Below are positions 1 to 39,290 of a stretch of 39,290 nt of DNA, one piece after another. Position 1 is the first letter of the stretch. Every line of letters begins with the position of its first letter. The notes under the pieces are model-generated. The model was not told where the DNA came from. It was given only the letters and a program-made list of their open reading frames with translations, and did not search any database. Location: assembly GCA_027038295.1 (NCBI GenBank), contig JALVXD010000154.1:1-39290 (forward strand), read 5' to 3'. The stretch comes from Campylobacteraceae bacterium (GTDB taxonomy: Bacteria > Campylobacterota > Campylobacteria > Campylobacterales > Sulfurovaceae). A program made the translations under genes and the position numbers.

Positions 1-321
1 AGAGGCTCAATTGTTGAACATCCATTTGGAACCATCAAACAGAATTTAGGTTGGACTCATTTTTTAGTTAGAGGGTATGAAAAGGTTGAAGGGGAAAACG
101 CCTTAATCATGTTTACCTATAATTTTAGACGACTACTAAATCTCATAGGGACAACTCTGTTTAGAAAACTCCTAATTGCCCTAAAAGATGGTAATATAGA
201 TGAGATAAAGGCTGAAATAGAAGCTTATATCGCCTATTTTAGGGTTTATTTCTTTTATTTTTTACGATTTCTTGAATTTATGAGTTTTAGGGAGAAAAAA
301 TGTTGTTATTTGAGATATTGA
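1..321 (+). CDS. Transposase, C-terminal part (IS1182-like DDE), cut by window edge
   Basis: Reading frame 1 is open from the first base to the stop at 319-321 and has no start inside the window, so this is the 3' end of a gene that begins to the left. The visible part opens with VEHPFGTIKQ, followed by an HFLVRGYEKV segment and then NALIMFTYNFRRLL. This is the C-terminal signature of IS1182/IS5-type DDE transposases, where the Glu of VEHPFG is the last catalytic acid. The tail is hydrophobic and Tyr/Phe-rich. A hairpin overlaps the stop and may belong to the right end of the element. It is followed by the stub of a membrane protein gene, suggesting the IS interrupted that gene. Family assignment is moderate; transposase identity is fairly secure. 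Confidence 0.8.
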   Translation, partial: RGSIVEHPFGTIKQNLGWTHFLVRGYEKVEGENALIMFTYNFRRLLNLIGTTLFRKLLIALKDGNIDEIKAEIEAYIAYFRVYFFYFLRFLEFMSFREKKCCYLRY

Positions 322-352
322 GACTGGAAAGGGGTGATTCTTTCGCAGTCTC
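320..352. repeat. Hairpin at the right end of the IS
   Basis: The sequence shows GAGACTG (320-326) pairing with CAGTCTC (346-352), with a further AAAG/CTTT inner pairing. It begins at the transposase stop codon. It could be the IS terminal structure or a transcription terminator; no long T-run follows. The exact IS end cannot be set without the left end. Confidence 0.5.
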
Positions 353-384
353 TCCAGCTTCGTCATGTATATTGGAGTAAATGA

Positions 385-566
385 TTTTATTATGTTTTTA
401 TTACTCTAATGGGCATTCCACAACTGGAGTTGAGGAACAAGGAAAATTTTCAGTAACATTAGTAGAGGCATTTATTTTGCAAGGAGTGCTTCAAATAGCT
501 TTTAAAAGAGCTTTAGTTTTTTCTATTATTGCAAATTTTTGCTCTTATATTTTTGGTATTTTTTAA
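385..566 (+). pseudogene. C-terminal stub of an integral membrane protein
   Basis: An open stretch ending at 566 reads as a plausible membrane protein C-terminus. A polar loop (GHSTTGVEEQGK) is followed by two hydrophobic, helix-like stretches, the last ending SIIANFCSYIFGIF. A stop codon lies in frame at 378-380, directly before the ATG at 381, and no ribosome binding site is seen. It therefore looks like the surviving 3' end of a longer gene whose 5' part was displaced when the adjacent IS inserted or by a later deletion. I do not recognise the family. The gene on the other strand ends 9 bp downstream. This reading is an inference from composition and context. Confidence 0.45.
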
Positions 567-574
567 CTTTTTAC

Positions 575-1993
575 TTATCTCAAAATATTTTGAATACTAA
601 TATCGTTATATACAAGTTCATTGTAATATTCATTGACTGTGACACCAAAAGGGGTTACAAATATAAGTCGTATATTATATTTCTGTTTGGTCTGCTCATT
701 AAAAATAGAAATCTTTTCTCTTAACTCTTCATAATATTTTTTTGTAATAGTAAAGGTGTTATCAGAATATTTACACTCTATAATATCTATATTTTTACTG
801 CCATCTACGTACTCAAGGAGCATATCTATTTGAGCCCCTTTTTTTCCTCTGTATTGCCAATAATGTGTTTGTGTATTAACGCCAGAGACACCTAATTGCT
901 CTTTTATTTCATGAGTATGAATATGACATAAGTTTTCAAATGCAAAACCAGCCCATATTTTATAGCGTTGAGAGAGAGCTATCTCTTTAAAATTAATATT
1001 CGTTTGGTCTTTCATCCACTTATTGTAAAAGTATGAAAATGGGTCAGTTGCTCTGTAGACTTTTTCTCGGCTTTTTTTACCAAATAGCGTAACAGAAGAG
1101 ATAAAGCCTGAGAGTTCTAACTCCTCTAAGACTTTGTTGATGGTTGCAGGGGAGGTTTTTAATTCTAATGTAATATCTTTTTGAATGTATCCACTCCATT
1201 TAGAAGAGAGTAGATTCATGATTTTGTAATGCCATTGTGCATTTTGAAAAAGAGAGTGGTAGAGGTCTTGGTATTCATTAATAAGTAGCCCATTTTGGTT
1301 AAAACAGTGATAGGAGATATTTTCAAGTTGATGTTTTGTACAGTCTAAATCTTCAAGATACTTAGCCACACCTCCTAGCACAATATAGGTATCAACGATA
1401 GATTTATCACTATACCTACAGTGCTTACTCTCTAAAAACGCTTTTGTGGTTTTGAGTTTAAAGGGTTGCATATGTAGTTTTTGAGTTACTCTATTGTGTA
1501 AGGTTTTTTTGTTTTTAATGATTTTGTTTATCATGTATGAGGTTGCTGAACCACAAACAATAAGTATAATATCCCTTCGTCTTGTACAAAAGTCATTCCA
1601 AAACTCAGAAAAAGCAGGTAGAAAGTTAGAACGGTGTGTGTCAAGCCATGGGAACTCATCTAAAAAGATGACCTTTTTTTCACTCCCTAAAGTCTCAATG
1701 TAATCTTCAAGCATAAAAAAAGCATCTTGCCACTCTTTGAGTTTTGTTTTACTTGATATTTTACCTCTTGAAGCTCTCTCTATCTTTCGTACAAATGAGT
1801 TAATTTGTGTTGTTTTTGTTGCCCCATAAACACCTGTAACCTCTATACTATGCAAATTATGAGTTCTGATAAAGTGTCGAATGGTCTCTGTTTTACCAAT
1901 TCTACGTCTACCATAAACAACGCTAAAGGTAGAAGAGCTTTTTTTTATTAAGTTCTTCAGTTCATGCAATTCTTCTTCTCGTCCTACAAACAT
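575..1993 (-). CDS. AAA-type ATPase with C-terminal DUF234/PD-(D/E)XK-like domain
   Basis: This 472-residue protein belongs to the archaeal-type ATPase_2/DUF234 group. The N-terminal STAND/AAA-like ATPase shows a Walker A motif GRRRIGKTE (about residues 28-36) and a Walker B motif VIFLDEFPWLD (about 108-118). A winged-helix-like segment lies around 258-305. The C-terminal region has Asp390 in GAQID and the ECK triad (Glu406, Lys408), the spacing of a PD-(D/E)XK nuclease fold. The biological role of this family is not settled; mobility or defence functions have been proposed for related proteins. It stands alone, next to the IS scar, with two tandem palindromes just upstream of its start. The ATG at 1993 directly precedes the conserved FVGREEEL motif, which supports this start. 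Confidence 0.85.
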   Translation of the reverse strand: MFVGREEELHELKNLIKKSSSTFSVVYGRRRIGKTETIRHFIRTHNLHSIEVTGVYGATKTTQINSFVRKIERASRGKISSKTKLKEWQDAFFMLEDYIETLGSEKKVIFLDEFPWLDTHRSNFLPAFSEFWNDFCTRRRDIILIVCGSATSYMINKIIKNKKTLHNRVTQKLHMQPFKLKTTKAFLESKHCRYSDKSIVDTYIVLGGVAKYLEDLDCTKHQLENISYHCFNQNGLLINEYQDLYHSLFQNAQWHYKIMNLLSSKWSGYIQKDITLELKTSPATINKVLEELELSGFISSVTLFGKKSREKVYRATDPFSYFYNKWMKDQTNINFKEIALSQRYKIWAGFAFENLCHIHTHEIKEQLGVSGVNTQTHYWQYRGKKGAQIDMLLEYVDGSKNIDIIECKYSDNTFTITKKYYEELREKISIFNEQTKQKYNIRLIFVTPFGVTVNEYYNELVYNDISIQNILR

Positions 1994-2031
1994 ATTTCAA
2001 TCCAATTTATACTAGTTTTTATAATTATAGC

Positions 2032-2116
2032 GAATTAACTCTCTATTTAATGTAGATAATTCATTTTAATTGATGAATAATGTGAATTAACTATCTATAA
2101 TTCTTAGATAATTCAT
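2032..2116. repeat. Two tandem 33-bp palindromic repeats, 52-bp period
   Basis: Copies at 2032-2064 and 2084-2116 both begin GAATTAACT and end TAGATAATTCAT. Each is an imperfect inverted repeat (GAATTA...TCTA against TAGATAATTC). Arms are conserved while the six central bases differ. The start-to-start distance is 52 bp, about five helical turns. They lie between the divergent ATPase gene and the 2288 gene, so an operator for either is plausible. Confidence 0.6.
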
Positions 2117-2168
2117 AATAATTTTAGATATATCCAATGGAAGTAGTTTTCATTGAAATGTACTAAAT

Positions 2169-2299
2169 AAAAAAGGAAACCCCATTAAAATAAGATATAT
2201 ATTAGGTTTAGAAGCCGTAGGGTTGGCTTTAGCCGATATATATTCTACACGAATAAATGCTAGAATAGCATCCAAAAAAGGAACCCCATGAAAAAAATA
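2169..2299 (+). repeat. Duplicated leader segment flanking a REP-like hairpin
   Basis: An imperfect direct repeat, beginning AAAAAAGGAAACCCCATT at 2169 and AAAAAAGGAACCCCATG at 2274, brackets about 80 bp. The second copy carries the ribosome binding site and start codon of the 2288 gene; the first has ATT where the start codon would be. The bracketed DNA holds the GTAG-headed hairpin at 2217, a 10-bp direct repeat GATATATATT (2194 and 2235) and a small hairpin TGCTA-GAA-TAGCA (2258-2270). Confidence 0.5.
2217..2237 (+). repeat. REP-like element (GTAG head + hairpin)
   Basis: GTAG at 2217-2220 is followed by GGTTGGC-TTTA-GCCGAT, a stem with G-C core and wobble pairs. It is the weakest member of the GTAG-headed set in this window; the perfect members are at 25844, 28869, 32127 and 38688. 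Confidence 0.4.
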
Positions 2300-3280
2300 A
2301 TTCTACTACTAAGCACAACACTAACCCTGTTTGCTAGTCAAACGCTATGGACAGATATAGATGGAGACAAAAAACAAGACAAGATAGAGCTTGTAAAACA
2401 GAATGACTCTGTTACTATTCGATGTAAACTTACAGCTCAAAATAGAGTTTATAAAAGTAAACCTTTTGAGTATGGCATTGGTGAAGCTTCTCTTTCAAAA
2501 AAGAGGGGAGGGTTTATTTTGGATGTAACTCAAAACAGAGAAGAGGTTAGTTATCAGTTTAGATATGAACCAAAAGTTAAAAAGATTCGACTTATTGGAT
2601 TGAACTATTTCTCGATGACAGGAAATATCTCACACTCTACCTCTTCTAAAAACTCATTAAATCTATTGACCCAAAAATTTGTAGGAGAGTATGAGTATTA
2701 TAGTCCTGATACAGAAGAGTATAAAAAACTACCTACTTTTTATACTAAGTATCCCGTTAAAAAGTTTTATCTAAACAGTGACCTATCAGCATTGGTTCGC
2801 AAAATAGCAAAAAATAGCAATAAGTATGAATCTAAAGCTTGTAAAAGATATGAAAAATCATCAAAAAGCATGGCTTCTTTTCTTAAAAGAAATTTTCCAC
2901 AGCATAAACTGTTTAAAAAATTTAAAGATATTTTCCACGATAAAGATATAAATATTTTAGTGTTAAAGAGAAATGGAAAAATTACCGTAGCATTGGTTAA
3001 ATCAACAAATAGAGGCTTTAAACTTATTGGTAAAAATAGTCATATTTTCAATAAAAAAGATAGCATCAGTGTTACTCAAAGGGGGAGATATATATCTTTT
3101 GAAGCAGGAACAGCCAAAGGATTGGAAATCTATACCTTTAGGTACAATCTAAAATATAGACAGTGGTATCTCTATAAATGTGGTTTATCTAAAAATTCGA
3201 AAACCATTAAGCTAAAAACTAAAAAAGATTTTGGTGTGGTTCGATTTGTGAATTTTAGACGAAGTAAGTTTAAATTTTAG
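2288..3280 (+). CDS. Exported protein of unknown function with Asp-rich loop
   Basis: This 330-residue protein opens with a typical Sec signal peptide (MKKIILLLSTTLTLFAS, cleavage likely after Ala17). Directly after it comes DIDGDKKQD, a D-x-D-G-D-x-x-x-D loop as found in calcium-binding FG-GAP/VCBS-type repeats. The rest is Lys/Ser/Tyr-rich with alternating hydrophobic residues, suggesting a beta-rich periplasmic or surface protein. I do not recognise a named family. The ATG at 2288 is preceded by AAAAAAGGAA, a good ribosome binding site, and that leader is duplicated about 105 bp upstream. The gene is isolated: divergent from the ATPase gene and convergent with the small membrane-anchored protein. 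No function is assigned. Confidence 0.75.
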   Translation: MKKIILLLSTTLTLFASQTLWTDIDGDKKQDKIELVKQNDSVTIRCKLTAQNRVYKSKPFEYGIGEASLSKKRGGFILDVTQNREEVSYQFRYEPKVKKIRLIGLNYFSMTGNISHSTSSKNSLNLLTQKFVGEYEYYSPDTEEYKKLPTFYTKYPVKKFYLNSDLSALVRKIAKNSNKYESKACKRYEKSSKSMASFLKRNFPQHKLFKKFKDIFHDKDINILVLKRNGKITVALVKSTNRGFKLIGKNSHIFNKKDSISVTQRGRYISFEAGTAKGLEIYTFRYNLKYRQWYLYKCGLSKNSKTIKLKTKKDFGVVRFVNFRRSKFKF

Positions 3281-3293
3281 TAGTAACATAATT

Positions 3294-3644
3294 CTATTTA
3301 CTCTTAAAGTTGACCAGATTAGCTTCTTTGTCAACTCTAAATAAAAAGCCCTCTGATTTAAACACTTCACCCTCTGCTTCTAAGTTTGCTAAAAAACGCT
3401 TTTCATCTTCTTCTTTATAGGAAAATTTTCCTAAAACGACATTGGTATCTATGTCATGCGTCTCTACTATATCATAAGCCGTTGCAGGAAGATTCTTTGG
3501 AACCCAACCATTCTCTATGGCTTTTTTCTCTTGAACTGTTGCTAAAGAGTCATATTTATTTATCTCTACATCAGGAAAGAACTTGGTCAATACAAAGTAG
3601 ACAGCCATAAAGAAAATGACTGTTAGCAGTAATATTTTTTTCAC
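3294..3644 (-). CDS. Small membrane-anchored protein of unknown function
   Basis: The product is 116 residues. An N-terminal hydrophobic segment (about 3-22) should act as an uncleaved anchor, leaving a roughly 90-residue soluble domain outside the cytoplasmic membrane. That domain has an ENGWVPKNLPATA stretch, then a short His-Asp-Ile-Asp element and KFSYKEEDEK. I recall similar sequences annotated only as hypothetical. The gene follows tyrA on the same strand after 32 bp and is probably co-transcribed with it, although no functional link to aromatic amino acid synthesis is apparent. Its 3' end faces the 2288 gene. Confidence 0.75.
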   Translation of the reverse strand: MKKILLLTVIFFMAVYFVLTKFFPDVEINKYDSLATVQEKKAIENGWVPKNLPATAYDIVETHDIDTNVVLGKFSYKEEDEKRFLANLEAEGEVFKSEGFLFRVDKEANLVNFKSK

Positions 3645-3676
3645 GTAATATCCTTTTATTTAAGTTTATCAATAAG

Positions 3677-4507
3677 CTACAAAATATCATGCAGTTTATT
3701 CGCATCTGCCATCCATTTATGGAGATTTCCCCACTCTTCATTTTCTATCATGTTTTGGCAAAGTTGCATCTCTTCATTAAATGCTTTCATGGAAGTAAGT
3801 AGGTTCTCTTTGTTTTGTCTAAAGATATCTTCCCACATATTTGGGGATGATTTGGCGATGCGACTCATACTTCTAAAACCACCACCAGCAAGGGCTATGA
3901 TACTCTCTGGGTCTTCTTGTTTCATAACGGAATTTGCAATGGCATAGCTGACAGCATGGGGCATGTGTGATATAAGTGCAGCATGTTTATCATGCTCTTC
4001 TGCTCCCATAAATACTACTTTTGCTTTTATATCTTCAAAGAGTTCTAGTGCAACTTTTTTTTGAAGTTCACCACTCTTTTCTTGGTTACATAGAACCATG
4101 ATTTTATCGGTGTAGAGTTCTTCTATGGCAGCTGTTGGACCAAATTTTTCTGTTCCCGTCATGGGGTGGGCTGTTACGAAGTTTTGACGTATAAGAGTAG
4201 GAATGGCCGCATCTATTTTACCTTTACTACTACCAAAATCTATAATGGTACAACTCTCTTTTACGTCGGTAAGTGTTTGAGCTGTTTTGATAATAGCATC
4301 AACAGGGATAGTGAGTATGATAACATCACAACTTTTTATTGCATCAAAACTTTTAGCCAGTTTATCAATAAGCTCTAATTTTAAAGCATCTTCTTGGTGC
4401 TTTTTATTGTGGTCGTAACCTATAATGCTATACTTTTTAGGGAATTTTTTTAGGGCTAAACCCAAAGAACCACCCATAAGTCCAAGACCTATAATACCAA
4501 TATTCAT
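3677..4507 (-). CDS. tyrA: Prephenate dehydrogenase
   Basis: TyrA oxidatively decarboxylates prephenate to 4-hydroxyphenylpyruvate using NAD+, the committed step to tyrosine. The 276-residue protein begins with the Rossmann motif GLGLMGGSLG (residues 7-16). It carries the family signature HPMTGTEKFGP, with the catalytic His, and SHMPHAVSYA further on. Its length is that of a monofunctional TyrA without a chorismate mutase or ACT domain. It is divergent from bamA with a 110-bp gap that must hold promoters for both. The ATG at 4507 starts immediately before the nucleotide-binding strand (MNIGIIGLG), as expected for the family. Confidence 0.95.
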   Translation of the reverse strand: MNIGIIGLGLMGGSLGLALKKFPKKYSIIGYDHNKKHQEDALKLELIDKLAKSFDAIKSCDVIILTIPVDAIIKTAQTLTDVKESCTIIDFGSSKGKIDAAIPTLIRQNFVTAHPMTGTEKFGPTAAIEELYTDKIMVLCNQEKSGELQKKVALELFEDIKAKVVFMGAEEHDKHAALISHMPHAVSYAIANSVMKQEDPESIIALAGGGFRSMSRIAKSSPNMWEDIFRQNKENLLTSMKAFNEEMQLCQNMIENEEWGNLHKWMADANKLHDIL

Positions 4508-4617
4508 GCTAATCTCTTTAATGTTTTTGGTGGATTATACCACTTTTTTAGTGAAAAATAGATACACTAATGTCAATAAAAAACTATAGTCAATTCTATA
4601 AGGAATAATTAATTTAT

Positions 4618-6870
4618 ATGAGAAAACTTTTTACTTTATCGGTAGGACTAAGCTCCATACTTTTAGCCCAAAATATTACTTCTATTCAATATAACGGACT
4701 GCTTCATATTTCAAAAGAGGTGGCTTCAGAAATTTCTGGTATTCATGTTGGTGACTCTTTTGATATTAATAAAATAGATGAGTCACTTAAAAACTTTTAT
4801 AAACAAGGATACTTTTCCGATATCATCGTTTCACGTACGGCTGATGGTGGACTGCTTTATGAGTTTAAAGAGAAATCAGTTATCTCAAAACTAGAGATGA
4901 ATGGGTACAGCTCTGCAGAGGAGCAGGAGGCACTTTTTACAGAGATTGGATTGCGTAAAGGTGACCTTTATGATGCTAGTAAAATTCAACAAGCTAAAAA
5001 GAATTTGATAAAAAAGATTGAAGCTGAAGGATACTATGACACGGTTGTAGAGATAAATGTTGAACCTAAAGAAGAGAGTATTGCTTTAACTTTTGATGTC
5101 AATAAGGGTGAAAAAATTTATATTGAAAATATAGACTTTTCAGGTGCTAAAAAAATTGATACAGATGATTTGGAAGCAGCATTAGCAAACCAAGAAGAAG
5201 ATATTATGGGGTGGTTACCAGGTTTACATAATGGTGTAGCACATATGGATCAGTTGCCTTATGATGGTCTTAGAGCCAAAGATATTTATATGCAACAAGG
5301 TTACTTGGATGCAAAGGTTAGTGACCCTCTGATGCGTGTAGACAGTGGCTCTTATAAAGCTGATGTGACTTATCAAATTTCTGAGGGGAATCAGTATAGA
5401 ATAAATAGTATTAAGATTGATGGTGTTGTAGATGGTTTAGACCTTGATGAGATACGTTCAGAATTTAAAGCTATAAAGGGCAAAATATTTAATATAAATA
5501 AGCTTCGTAAAGATATGGCTTATTTAAAAGAGCAGGTTGCAAACTTAGGTTATGCCAATGCACGAATTAATCCAAACTTTCATAAAAATAAAGAAAATAA
5601 AACTGTAGATGTTCAATATACGATTACCCCAGGGAAAAAAGTAACGATTAATGATGTTATTATTTCAGGGAATCATACAACTAAAGATAGGGTAATTAGA
5701 CGGGACATTTACTTGGCACCAGGTGACCAGTTCTCTTTAACAGATTTAAAAGATAGTAAAAGTGCTTTGGGTAGAAGAGGGTATTTTGAAAAAGTTGATA
5801 TAGAGCAACAGAGGGTTGATTCAACACACAGCAATTTATTGGTAAAAGTTAAAGAGACAGCAACAGGAAGTATACAAGCTGGTGGTGGATATGGTTCTTA
5901 TCAAGGAGCAATGGTAAGTGCTTCTTTATCGGATAGAAATATTCTTGGTTCAGGAATTAATGCAGCTGTTTCATTTGACATATCTAAAATATCAACCAAT
6001 TATTCGCTCTCATTTAATAATCCTAGAGTTTGGGACAGTGATTATAGTTTAGGGGGTAATATTTATCGAAGTGAGTATGAATATACAGGATATAAGCAAA
6101 AAAGTAAAGGTGCTGGACTCAATTTAGGAAAACAGTTAACACGTAACCTTTATGGTTCTTTAGGTTATTCATACAGTGAAAATGACACCAATATTGATGA
6201 AAATGCTACAGAGGAAACATATTCTATTTTTGCACAAGAAGATTTGAATTATGCAAAGAGTACTTTTTCTGTTGGCTTAAATTATGACTCTACAGATGAT
6301 TTTTATGTTCCACGTGAAGGGTTTATTTTAGGTGGTAGTTTAGGTTACTCAGGTGTTGGTGGAGATGAAAAGTTCTTAGAAGCATCAGCTAAGTTTGGTG
6401 CTTATTATGGGCTAGAAGATATTATTGATTATGACTTGATTTTACGTTATAAACTACGTGCGAATATACTAAAAGATAAAGGGAACATTGATATTCCTGA
6501 GAAATTATTTATGGGTGGAATTGGTAGTGTTCGAGGGTTTGACCCTTATAGTATTGCACCACATCAAGATTCAGTAGATGCCAATGGAACATCGAAAAGA
6601 AAATATTTAGGTGGTATGAAGAGTATAATCAATACCGTTGAAGCGAGTATTCCTCTCTCTAAAGCTGCAAAGATGCGTCTATCATTTTTCTATGATTATG
6701 GAATGATTGGTGAAAATAGTATAGATGAGATAAAAAAACAAGGTTATGGTGTTGCCTTAGAGTGGTTCTCTCCAATGGGACCTATTAACTTGGTATTTGC
6801 AAAGGCAAGACATCCAGAAGATTTAGACAGAACCTCTAGCTTTGAATTTACTATGGGACGTAAATTCTAG
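4618..6870 (+). CDS. bamA: Outer membrane protein assembly factor BamA
   Basis: BamA is the essential beta-barrel insertase of the outer membrane. The 750-residue protein has a signal peptide (cleavage near LLA-QN at about residue 17), a periplasmic part of about 400 residues with successive POTRA-like repeats, and a C-terminal 16-strand-type barrel. The barrel shows the diagnostic loop-6 motif VRGF at about 638-641 (in GGIGSVRGFDPYS). It ends with an aromatic Phe after TMGRK, as outer membrane beta-signals do. A segment around 195-225 (DIMGWLPG and following) looks like a longer linker between POTRA domains. The ribosome binding site AAGGA sits about 13 nt before the ATG, a little far. Confidence 0.96.
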   Translation: MRKLFTLSVGLSSILLAQNITSIQYNGLLHISKEVASEISGIHVGDSFDINKIDESLKNFYKQGYFSDIIVSRTADGGLLYEFKEKSVISKLEMNGYSSAEEQEALFTEIGLRKGDLYDASKIQQAKKNLIKKIEAEGYYDTVVEINVEPKEESIALTFDVNKGEKIYIENIDFSGAKKIDTDDLEAALANQEEDIMGWLPGLHNGVAHMDQLPYDGLRAKDIYMQQGYLDAKVSDPLMRVDSGSYKADVTYQISEGNQYRINSIKIDGVVDGLDLDEIRSEFKAIKGKIFNINKLRKDMAYLKEQVANLGYANARINPNFHKNKENKTVDVQYTITPGKKVTINDVIISGNHTTKDRVIRRDIYLAPGDQFSLTDLKDSKSALGRRGYFEKVDIEQQRVDSTHSNLLVKVKETATGSIQAGGGYGSYQGAMVSASLSDRNILGSGINAAVSFDISKISTNYSLSFNNPRVWDSDYSLGGNIYRSEYEYTGYKQKSKGAGLNLGKQLTRNLYGSLGYSYSENDTNIDENATEETYSIFAQEDLNYAKSTFSVGLNYDSTDDFYVPREGFILGGSLGYSGVGGDEKFLEASAKFGAYYGLEDIIDYDLILRYKLRANILKDKGNIDIPEKLFMGGIGSVRGFDPYSIAPHQDSVDANGTSKRKYLGGMKSIINTVEASIPLSKAAKMRLSFFYDYGMIGENSIDEIKKQGYGVALEWFSPMGPINLVFAKARHPEDLDRTSSFEFTMGRKF

Positions 6871-6889
6871 TAGATTATTAAGTATTTAG

Positions 6890-8383
6890 CTAAAAATCAT
6901 AGTTAGGGATTGTCTGTTTATCAACAATCTCTAGCTTCAATCCCTTAGGTCTCTCCAACTCTTTTAGTTTCTCTTTGGCAAGATATAAAGAGCCATCAGC
7001 AACAATGGTTAACTTGTTATTTTTCAGAGTAAAATCAAAATCTTTCAGTGCAGTCTGTTCATAGAGTGTAGATGTTATGGTATAGATAAAGCTGAGATAC
7101 TTAAGTGTCTCTTTTTTGGGCAAGAGTGTTTGGTACTGCTTATATATTTCTCTATCATACAACTCTTTCCCTCCAAATCTTAAGAGAATAGCTGTCAATA
7201 CAAGCTCTTTATGGGTAACTCCATAGTTAAACTCTTGCATGGTGACATAAAATGCATGTTGAAAAGATTGATAAATATTAAACCTATACCCTATGGCTGA
7301 AAGTTTTATGGCATAGAGTAACTCTTTTAGATATTTATCTTTTATCTTCTTCTCTTTAATAAATAGATTAAAAAGTTTGATAGTGTTCTTTTGACGTTTA
7401 TCTATATATACATGATGTGATTCAAAACGGTCAAGTATGCTTTGTATGCTTGGATTGATATCTTTGGGGAATTGTAGATTACTCTTTTTTAGAAAATGGT
7501 GTAAAAAGACTCCCTCTCTTACTCCCACACCAGAGGTTATAACTTTTTTTGCTTCTATATGGGTTAGAATCTCTTCCCATATAAGTGTACCTTCTCTTAT
7601 GGTATCAAAACGACCTTTGGGAATATGAAGATATTTTAGTAAGTTTGGTTTTGCTTCAGCAATATTTTTAAAATACTCTATATGTTCATCTATTTTATAT
7701 GAAAATGCATGAATGGTATTAAAGGGGTACGCTTCTGCTTTCATAATTCCTTTTGCAAGGGTTCTAGCCGTTCCACCTATACCAATGGCTTGTCTGTTTC
7801 TAAACTCTTTTGGTATGGCTTTTAGCTCTTTTTTTATAAACTCTCTTGCCTCATTTAAGGGTCTGTCTTTATCAAAAAAGAGCTCTTTTAATCTGACGGT
7901 ACCAAGATTTAATGAGTAGGTTGATATGATTTTAGAATCTTTAATAAGAGCCAAATCAGAGGAACCTCCACCTATGTCAATGGTAATACCATCTTTTATA
8001 GGAAGAAGGTTTTGGGCAGCTATGGCACCAAACAGAGCCTCTTTTTGACCATCAATAATCTCAATGTTTAAGTTAAGCTCTTGTTTAATCCATGCTGTGA
8101 ACTCTAAACCATTGGGTGCATCACGCAAGGCAGAAGTAGCAACACATAAAATTTTAGAAACGGGGTAATGTTGAGTTGTAGTAATAAACTCTTTAAGTGC
8201 TAAGTAAGCACGGTGTATGCCTACTGGTTGAAGATAGCCTCCTGATTCGTAAGCTCCTTCACCAATTCTAACTTTAGATTTTCTTTCACAGACTAAGTGA
8301 AAGCCATATTTGCTACTCTCTTGATAGATAACAAGTCTAGCAGAATTTGAACCAATATCAATAACTGCAGTGCAATTGTGCAT
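6890..8383 (-). CDS. ppx: Ppx/GppA-type exopolyphosphatase / pppGpp phosphohydrolase
   Basis: The 497-residue protein has the Hsp70-like fold motifs of the Ppx/GppA family: IDIGSNSARLVI near the N-terminus (phosphate 1), GITIDIGGGSSDLAL (phosphate 2) and AIGIGGTARTLAKG (adenosine-type loop). The C-terminal part, from about residue 300, matches the helical HD-like domain of longer family members. Such enzymes remove terminal phosphates from polyphosphate and/or convert pppGpp to ppGpp; sequence alone does not say which. The gene lies 10 bp downstream of the ferredoxin gene on the same strand and is likely translated from the same mRNA. Confidence 0.9.
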   Translation of the reverse strand: MHNCTAVIDIGSNSARLVIYQESSKYGFHLVCERKSKVRIGEGAYESGGYLQPVGIHRAYLALKEFITTTQHYPVSKILCVATSALRDAPNGLEFTAWIKQELNLNIEIIDGQKEALFGAIAAQNLLPIKDGITIDIGGGSSDLALIKDSKIISTYSLNLGTVRLKELFFDKDRPLNEAREFIKKELKAIPKEFRNRQAIGIGGTARTLAKGIMKAEAYPFNTIHAFSYKIDEHIEYFKNIAEAKPNLLKYLHIPKGRFDTIREGTLIWEEILTHIEAKKVITSGVGVREGVFLHHFLKKSNLQFPKDINPSIQSILDRFESHHVYIDKRQKNTIKLFNLFIKEKKIKDKYLKELLYAIKLSAIGYRFNIYQSFQHAFYVTMQEFNYGVTHKELVLTAILLRFGGKELYDREIYKQYQTLLPKKETLKYLSFIYTITSTLYEQTALKDFDFTLKNNKLTIVADGSLYLAKEKLKELERPKGLKLEIVDKQTIPNYDF

Positions 8384-8393
8384 AGCTATAAAA

Positions 8394-8645
8394 TTAAACT
8401 TCTAATTCAAGTTGAGAGAATTTAAATTTTAATTCCTCTACCGTTTCAACGTTATCTGGGTCAGAAGCTATACAGTCTACAGGACAAACTGCTATACATT
8501 GAGGCTCATCATAATGTCCTACACACTCGGTACATCTGTCAGAATCTATAAGATATATAGGATCATTCTCTTCAATTGCTTCGTTAGGACACTCTTCTCT
8601 ACATGCGTCACACGCTATACATTCGTTTGCTATTATTAATGCCAT
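8394..8645 (-). CDS. 2[4Fe-4S] ferredoxin, YfhL/Chromatium type
   Basis: This 83-residue ferredoxin has two cluster motifs. The first is C9-x2-C12-x2-C15-x3-C19-P. The second has an eight-residue insertion, C38-x2-C41-x8-C50-x3-C54-P, plus an extra Cys58. The expanded second motif and the C-terminal helix (about residues 64-83) are the marks of the Chromatium vinosum/YfhL (Alvin-type) ferredoxins, which have a very low-potential cluster. It is a cytoplasmic electron carrier; its partner cannot be told from here. It sits about 100 bp downstream of the histidine kinase and just before ppx. Confidence 0.93.
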   Translation of the reverse strand: MALIIANECIACDACREECPNEAIEENDPIYLIDSDRCTECVGHYDEPQCIAVCPVDCIASDPDNVETVEELKFKFSQLELEV

Positions 8646-8745
8646 TTAATTACTCTCTTTATAATTTATTATTTATTCAGTTTTATATCTTATCCAAGCT
8701 TATAATATATTTAAAAAGTAGATTAATATGTAATATGATAAAAAA

Positions 8746-10053
8746 TTATTCCTTTAGTAAAAATCTGTTCAGAGGAAAACGTATACTTGCAATTGCTCCA
8801 GAAGCATCTTCTCTATTTTTTAAGTCAATATCTACACCCATTGATTGGGCTGCATTTTTGGCAAGGAAGAGTCCTAGTCCTGCACCAGTTGAATCTAAAG
8901 AGCGTTTAAACGGGGCAAAGAAGTCCTTGTCTGTATCTATTCCTGGTCCTTCATCAATAATTTCAATAATAAAGTAATCTTTATCTGTTCTTGTTTGTAG
9001 CGAAACAAGTCCCTGTTCTGGCGTAAAACGAAGGGCATTTTGAATAAAATTTCTAAAAATCTGCATAAAGAGTAGTTCTTGTAGATTTATTATAAAATGA
9101 GGAATTGAGAAATTATAAATAAAGTTTCTATTTTGAGATTGAGCCAATAGTTCATACTCTTCACATTTGGTTGCCATAAGTTGTATGAGGTTCATTCGTT
9201 TTGGTTTCTCAAATTGAGCACCTTCTGCACGACCATACTCTAAGATATTATGAATCATAGCATTTAAAGTATCAATAGAGTCTATGTTTTGTTGTAGGGT
9301 CTCTCTAATTTTATCTTGTTTTTTATATTTCATGAGCGTAATTTGATTTTTAAGACGCATCACGGCTAAAGGAGTTTTTAGTTCATGTGCTGTTCCTACA
9401 TATAGCTCTTTTCTGTAGTTAATAAAGGTTTGTATCTTAGTAAGCAAACGGTTAAAAGAGGTAGCAAAATTTTCAAACTCTTCAGGTAGTTCATGAATTT
9501 TAATAGGCTTTAGCATACTCTCATTCATATCTGAAAACTTATTACTTAATAGACGTAGGGGCTTCATAAATCTATCTGATAAAATAGTAGAGTAGTACAA
9601 TACTAAAAAGAAGCCAATTAAGAATAAAATAGATATCATGTAGTACATGTTATTAATTAAATATGTCTCATGTTCAATATTTCGTTTAACACTTAAATAA
9701 GTGTGACCATGTTTACTATAGGGTAAGATAAGTTCGAAAAACTCTTTACCATCTTCTTTATAAGCATCTATTGTATCGTCTTGTTTATTGAGAGCATAGT
9801 CTGTAAACATATGAATTTTATATTCAGATACATTTTCTAAAGAGGTGAAATTAAATTTTTCATCATAATCTTGTTGAGATGTATAGGTATGTATTATGTA
9901 GTTTGCATGAGTTTTCATCTCATTTTTGATATTTTCTTTGAGTGTGTGTGAAAAGTAGATGGTAATTACAACTATGGGTACTATGAGCAGTACTGTCATA
10001 GAGACAGCAAGCTCAAAGATGAAGCGATCTTTTAAGCTCCTTTTGGAAAGCAA
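8746..10053 (-). CDS. Sensor histidine kinase
   Basis: This 435-residue membrane kinase has TM1 at about 17-35, a periplasmic sensing region of roughly 100 residues, TM2 at about 137-155, a HAMP-like linker, and a dimerisation/phosphoacceptor helix with His223 in AHELKTPLAVMR. A HATPase domain follows, with N-box QIFRNFIQNALRF, G1 DEGPGID and G2 GAGLGLFLAK. All catalytic boxes are present. The start is TTG at 10053, within the end of the regulator gene (22-bp overlap), preceded by an AGAAGAAGAGG ribosome binding site. The overlap implies translational coupling with the HsrA/CosR-like regulator, which is the natural phosphorylation partner. The sensed signal is unknown; the general layout resembles ArsS-like kinases of Campylobacterales. 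Confidence 0.92.
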   Translation of the reverse strand: MLSKRSLKDRFIFELAVSMTVLLIVPIVVITIYFSHTLKENIKNEMKTHANYIIHTYTSQQDYDEKFNFTSLENVSEYKIHMFTDYALNKQDDTIDAYKEDGKEFFELILPYSKHGHTYLSVKRNIEHETYLINNMYYMISILFLIGFFLVLYYSTILSDRFMKPLRLLSNKFSDMNESMLKPIKIHELPEEFENFATSFNRLLTKIQTFINYRKELYVGTAHELKTPLAVMRLKNQITLMKYKKQDKIRETLQQNIDSIDTLNAMIHNILEYGRAEGAQFEKPKRMNLIQLMATKCEEYELLAQSQNRNFIYNFSIPHFIINLQELLFMQIFRNFIQNALRFTPEQGLVSLQTRTDKDYFIIEIIDEGPGIDTDKDFFAPFKRSLDSTGAGLGLFLAKNAAQSMGVDIDLKNREDASGAIASIRFPLNRFLLKE

Positions 10054-10703
10054 AATCTGTAACCTCTTCTTCTAACAGTTTCAATAGTTGTAATGTTTAA
10101 TGGTTTATCCATTTTTTGTCTAATTTGGTTAATCGCAACTTCAATAACGTTTGGTGTTACCAACTCTGGCTCTTCCCAAATAGCATCAAGTAACTGCTCT
10201 TTTGAGACAATCTGATCTTTATGCATAGCTAAGTGTGTAAGCACTTCAAAAGGTTTACCTTTTAGTTCAATTTCAGCACCTTCATAGATAATTTTTTCCT
10301 CTTCAGGATTAATAATAAGATCATCAACTTCAATAATATTTGACCCACCAAAACGTAATTTAGCTTCAATACGTGTTGTTAGAATCTCAAAGTCAAAAGG
10401 TTTTCTAATGTAATCATCTGCTCCAGCTTTAAGTGCTTCGATTTCACTGTCTCTATCGTCTCTTGCAGAGAGAATAATAACAGCAGTTTTAGGTGCTTTT
10501 GCTTTAAGTTTCGTAATCATGTCTATTCCATTACCATCTGGTAGCATCCAGTCAAGTAATACTAAATCATAATTTCTAATACCTAAATAGTACTCACCAT
10601 CTTTAATGTTCCCTGCTACATCATTTTGATAGCCAAACTCTTTAAGACCATCAGACAGCGTTTTGCTTAATGTTACTTCATCTTCTATAATTAAAATTCT
10701 CAT
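10032..10703 (-). CDS. OmpR-family response regulator, HsrA/CosR-like
   Basis: From ATG 10703 (before MRILIIEDE) this is a 223-residue regulator; an in-frame start further upstream at 10763 would add a non-homologous tail. The receiver domain is fully canonical: acidic pair Glu7-Asp8-Glu9, phospho-acceptor Asp51 in LVLLDWMLPDG, Ser79 in ILSARDD and Lys101 in IRKPFD. The C-terminal winged helix runs GKPFEVLTHLAMHKDQIVSK, then LLDAIWEEPE, TPNVIEVAINQIRQKMDKP and ETVRRRGYRFCFPK. As I recall it, this is nearly residue-for-residue the DNA-binding domain of Helicobacter HsrA (HP1043) and Campylobacter CosR. Those are orphan regulators lacking the Asp, whereas this one keeps it and has a kinase gene beside it. 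Confidence 0.93.
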   Translation of the reverse strand: MRILIIEDEVTLSKTLSDGLKEFGYQNDVAGNIKDGEYYLGIRNYDLVLLDWMLPDGNGIDMITKLKAKAPKTAVIILSARDDRDSEIEALKAGADDYIRKPFDFEILTTRIEAKLRFGGSNIIEVDDLIINPEEEKIIYEGAEIELKGKPFEVLTHLAMHKDQIVSKEQLLDAIWEEPELVTPNVIEVAINQIRQKMDKPLNITTIETVRRRGYRFCFPKGA

Positions 10704-10742
10704 AATATTGGAAGTTCCTTCTTGTTGTATTTTTTTTTTAAT

Positions 10743-10773
10743 ATTATAACACAAAAAACTCATACTTTAAAGT
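10743..10773 (-). promoter_or_regulatory. Promoter and candidate autoregulatory palindrome of the regulator gene
   Basis: On the minus strand, TATAAT (10743-10748) lies 40 bp before the regulator ATG. A perfect 10-bp palindrome ACTTTAAAGT (10764-10773) covers the place where a -35 box would be, and no good -35 hexamer is seen. This suggests regulated or autoregulated initiation. No binding data can be read from sequence. Confidence 0.5.
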
Positions 10774-10857
10774 TTTTTTAAACAATTATTGATAATTTAT
10801 AAAAATATTAACTGTTTTTTATTATTTTCATATGTTTTGAATAGTTTATTAACCTTT

Positions 10858-11184
10858 TTATATGTTTTTTTTTAAAGAAAGGGATACTTGTGCATTAGAA
10901 ATGATATTGGGTTTGGTGATTTTAAGGTTTATTTTTTTGATTTGAGTATATGTTTTGAGGAGTTTGCTCGTTATATGCTTAAGCGCATCTTCTAATAGTT
11001 GATATTTATTTTTAATGAGTTGCTTCTCTATCAAATTAATTACTTCAGCATAATTAATAAAATCACTATCTTTGTAGTAATAATCTATAGTTGCATCTAC
11101 AATAACATCTTGAGGCGTAATACGCTCAAAATCTAAAATACCAATAATAGTAGAAAGTTTTAATTCGCTTATATGTATAGTCAT
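10858..11184 (-). CDS. folB: Dihydroneopterin aldolase family protein
   Basis: FolB converts 7,8-dihydroneopterin to 6-hydroxymethyl-dihydropterin and glycolaldehyde in folate synthesis. From ATG 11184 the protein is 108 residues, opening MTIHISELKLSTIIGILDFER. The GI-x-D-x-ER pattern, FINYAEV and LLEDALKHI match the family, including the conserved Tyr of the NYAEV segment and the Glu of the EDA turn. The family normally starts about 12 residues before GI-x-D, which favours this ATG. An alternative TTG at 11217 would overlap plsY by 8 bp and has a better Shine-Dalgarno (AGAAGAG), so the start is uncertain. Co-directional with plsY and probably in one transcript. Confidence 0.8.
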   Translation of the reverse strand: MTIHISELKLSTIIGILDFERITPQDVIVDATIDYYYKDSDFINYAEVINLIEKQLIKNKYQLLEDALKHITSKLLKTYTQIKKINLKITKPNIISNAQVSLSLKKNI

Positions 11185-11209
11185 GTAGATGCTATCATCT
11201 GAACAGATA

Positions 11210-11836
11210 TTAGACAATTTGTTTCTCTTCTTTTTTGAAAACTCTTATTATGTTAGGGATATGTTTGTAGAAAATTGTAAAAGCAATAATCCAAATAGGA
11301 GTATGGGTATGAATATCTGGCATATCAGGGTATAAGAGATGAGAAGCAATTAAAAGAACAATAAGTCCAACAAGTGAAGAGAGAGAAGAGATTTTAAGTA
11401 CTTTTCCAGCTATAAACCATGCAACAATAGCAATAATAGCAGGAATAGGAATTAAAACTAACAGTACACCAAAACCAGTGGCAACACCTTTTCCCCCTTC
11501 AAAACCTAAAAAGATACTATAGCAATGACCCAAAACACTTAAGACAGCAATGGTCCATAAAACTGAAGGCTCTGCACCTAATGCCATGGCAATAAGAAGA
11601 ACAATTGCACCTTTAGTTGCATCGAGTACAAATGTTGCAATGGTGAGCTTTTTAGCTAACTCTGGAGCTTTTTCCTTTAGTACTCTAAGTACATTGGTTG
11701 CCCCAATATTTCCACTACCTTCTTTACGAACATCTACCCCAGCAAATACTTTTGCTAAGATAAATCCAAAGGGAATAGCAGACAAAAGATAGGCAGCCAA
11801 GTAAAGTAAAACGTTTTGATTAAATAAAAAATCCAT
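11210..11836 (-). CDS. plsY: Acyl-phosphate:glycerol-3-phosphate acyltransferase
   Basis: PlsY transfers an acyl group from acyl-phosphate to glycerol-3-phosphate, giving lysophosphatidate in the inner membrane. The 208-residue protein has about five hydrophobic segments and the three family motifs: SGNIGATNVLR (motif 1), GHCYSIFLGFEGGKGVATG (motif 2) and a later hydrophobic motif 3 region. ATG 11836 was chosen because GGAGA lies 5 nt upstream and the membrane segment begins at once (MDFLFNQNVLLYLAAYLLSA); the in-frame start at 11869 would add 11 unrelated residues. It is divergent from nadA with 89 bp between the two start codons. Confidence 0.95.
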   Translation of the reverse strand: MDFLFNQNVLLYLAAYLLSAIPFGFILAKVFAGVDVRKEGSGNIGATNVLRVLKEKAPELAKKLTIATFVLDATKGAIVLLIAMALGAEPSVLWTIAVLSVLGHCYSIFLGFEGGKGVATGFGVLLVLIPIPAIIAIVAWFIAGKVLKISSLSSLVGLIVLLIASHLLYPDMPDIHTHTPIWIIAFTIFYKHIPNIIRVFKKEEKQIV

Positions 11837-11925
11837 AAAATCTCCATAATATGTGAATGATTGTCGCAATTTTAACTAAAAATATGGTATTTTTTCCTAA
11901 ATTATTAATAAGCAGGGCATAAAAT

Positions 11926-12921
11926 ATGAGTATAGATTATAAAAAAGAAATAGAAAGATTAAAAGAAAAACTGCCTGTGACAGTCGTAGGACACTATTAT
12001 CAGCGTGATGAAGTGTTTGAAATGGCAGACATTACAGGAGACAGCTTAGAGTTGGCTAGAAAATGTAAAGCCGATAATAACCCATGGGTGGTTTTTTGTG
12101 GAGTAGGGTTTATGGGACAGAGTGTAAAAGTTATTGCTCCTGAAAAACGTGTACTTATGCCTAAAATTGCTTGTTGTGCTATGGCACGTATGATAGATGG
12201 CTCTTATTTTGATGACTCTGTAAACTATATGGTAGAGAGAGGTATTTCAAAAGAGAATATTTTACCTATTACTTATATTAACTCCGATGCAACAGTAAAA
12301 GCAAAAGTAGGTGAGATGGGTGGTATGGTCTGTACTTCATCAAATGCTTATAAAATTATAGAGAAGGGTTTAGAGTCTGGGAAAAAGATTCTTTTTGTTC
12401 CCGACAGATGTTTAGGGCAAAATTTTGCCAACTCTATGGGATTAAAATCTTGTATTATAGGCGAGGGTGAGTGTGATCCAAAAGAGGCAGATGTTATCTG
12501 TTTTAATGGTTTTTGTTCGGTTCACCAACTCTTTACTCTTGATGACATAGAGTTTTATAGAGAGAAGTACCCTGACATTAAGATAGCTGTTCACCCAGAG
12601 TGTGACCCTAAAATAGTAGAAGCTGCTGATTTTTCTGGTTCTACCTCTCAGCTTATTAAGTATGTAAATGACTTAGACCCCGAACAAAAAGTAGCCGTGG
12701 GAACAGAGTATAACTTAGTAAACAGAATGCGTCAGGGAAATACTTATGTACTTTCGTCTACTAAACCAGAGTGTCCAACCATGAATGAGACTACTTTAGA
12801 AGATTTGTATTTAACACTAAAGTCTATAGAAGATGAAAAGCCTATAAACGAGATAGTTGTTGATGAGCATACGGTTAAGTATGCTAACTTAGCACTTGAG
12901 AGAATGTTAGCAATTAACTAA
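11926..12921 (+). CDS. nadA: Quinolinate synthase A
   Basis: NadA condenses iminoaspartate with dihydroxyacetone phosphate to quinolinate, using a [4Fe-4S] cluster, in NAD synthesis. The 331-residue protein shows the family blocks: VVGHYYQRDEVFEMAD near the N-terminus, VVFCGVGFMGQSVK, the cluster cysteine region in ACCAMA, MVCTSSNA, LFVPDRCLGQN, HPECDP with its conserved Cys, GSTSQLIKYV and a C-terminal CPTMNETTLEDL with the third cluster Cys. Length is normal. nadB is not in the window. Its last 8 bp overlap the end of ispE on the other strand. Confidence 0.96.
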   Translation: MSIDYKKEIERLKEKLPVTVVGHYYQRDEVFEMADITGDSLELARKCKADNNPWVVFCGVGFMGQSVKVIAPEKRVLMPKIACCAMARMIDGSYFDDSVNYMVERGISKENILPITYINSDATVKAKVGEMGGMVCTSSNAYKIIEKGLESGKKILFVPDRCLGQNFANSMGLKSCIIGEGECDPKEADVICFNGFCSVHQLFTLDDIEFYREKYPDIKIAVHPECDPKIVEAADFSGSTSQLIKYVNDLDPEQKVAVGTEYNLVNRMRQGNTYVLSSTKPECPTMNETTLEDLYLTLKSIEDEKPINEIVVDEHTVKYANLALERMLAIN

Positions 12922-13663
12922 TCTTAAAAAAGGTGCTTCCACTTCCTGAGAAGTACCATCCCTCTTTGGCAACATCTTTTAATTCAGGATAAGCAACTAA
13001 AGAGGCTTTATATAAATCATTAGCTTCTACTGCATCGACTTTTTCTAAAACCTCTTTAGAGGATAAATTCTCCCAGCCTTTAAAACTATCAAGATTGATA
13101 TCATCAAATAAATTTTGTTTAAAAGTCTTATAAACCAAAGGGGTATCACAATGAATATTGGGGGTGTAGAGGTCTATTTTAAAAGGCTCTTCACCTTTGA
13201 ACTCTTCTACAACTTCTCCAAAGCCTGAAACATTTGCAGTATCATAGTTATAGACAAAGAAAGGAATGTCTGCCCCTACAGTCGAACCTATTTGGGCAAG
13301 GGTAGGGGTGTCAATATTAAGTTCCCATACTTTGTTAAAAAGACGCATAAATGCAGCAGCATCAGAGCTTCCACCTCCTAGACCAGCACCAGATGGGATG
13401 TTTTTTTCTACTACTATTTTATGGTATTTAAAAAAATCTGTCTCTATATTCATGGCTAGAAAAGCTTGGTATATGGTGTTTTCCTCTACAGGTACATCAC
13501 CACAACCCTCTATAGTAAAAGTTTTAAATTCACCAGCTACAAATGAGATGGTATCATAGAGCTGAGGAACTTTAATAAACCTAGATAGTAGAGTATGATA
13601 GCCATCTTTATGTCCTGTTATTTTTAAAAAAGTATTTATTTTTGCGTAAGCTTTTATTTGCAT
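12914..13663 (-). CDS. ispE: 4-diphosphocytidyl-2-C-methyl-D-erythritol kinase
   Basis: IspE phosphorylates CDP-methylerythritol in the MEP isoprenoid pathway. The 249-residue GHMP kinase starts AYAKINTFLKITGHKDGYH (substrate-binding Lys/Asn region) and has the ATP loop PSGAGLGGGSSDAAAF (motif 2). The third GHMP motif is in the C-terminal WYFSGSGSTFFKI. It is slightly shorter than E. coli IspE but in the range of Campylobacterota homologues. It is convergent with nadA (8-bp overlap) and divergent from the fusion gene at 13902 across a 238-bp AT-rich gap. Confidence 0.94.
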   Translation of the reverse strand: MQIKAYAKINTFLKITGHKDGYHTLLSRFIKVPQLYDTISFVAGEFKTFTIEGCGDVPVEENTIYQAFLAMNIETDFFKYHKIVVEKNIPSGAGLGGGSSDAAAFMRLFNKVWELNIDTPTLAQIGSTVGADIPFFVYNYDTANVSGFGEVVEEFKGEEPFKIDLYTPNIHCDTPLVYKTFKQNLFDDINLDSFKGWENLSSKEVLEKVDAVEANDLYKASLVAYPELKDVAKEGWYFSGSGSTFFKIS

Positions 13664-13822
13664 ATTAGTCCTTAGTATAATATTAAATTAACCAAATGAT
13701 ACAATAAATTTGTAACTTTCTACTACATAAAAGTTTATAGCTTTTAGTTAGAGAATTTTATTAAATTTTTTTAAATCATAATAAAATATGTGTATATTAG
13801 CACCATTTAGCTTTTAAGAAAG

Positions 13823-13852
13823 TTGCTATTTTAGTAATTCCTCTTATATAAT
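13823..13852 (+). promoter_or_regulatory. Candidate promoter of the cytidylyltransferase/aminotransferase/LicD operon
   Basis: TTGCTA (13823-13828) and TATAAT (13847-13852) are separated by 18 bp, about 50 bp before the GTG start. The rest of the 238-bp gap (13664-13901) is AT-rich with no gene that I can support. Confidence 0.5.
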
Positions 13853-13901
13853 ATATGTTATTAGTAATAATAATAATTATAGACAAAACGGGGAATTATA
13901 A

Positions 13902-15278
13902 GTGAAAAATAAAAAAACAATAATTACATATGGAACATATGATATGTTGCATGTAGGACATATGAATTTGCTCAAACGTGCAAAAGCATTGGGAGACTAC
14001 CTTATTGTAGGGGTAACAGATGAGAACTATGACCGTTCAAGAGGTAAACTTAATGTTGTTGAGAGTACTAAAAAACGGGTTAAAGCGATTGAAGCTTTAG
14101 ATTTTGTAGATAAAGTCATTGTTGAGAAACATAAAAACCAAAAAGCAGAAGATATGGTTAAATATGATGTTGATATCTTTGCTATTGGTGATGATTGGGT
14201 TGGTTACTTTGATTATTTGAATGAATATACCCATGTTGAGTACTTGGCTAGAACAGAAGGAATTTCAAGTACTAAACTGCGTCAAGAGAACTTTGATACT
14301 ATTAAAATGGGATTGGTGGGTTTAGGAAAAGATACACAAGCTTTTATTGATGAGTCAAAATTTGTCTCAAATGTTAAAGTCAATCGTATCTTCTCCCAAG
14401 ATTTTTTAGCTGTAAAGGCTTTTACTAAAGACAATGAGCTTATTAAATATGGTCATGACAACTATGAAGAGTTTTTAGACAGTACCATTCAAGCTGTCTA
14501 TATAGATACCCAACTAGGAGAGCATTACCATTGTATTAAAAAAGCTCTCTTAGCAGGTAAACATGTGCTTTGTGAAAACCCTATTGCTTTAGAAAAAGAT
14601 GAGCTAAAAGAGTTACTTTCTATAGCTAAAAAAGAGAAAAAGCTACTTCTTTCTGCTGTTAAGACAGCCTTTTTACCTGCTTTTAATCAACTCTTTAAAG
14701 AGTTAGAATCTGGAGTAATTGGTGAAGTTAAGGAAGTTCGTGCCACAAGAACAACACTCTATAAAGAGAAACACTACTCTGAAAGTTTCATCCAACAAGG
14801 TGCAACCAATATTCTCTCCTCTTATACCTCTTTACTTGTCAATAAAGTACTTGGAAAACCAAAAAGTATCACCTTTTTTCCACAAGAGGAGAGTGGTTAT
14901 GACATTAATAATCTTATTGTCACCAAGCATAAAAATGGAGCGTTAGGTATTGCTAATGTTGCTGTAGGTATGAAATCTGAGGGCGATGCAGTTATCTCAG
15001 GAACAAAAGGATATGTTTATATTCCTGCTCCATGGTGGTTAACCAAAAAATTTGAAGTACGTTTTGAAGATACCCATAAAACATTAACCTTTAATTATGA
15101 ATTTGAAGGGTGTGGACTACGTTATATGATAGCAGAGTTTACCTCTTTAATTCAAAGAGGAAAGAACAAATCTAAAATGCTTACACCAGCAGATATCGTA
15201 GGTATTAACCGAGTGCTTTTAGAGTACAACGATAGTAAAAAAACAAAAAATAAAATAAAAACCAAAAAGGAAAAATAG
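13902..15278 (+). CDS. Fusion: TagD-like cytidylyltransferase + Gfo/Idh/MocA-type oxidoreductase
   Basis: This 458-residue protein has two domains. Residues 1-130 are a glycerol-3-phosphate cytidylyltransferase (TagD/GCT)-like nucleotidyltransferase: GTYDMLHVGH with HxGH at 17-20, FAIGDDWVG at about 93-101 and RTEGISST at 117-124, all CTP-binding motifs. Residues 135-450 are a Gfo/Idh/MocA-type oxidoreductase: Rossmann loop GLVGLG at 137-142, AGKHVLCENP with the CEKP-like motif at 224-227, and a C-terminal beta-sheet domain. The tail is Lys-rich. The start is GTG. The aminotransferase gene begins at the base after its stop, so the two are translationally coupled. The likely role is making a CDP-linked alcohol and oxidising either it or its precursor; the substrate is not known. 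Confidence 0.88.
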   Translation: MKNKKTIITYGTYDMLHVGHMNLLKRAKALGDYLIVGVTDENYDRSRGKLNVVESTKKRVKAIEALDFVDKVIVEKHKNQKAEDMVKYDVDIFAIGDDWVGYFDYLNEYTHVEYLARTEGISSTKLRQENFDTIKMGLVGLGKDTQAFIDESKFVSNVKVNRIFSQDFLAVKAFTKDNELIKYGHDNYEEFLDSTIQAVYIDTQLGEHYHCIKKALLAGKHVLCENPIALEKDELKELLSIAKKEKKLLLSAVKTAFLPAFNQLFKELESGVIGEVKEVRATRTTLYKEKHYSESFIQQGATNILSSYTSLLVNKVLGKPKSITFFPQEESGYDINNLIVTKHKNGALGIANVAVGMKSEGDAVISGTKGYVYIPAPWWLTKKFEVRFEDTHKTLTFNYEFEGCGLRYMIAEFTSLIQRGKNKSKMLTPADIVGINRVLLEYNDSKKTKNKIKTKKEK

Positions 15279-16358
15279 ATGATATATGAAGATTATTACA
15301 TCTTTACCCCAGGTCCTGTAAAGATGAGCGATGAGATTTTAGAAGTAGGGGCAAAGCAGACTCCTTATTTTAGAAACTGTGAGTTTTCAGATGTAACGTA
15401 TGCTTGTGAAAAAGGGCTTATAGAGATGGTCAATGCTCCAGAGGGTTCAAAAGTTATCTTCTTGACAGCTTCAGGAACAGCAGGTATGGAGTCGGTAGTG
15501 ATGAACCTCTTAACAAAAGATGACAATGCTTTAGTGGTTCATGGTGGTGGTTTTGGAGGTCGCTTTGTAGATATTTGTGATGTTCATGCTGTGCCTCATA
15601 CTGATTTTAAAGTAAAAGATACTAATCTTCATGATATTGAAGCATTAGCTCCAAAAGAGAACTATACTTCTCTTATTGTCAATGCTCATGAGACCTCTGT
15701 TGGTCATCTTTATGATTTAGACGCTATGGGAGCTTATGCTAAAAAGAACGATTTACTATTTATAGTTGATGCTATCTCTATGTTAGTTACAGATCCTGTA
15801 GATATGCAAAGTTCTAATATAGATGTAGTCATTGCAAGTTCTCAAAAAGGTCTAGCACTCCCTCCAGGTCTTACCATGGTAGTTTTAGCTCCAAGAGCTT
15901 TAGAGAAAGTTCAAGATGTTCAGAGTCTTTACTTTAACTTCAAAGACTACTTACGTAATGGTGAACGAGGACAAACTCCTTACACACCTGCTGTGACCAT
16001 TATGTTACAACTCGAAGCCAGACTCAACCAAATCAAGCGAAGAGGTGGAGTGCAACAGAGCATAAAACGGGCTAAAGATATTGCTGAGTACTTTAGAGCA
16101 GAGATAAAAGGCTTACCTCTAAAAGAGTACACTCCATTTATGCCAAATGCCATGACCACACTTACCCCAACCGATGGAAAGTCTGCCATGGACATTGTAA
16201 ACGGTTTAGAAGATGGCTACAAAGTAATGGTCTGTCCAAATGGTGGAGCAGAGCGTGATATTATCTTTAGAGTCTCACACATGGGAGACATGACTAGAGC
16301 CTATACCGATGTGCTAATTGATGCACTCTATGATTACTATGGAATGAAGAGAGCATAA
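15279..16358 (+). CDS. Class V PLP-dependent aminotransferase (AEP/alanine-glyoxylate aminotransferase-like)
   Basis: This 359-residue fold-type I PLP enzyme opens IFTPGPVKMSDEIL, the pattern of PhnW (2-aminoethylphosphonate transaminase) and alanine:glyoxylate aminotransferases. The PLP phosphate/ring region TASGTAGMESVV is at about 63-74, Asp164 lies in IVDAISM, and the Schiff-base lysine is Lys190 in SSQKGLALPPG. It has a good Shine-Dalgarno AAGGA before its ATG, inside the end of the upstream gene. Position between a CTP-using oxidoreductase fusion and a LicD transferase suggests it aminates a keto group on the small molecule that is CDP-activated. No phosphonate genes (pepM, ppd) are in the window, so true AEP metabolism is not supported. 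Confidence 0.88.
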   Translation: MIYEDYYIFTPGPVKMSDEILEVGAKQTPYFRNCEFSDVTYACEKGLIEMVNAPEGSKVIFLTASGTAGMESVVMNLLTKDDNALVVHGGGFGGRFVDICDVHAVPHTDFKVKDTNLHDIEALAPKENYTSLIVNAHETSVGHLYDLDAMGAYAKKNDLLFIVDAISMLVTDPVDMQSSNIDVVIASSQKGLALPPGLTMVVLAPRALEKVQDVQSLYFNFKDYLRNGERGQTPYTPAVTIMLQLEARLNQIKRRGGVQQSIKRAKDIAEYFRAEIKGLPLKEYTPFMPNAMTTLTPTDGKSAMDIVNGLEDGYKVMVCPNGGAERDIIFRVSHMGDMTRAYTDVLIDALYDYYGMKRA

Positions 16359-17134
16359 TGGCAATAAACCCAAAGGAGTTGCGTCAAGCTCAACTCATTA
16401 TGTTAGAGATGTTGGTGGAGTTTGATGCTATTTGTCAAAAGCACAACTTAAAATATTGGCTAGATTCAGGTACGCTTTTAGGGGCTGTTCGTCATAAAGG
16501 GTTTATTCCTTGGGATGATGACATTGACCTCTCTATGCCTGTGGAAGATTACAATAGGTTTATAGAGATTGGAGCATCTGAACTCTCTGATAATATCTTT
16601 TTTCAAACAAGAGAAACCGATAAAGAGTTTAAATTTGACTACATAAAATTGCGTTCAAACAAGGCCTCCATAGTAGAGTTTCATGAAAAAGATAGAGATA
16701 TAGCGTACCATCAAGGGGTTTTTGTAGATATTTTTCCTATGTTGACCCTTCAAAATACAGAGTTCCATCAAGCATTTTATAAAGATGCCTTTAAGCTTAT
16801 TCGAGATGTATCTTCAATTAGTCTCCATACCCCAAATGGAAAAGACCATCCACATGTTAGAAAGGCTTTGTTAAATGCATTAAATGAGATGCATGAGGGT
16901 TGGGAAAAAGAAAATTTAAAAGTAATCTATTCTGGAAAGATGCCTGATGTTGCTGCTTGGTTTGATATTGGTGAAATATTTCCTTTAAAAAAAATAATTT
17001 TTGAAGGGATAGAGTTTAATGCTCCTAAAAATCCTAACCATTATTTAGGCGAAAATTATTCTTTTAACTTTATGGAGCTACCTCCTGAAGATAAACGGAC
17101 TATTCATGCTCATGAGATAGAGATAAAGAGCTAA
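16358..17134 (+). CDS. LicD family phosphotransferase
   Basis: LicD-type enzymes move a phospho-substituent (phosphocholine, glycerol phosphate, aminoethylphosphonate) from a CDP/CMP donor to a sugar on a surface glycan. This 258-residue protein carries the family core: YWLDSGTLLGAVRHKG (about 33-48) and PWDDDIDLSM (about 51-60), whose Asp cluster (53-57) should bind the metal and nucleotide. VFVDIFPM follows at about 128. The start codon overlaps the aminotransferase stop by one base (TAATG), so it is coupled to it, with AAGAGAG as ribosome binding site. It is the natural last step of the operon. The acceptor glycan is unknown; no other glycan genes are in the window. Confidence 0.9.
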   Translation: MAINPKELRQAQLIMLEMLVEFDAICQKHNLKYWLDSGTLLGAVRHKGFIPWDDDIDLSMPVEDYNRFIEIGASELSDNIFFQTRETDKEFKFDYIKLRSNKASIVEFHEKDRDIAYHQGVFVDIFPMLTLQNTEFHQAFYKDAFKLIRDVSSISLHTPNGKDHPHVRKALLNALNEMHEGWEKENLKVIYSGKMPDVAAWFDIGEIFPLKKIIFEGIEFNAPKNPNHYLGENYSFNFMELPPEDKRTIHAHEIEIKS

Positions 17135-17137
17135 GTA

Positions 17138-17488
17138 CTAACTAAAAACATCAGGTATATTCACCATATCATCCTCCTTAAAAGAAGAAGCTTTTCTTTT
17201 CTTTTTAGGAGTTTCTTCTTTAAACAGACTCTCATCGTCAAGCTCTAAAAGCTCTTGAATTTTGTCCAAGGCGTTTAATCCTCTTAATACATCAATAAAC
17301 TTTTCTAAGGTAATTTTTCCACTTATTTCAAACTGCTGATACCTACGGTGTGTCATGCCTATGTGTTGTGCAAACTTTTTTTGGTCTCCGTAGTAATGCA
17401 TGTTTTGTTTGCGTTTTTGCTTTGCACGTTGTGCTAGCTCTTTCATTATCTCTTCTGTTGTTGCTAAAGTAAAATCTAAGTTTTTCAT
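17138..17488 (-). CDS. HipB-like helix-turn-helix antitoxin candidate
   Basis: This 116-residue protein has a central helix-turn-helix (about 37-62: KKFAQHIGMTHRRYQQFE) of the Cro/XRE type and a C-terminal Lys-rich then acidic tail. Its gene starts 2 bp after the HipA-like kinase gene, so the two are surely co-expressed. It is the likely DNA-binding antitoxin partner. The long N-terminal helix (about 10-30) is Lys/Arg/Gln-rich. The 3' end is 3 bp from that of licD, on the other strand. The antitoxin role is inferred from the HTH and the partner. Confidence 0.8.
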   Translation of the reverse strand: MKNLDFTLATTEEIMKELAQRAKQKRKQNMHYYGDQKKFAQHIGMTHRRYQQFEISGKITLEKFIDVLRGLNALDKIQELLELDDESLFKEETPKKKRKASSFKEDDMVNIPDVFS

Positions 17489-17490
17489 AT

Positions 17491-18768
17491 CTACTCTCCT
17501 TTTGTAAAGAGTTCATCTACATTTGTTGTATCTTCCAATATTTGGAAGGCGAGTTTTTCAGGAATACCAAGCTGTTTACAGCTGTCTAGTAGTTTGTTCT
17601 TTTTAATCTCTATCATTGTTTGAATATTCTCTTTTAGAAATGATTCATCAATATTATAAGGGCTAAAGGTCTCTTTGAGTTGTAGAAATCTTACTCTGTT
17701 AAGTGAGTAGTTCCCCAGTAGCATTTGATGGTATCCATTACTTGTGTAGGTTAGGTCATAGGCAGGAGAAAAAGCCCATTTCCCCCCACTATTCATGAGA
17801 AATGAGAAGTTTTTGGAATGGTCGTCTCTATTGCCAAAAATTGCATTAAATAAAATAACCTTAACCATCTGTTCTTTATGTGTTTGAGATAGGTTTAGTT
17901 TTTGAGCAATTTTAAACATATCCATGTAGTCATTATAAGTTTCAGCAGGGTTATAGTGCATCATACCTGCTAGAGAATGCATATGAAATCTTTCGTTATT
18001 GCGTCTGTCAAATCGGTAGGTTACAAAATGAGAGCGTCCTTCGTACTCTAGTAGTTCACAATCACTCATGACAATGCCTGCTTCTTTGGCAAAGAGATGA
18101 TACAAATATTCTAACTTTGTAGGAACAGATGCTTCTTTGTACTTCTCTCCTAGTGTCGGATACATAGATATATCACGGTCATCAAATTTAATGATTACAG
18201 GGTAAAAGCCTTTGGGGAACTCTTCTTGTTTTCTTGTGAGGCTTATGGTTTTGTCTATGGGGTTAAACCCTACCATTGCTTTTGCCCTTGCACCACCTCC
18301 TGCTGAATTTGAAACGGCTATGAGTGTTTTGAGAGTTGGTTTTGATTCATGGTAATGCTCATTCTCTTTGGACAACAGTTGCTTTGATTCTGAGTAGAGT
18401 TGAGATACATCCAATATCTCTTTATACTCTTTTGTTTGGGTTGAAGCAGGGTGAAATTCTAATGCTCCTATGGTATGGTTTCCTAAAAATTGTAGCCTCT
18501 CCATAATGCTAGGTTTTCTTTTTAACTGTTCATGTATGAATCTGTCCATATAATCCATACCGTAACTACCAGGCAGATGGTCGCTAATTAACCCAGGAAG
18601 TCCATGTTGATAGCTAAGATGAGAAAAGTTTTGGACACTTCTATTGGCTATGGGCATTTTAATAGGTGAAAAATCAAGAGTGTTTGTCTCTACGTATTTA
18701 AATTTAACGATTCCCTTATGTTCTACAAGCTGTCCAATATCTTCACCCCATGCTTTGACATAAATCAT
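17491..18768 (-). CDS. HipA-family serine/threonine kinase (toxin)
   Basis: HipA kinases phosphorylate a cellular target (glutamyl-tRNA synthetase in E. coli) and inhibit growth. This 425-residue protein has the N-terminal HipA domain (1-105), the glycine-rich ATP loop NSAGGGARAKAMVG (154-167, with a Ser155 placed like the autophosphorylated Ser of HipA), the catalytic GNRDDHSKNF (312-321) and metal-binding AYDLT (336-340). All catalytic residues are intact. Gene order is kinase first and HTH second, the reverse of E. coli hipBA. The ATG is preceded by AAGGAAATAAAA, a clear ribosome binding site. The target cannot be read from sequence. Confidence 0.9.
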   Translation of the reverse strand: MIYVKAWGEDIGQLVEHKGIVKFKYVETNTLDFSPIKMPIANRSVQNFSHLSYQHGLPGLISDHLPGSYGMDYMDRFIHEQLKRKPSIMERLQFLGNHTIGALEFHPASTQTKEYKEILDVSQLYSESKQLLSKENEHYHESKPTLKTLIAVSNSAGGGARAKAMVGFNPIDKTISLTRKQEEFPKGFYPVIIKFDDRDISMYPTLGEKYKEASVPTKLEYLYHLFAKEAGIVMSDCELLEYEGRSHFVTYRFDRRNNERFHMHSLAGMMHYNPAETYNDYMDMFKIAQKLNLSQTHKEQMVKVILFNAIFGNRDDHSKNFSFLMNSGGKWAFSPAYDLTYTSNGYHQMLLGNYSLNRVRFLQLKETFSPYNIDESFLKENIQTMIEIKKNKLLDSCKQLGIPEKLAFQILEDTTNVDELFTKGE

Positions 18769-18802
18769 TTTTATTTCCTTAAAATATACATCTTTTTTAC
18801 GT

Positions 18803-18837
18803 ATTATAGCCTATATTGTAGATAATATACATATCTA
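18803..18837 (-). promoter_or_regulatory. Promoter and inverted-repeat operator candidate of the hipA-hipB operon
   Basis: On the minus strand TATAAT (18803-18808) lies 34 bp before the kinase ATG. Just upstream is a perfect inverted repeat TAGATA-N7-TATCTA (18819-18837), covering the -35 side. This is the kind of site HipB-type antitoxins bind for autorepression. Confidence 0.55.
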
Positions 18838-18899
18838 TTGCGTATTTTAAATACTTGGATTAAATTGGAGCTTTGCTAGGAGTTAAGACAGAAGTATCT

Positions 18900-18922
18900 A
18901 TTCCCACGCATAACATGGGAAT
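18900..18922. repeat. Short palindrome, possible intergenic repeat or terminator
   Basis: ATTCCCA (18900-18906) pairs with TGGGAAT (18916-18922) around CGCATAACA. It lies between the gene ending at 18947 and hipA. It has no GTAG head and so is kept apart from the REP-like set. It resembles widespread intergenic hairpins of the TTCCCACGC...GGGAA type, recalled rather than searched. Confidence 0.45.
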
Positions 18923-18946
18923 GAGGGGGAAAATTATATAGTAAAA

Positions 18947-19480
18947 CTAAGCAACACTCTTAAAATCATTCCACACATTAAGTATGACTTTTTCTTCAAA
19001 CTTAACACCATCTACATGGATAATTAAGTCAAGTAGTTCTTCAAAAAATGACATCTCAATTTTAGACGCTTTAGGAAGAGGAAAGGCTTGGTTAAACGGT
19101 AGTGGGTTCTGATAGAGGTCATCAATTTTTGCTTGAACATCAGAAGGAATCTCTTTCTCTATACGATGGACAAATTTCTCAATCTCTTTACGCTCTTTAT
19201 CTGAAAAATCTTTATCACTAGAGGCACATGATGTAGCTACAGCTTCAAGAGAAATAATCGCAGTCCAATACTCATCTATAGAGGTTAATTGATTAAAAGC
19301 ATCAGGTAGTTGTTGTTTTACTTTGTCAATTTCACTAATAAATTCTACTTTCTCTATCTTTATTTCTTGCTCTTCAGTGATTTCATTTTCTTCATTTATC
19401 TCTGCTTTTATAGTAGTTAGTTGTTCTTCTGTAACTTCTGTGTTTTCCGTAGTTTCTTTTTCTTTACCGAAAATACCCAA
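18947..19480 (-). CDS. Hypothetical protein, TerB-like C-terminal part
   Basis: This 177-residue soluble protein has a strongly acidic Glu/Thr-rich N-terminus (about 5-45, low complexity, likely disordered) followed by a helical domain (about 50-175). The domain has paired motifs with an acidic turn, SSDKDFSDKERKEIEKF and HVDGVKFEEKVIL, spaced like the two metal-binding halves of TerB/tellurite-resistance-like domains. The family link is only suggestive. It is divergent from the 19568 gene with 87 bp between the starts and lies upstream of hipA without an evident functional tie. Confidence 0.65.
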   Translation of the reverse strand: MGIFGKEKETTENTEVTEEQLTTIKAEINEENEITEEQEIKIEKVEFISEIDKVKQQLPDAFNQLTSIDEYWTAIISLEAVATSCASSDKDFSDKERKEIEKFVHRIEKEIPSDVQAKIDDLYQNPLPFNQAFPLPKASKIEMSFFEELLDLIIHVDGVKFEEKVILNVWNDFKSVA

Positions 19481-19567
19481 TACTAAAATAATTACTGTTG
19501 ATACTTATCAATTTAAAACAATAAAACTATTTGCTATAATAAAGCAATCAAAAATCAAGGGATAAAC

Positions 19568-19891
19568 ATGTCTGTAATTATAAACTCTACTATTAAAACC
19601 AATGCATTAGGGCGTTGGTATATTGAACTAAACGATACTACCAAAGAGAATCATATGGAAATCTGTTTAGATGTCAATGAGTATGCACTTAAAATAGAAG
19701 CAATAGGTGCAGAGTATGGAGGAGAAGTTGAGGTTGCTTGGTCTGCTGAAGATGATGTAAGCAAAGAGCAAATAAATGAAGTACGAATGCAGATGAATGC
19801 CTATGAGCAAGAGCGTGAGCAACAAAAAGCTGCTGAAGAAGCAGGTGAAATGCCACAAACTCACCAAGCTGATGGAACACCTAATTTTTAA
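19568..19891 (+). CDS. Small conserved-looking protein of unknown function
   Basis: This 107-residue acidic protein starts after AAGGGATAAAC, a good ribosome binding site. Residues 1-60 look like beta strands (STIKTNALGRWYIELND, MEICLDVNEYALKIEAIG) and 66-95 like a charged Glu/Gln-rich helix, with a polar tail. It has no signal peptide and no membrane segment. I do not recognise the family. Its last 11 bp overlap the end of truB on the opposite strand, so the two genes share a convergent 3' junction. Confidence 0.7.
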   Translation: MSVIINSTIKTNALGRWYIELNDTTKENHMEICLDVNEYALKIEAIGAEYGGEVEVAWSAEDDVSKEQINEVRMQMNAYEQEREQQKAAEEAGEMPQTHQADGTPNF

Positions 19892-20708
19892 ATTTATGAA
19901 CTCGATTCAGTTTATATTTAATCTCTCCATTTAAAATCTCAATGACTGAAAAGAAATTTTCAGTCTCTACCCAGTAGGTTCCATCTTCTTTTGTCTCCAA
20001 ATAGTCCAGATAAATTTTTTTACCAAGTTCTAAAAACTCAGGGTCACCAGTGTAGATATTTTGAGGAATATTCAAATAGTGTAGAGGGTTTAAGGCTCGT
20101 TCATTTTCAAAAGAGAATGCTCCCTCGTAATCACGTCGTAGACTTGAAAGTGTTGCATCAACTCCTAGTTTGTCGGCTAACATTGCCCCTAAAGAGCGAA
20201 TGTACGTTCCCTCTGAAACCTCTGCTTCAAAGTGTACAAAAGGGTGTGAGTAGTTGATGAGGTGAATATCGTAAATGGTAGATGTAATCTCTTTTAACTC
20301 TACCTCTTTTCCCTCTCGTGCCAAATCATAAGCACGTCGTCCGTTGACCTTTTTAGCTGAAAATTTGGGTGGATAGTAGGTAAGTTCTCCTCGTAGGCTC
20401 TCTAGTGCTTGGTAGAGGTCATTGATGCTAAGTTTAGGAACGATTTTTACTGAGTCTACATTTTCAATGTCTAAGCTTTGCGAGTTTGCACCTAACCACA
20501 AGGTAGCCGAGTAGGCTTTGGGTGTTTTTTTTAGGTATTGAAAAAGTTTAGGGTATTGACCAGTAGCAACAATGAGACAACCTGTGGCAAAGGGGTCAAG
20601 TGTTCCCGAAAAACCTACTTTTTTGGTGTTGTATTTTCTTTTTACATAACCCATGTAGCCGTTAGAGGAACGGAAAATGGGTTTGTTTACTACAAATAAT
20701 CTGTTCAT
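19881..20708 (-). CDS. truB: tRNA pseudouridine(55) synthase
   Basis: TruB makes pseudouridine 55 in the T-loop of tRNAs. The 275-residue protein has the catalytic motif GFSGTLDPFATGCL with nucleophile Asp38, the family's KVNGRRAYDLAREG block (about 119-132) and SEGTYIRSLGAMLADKLG. It lacks a full PUA domain, which fits its short C-terminus. The ATG lies directly next to the stop codon of the helicase gene (no gap), so it is the second gene of that operon. Confidence 0.96.
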   Translation of the reverse strand: MNRLFVVNKPIFRSSNGYMGYVKRKYNTKKVGFSGTLDPFATGCLIVATGQYPKLFQYLKKTPKAYSATLWLGANSQSLDIENVDSVKIVPKLSINDLYQALESLRGELTYYPPKFSAKKVNGRRAYDLAREGKEVELKEITSTIYDIHLINYSHPFVHFEAEVSEGTYIRSLGAMLADKLGVDATLSSLRRDYEGAFSFENERALNPLHYLNIPQNIYTGDPEFLELGKKIYLDYLETKEDGTYWVETENFFSVIEILNGEIKYKLNRVHKFKN

Positions 20709-22775
20709 CTATACCGACTGAACAAAAGAGCTTAAAATCTCTCTTTTGCTACCACCAAAGTTGATTTTTAGTTTATATTCTCTTCCTGATTTAGTAGAAC
20801 TTTGTACTCTTCCGATTCCAAAGATTTTATGTTTAACTAAGTCCCCTTTTTTAAAGCTTGGGGCTTTGGTAATTTTGAGTGATTCTCCTTGAATAAGTCC
20901 TGCTTCTGAAAGGAAACGGCTTTTATCTATACGTTTTCTTTGCCCCTTATAGAAACGACTGTCTACATAACAAAGTGTTAGGTCAGATTTGGCACGGGTA
21001 ATTGCAACATAACCTAAGCGACGCTCCTCTTCCATGTTGCATCCCTCACCTAAAAGAGGGAAGAACTCTTCTTCTAAACCTATAACATAGAGATGTTCAA
21101 ACTCTAAACCTTTGGAAGCATGTATACTCATAATGGTTATGGCATTCTCATCGAGTTGGTCTTGTTCACTTTGAAGTGAAATGTCGTTTAAAAACACATC
21201 TAAAGTAAGGTTTGGATTTGTAAGAATGGCTTCTCTAAAGTACCCATAAAACTCATCTATATTTAGTACTCTCTCTTGACCTTCTGGAGTGGAAGCATAG
21301 AAATTTTTCATACCTATAAGCTCTTCAAAAAGTTCAATGAAGTTGTAGAGTGACTTGTCCAATTCTAGTCGTAGGGTTTCAATATCCTCTGCAAACTTTT
21401 TTAGTGAAGTAGCAGCTTTTTTACTGACGATGGTAGAGAGTTCAGCTACATCTTTCTCTTCTATAAGAGAGAAGATAGAGTATCTTTTTTCAAAAGCAGC
21501 TTTTTTTAGTTTATCTATGGTTACTTTCCCTATGGCACGTTTTGGCTTATTGACAATACGTTCTAAAGAGAAGTCATCATGGGGGTTAGAGAATAGTCTA
21601 AAGTAGGAGATAATATCTTTTATCTCTGCTCTATCATAAAAACGCATACCTCCTAAAAGTTTAAAAGGAAGTCCCTCTTTTGTAAAGCCCTCTTCAAGTG
21701 AGCGTGAAAGGGCATTGATTCGGTAAAGAACAGCAATTTCATCTGAAGATACACCTTTTGCAAGTAATACTTTTACCTCTTTTGCAATAGCACGTGACTC
21801 CAACGATTCATCCAACGAATGAAAAACTTTAACGGCTATTCCATCACCTTTATGAGAAGTTAGTTTTTTCCCTATACGCTGTCTATTATGTTCTATAAGT
21901 TCATTGGCAGCTTTAAGTATGGGGCTTGTAGAACGGTAGTTGGTTTCAAGTTTAACTGTTTTTGTATTTTTGAACTGTTCTGAAAACTCTAATATGTTAC
22001 GAATATTTGCTCCACGCCAACCATAGATACTCTGGTCATCATCTCCTACAACACAGAGGTTGCCATGTTCTGAAGCCAAAAGTTCTAAGAGCTTAAACTG
22101 TAGCTCATTGGTATCTTGGTACTCATCAACCATGATATATTGGTAACGGTTTGAGGTCTCTTTTCTCAGCTCTTTGTCTTGATTTAATATTTGATAAGTA
22201 AGCATAAGTAGGTCATCAAAATCTACCAGATTATTTTCCGTAATTTCTGTCTCATAAGCCTTATAAATGCCAGCTATCTGTTTATAGTCAGGAAGTTCTG
22301 CTTTTTTTATAATTTCATCTGCACTTAAAAGAGTGTTCTTATATTTAGAAATCTCAGAGTTTATAAAAGCGATGTTCAAGTCTACTTTTTTTTCTTTTGC
22401 AATACGTTTAATAATCCGTTTTTTATCATCAGAATCAATAATTACAAAATTATTGGCACGTCCTAGCTTTTCAATATGAAATTTTAAAAATAGAAGACCA
22501 AATTTATGAAAAGTACAAAGAAGTGGCATAGAAGATGTTTTATGAGTTATGAGTGCATTGGCACGTTCACGCATCTCTTTTGCAGCTTTATTAGTAAAAG
22601 TTAAGGTTAGTGTGTTTTGTGGGTCAATACCTACTTCAGATATAAGATAGCCTAATCTTGTGGTTAAAGTTTTTGTTTTTCCACTACCAGCTCCTGCTAA
22701 AATAAGTTGGGGTCCATCAATATGTTCTACTGCTTCACGTTGTGCGTCATTTAGGGCTTCTAATACTTTTTTCAT
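20709..22775 (-). CDS. UvrD/PcrA/Rep-type 3'-5' DNA helicase
   Basis: This 688-residue superfamily 1A helicase shows Walker A AGAGSGKTKTLTTR (27-40), motif Ia TLTFTNKAAKEM, Walker B MVDEYQDTNELQ, motif III GDDDQSIYGWRGA, motif IV ETNYRS, motif V TIMSIHASKGLEF and motif VI YVAITRAKSDL. The C-terminal segment FKKGDLVKHKIFGIG is the Tudor-like tail typical of UvrD/PcrA, which binds RNA polymerase in those proteins. It acts in nucleotide excision repair, mismatch repair or replication-fork clearance. UvrD, PcrA and Rep cannot be told apart without a tree, so no symbol is given. It is the first gene of the helicase-truB pair. Confidence 0.94.
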   Translation of the reverse strand: MKKVLEALNDAQREAVEHIDGPQLILAGAGSGKTKTLTTRLGYLISEVGIDPQNTLTLTFTNKAAKEMRERANALITHKTSSMPLLCTFHKFGLLFLKFHIEKLGRANNFVIIDSDDKKRIIKRIAKEKKVDLNIAFINSEISKYKNTLLSADEIIKKAELPDYKQIAGIYKAYETEITENNLVDFDDLLMLTYQILNQDKELRKETSNRYQYIMVDEYQDTNELQFKLLELLASEHGNLCVVGDDDQSIYGWRGANIRNILEFSEQFKNTKTVKLETNYRSTSPILKAANELIEHNRQRIGKKLTSHKGDGIAVKVFHSLDESLESRAIAKEVKVLLAKGVSSDEIAVLYRINALSRSLEEGFTKEGLPFKLLGGMRFYDRAEIKDIISYFRLFSNPHDDFSLERIVNKPKRAIGKVTIDKLKKAAFEKRYSIFSLIEEKDVAELSTIVSKKAATSLKKFAEDIETLRLELDKSLYNFIELFEELIGMKNFYASTPEGQERVLNIDEFYGYFREAILTNPNLTLDVFLNDISLQSEQDQLDENAITIMSIHASKGLEFEHLYVIGLEEEFFPLLGEGCNMEEERRLGYVAITRAKSDLTLCYVDSRFYKGQRKRIDKSRFLSEAGLIQGESLKITKAPSFKKGDLVKHKIFGIGRVQSSTKSGREYKLKINFGGSKREILSSFVQSV

Positions 22776-22873
22776 AACTTGATTATAACACTTTATTGAT
22801 TAATTTTTAATATATAGTGTTGAATCATAAAAAAATGATAAGTTCTAATTATATTTTTATCTAAAGATATTTG

Positions 22874-22902
22874 TTGACCTTATGAAGAAGTTTAAATATA
22901 AT
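22874..22902 (+). promoter_or_regulatory. Promoter of the LysR-type regulator gene
   Basis: TTGACC (22874-22879) and TATAAT (22897-22902) are 17 bp apart, a near-consensus sigma-70 promoter, about 40 bp before the ATG at 22942. It is the best-looking promoter in the window, unusual in a phylum where clear -35 boxes are rare. Confidence 0.7.
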
Positions 22903-22941
22903 TAGATATAATAATTTTAATAAAGATTATAAGGGAATGTA

Positions 22942-23844
22942 ATGTTAAAAGATTTTGTAAAGATGGAGACGTTTTTAACGGTCGCACGTGAACGGAGTTT
23001 TTCGAAGGCATCAGCCAAGTTGGGTATATCTCAACCAGCTGTAACACAACAGATTAAATATATTGAGAACTATCTTGAAGTAAAAATTATAGATAGAAAG
23101 AAGAATGGTATTAAACTTACACCAGAGGGAGATGAGCTTTACAAGATAGTTGCACAACTTGAAAAGTCTATTATATCGCTTGAAAAAGATGTTTTGAAAA
23201 TTATTAAAAAAGAGATGACTTTTAGATTGTCTGCTTCTTATACTATCGGTTCTTATGTCATTCCTGGTGAATGTCTTAACACAATTAGTGAGAGTATTGG
23301 AAATGATGTCAATTTAAGTATTGATACCACTGATAAAATTATTCAAGGGTTAAAAGATAGAAAATTTGATCTAGGACTGATAGAGTCTCCACTTTTTGAT
23401 GATAATTTGATATATAGAGAGTGGTTTGATGATGAGTTGGTAATTTTTTCTAATACACTTTTACCTAAAACAGTTAATACTGAAGAGCTTTATGAGTATA
23501 AATGGGTCTGTCGAGAAGAGGGTTCACATACAAGAAAGTTAATATCTGAAGTTTTTGAAGAGCTTGGTGTTTCGTGTAAGAGTTTTAATGTTTTATCTGA
23601 AGTGAGTAACACAACTGCTGCCTTGCAGAGTGTAAAACGTGCCAGTAAAGATTCTGACCAGCCTGTAGTCTCTGTTATTTCTAAACATGCTATTGCAGAA
23701 GAGGTAAAACGTGGAGAACTTTTTGAGTCAAGAATTTATGGTTTTACCATGAGTCGTAAGTTTTATATTGTTTATACCAAAGATAATAAAAACAACGTAT
23801 TTATTGATAATGTGGTAAATTATATTATAAGTGGAAAATGTTAA
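22942..23844 (+). CDS. LysR-family transcriptional regulator
   Basis: This 300-residue regulator has an N-terminal winged HTH (MLKDFVKMETFLTVARERSF, then SKASAKLGISQPAVTQQIKYIE at about 20-42) with the classic LysR A-S-A-x-L-x-I-S-Q-P pattern. It is followed by a linker helix and a two-lobe effector-binding domain (about 90-300), where a segment such as LGLIESPLF fits the ligand cleft. The effector is not evident. No divergently transcribed target gene sits at its promoter; the helicase gene starts 166 bp away on the other strand. Downstream it converges with the SspB-like gene, 2 bp from its stop. The start is supported by AAGGGAATGTA. Confidence 0.93.
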   Translation: MLKDFVKMETFLTVARERSFSKASAKLGISQPAVTQQIKYIENYLEVKIIDRKKNGIKLTPEGDELYKIVAQLEKSIISLEKDVLKIIKKEMTFRLSASYTIGSYVIPGECLNTISESIGNDVNLSIDTTDKIIQGLKDRKFDLGLIESPLFDDNLIYREWFDDELVIFSNTLLPKTVNTEELYEYKWVCREEGSHTRKLISEVFEELGVSCKSFNVLSEVSNTTAALQSVKRASKDSDQPVVSVISKHAIAEEVKRGELFESRIYGFTMSRKFYIVYTKDNKNNVFIDNVVNYIISGKC

Positions 23845-23846
23845 AC

Positions 23847-24308
23847 TTACCTTTTCTTCTTTTTTAGAAGCTTTGCATTCTCTGGATTATTTAAGAGGGC
23901 ATTCATAGAGTTGTCCTCCTCTTCAACTTCTTCTTTAATCTCTTCTACTTGTGAAGATGGAGAAGCATTTATCAATATTGGGTATTCTCCCATAAAAATT
24001 TGTTTTATTGCAGTTATCGGAACTTGTACTAATGCACCAATATTTTCTGGTCCAAAGCCTGCTTCAAAGGATAGATATTCATTTTCTAGTGAAGCAGATT
24101 CAAAAGAGTAGTTTGCTAGCATAAAAAGTGTAATTTCAGGTAAAGATTGCTGTATTGCATGAGGTAAAGCAGGTTCAAACTTAACTTCTGAAACTTCACA
24201 CGCTACAGAAAACTCTTGGTTATTGTCAAACATATATTGAATGATTTTTACTATATGTTCTCTCATGATTGTTTGAAATTCTTCTGTTTCTAAAATTTTA
24301 TATTGCAT
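23847..24308 (-). CDS. SspB-like protein (possible ClpXP adaptor)
   Basis: This 153-residue protein has an N-terminal helix (IMREHIVKIIQYMFDNNQ), then strands ending in LSFEAGFGPENIGALVQVP (79-97) and AIKQIFMGEY. This order matches the pattern of E. coli SspB as I recall it: a helix reading YEWLLDNQ, then RFNARFGG, then a VP-x-x-AVLAIYA stretch. An acidic linker (121-133) and a short hydrophobic/basic tail (NAKLLKKKKR) resemble the SspB linker and ClpX-binding tip. If correct, it would tether ssrA-tagged or other substrates to ClpXP. The similarity is remote and judged by eye. It follows the PabC-like gene by 10 bp and is probably the last gene of the cysK operon. Confidence 0.55.
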   Translation of the reverse strand: MQYKILETEEFQTIMREHIVKIIQYMFDNNQEFSVACEVSEVKFEPALPHAIQQSLPEITLFMLANYSFESASLENEYLSFEAGFGPENIGALVQVPITAIKQIFMGEYPILINASPSSQVEEIKEEVEEEDNSMNALLNNPENAKLLKKKKR

Positions 24309-24318
24309 TTATGACTCT

Positions 24319-24897
24319 TTATAATTTAATGTTAATATTTTTTTGTATTTGGAATCCTATCATAGCATTCATTAAGGCAAAGTGTGAATAGTTTTTAATA
24401 TCTTCACTTTTAATATTTTTCAGTACTAGGAACTCTTCTGAGAGAAGTTTTTCTCTTAAGGTTCCTTCTAATAGTGGATTAAGAGGTGTACTCCACTGCT
24501 TCCCATCGTAAAAAGCGATATTGGCAATAGTAGTATCGGTAAGTAAACCATTTTTTTCAATAATAATATCATCATAAGCGTTATCTAAGAGCTTATTTAG
24601 CTCTTCTCTATCAGAATATTTATAACTATAGTTAATGTTGCTCTTAACTATTTTAAAAGATTTGATTTTTTTAGGAGTGTAGGGAATATATTCGACAGAA
24701 TTTACTTTGCTATCATAAAGAATACGACAACGGTAAAGTCCTTTTTGTGGTGCCTCTATAAACTCTTCAAGGTTTAAAAGTTTTTTTTCATCAAAGAGTT
24801 CAAGTCGGCTTTTGTTGCAACGTCTGTTGTGCCATTCTATGTTTATAACTTGACCATCTTCTATTTTGATGGTCTCTAGTAACTCTCTTTTTATCAT
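24319..24897 (-). CDS. Class IV aminotransferase-like protein, PabC-like
   Basis: This 192-residue protein is short for the class IV PLP fold. It has the N-terminal ETIKIEDGQV and EWHNRRCNKSR elements, the likely PLP lysine Lys93 in SYKYSDRE, the TDTTIANIAFYDG motif (about 117-129) and PLLEGTLREKLL (about 137-148), all standard in 4-amino-4-deoxychorismate lyases and branched-chain aminotransferases. A compact PabC-like lyase for p-aminobenzoate is the best guess. In Campylobacterota such short forms often accompany a PabB, but pabB is not here. It starts 3 bp after the cysK stop, so it is co-translated with it. Confidence 0.8.
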   Translation of the reverse strand: MIKRELLETIKIEDGQVINIEWHNRRCNKSRLELFDEKKLLNLEEFIEAPQKGLYRCRILYDSKVNSVEYIPYTPKKIKSFKIVKSNINYSYKYSDREELNKLLDNAYDDIIIEKNGLLTDTTIANIAFYDGKQWSTPLNPLLEGTLREKLLSEEFLVLKNIKSEDIKNYSHFALMNAMIGFQIQKNINIKL

Positions 24898-24900
24898 TTT

Positions 24901-25815
24901 TTACTCAAATAAGTCTGTAGATAAGTAACGTTCAGCCGTATCACAAAGAATGGTTACTATGGTTTTTCCTTTGTTCTCTGGACGTGATGCCAGTTCAAAA
25001 GTAGCTGCCACATTTGCACCAGCAGAGATACCGACAAGCAGACCTTCTGTTTTTGCAATTTCTCTTGCCATCTCAAATGCTCTCTCGTCATCTATAGTAA
25101 TCACTTCATCATAAATTTTTTGGTTAAGAATTTGAGGTATAAAACCTGCTCCAATTCCTTGAATCTTATGAGGAGCTCCTGAACCACCTGAAAGTACAGC
25201 TGAGTTACTTGGTTCTACGGCTACAGCTTTTAGTGTGGGAATTTTTTCTTTTAAAACTTCAGACGTTCCCGTAAGCGTTCCTCCTGTTCCTACTGCTGCT
25301 ACAAAGTAGTCTACATTGTTATTCGTATCTTTTAAAATCTCTAAAGCAGTTGTTCTTCTATGTATAGCAGGATTATCAGGGTTATTAAACTGTTGCAGTA
25401 CAAAACCATTTAACTCTTTGGCTAAACTTTCAGCTTTTGCTATGGAGCCATTCATTCCCTCTTTAGCAGGAGTTAAAACTATCTCTGCACCTAAGTGAAT
25501 AAGCAGTTTACGACGCTCTATACTCATAGAGTCAGGCATGGTTAAAATAAGTTTTAGACCCTTTGACGCACAGATAGCAGCCAAGCCTATACCTGTGTTT
25601 CCTGAGGTTGGTTCAATAATGGTTGAGTCTTTATCTATTTTCCCAGATTTTAACGCCTCATTTACCATGTTTAAGGCTATTCTGTCTTTAACCGATGAAG
25701 TAGGGTTCATAAACTCACACTTAGCTAAAATAGTAGCTCCTGAACGTTCAGAGAGTTTGTTGAGTTTAACTAAGGGTGTGTTTCCTATGAGTTCTTCTAT
25801 GTTGTTTGCTATCAT
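24901..25815 (-). CDS. cysK: Cysteine synthase (O-acetylserine sulfhydrylase)
   Basis: The enzyme uses PLP to make cysteine from O-acetylserine and sulfide. The 304-residue protein has the substrate region IGNTPLVKLNKL at the start, PLP lysine Lys43 in SSVKDRIA, the substrate loop PTSGNTGIGLA (about 67-77), the PLP phosphate loop VGTGGTLTGTSEVL and a C-terminal LCDTAERYLST. GAGFIPQIL at about 224 is the CysK-type rather than CysM-type block, so cysK is preferred. It is the first gene of a minus-strand run with the PabC-like and SspB-like genes. Its upstream gap holds the REP-like repeat cluster. Confidence 0.92.
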   Translation of the reverse strand: MIANNIEELIGNTPLVKLNKLSERSGATILAKCEFMNPTSSVKDRIALNMVNEALKSGKIDKDSTIIEPTSGNTGIGLAAICASKGLKLILTMPDSMSIERRKLLIHLGAEIVLTPAKEGMNGSIAKAESLAKELNGFVLQQFNNPDNPAIHRRTTALEILKDTNNNVDYFVAAVGTGGTLTGTSEVLKEKIPTLKAVAVEPSNSAVLSGGSGAPHKIQGIGAGFIPQILNQKIYDEVITIDDERAFEMAREIAKTEGLLVGISAGANVAATFELASRPENKGKTIVTILCDTAERYLSTDLFE

Positions 25816-25843
25816 TCTTTATCCTATGTTGGGTATATAAGCC

Positions 25844-25864
25844 GTAGGTGTGACCATGTCACAC
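25844..25864 (+). repeat. REP-like element (GTAG head + hairpin)
   Basis: GTAG (25844-25847) is followed immediately by GTGTGA-CCATG-TCACAC, a perfect 6-bp stem. It lies 28 bp upstream of the cysK start, on the opposite strand, so it could sit in the cysK leader. Confidence 0.6.
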
Positions 25865-25904
25865 GCCAAAACCAAATATTATATAAAATTATGTTGGAAA
25901 CGGC

Positions 25905-26070
25905 GTAGGTCGGGTTGCACCACAGGCACTTCCGATGGTCGCCCTCATCCCGACACCAATCGGCATCAATAAACATTTTATCGTTCAATATATATTTGCC
26001 AATTTTATTTTGTTGTATCAAATTTTAAATTTATGCATGTTTATGTCGGGATGAGGGCAACCCGACCTAC
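25905..26070. repeat. Inverted REP doublet (REPIN/MITE-like)
   Basis: The left copy starts GTAGGTCGGGTTG (25905-25917) and ends CCCTCATCCCGAC (25942-25954). The right copy, 26045-26070, is the exact reverse complement of these two blocks joined without a gap. The left copy thus carries 24 extra bases (25918-25941), which begin CACCA and contain TGGT near the end. Both copies have the GTAG head at the outer end. The roughly 90-bp interior is AT-rich. The unit fills the gap between pyrC and cysK and ends 3 bp from the pyrC stop. Confidence 0.75.
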
Positions 26071-26073
26071 ATT

Positions 26074-27075
26074 TTATACAATGCTATAAGCAATGGTCTC
26101 ACCTGCATACATAGGAACCACTGTAGCATAAATAGCAGGAACTACAAAAGGTTTTTTCTCTAAAGTGATGCTTTTTGAAGGAACGGTAATATTTGTATAG
26201 ATTTTTTGAGCATTTCCTGAGATAAACGCTTGAAGATTCTCAAGGCTTGAGTGTTCCATAAAAAGCTCTGTTAAAACTTGCACAGCTATAGGAGAGGTAA
26301 ATACCCCAGCAGCACATCCACAGTTTTCTTTGGCATGTTGAGGGTGTGGAGCTGAGTCAGAACCAAACATCACTTTAGGGTGACCCTCTAGTGCTACTTT
26401 ACGTAAAGCTTCTCTGTCTTCTGGTCTTTTGGCAATAGGTTTACAAAAAAGATGAGGTTGAAGCATTCCTCCTGCTACATCATCAAGAGTAATGAGTAGA
26501 TGATGAAGTGTAATGGTCGCATATAAGTTCTCAAACTTATCAAGAGCCTCTACTGATGCTTTGGTAGTGATATGCTCCATAATAATTTTGAGTTTAGGAA
26601 AGTTGGTCGCCAACATCTCATAGATAGATACAAACTCTGCCTCTCTGTCCATCACAAAGCCATTGGTTTCACCATGAACACAAAGTGGAATGTTAAGTTC
26701 TGCCATAGCATCAAGAGTGGGGCGAAGTTCATCTACATCAAACCCACTTAGACCACCCTCTGAGTTGGTAGTTATACCAGCTGGGTAGAGCTTTATGGCT
26801 ATTAGTTCATCTTTTAGAGATGCTAAAAACTCTTTGCTATAAGTAGGTTTAAAAAAGAGGGTCATGTATGGTGTAAAAGTGTCATTACCTATGGCATCAT
26901 TAATTCGTTCTTTATATGCTAAGAGTGCCTCTTTTGTATCAACAGGAGGTACAAGGTTTGGCATAATAATAGCCCCTGCAAAGTCTCTTGAGCTAAGAGG
27001 TGCAACCGTTTTAAGCATCTCTTCATCACGTAGGTGTAAGTGCATATCGAGGGGAGAGTTTAGAGTTATAGACAT
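26074..27075 (-). CDS. pyrC: Dihydroorotase
   Basis: PyrC closes N-carbamoyl-aspartate to dihydroorotate in pyrimidine synthesis. The 333-residue amidohydrolase has DMHLHLRD (11-18) for the binuclear metal site, the carboxylated lysine region [16 protein letters not shown] (about 92-107), CVHGET, EHITTK and [14 protein letters not shown] with the catalytic Asp. These match the E. coli-type class II enzyme. The gene ends 3 bp from the inverted REP doublet. It follows the 27146 gene at 70 bp on the same strand. The enzyme works alone in the cytoplasm. Confidence 0.96.
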
Positions 27076-27145
27076 GGGTGAGTCTCCTGTATTAAAATTG
27101 TTGTATTTTACCGATTGTTAGCTTGAAAGTAGGGTGAGGGGTTGG

Positions 27146-27541
27146 TTATAAATCAAAAGATAGATTAGCAAATGCTCCTTCGACACTTAATGCACTTTTA
27201 TAGCGTGAAGAGAGTACACGTACATGTTTAGTCTGCATGTCACATATAGCAATACGAAAGCTTACGCCCATTTGTGGCTCAGTGATACAGATGATTTTTC
27301 CTTCATACTCTCGTGTGGCGTGGATGATGCCTTGTAGTTTTGGAAAAAAATATTTGGGGTAACTTAGTGGGGTAATCTCAACAATCTTAATATGCTCTTT
27401 TTTTTCAAGGCTATCCAATATAAGTTGTGCATCTTCTATGGTCTCAAACTGTACACACCAATCATCAAACACTTTATTGAAATGTTTTAAATCTTCATCT
27501 AAAAAACCTCCAACAAGTGATTGTAAAGCAAAAATTCCCAT
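27146..27541 (-). CDS. Hypothetical protein
   Basis: This 131-residue protein has no signal peptide or membrane helix; the N-terminal MGIFALQSLVGGFLDEDL is mildly amphipathic. It shows an alternating pattern of strands and helices: FDDWCVQFETIEDAQLILD, EHIKIVEITPLSY, GKIICITEPQMG and FRIAICDM. I do not recognise it. It lies 45 bp downstream of yidD and 70 bp upstream of pyrC on the same strand, so it may be part of a lnt-yidD-(this)-pyrC transcript. No function is proposed. Confidence 0.7.
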   Translation of the reverse strand: MGIFALQSLVGGFLDEDLKHFNKVFDDWCVQFETIEDAQLILDSLEKKEHIKIVEITPLSYPKYFFPKLQGIIHATREYEGKIICITEPQMGVSFRIAICDMQTKHVRVLSSRYKSALSVEGAFANLSFDL

Positions 27542-27586
27542 TGACGTTATCCTTTATTTTAAAGGCAGAATATTAGCATAGTTTTT

Positions 27587-27919
27587 TTAATAAGCCTCAT
27601 AATCTTTAATAACATAAAAACTACTCTTCTCTTTAGGAACAAACCAATACTTTATTTTTGGTCGTTTTGTTGCTAAACATAGAAGTTTTGGAGGGGTGTA
27701 GTTTATAACAGGATAGTCTATTCCCCCTTCAAAGAGCTGGTTACAACGTAAAATCCTTAGTCCACTTTGCGCAAAGGCTTTGTGAGGGGCATTAAGCTCA
27801 AATTGCCACTTTGCATACTCAGAACAAGTAGGGTAGTAGCGACAACTTGCAGGGAGTAGTTTGGAGATGTATTGGTATGCACTTAAAGGTGCAAGGTAAA
27901 ATTTTTTATGATTCGGCAT
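27587..27919 (-). CDS. yidD: Membrane protein insertion efficiency factor YidD
   Basis: YidD is a small protein at the inner face of the cytoplasmic membrane that helps YidC/Sec-dependent insertion. The 110-residue product has the family core: YQYISKLLPASCRYYPTCSEYA (about 14-35) with three conserved Cys residues, AFAQSGLRILRCNQLFEGGIDYP (about 49-71) with another Cys, and a longer than usual C-terminal tail of about 38 residues. It is normally found beside rnpA and yidC; here it follows lnt by 33 bp. Nothing else of the rpmH-rnpA-yidC cluster is in the window. Confidence 0.92.
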   Translation of the reverse strand: MPNHKKFYLAPLSAYQYISKLLPASCRYYPTCSEYAKWQFELNAPHKAFAQSGLRILRCNQLFEGGIDYPVINYTPPKLLCLATKRPKIKYWFVPKEKSSFYVIKDYEAY

Positions 27920-27952
27920 TTAGTGTCTCACTATAGTGAATTTTAATTCTTT

Positions 27953-29263
27953 TCATTTTATAATTTTCCCATTTTGCACTACATAAGAATCTGACATATT
28001 GACAGCATGATATATGGTTGTACCGTACTTTTTACTATAATATTGCAGAAGTATTTTTTGTTGGGTAGGCTCTATAGAAGGAGTTAACCATCCATTGTTG
28101 GTGAGAACTATCATATTTTTTGGTTTTCCCTCATAGAGCTTTTCAGAGGTTGCTTCAAAACAGATGGCATTTCTGTAGGTAATACCATGTATCGTATAGT
28201 CTGTAAAGTCAGACGAAGCAATATAATCAGGGGCTCCATCAAAAAATAGTTCATTTATCCATTTTCCCATAAAGTCGGGTAGGGGATTTTCCTCTCCAAA
28301 TGGAACCAGTTTTACTTTATTTGCTATGGTATAGGCTCCATTTTGGAAAATATAGGTTGAGTTACGGGGAATATTGTTTTCCCAATATAAGGCTCCGAGT
28401 ACAATCGTAATATCATTTGAATAGTTTTGCAGTGCCTCCATAAGCTTGGGTTGAGTATTGAGAAAAAGAGCAAATACAGACTCTGGAAATACAATCACCT
28501 CTTTCTTCTTTGATATAGCTTCTCTTATGGCAATAAAAACAGCATCTATATGTTTAGATTTTAACGTGTTGTCCCATTTGTCTTTTACATTTGTATGTGT
28601 ACCATGTAGTTCAATTAGAGAGTTTATGGTTAACTTTTCTTTAAAATGATTGGCATAGGGATAGGCAAGAAGCGTTATAAAAAGAAAAAGGAGTTGTTTT
28701 TTGTAAATAGTTAGAGCTATAGAGAGTAATACCAATGCAAACTGCCATTTTTCTACACCTAAATAGCTATTTGTAAACATAAGTTCTGGTTTAAACCAGT
28801 CAAAACCAAAAGGATGAATGTATGATAAAACGAGTAAAATTAATACTTTAGAGACTAAATCAAACCCCGTAGGGGCAGAGCGATGTCTCTGCCCTTGTTC
28901 GATATTTAAAATACGCCTAATAAACTCAGCAAGGGTAAAAGTAAAATAAAAAATAGCCATATAAATAAGCCCAAGAATAAAAATAGGAATAGGTATAGCC
29001 CAAGCCATGTCGTAGTTTTTGAAGCTAATTCCTATCCACCAAAACCATAAAACACCTATGAAAAAACCTGTCCAAGTCCATGTTCTTTTGTCTGCTAAAA
29101 GAAGGAAGTATAGGGTGGCAAGTCCCAAAATAGTATTGATGAGGTTGTTGACCAAACCAAACCAATCTAAGTAGATAGCTCCAGCACTTAAAAGGGCTAT
29201 CAAAAAGCCTTCTGTTATCTTCTTAATGTTAAAATGTTCGCTAATTTTTATATATAAACTCAA
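27953..29263 (-). CDS. lnt: Apolipoprotein N-acyltransferase
   Basis: Lnt adds the third acyl chain to the N-terminal Cys of lipoproteins in the inner membrane. The 436-residue protein has about six hydrophobic segments (to about 205) and a C-terminal nitrilase-like domain with the triad Glu261 (VFPESVF), Lys318 (KVKLVPFGE) and Cys368 (AICFEATS). The start is TTG at 29263, with AAGGGA 5 nt upstream; no other start precedes the first membrane helix. Residues 124-132 (GQRHRSAPT), in a loop between membrane segments, are encoded by a GTAG-headed REP-like hairpin inserted in frame. Divergent from yajC with only 11 bp between the start codons. Confidence 0.94.
   Translation of the reverse strand: MSLYIKISEHFNIKKITEGFLIALLSAGAIYLDWFGLVNNLINTILGLATLYFLLLADKRTWTWTGFFIGVLWFWWIGISFKNYDMAWAIPIPIFILGLIYMAIFYFTFTLAEFIRRILNIEQGQRHRSAPTGFDLVSKVLILLVLSYIHPFGFDWFKPELMFTNSYLGVEKWQFALVLLSIALTIYKKQLLFLFITLLAYPYANHFKEKLTINSLIELHGTHTNVKDKWDNTLKSKHIDAVFIAIREAISKKKEVIVFPESVFALFLNTQPKLMEALQNYSNDITIVLGALYWENNIPRNSTYIFQNGAYTIANKVKLVPFGEENPLPDFMGKWINELFFDGAPDYIASSDFTDYTIHGITYRNAICFEATSEKLYEGKPKNMIVLTNNGWLTPSIEPTQQKILLQYYSKKYGTTIYHAVNMSDSYVVQNGKIIK
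28869..28894 (+). repeat. REP-like element inside lnt
   Basis: GTAG (28869-28872) is followed by GGGCAGAG-CGATGT-CTCTGCCC, a perfect 8-bp stem. It lies antisense within lnt and is translated in frame as the peptide GQRHRSAPT (residues 124-132). Its GC content stands out from the AT-rich gene around it. Confidence 0.7.
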
Positions 29264-29277
29264 AGGATTCCCTTATG
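29261..29277. promoter_or_regulatory. Shared divergent translation start region of lnt and yajC
   Basis: The lnt start (TTG, 29261-29263 minus) and the yajC start (ATG, 29275) are 11 bp apart. The yajC ribosome binding site AAAGGA (29262-29267) overlaps the lnt start codon, and the lnt site AAGGGA (29269-29274 minus) fills the rest. Promoters of each gene must therefore lie within the other gene. Confidence 0.7.
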
Positions 29278-29535
29278 GAACAAGTAGCACAATTTTTACC
29301 ACTTATCTTTTTATTTGGTATTTTTTACTTTTTAATCATTCGACCTCAACAAAAACAGCAAAAAGAGCATAATGAAATGTTGGAGTCACTTACTAAAGGT
29401 GACAAAATACTTACATCTGGTGGTCTTTACGCTGAAATAGTTAAAGTTGAAGAAGATTTTATCAAAATCAAACTGAACGATACATCAATTGTTAAGTTAG
29501 ACAAAGCTTTTATCAACCGAAAGGTAGAAGCGTAA
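29275..29535 (+). CDS. yajC: Preprotein translocase accessory subunit YajC
   Basis: YajC is the small single-helix partner of SecDF in the Sec holotranslocon. The 86-residue protein has one N-terminal membrane segment (about 8-24, LPLIFLFGIFYFLIIRPQQ) ending in the family signature RPQQKQQKEHNEML. A short cytoplasmic domain with LTKGDKILTSGG follows. The order yajC-secD-secF with 3-bp and 1-bp junctions shows one operon. Its ribosome binding site is shared with the lnt start region. Confidence 0.96.
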   Translation: MEQVAQFLPLIFLFGIFYFLIIRPQQKQQKEHNEMLESLTKGDKILTSGGLYAEIVKVEEDFIKIKLNDTSIVKLDKAFINRKVEA

Positions 29536-29538
29536 GCG

Positions 29539-31143
29539 ATGGGAAAGTTAAATTATAGAGTTGTTATATTTTTCTTTGCATTTTTATTTGGGATAGTTTT
29601 TTCTATTCCCTCTTTAGTGCAGAGTGAAGATAGTAATACAACTGGTAAAAAAATCACTCTTGGATTGGACTTACAAGGTGGACTTCATATGTTATTATCT
29701 GTAAAAACAGAAGTTGCACTTGAATCTAAATTGAAGTCTATTGGTACAACTATTAAATATAACTTAGAAGATAAAGATATTGTTTTTGAAGACCTTAAAG
29801 TAACAGATAATAAAGTTACTTTTGAACTATTGGATGCAGAAGATGTAGCCAAAGTAGATAAACTTTTAAAAGATGATTTTAAAGATGTCTCTATTAAAAA
29901 AGATAATTTGGTTTATGAAATGACATTAAGTCCTGAGTTAGCTAAAATTACTAAGCAGCATGCTATTGACCAAGCTGTTGATACCATTAGAACGCGTCTA
30001 AATATGTTTGGATTGGCTGAACCAACTGTTGCGAAGCAGGGCAAAGATAAGGTTTTAGTAGAAGTGCCAGGAATTAAAACAGCAGAAGATGAACAACGTA
30101 TACGAGCGTTAATTGCCAAAGCTGCACATTTACAGATGATGGCTGTTGATGAAGATAGAGCTAACCGTGTATACAGTATGACAGATGCAGAAGCAAAACA
30201 GTATGGAGATGTTATTTTAACTGATGTAGCTGACAACCGTACTAAGTATCTTCTTTATTCTATTCCTATTTTGGATGGTTCTATGTTGACTGATGCACAA
30301 GTGGGTTACGAAAAAAATGGTAATAGACCACTTATTAACTTCTCTTTAGATGGACAAGGTTCAAAGATTTTTGCAGATTTTACTGAAAAAGCTGCTCCTA
30401 CAAAAGCTCGAATGGCTGTAGTGTTAGATGGTCAAGTCTATACAGCACCACATGTTCAGACAAGAATCGGTGGTGGTAGAGTTCAAATAACTGGAGATTT
30501 TACACCTCAAGAGGCACATGATGTTGCTATTGCTTTACGTTCAGGTGCTTTACTGGCTCCCGTTCAGGTTGAAGAAAAAAGAAGTGTAGGCCCTAGTCTT
30601 GGGGCTGATAATATTAAAGCTTCTTCTATCGCGTTAGTGTTTGGTTTTGTATTGGTTGTTATCTTTATGGTGCTTTATTATGGAATGGCAGGAGTAATTG
30701 CCAATGCAGCATTGATTGCTAACTTATTCTTACTTTTAGCCATTATGTCACTTGCAGGTGCAACCTTAACTCTTCCTGGAATGGCAGGTATTGTCCTGAC
30801 CGTTGGTATGGCAGTCGATGCAAACGTTATTATTAATGAACGTATTCGTGAGCTACTTCATCAAGGAAGTTCCATTACCAAAGCAATTGAGCAAGGGTAT
30901 AACAATGCATTTACTGCTATTTGGGATGCAAACGTAACAACACTTATTGCTTCGGTAGTACTTTTTGCTTATGGTACAGGTCCTATTAAAGGGTTTGCAT
31001 TGACCATGAGTATTGGTATTTTAGCTTCAATGTTAACTGCAATTTTAGGAACACATGGAATTTATCAGTGGTTACTTCCTAAGATAGATAAAAACAGACT
31101 AAACTTTTGGTTTGGAATAAAACAAGAAAAAGGAGCTAAATAA
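29539..31143 (+). CDS. secD: Protein translocase subunit SecD
   Basis: SecD, with SecF, uses the proton gradient to complete secretion of proteins from the SecYEG channel. The 534-residue protein has TM1 (about 8-27), the D1 motif LGLDLQGGLHML (about 42-53), a periplasmic P1 domain to about 340, and five further membrane segments (about 365-525) that include motif GMAVDANVIINERIREL with the conserved proton-path Asp and Arg residues. Length fits the Campylobacterota form, which is shorter than E. coli SecD. The stop overlaps the secF ATG by one base, so the pair is translationally coupled. Confidence 0.97.
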   Translation: MGKLNYRVVIFFFAFLFGIVFSIPSLVQSEDSNTTGKKITLGLDLQGGLHMLLSVKTEVALESKLKSIGTTIKYNLEDKDIVFEDLKVTDNKVTFELLDAEDVAKVDKLLKDDFKDVSIKKDNLVYEMTLSPELAKITKQHAIDQAVDTIRTRLNMFGLAEPTVAKQGKDKVLVEVPGIKTAEDEQRIRALIAKAAHLQMMAVDEDRANRVYSMTDAEAKQYGDVILTDVADNRTKYLLYSIPILDGSMLTDAQVGYEKNGNRPLINFSLDGQGSKIFADFTEKAAPTKARMAVVLDGQVYTAPHVQTRIGGGRVQITGDFTPQEAHDVAIALRSGALLAPVQVEEKRSVGPSLGADNIKASSIALVFGFVLVVIFMVLYYGMAGVIANAALIANLFLLLAIMSLAGATLTLPGMAGIVLTVGMAVDANVIINERIRELLHQGSSITKAIEQGYNNAFTAIWDANVTTLIASVVLFAYGTGPIKGFALTMSIGILASMLTAILGTHGIYQWLLPKIDKNRLNFWFGIKQEKGAK

Positions 31144-32117
31144 TGGAAGTATTTAGACATGACCAGCCCATTATAGGCTTTATGGCAAATGCAAAAAAAG
31201 TAGGAACTTTTTCTATTTTAATGGTTTTAGCTTCTATTGTACTCATTGCAACTAAAGGTTTAAACTATGGTATTGACTTTGCAGGAGGTACTATTGTTCA
31301 AGTAAAATATGAGGGGAAAGCTCCTATTGATAAGGTTAGAGAAGCACTCTCCGATGTTAAAGCTTATGAGGGTGCAACGGTTACTTTTTTTGGCTCTGAT
31401 AGTGAGATTGCTATTCGTACTAAAAGTACAAGTAAAAGTGTGGACTCTGATGTGAGTGACAAGATGAGAAAAATTTTAGAGGGTACAGGTAGTTTCAAAG
31501 TTAGAGGTGTCGATATGGTAGGACCAGCCGTTGGAGATGAACTTCGTACAAAAGGTCTTATGGCGATGCTCCTCTCTATTGCTGGAATTCTCATCTACAT
31601 CTCCTTTAGATTTGAGTGGCGTTTTGCCTTGGCTTCTGTAATTGCATTGATTCATGATGTTACCATTGCAACAGGAGCATTGGCATTGACTCAAATAGAT
31701 GTTAATTTACCTATTTTAGCAGCGATTTTGACCATTTTAGGGTACTCCTTAAATGATACGGTTATTGTTTTTGACCGTATTAGAGAGGGAATAAGAACCA
31801 TTAAATCAACCGATTTAGGTGATGTAATTGATGAGTCAGTTACACGGACTCTCTCACGTACAACGTTGACTTCATTAACAACATTTTTTGTTGTCTTGAC
31901 CCTTTACCTTTTTGGTGGAGAGGCACTTAAAGGTTTCTCATTTACACTTTTAGTGGGTGTTGTTGTGGGTACTTACTCTTCTATCTTTGTGGCTTCTCCA
32001 ATCTTGATGTGGCTAAACTTCTCTATTAAAGAGTTTAGAACTAATGAAGCAGCTAAAGCAAAACGTGAAAAAGAGAAAGAGAAACAGCGTGCCATGTACG
32101 AACAAGGTACAATGTAA
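31143..32117 (+). CDS. secF: Protein translocase subunit SecF
   Basis: SecF forms the second half of the SecDF pump. The 324-residue protein has TM1 (about 20-37), the signature GLNYGIDFAGGTIVQVKY (about 39-56), a small periplasmic domain, and five C-terminal membrane segments with VIALIHDVTIATG and TILGYSLNDTVIVFDRIRE (about 196-214). The C-terminus is a charged cytoplasmic tail rich in Lys and Glu. It overlaps secD by one base. A GTAG-headed hairpin follows its stop within 10-34 bp. Confidence 0.97.
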   Translation: MEVFRHDQPIIGFMANAKKVGTFSILMVLASIVLIATKGLNYGIDFAGGTIVQVKYEGKAPIDKVREALSDVKAYEGATVTFFGSDSEIAIRTKSTSKSVDSDVSDKMRKILEGTGSFKVRGVDMVGPAVGDELRTKGLMAMLLSIAGILIYISFRFEWRFALASVIALIHDVTIATGALALTQIDVNLPILAAILTILGYSLNDTVIVFDRIREGIRTIKSTDLGDVIDESVTRTLSRTTLTSLTTFFVVLTLYLFGGEALKGFSFTLLVGVVVGTYSSIFVASPILMWLNFSIKEFRTNEAAKAKREKEKEKQRAMYEQGTM

Positions 32118-32126
32118 CATATTTAT

Positions 32127-32151
32127 GTAGGGTGTAGTCCCCGACTACACC
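32127..32151 (+). repeat. REP-like element downstream of secF
   Basis: GTAG (32127-32130) is followed by GGTGTAGTC-CCC-GACTACACC, a perfect 9-bp stem with a 3-base loop. It is the strongest hairpin of the set. It might also attenuate transcription after secF, although the T-run that follows is short and interrupted. Confidence 0.7.
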
Positions 32152-32210
32152 TTCTTTCGTGTTAAATAAATCTACTATAAAATAATTTTTTACTTTAAAG
32201 GAGTATTGTT

Positions 32211-32558
32211 ATGAATTGGGGTAAAGTTTTTTATATCTTTTTTACATTAATGTCTTTAACAACATCAGTTTCATTTCTTTTTGAACCTTCAGTTATCTCT
32301 CTTTTTGCAGCAGCAAGTATCAATATGATATCGACTCTACTTAAACTTGGGGTACGTAACCTACTTTCAGCAGAGCTTCTAGCAGGTTCATTAGTGGCTG
32401 ATTTACATCTACTTCCAGCATTTTTAATGTTTCAGTTTGGAACAACAGGAACACATACACAACTTATTATAGGTTTAGTCGCAGGTGCAATTATTGCTAA
32501 CCTTTATACCATTATTATATCTATTGTAGAGAGTGCTAAGACAAAAGAAGAGTTTTAG
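32211..32558 (+). CDS. Small integral membrane protein (DUF6394-like)
   Basis: This 115-residue protein has about three hydrophobic segments (about 4-25, 29-47 and 75-107) separated by short loops, one carrying RNLLSAELLAGSLVADLHL. It has no cleavable signal. I recall similar Campylobacterota proteins annotated as DUF6394; that label is from memory and could be wrong. It sits 93 bp after secF, with the REP-like hairpin between, and has its own AAAGGAG ribosome binding site, so it may be partly uncoupled from secDF. It is an inner membrane protein of unknown role. Confidence 0.75.
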   Translation: MNWGKVFYIFFTLMSLTTSVSFLFEPSVISLFAAASINMISTLLKLGVRNLLSAELLAGSLVADLHLLPAFLMFQFGTTGTHTQLIIGLVAGAIIANLYTIIISIVESAKTKEEF

Positions 32559-32562
32559 AAAG

Positions 32563-32581
32563 CATAGACTAAAAGTCTATG
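32563..32581. terminator. Hairpin between convergent genes
   Basis: CATAGACT (32563-32570) and AGTCTATG (32574-32581) form a perfect 8-bp stem with loop AAA. It stands between the small membrane protein gene and the convergent lytic transglycosylase gene, so it may act as a terminator in both directions. It has no GTAG head. There is no strong T-run on either side, hence the modest confidence. Confidence 0.45.
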
Positions 32582-32590
32582 TTCCCAAGA

Positions 32591-33727
32591 TTAGTGTCCA
32601 TACCTTCGTTTTCTAACTGTATTGGCTAAATGGTGTACAGCCATTGCATATAGTTCGCTATGGTTATACGTAGTTATAACTCTAAAGTTATGTGTTCCCA
32701 TCCAGAGTTCATCATGTGCATATCTAGGTAGCTTTATCAGTGAAACAGGTCCGTTGAAGTGAAGTCTTTGTCTAGGAGTAATATGATATCTTTTTCTTAG
32801 AGTATACTGTGAATACTTTGTTTTGTATCCTGTTTTTAGTCTTCTAAAACGATTGCCTCTATATTTTGCTCTAACTGCAACTGTTTTTAGTGAACGGTTC
32901 CATCCATTACGCGAAAAGTAGTTGGCTATAGAGCCAATGGCATCTTCTGCATTCCATAAGTCTGTTACTCCATCATTATTAAAATCAACAGCAAAGTCAA
33001 GGTATGAACTGGGAATAAATTGACCATATCCCATGGCACCAGCACTTGAACCCATAAGTTCAGCAGGTTGAAGGTTGTCTTGTTTTGTCATAATAAGAAA
33101 TTTTTCTAATTGATCAGTATAAAAATCCTCTCTTCTATCTCCAGTCATGGCTTTTGTAGTTAATACATCTATGACTTTTTTCTTTCCAAAGTTGACACCA
33201 TAAGCTGTCTCTATTCCAATAATACCCATAATATATTCTGGTAATACACCATATGTTTCATACGCACGGTTTAGTGCATCTTTATGTTCTTCCCAAAATG
33301 CTAAACCTCTTTGAATATTGTTCTCATATATAAACATATTTTTATATCTATCCCATGTTCCCATTCTATTAGTACTTATGGTTCGTCCTCTTCTTCTTTC
33401 ATAAATTGGTTCAGGTATTAATTTAGTATTTTTTGCCTCTGAAAAGAGTTGGTTGAGTGTTGCTTCATCAAATCCATTTTGTGAAACCATACGTTGTATA
33501 AAATTTTGAAGTTTATAATTTCCTTCAAAATCTCCAGAGATTCCATATGTAATAGTTTCAGCTGAATTATTTATAATAGTTTCATTTTCAAGTATTGGTT
33601 CTGAAATGATATTATTATCTATTTGTGTTGTAAGATTTGATTCGATATCTTCTTTTTTTATTTTTTGTGAACTACATGCTGTTAGAAGTAGTATTGAAAG
33701 TGAAATGCTAATTGTTTTTAAAGTCAT
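32591..33727 (-). CDS. Lytic murein transglycosylase, MltB family lipoprotein
   Basis: This 378-residue lipoprotein has lipobox LTAC (Cys18) after a short hydrophobic signal. An MltB/Slt-type catalytic domain runs from about 70, with the catalytic Glu173 in IMGIIGIETAYGVNFGKKK, then SSAGAMGYGQFIPSSYL and an Asp-rich loop DFNNDGVTDLWN that in MltB-type enzymes may bind calcium. It cleaves peptidoglycan to 1,6-anhydro-muropeptides and should sit at the outer membrane, periplasmic side. The Arg-rich C-terminal part may bind the glycan. It converges with the small membrane protein gene and is divergent from leuS. Confidence 0.9.
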   Translation of the reverse strand: MTLKTISISLSILLLTACSSQKIKKEDIESNLTTQIDNNIISEPILENETIINNSAETITYGISGDFEGNYKLQNFIQRMVSQNGFDEATLNQLFSEAKNTKLIPEPIYERRRGRTISTNRMGTWDRYKNMFIYENNIQRGLAFWEEHKDALNRAYETYGVLPEYIMGIIGIETAYGVNFGKKKVIDVLTTKAMTGDRREDFYTDQLEKFLIMTKQDNLQPAELMGSSAGAMGYGQFIPSSYLDFAVDFNNDGVTDLWNAEDAIGSIANYFSRNGWNRSLKTVAVRAKYRGNRFRRLKTGYKTKYSQYTLRKRYHITPRQRLHFNGPVSLIKLPRYAHDELWMGTHNFRVITTYNHSELYAMAVHHLANTVRKRRYGH

Positions 33728-33947
33728 ATTATATCCCCTGAGTGTTTTTATCTTTTATCTATTATAAGTGATTATGTATGAAACAAATATTAATTTATAT
33801 AAAAGAATAAGGATGTTTTTCTTAATTGATTAGTTTAAGATAAAGAGAAATTTTTTTTGTTTTATTTTATGTCTTGTGTGTTTGTTTTTAATTTATTATA
33901 TTGTTTTAGTGGGCTTTTTAGCTCTAATCCCTCCATAGGATTTAATT

Positions 33948-33956
33948 TGGTATAAT
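33948..33956 (+). promoter_or_regulatory. Extended -10 promoter of leuS
   Basis: TGGTATAAT (33948-33956) is a perfect extended -10 element, 28 bp before the leuS ATG. No clear -35 hexamer is seen, as is usual for extended -10 promoters. GGAG (33976-33979) is the ribosome binding site. The rest of the 257-bp gap (33728-33984) is AT-rich without other features that I can support. Confidence 0.6.
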
Positions 33957-33984
33957 TCGCACAATTTAAGCCAATGGAGCAAGT

Positions 33985-36426
33985 ATGAGTTATAGTCCAA
34001 AAGAGATAGAAAACAAATGGCAAACAAAGTGGAGTGAGCAAGAGGCGTTTGAGCCAAAAGATGACAAGAGTTTAAAGAAAAAGTACATTTTGAGTATGTT
34101 CCCTTTTCCTAGTGGTCGTCTGCATATGGGTCATGTAAGAAACTACAGTATTGGTGATGCGATGGCACGTTATTACCGTAAACAAAACTACAATGTTCTG
34201 CACCCAATCGGATGGGATGCCTTTGGTATGCCTGCTGAAAATGCAGCTATTAAGCATGGAAGACACCCTAAAGATTGGACCTATTCAAACATTGCATACA
34301 TGAGAAAAGAGCTTAAAACTTTGGGGCTTTCATTCTCAGAAACACGTGAGTTTGCAACTTGTGATGAGTTGTACACCAAGTGGGAACAAGAGTTCATCAT
34401 TAAGATGTTTGAAGAGAAGTTGCTTTACCGTGAGTCTACTACAGTAAACTGGTGTGAAGAGTGTCATACGGTGTTAGCCAATGAGCAGGTAGAAGAGGGG
34501 TGTTGTTGGCGTTGTGACAACGAAGTAGAACTCAAAGAGATGCCTGGGTACTACCTAGATATTCGTAAATATGCCGATGAGTTGTTAGAAGATTTAAAAC
34601 TCTTAGAGGGGAAATGGCCTTCACAAGTTTTAGCCATGCAGAGCAACTGGATTGGTAAATCACAAGGGTTGGAGTTTGCTTTTAAACTTTCAGATGCTTC
34701 AAAAGAGAAGTTAGGCAATAAATTTGAAGATTTTGAGGTTTTCACTACTCGTCCCGATACCATCTATGGGGTAACCTACACAGCCTTGGCTCCTGAGCAT
34801 CCTATTGTAAAAGAGCTAATGAAAAATGAACTTTTAGATGCCGAAGTGATTGAGAAAATTACAGCTATCTCAAACATGACAGAGGTCGAAAGAGCCAAAG
34901 CAGGAAAAGAGGGGTTTGACTTAGGTATTACCGTTATTCACCCACTTACAAACGAAGAAATTCCTGTTTGGATGGCGAACTTTGTACTTGCATCGTACGG
35001 TGGTGGGGCTGTTATGTCCGTACCAACACACGACGAGCGTGACTTTGAGTTTGCGATACAATACAACTTGCCTTTAAAGTATGTGATAGAAGGTGCAGAA
35101 GATGGTCAAGCTTACACAGGTGAGGGTGTGCTTATAAATTCGGGTGAGTTAAACGGCATTAAAAACACCAAAGCCAAAGCAGAGGTTATTAAACTCTTTG
35201 AAGCAAAATCTTTAGGAAAAGGCACAACGAATTACAAGCTAAGAAACTGGGGAATCAGCCGTCAGCGTTACTGGGGAGCGCCTATTCCTTTTGTGCATTG
35301 TGAGCGTTGTGGGCTTGTGCCTGAAAAGGTAGAAAACTTACCCATCGCTCTTCCTGAAGATGTAGAGATTACAGGTGAGGGTAACCCACTAGAGAATCAC
35401 CCAACATGGTCAACTTGTGCTTGTCCAAAATGTGGAGCAGATGCAAAACGTGAGACCGATACGCTAGATACCTTCGTACAGTCAAGCTGGTACCAATTCC
35501 GTTACGCAACCGATCCTAAAAAATGGAATGAGTGTGGAATCGACAAAGAAGATGTAAACTATTGGCTTGGTGTTGATCAATACATTGGTGGAATTGAACA
35601 TGCCATTTTACACCTGCTTTATGCTCGTTTTTTTACAAAAGCGTTAAGAGATGTAGGCTTCATTGATGACTTAAAAGAGCCATTTGACAACTTGTTAACC
35701 CAAGGTATGGTACTGATGGATGGTTCTAAAATGTCTAAGTCAAAAGGAAATACCATCGACCCTGATTCTCTTATAGAGAAGTATGGAGCAGACACAGCAA
35801 GACTCTTTACACTGTTCGCTGCACCACCACAAAAAGAGCTAGAGTGGAACGACTCAGCAGTTGAGGGGGCGTTTAGGTTCATTAAAAAGCTTTATGACAG
35901 ACGTTCAAAAGTAAGCTCAAACGAACTACCAAGCATTGACCATGCTTCACTAAGTAAAGAAGAGAAACTAGCAAGAGCCAAAGTCTATGAAGCGTTACAA
36001 AAGTCCGTAGATGTATACGAAAAAACATTTGCCTTTAACACACTCATCGCTGCGTGTATGGAAGCTCTGAATGCACTAGACAAACAAGATAATGAACAAG
36101 TATGGACAGAGGGGCTTTACATCATTACGCACTTGTTGGAGCCAATCATTCCTCATGTTTGTGCAGAGCTAAGTGAAGAGCTTTTTGCCTCTAAAAACTT
36201 AGCAGGGAAAATAGAGATTTTAGATGAGGTATTTGTTCAAGATACAATTACTCTTGGTGTTGCCGTTAATGGTAAACGAAGAGCAGAGATAGAAGTAGAT
36301 GCAGGAGCTTCAAAAGAGGACATCATCACCATGGCAAAAGAGAGCATCGCTAAATGGTTAGAGGGTAAAAATGTTGTAAAAGAGATTTTAGTTCCGAATA
36401 AGATGGTGAATTTGGTAGTGAAGTAA
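33985..36426 (+). CDS. leuS: Leucyl-tRNA synthetase
   Basis: LeuS charges tRNA-Leu with leucine. The 813-residue class I synthetase has the HIGH motif as HMGH (47-50, in [14 protein letters not shown]), a Cys-rich zinc-binding segment after it (CEECH and CCWRC), an editing (CP1) domain with [19 protein letters not shown] and the conserved Asp region CATCDELY, a second Cys-rich segment (CERCG, CPKCG) and KMSKS at 582-586. The C-terminal anticodon-binding region is complete. The AmgK-like gene starts 4 bp after its stop, so the two are on one transcript. Confidence 0.98.
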
Positions 36427-36430
36427 CTCT

Positions 36431-37357
36431 ATGAATAAACTAAAAGCGTGGCTAGAGAGCATAGATTGTGAGGGTGAGTTAGAGCTTATAACTTCGGATG
36501 CAAGTTTAAGAAAGTATTATAGGTTAAAGAGTTCTATGCACAGTGGAATGGTAATGGATGCCTCTTTAGAAAAAGATAGCATAATCCCTTTTATAGAACT
36601 GGAGCATAGGCTTTATGAAGCTGGAGTTAGGGTAGCGAAAATTTTTAGCTATAACAAACAAGAGGGTTTTGTTTTTCTTGAAGATTTAGGAAATACACAC
36701 TTAATAGATGTGTTAAATGATGACTTTGAACTCTACTACAACAAAGCACTTGAGACCATTATGCAGATGCAAACAGCAGATACAGAAGGCTTAGCTCTTT
36801 ATGATGAAGCATTTTTACGTTTAGAGATGGATTTGATGCCAGAGTGGTATTTGGAAAAACATTTAAATCAAACGCTTAGTTCTGAAGAAAGAGAGCGTTT
36901 AGATGGTGTATTTGAATTTATTATAAAAGAGGTTTTAACTCAACCTCAAGGCTATTTTGTTCATAGAGATTTTCACTCTCGTAATATTATGTTTGGGTAT
37001 AGTGATGATTTGGTAGTAATAGATTATCAAGATGCAATGGTTGGAGCAGTTACTTATGACTTAGTCTCTTTGCTTCGTGATGTCTATGTTGAGCTTGACC
37101 CTTACGATGTAAAAAGTAAAGCTTTAGCATTTCGTGACAAAAAAGGTTTAGATGTTGATGATGAGACGTTTATGCGTTGGTTTGATATTATGGGACTTCA
37201 ACGACATATTAAGATACTGGGTATATTTTCTCGTCTATCTATTCGTGATGGAAAAGATGGGTACTTAAACGATATTCCTTTGACGTTAAAATACATTTTA
37301 GAAGTTGCTTCTAAGTATGAAGAGACAAAAGCGTTGGTAGGTATTTTAAAAAGATAG
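36431..37357 (+). CDS. AmgK/MurK-like sugar kinase (aminoglycoside phosphotransferase fold)
   Basis: The 308-residue protein has an APH/choline-kinase fold: an N-terminal lobe with SDASLRKYYRL (about 22-32, phosphate-binding loop), EDLGNTHL, catalytic loop YFVHRDFHSRNIMF (about 176-189) and metal-binding VVIDYQDAMVGAVTYDLVSLLRD (about 194-216). These features are typical of AmgK, which phosphorylates N-acetylmuramate/N-acetylglucosamine at C1 in peptidoglycan recycling. It is close to leuS and not to murU, so the substrate is inferred from family resemblance only. A ribosome binding site is weak, consistent with coupling to leuS. Confidence 0.8.
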   Translation: MNKLKAWLESIDCEGELELITSDASLRKYYRLKSSMHSGMVMDASLEKDSIIPFIELEHRLYEAGVRVAKIFSYNKQEGFVFLEDLGNTHLIDVLNDDFELYYNKALETIMQMQTADTEGLALYDEAFLRLEMDLMPEWYLEKHLNQTLSSEERERLDGVFEFIIKEVLTQPQGYFVHRDFHSRNIMFGYSDDLVVIDYQDAMVGAVTYDLVSLLRDVYVELDPYDVKSKALAFRDKKGLDVDDETFMRWFDIMGLQRHIKILGIFSRLSIRDGKDGYLNDIPLTLKYILEVASKYEETKALVGILKR

Positions 37358-37401
37358 GTTGTAATCGTTTAAACGCCCATTCATTACCTTTGTCAAGTTT
37401 A

Positions 37402-37435
37402 TTACAATCACCATTTAGATTAGCTATAATAATCT
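37402..37435 (+). promoter_or_regulatory. TetR gene promoter with overlapping inverted repeat
   Basis: TATAAT (37425-37430) lies within the inverted repeat AGATTA-N7-TAATCT (37417-37435), just before the ATG at 37437. TTACAA (37402-37407), 17 bp upstream, is a possible -35; it is part of a second inverted pair TTGTAAT (37359-37365) / ATTACAA (37401-37407). Such overlap suggests autorepression. The distance from -10 to the ATG implies a nearly leaderless message. Confidence 0.4.
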
Positions 37436-37436
37436 C

Positions 37437-38096
37437 ATGAAGAAAAATGACTACCACCACGGCAACCTCAAAGAGGAATTTTTAAAAATAGCATTTGAGT
37501 TTATACATAAAGAAGATGTAGATAAACTAACTCTAAAAGTACTCTCCGATGCTACAGGAACATCGCGTTCTGCTATCTATAGACACTTTAGCTCTAAAGA
37601 TGCTTTGATGGAAGAGATAATACGGCAAGGGTTTGAAGAGTTCGATAGAGTGACTTCGCCTATGTTACGAAACCAAAAGACCCCTTTAGTTGATAGATTT
37701 TATAACACCTCTAAAGTTTATATAGCGTGGGCAAAAGAGAATCCTAACCTCTACAGGCTTCTTTTTGGGCGTAAATATGCTTATATTCGTGAAGAGATAT
37801 TGAGTATTAAAGAGGAGACTTGTGATGCTTTTGGTGCGTTAAAATGTACCGTAGAAGAGGGGCAAGAAAAAGGGATTTTAAAAAAAGATGATAGTCTGAA
37901 ACAGAGTGTGGTTATTTGGGCTTCACTTCATGGCTTGGCTTCTCTTATTATAGATGGCTTTATGGATGTGGCAGAGCTAAGTGATGAATTGGTTAATGAT
38001 ATGTTTAGAAGTTTGTTAGCTGGATGTATTAGTAATAAAGTGAAAATAATCTCAACCATTCCGTTTGTTAAAGGGTTGTTGGAGCCAAAGGGTTAA
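37437..38096 (+). CDS. TetR-family transcriptional regulator
   Basis: The 219-residue regulator has the N-terminal HTH: ILSDAT-like helix VLSDATGTSRSAIYRHFSSKDALMEEI (about 33-60) with the typical Y-R-H-F of TetR proteins. An all-helical ligand domain follows, with VYIAWAKENPNLYRLLFGRKY (about 98-118), the mark of the TetR C-terminal WHG-type group. It starts with MKKNDYHHGNLKEEFL, a common opening in that group. Its 3' end overlaps the end of cobB by 29 bp on the opposite strand. The target is unknown; the most obvious candidate is its own promoter. Confidence 0.92.
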   Translation: MKKNDYHHGNLKEEFLKIAFEFIHKEDVDKLTLKVLSDATGTSRSAIYRHFSSKDALMEEIIRQGFEEFDRVTSPMLRNQKTPLVDRFYNTSKVYIAWAKENPNLYRLLFGRKYAYIREEILSIKEETCDAFGALKCTVEEGQEKGILKKDDSLKQSVVIWASLHGLASLIIDGFMDVAELSDELVNDMFRSLLAGCISNKVKIISTIPFVKGLLEPKG

Positions 38097-39290
38097 GGCT
38101 ACCTCTAAACATCCCATGCAAATAGGTTCCAAAAACCTTATCTTTAGCCCAAGAACCAACAACCCCTTTAGCCTTAGGCGTTTTAGAAAGCATATCAAAC
38201 CCCTTTGCTAAACTCTGCTCTGTTGGCTTTGTGTAGTGAAAAGCATGACCTTTTAGCCCTTGTTCGTTGTAGTAGTAGCCCAAACGGTTAAAGCGTTTGT
38301 CAAGAGTGAAGTCTATGTCTAAAATGCCACTCATTTTTTTCTCATCAACGGCATTGGAGAGGTAGAGTAGCCCTGCACACTCTGCATAGATAGCTTTGGT
38401 TTTAGCATGTTCTATGAGTGAGTTTTTGAAGTTCTCAGAGTTTTTATGTCGTTCATAGGCTTCTTCTGTTTCAACGTAACCACCACAGAGGTAGACCATG
38501 TCGCAGTCGTTAGGAATGACCTCATCTTTGGTGGAATCGACCATGACTACTTCAGCATAAAGCTCTTTTAAAAAATTTAGGTTGTCGTGGTAGAGAAAAG
38601 AGAAGTTTTCATCGTTTACTATGGCTAGTTTTTGGTCTCTTTTTTTTATGGGTGGGAATGGGTAGGTTGATGAGGTTTGGTTTTGACGGTGCGATGGCAA
38701 TCGCACCCTACGGAGCTTTTCTAAGTCTATATGTTCTAGTACCTCTTTGCTTATCTGCTCTATTTTGGACAAATCTTTTAAATCTAAACCTAGATGAGTA
38801 TCGCTTAGGGCAGGGAGTTTTTTCTGAATCCACCCTAAAACTACTATGCCCTTATGGTCAGCCTCTATCTGATTTTTTATGAGTGCATAGTGCATTTTAG
38901 AGGAGAGATTATTTAGAACCACAGCCTTTATGGTATTGTCAGCCTTATACTCCAATAAGCCCTTAAGCACAGCAGAGATAGTAATGTAACTCCCACCCCC
39001 ATCAAGCACCAAAATAGTCGGGACATTTAGAAGTTTACTTACAGAGTAGGCAGAACAACCCTTATTGTCCCCATCGTAAAAGCCCATGACTCCTTCCATT
39101 ATGGCTACCTCTTTGTTAGCATAGTGACCATAAAGCCAAGAGACTTGCTCTTCATTCATAATGAAGCTGTCCAAATTCACCGAATCTGTCCCACATACCT
39201 GTTTATGAAACTGTGGGTCAATAAAGTCTGGTCCTATTTTAAAAGGTCGTACCGACTCTCTAAAGTGGTAGAGCAGAGCCGTGGTGAGTA
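38068..39290 (-). CDS. cobB: Cobyrinate a,c-diamide synthase, 5' end beyond window
   Basis: CobB/CbiA amidates the a and c carboxylates of cobyrinate with glutamine and ATP in cobalamin synthesis. The frame is open past a GTG at 39180 to the window edge, and the added residues read PFKIGPDFIDPQFHKQVCG, a conserved part of the N-terminal synthetase domain, so the true start lies right of 39290. Visible next are AIMEGVMGFYDG, VLDGGGSY and VVLNNL. The class I glutaminase domain carries DMVYLCGGYVETEEAYER and IYAECAGLLYLS with the catalytic Cys, and ends at YLHGMF. A REP-like hairpin encodes part of the linker between the two domains. Other cobalamin genes are not in view. Confidence 0.93.
   Translation of the reverse strand, partial: LTTALLYHFRESVRPFKIGPDFIDPQFHKQVCGTDSVNLDSFIMNEEQVSWLYGHYANKEVAIMEGVMGFYDGDNKGCSAYSVSKLLNVPTILVLDGGGSYITISAVLKGLLEYKADNTIKAVVLNNLSSKMHYALIKNQIEADHKGIVVLGWIQKKLPALSDTHLGLDLKDLSKIEQISKEVLEHIDLEKLRRVRLPSHRQNQTSSTYPFPPIKKRDQKLAIVNDENFSFLYHDNLNFLKELYAEVVMVDSTKDEVIPNDCDMVYLCGGYVETEEAYERHKNSENFKNSLIEHAKTKAIYAECAGLLYLSNAVDEKKMSGILDIDFTLDKRFNRLGYYYNEQGLKGHAFHYTKPTEQSLAKGFDMLSKTPKAKGVVGSWAKDKVFGTYLHGMFRGSLNPLAPTTL
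38688..38711 (-). repeat. REP-like element inside cobB
   Basis: On the minus strand GTAG (38711-38708) is followed by GGTGCGAT-TGCC-ATCGCACC, a perfect 8-bp stem. It is translated in frame as part of RRVRLPSHRQNQ, in the linker between the synthetase and glutaminase domains. Confidence 0.7.

Follow-up and report, generated by a model that had tools for sequence, protein, structure and literature searches.

A GTAG-type REP translated in frame within a membrane-helix turn of Sulfurovaceae apolipoprotein N-acyltransferase

In the 39,290-nucleotide stretch of Sulfurovaceae DNA that we analysed (the window), the gene for apolipoprotein N-acyltransferase, lnt, carries a short dispersed repeat that is translated as part of the enzyme. 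The repeat is a member of a family of GTAG-type REPs, and its presence in lnt is most likely a tolerated selfish insertion: a REP mobilised by a RAYT (REP-associated tyrosine transposase) would have inserted into an ancestral lnt and been fixed there as about 12 residues, a reading to which we give a probability of roughly 0.88.

The hairpin lies at positions 28,869 to 28,894 (+ strand) and reads GTAG followed by GGGCAGAG, CGATGT and CTCTGCCC, that is, a GTAG head, an exact 8-bp stem and a 6-nt loop, exactly where the earlier note on this DNA had placed it, to the base. An independent listing of inverted repeats also contains the stem as a perfect 8-bp repeat. Folded as DNA, the element reaches -8.6 kcal/mol against a mean of -3.8 for shuffled sequences (z = -3.0), and a degenerate consensus of the REP family, allowing up to three mismatches, finds this single match in the window where shuffles predict 0. 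The window has no Rfam match, and a known RNA element was rejected as an identity for the hairpin. Judging from Lnt orthologues that are free of the REP, the inserted stretch, QGQRHRSAPTGF, would cover approximately 28,863 to 28,898 (- strand; 36 nt, 12 codons), with edges uncertain by several bases. Among the sequences compared there was no strain-level empty lnt site by which to fix the ends of the insert and its target exactly.

The host open reading frame (27,953 to 29,263, - strand) encodes 436 amino acids from a TTG codon and is continuous, remaining open through the REP. It scores 470 bits with the NCBIfam profile NF008934 (cut-off 427), and the best Foldseek matches of its predicted structure are all Lnt proteins, headed by those of E. 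coli and P. aeruginosa; because profile and fold comparison agree, the identity of the protein is settled. Pfam gave just a weak, sub-threshold CN_hydrolase match, and a sequence search of PDB chains gave none. Residues E261, K316 and C368 are invariant in the alignments and were assigned to the Glu-Lys-Cys triad by motif context. Within this protein the hairpin is read in frame as GQRHRSAPT, in the turn separating two membrane helices; this had been proposed from the letters alone, and the reading frame and the structure model both agree with it. In the AlphaFold model (mean pLDDT 84), helices 91-118 and 133-148 are joined by a 14-residue coil, 119-132, whose pLDDT falls below 50 at residues 125-128, and the insert is thus predicted to lie in a disordered TM4-TM5 turn. 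The E. coli enzyme has eight TM helices and both termini in the cytoplasm (PMC5500888), so that, if this topology holds here, the TM4-TM5 and TM6-TM7 turns would be cytoplasmic, opposite the periplasmic active site.

The hairpin has many relatives in the genome. A BLAST search with 81 bases around it found 14 places, one of them 100% identical over 30 nt, and a covariance model built from ten aligned copies, the lnt copy included, recovered about 44 copies, among which the lnt copy scores 53.8 bits (E = 6e-18). The GTAG tetranucleotide stands at the foot of the hairpin in 10 of the 10 aligned copies, and the stem covaries among copies (C-G to T-A at position 4, G-C to C-G at position 8). Inverted pairs some 50-70 nt apart recur, for example at C269:1673/1723 and C54:2945/2998. 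Six related genomes whose Lnt has an insert hold 14-55 copies each, and G004, whose Lnt has none, holds seven weaker ones. Thus the foot, the GC-rich 8-bp stem (5-13 bp are allowed) with pairing-preserving changes and the dispersed copies, most of them between genes, all agree with a GTAG-type REP, and the mobile-repeat reading of the earlier note holds, the stretch of about 12 residues being absent from Lnt of most other branches. A second, different GTAG REP, GTAGGGTGTAGTCCCCGACTACACC, lies in the window at 32,127 to 32,151 (+ strand), in the intergenic space directly after secF.

An alignment of Lnt from relatives places the insert in time. The motif QGQ.H.S.PT occurs at the same place in five species, namely that of the window (G000), G033, G021, G031 and G025, which group together as a single clade in the Lnt tree (support 0.97). 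The insert measures about 12 residues and is in frame in all five carriers, and most other family members, such as G004, have a loop shorter by about 12 residues. The sample was limited to the 34 genomes given by the genus search. In their DNA, G000, G021 and G025 still have an intact REP, and that of G031 and G033 has decayed: the copies there have stem mismatches and score 36-38 bits while the frame stays open. The earlier note would have been refuted by orthologues having the same loop with no repeat in their DNA; it is not, for the loops of G033, G021, G031 and G025 all retain the REP, intact or decayed. The insert is identical between G000 and G021 and differs from that of G033 at 5 of 12 residues, set against a dN of 0.013 in the rest of the protein. 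On the tree and the alignment, the five species have the insert in common by descent. An insertion peculiar to the window's strain, as had been suggested, is rejected since five species share the insert, and other species have repeats in the same loop.

A separate observation concerns lnt codons ~100-131. Over this tract G000 and G033 differ by about 20%, against a few percent elsewhere, and the tract forms a local mosaic: contrary to the gene tree, G000 matches G021, and G033 is nearer to G031. The mosaic stops near the REP edge, as it might after recombination, or it may be due to assembly mixing.

What could have moved the repeat? In G025, a relative of the window's species, we found a gene for a 178-aa RAYT-type protein (Pfam Y1_Tnp; L220:1218-1754) that is flanked by copies of the window's REP, two on each side, and has one more inside, in frame (residues 97-106). 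Because of these flanking copies, the G025 RAYT is probably the mobiliser of the family. The window's own assembly did not yield a RAYT bracketed by this REP, which is weak evidence of absence because repeats break assemblies. The window's genome has five Y1-transposase genes, two of them with REPs of the kind found at 32,127 to 32,151 nearby, and other GTAG hairpins flank several further RAYT-type genes of these species on both sides. The RAYT-type gene L224 of G029 also contains a REP in frame, at a site similar to that in G025; here the REP is of the gene's own, different family.

We thus propose the following sequence of events. The GTAG-type REP, mobilised as single-stranded DNA by a RAYT, would have entered lnt before the five carriers (G025, G031, G021, G033 and the window's species) diverged from their common ancestor. 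It would have landed in frame and without stops in a short turn that joins TM4 to TM5, presumably on the cytoplasmic side and distant from the active site in the periplasm, and for this reason the enzyme probably kept working, with no effect on its activity, while the REP became fixed as about 12 extra residues. Afterwards the reading frame would have been kept and the DNA hairpin would have decayed in some lineages. Alternatively, the repeat could have spread into genes by gene conversion or template switching between repeats or alleles instead of RAYT transposition. The lnt tract at codons ~100-131, which contradicts the gene tree and stops near the REP edge, is what such exchange could leave. 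However, it would explain a swap of REP-bearing alleles and not the arrival of the REP, and both the many unrelated genes hit and the G025 RAYT-type gene bracketed by the same REP fit transposition better, so we consider this route improbable.

In fact, lnt is far from the only gene entered. In stretches from seven genomes, 24 of 180 REP copies fall inside ORFs that are 100 aa or longer, a count in which some ORFs are probably spurious and for which the search pattern misses decayed copies. Hosts supported by protein families are Lnt, HisH (three genomes), HPr-EI proteins (two), DnaX, ArgJ, two ABC-F proteins, Cas6 and RAYT. The in-frame copies use four of the five open reading frames across these proteins, and this use of frames points to tolerance at linkers and turns rather than to a selected peptide. 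The earlier note had called for a search for the lnt peptide in other proteins of the genome; other proteins mostly read the repeat in other frames, so that there is no conserved peptide. The HisH proteins L281, L259 and L186, from three species, have the in-frame REP at the same place and read it as VGADQCVCP or VGAEPSLCP.

Against simple tolerance we have to count the behaviour of the family inside Lnt itself. Four Lnt inserts of the window's REP family (one in the ancestor of the five species, two in G032 and one in G030) are inserted in one orientation and read in one frame, a uniformity that tolerance alone does not require, and all encode GQxHxSA(P/S)T, though five frames are open. Together with the persistence of the insert in five species, this is what one would expect if Lnt had recruited the REP-encoded loop, for folding, for binding a partner or for setting topology through its positive charges, and had kept it for that purpose. 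Yet the same-frame cases are few: three matches to the first would arise by chance at 1 in 27 to 1 in 125, and the shared frame may instead reflect selection against hydrophobic or cysteine-bearing frames. Moreover, the insert can evolve more quickly than the remainder of Lnt (G000 versus G033), it is disordered in the model and most relatives do without it. We therefore hold recruitment to be improbable, and keep tolerated insertion as the preferred reading. A chance palindrome in coding sequence has a negligible probability and was rejected: a lone 8-bp stem is not rare, and the region has other 8-bp inverted repeats, but neither accounts for a dispersed family of 44 copies, an E value of 6e-18, 14 BLAST places and 0 matches expected in shuffles.

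Lnt loops of other species carry repeats as well. Two of the inserts just described share the Lnt of G032, where the window's REP family occupies the TM4-TM5 loop and again the TM6-TM7 loop. In G030 it occupies the TM4-TM5 loop, and a different repeat of 69 bp, starting GCGAGGCTAAAGCCATCGG, occupies the TM6-TM7 loop. Dozens of full or partial copies of this 69-bp repeat are found per genome in G030 and G003, and the TM4-TM5 loop of G003 Lnt has a copy that is 80% alike; the repeat was also noted for the G029 genome, and it enters Lnt loops in frame. A third family, GTAGGTCGGGGTG, dispersed in the respective genomes, stands in the TM4-TM5 loop of L053 and L054. Further palindromic or repeat-like inserts occur in the same loop in G029, L061, L066 and L069, for some of which dispersal is below threshold. 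Short tandem runs, for example of TCACTCATCACTCA or TTCACTC, are translated in the TM4-TM5 loop of L056, L059, L066, L069 and L075, from Sulfurovum-like species.

When 55 Lnt proteins are aligned, internal insertions of at least 6 residues are confined to the positions after residues 119 and 190, leaving aside the variable N-terminal region and a single insertion that follows residue 377. This last, in L036 (G002), adds 18 residues, TMKSIKTHNMDTLRDQKS, to the catalytic domain. At least three repeat families are represented in Lnt loops across several lineages, and insertions into the TM6-TM7 loop are separate events from those into the TM4-TM5 loop. Since sister lineages are without the insert, separate gains in the clade of G000, in G032 and in G030 appear likelier, on comparison of the sequences, than one old gain with many losses. 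It is tempting to go further and regard the TM4-TM5 and TM6-TM7 turns of Sulfurovaceae Lnt as genuine landing sites of REP-like elements at which the reading frame is selected (always the charged, cysteine-free one for the window's family), such that unrelated mobile repeats would have remodelled loop length and charge in parallel; we consider this doubtful.

How does the repeat compare with known systems? The GTAG REP super-family, as set out in the main text of Di Nocera et al. 2013 (PMC3733652), has stems of 5-13 bp and loops of 2-20 nt, and the window's REP resembles it in its GTAG head, 8-bp stem and 6-nt loop, in its occurrence as single copies and inverted pairs, in its RAYT association and in the translation of some copies within genes. 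Intragenic GTAG REPs and REPs flanking RAYTs are already known from that text, which also gives a Sulfurovum strain as bearing GTAG and CGTC repeats. Lnt, in contrast, is not among the targets named there, the supplementary list aside. The one case described in it of REPs at about the same site is recB of two Xanthomonas species (PMC3733652), whereas here a single Lnt loop has received at least three repeat families in several lineages. Repeated insertion into one Lnt loop by different families, and Lnt as a host, thus seem new. In studied RAYT/TnpA-REP systems (REPtrons), the GTAG and the hairpin are the recognised features (PMC2817692, PMC8266576), and the Y1 transposase gene of G025, bracketed by its GTAG REPs, is of this type; unlike those systems, it and its G029 homologue hold a REP in frame at a similar site inside the transposase itself.

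The earlier note had likened the insertion to the Rickettsia palindromic elements, and in behaviour the likeness stands: both are short palindromic mobile DNA, found in frame in unrelated protein genes and kept as extra residues. Membership is rejected on size and frame use, as the Rickettsia elements are described as about 150 bp long with an ORF for a conserved peptide (PMC10969869), whereas the window's REP measures only about 36 nt and four frames are used to read it.

Branch by branch, the lnt series records how a selfish repeat is built into a conserved membrane enzyme: in related species the repeat is intact, decayed or absent, and other repeat families have struck the same turn. The Rickettsia elements had raised the question whether such insertions are junk that proteins tolerate or material from which proteins are made; with this series it can be tested in further bacteria, and on an enzyme, Lnt, for which structures have been solved. 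The parallel pattern of insertions in Lnt is unusual and merits a systematic count.
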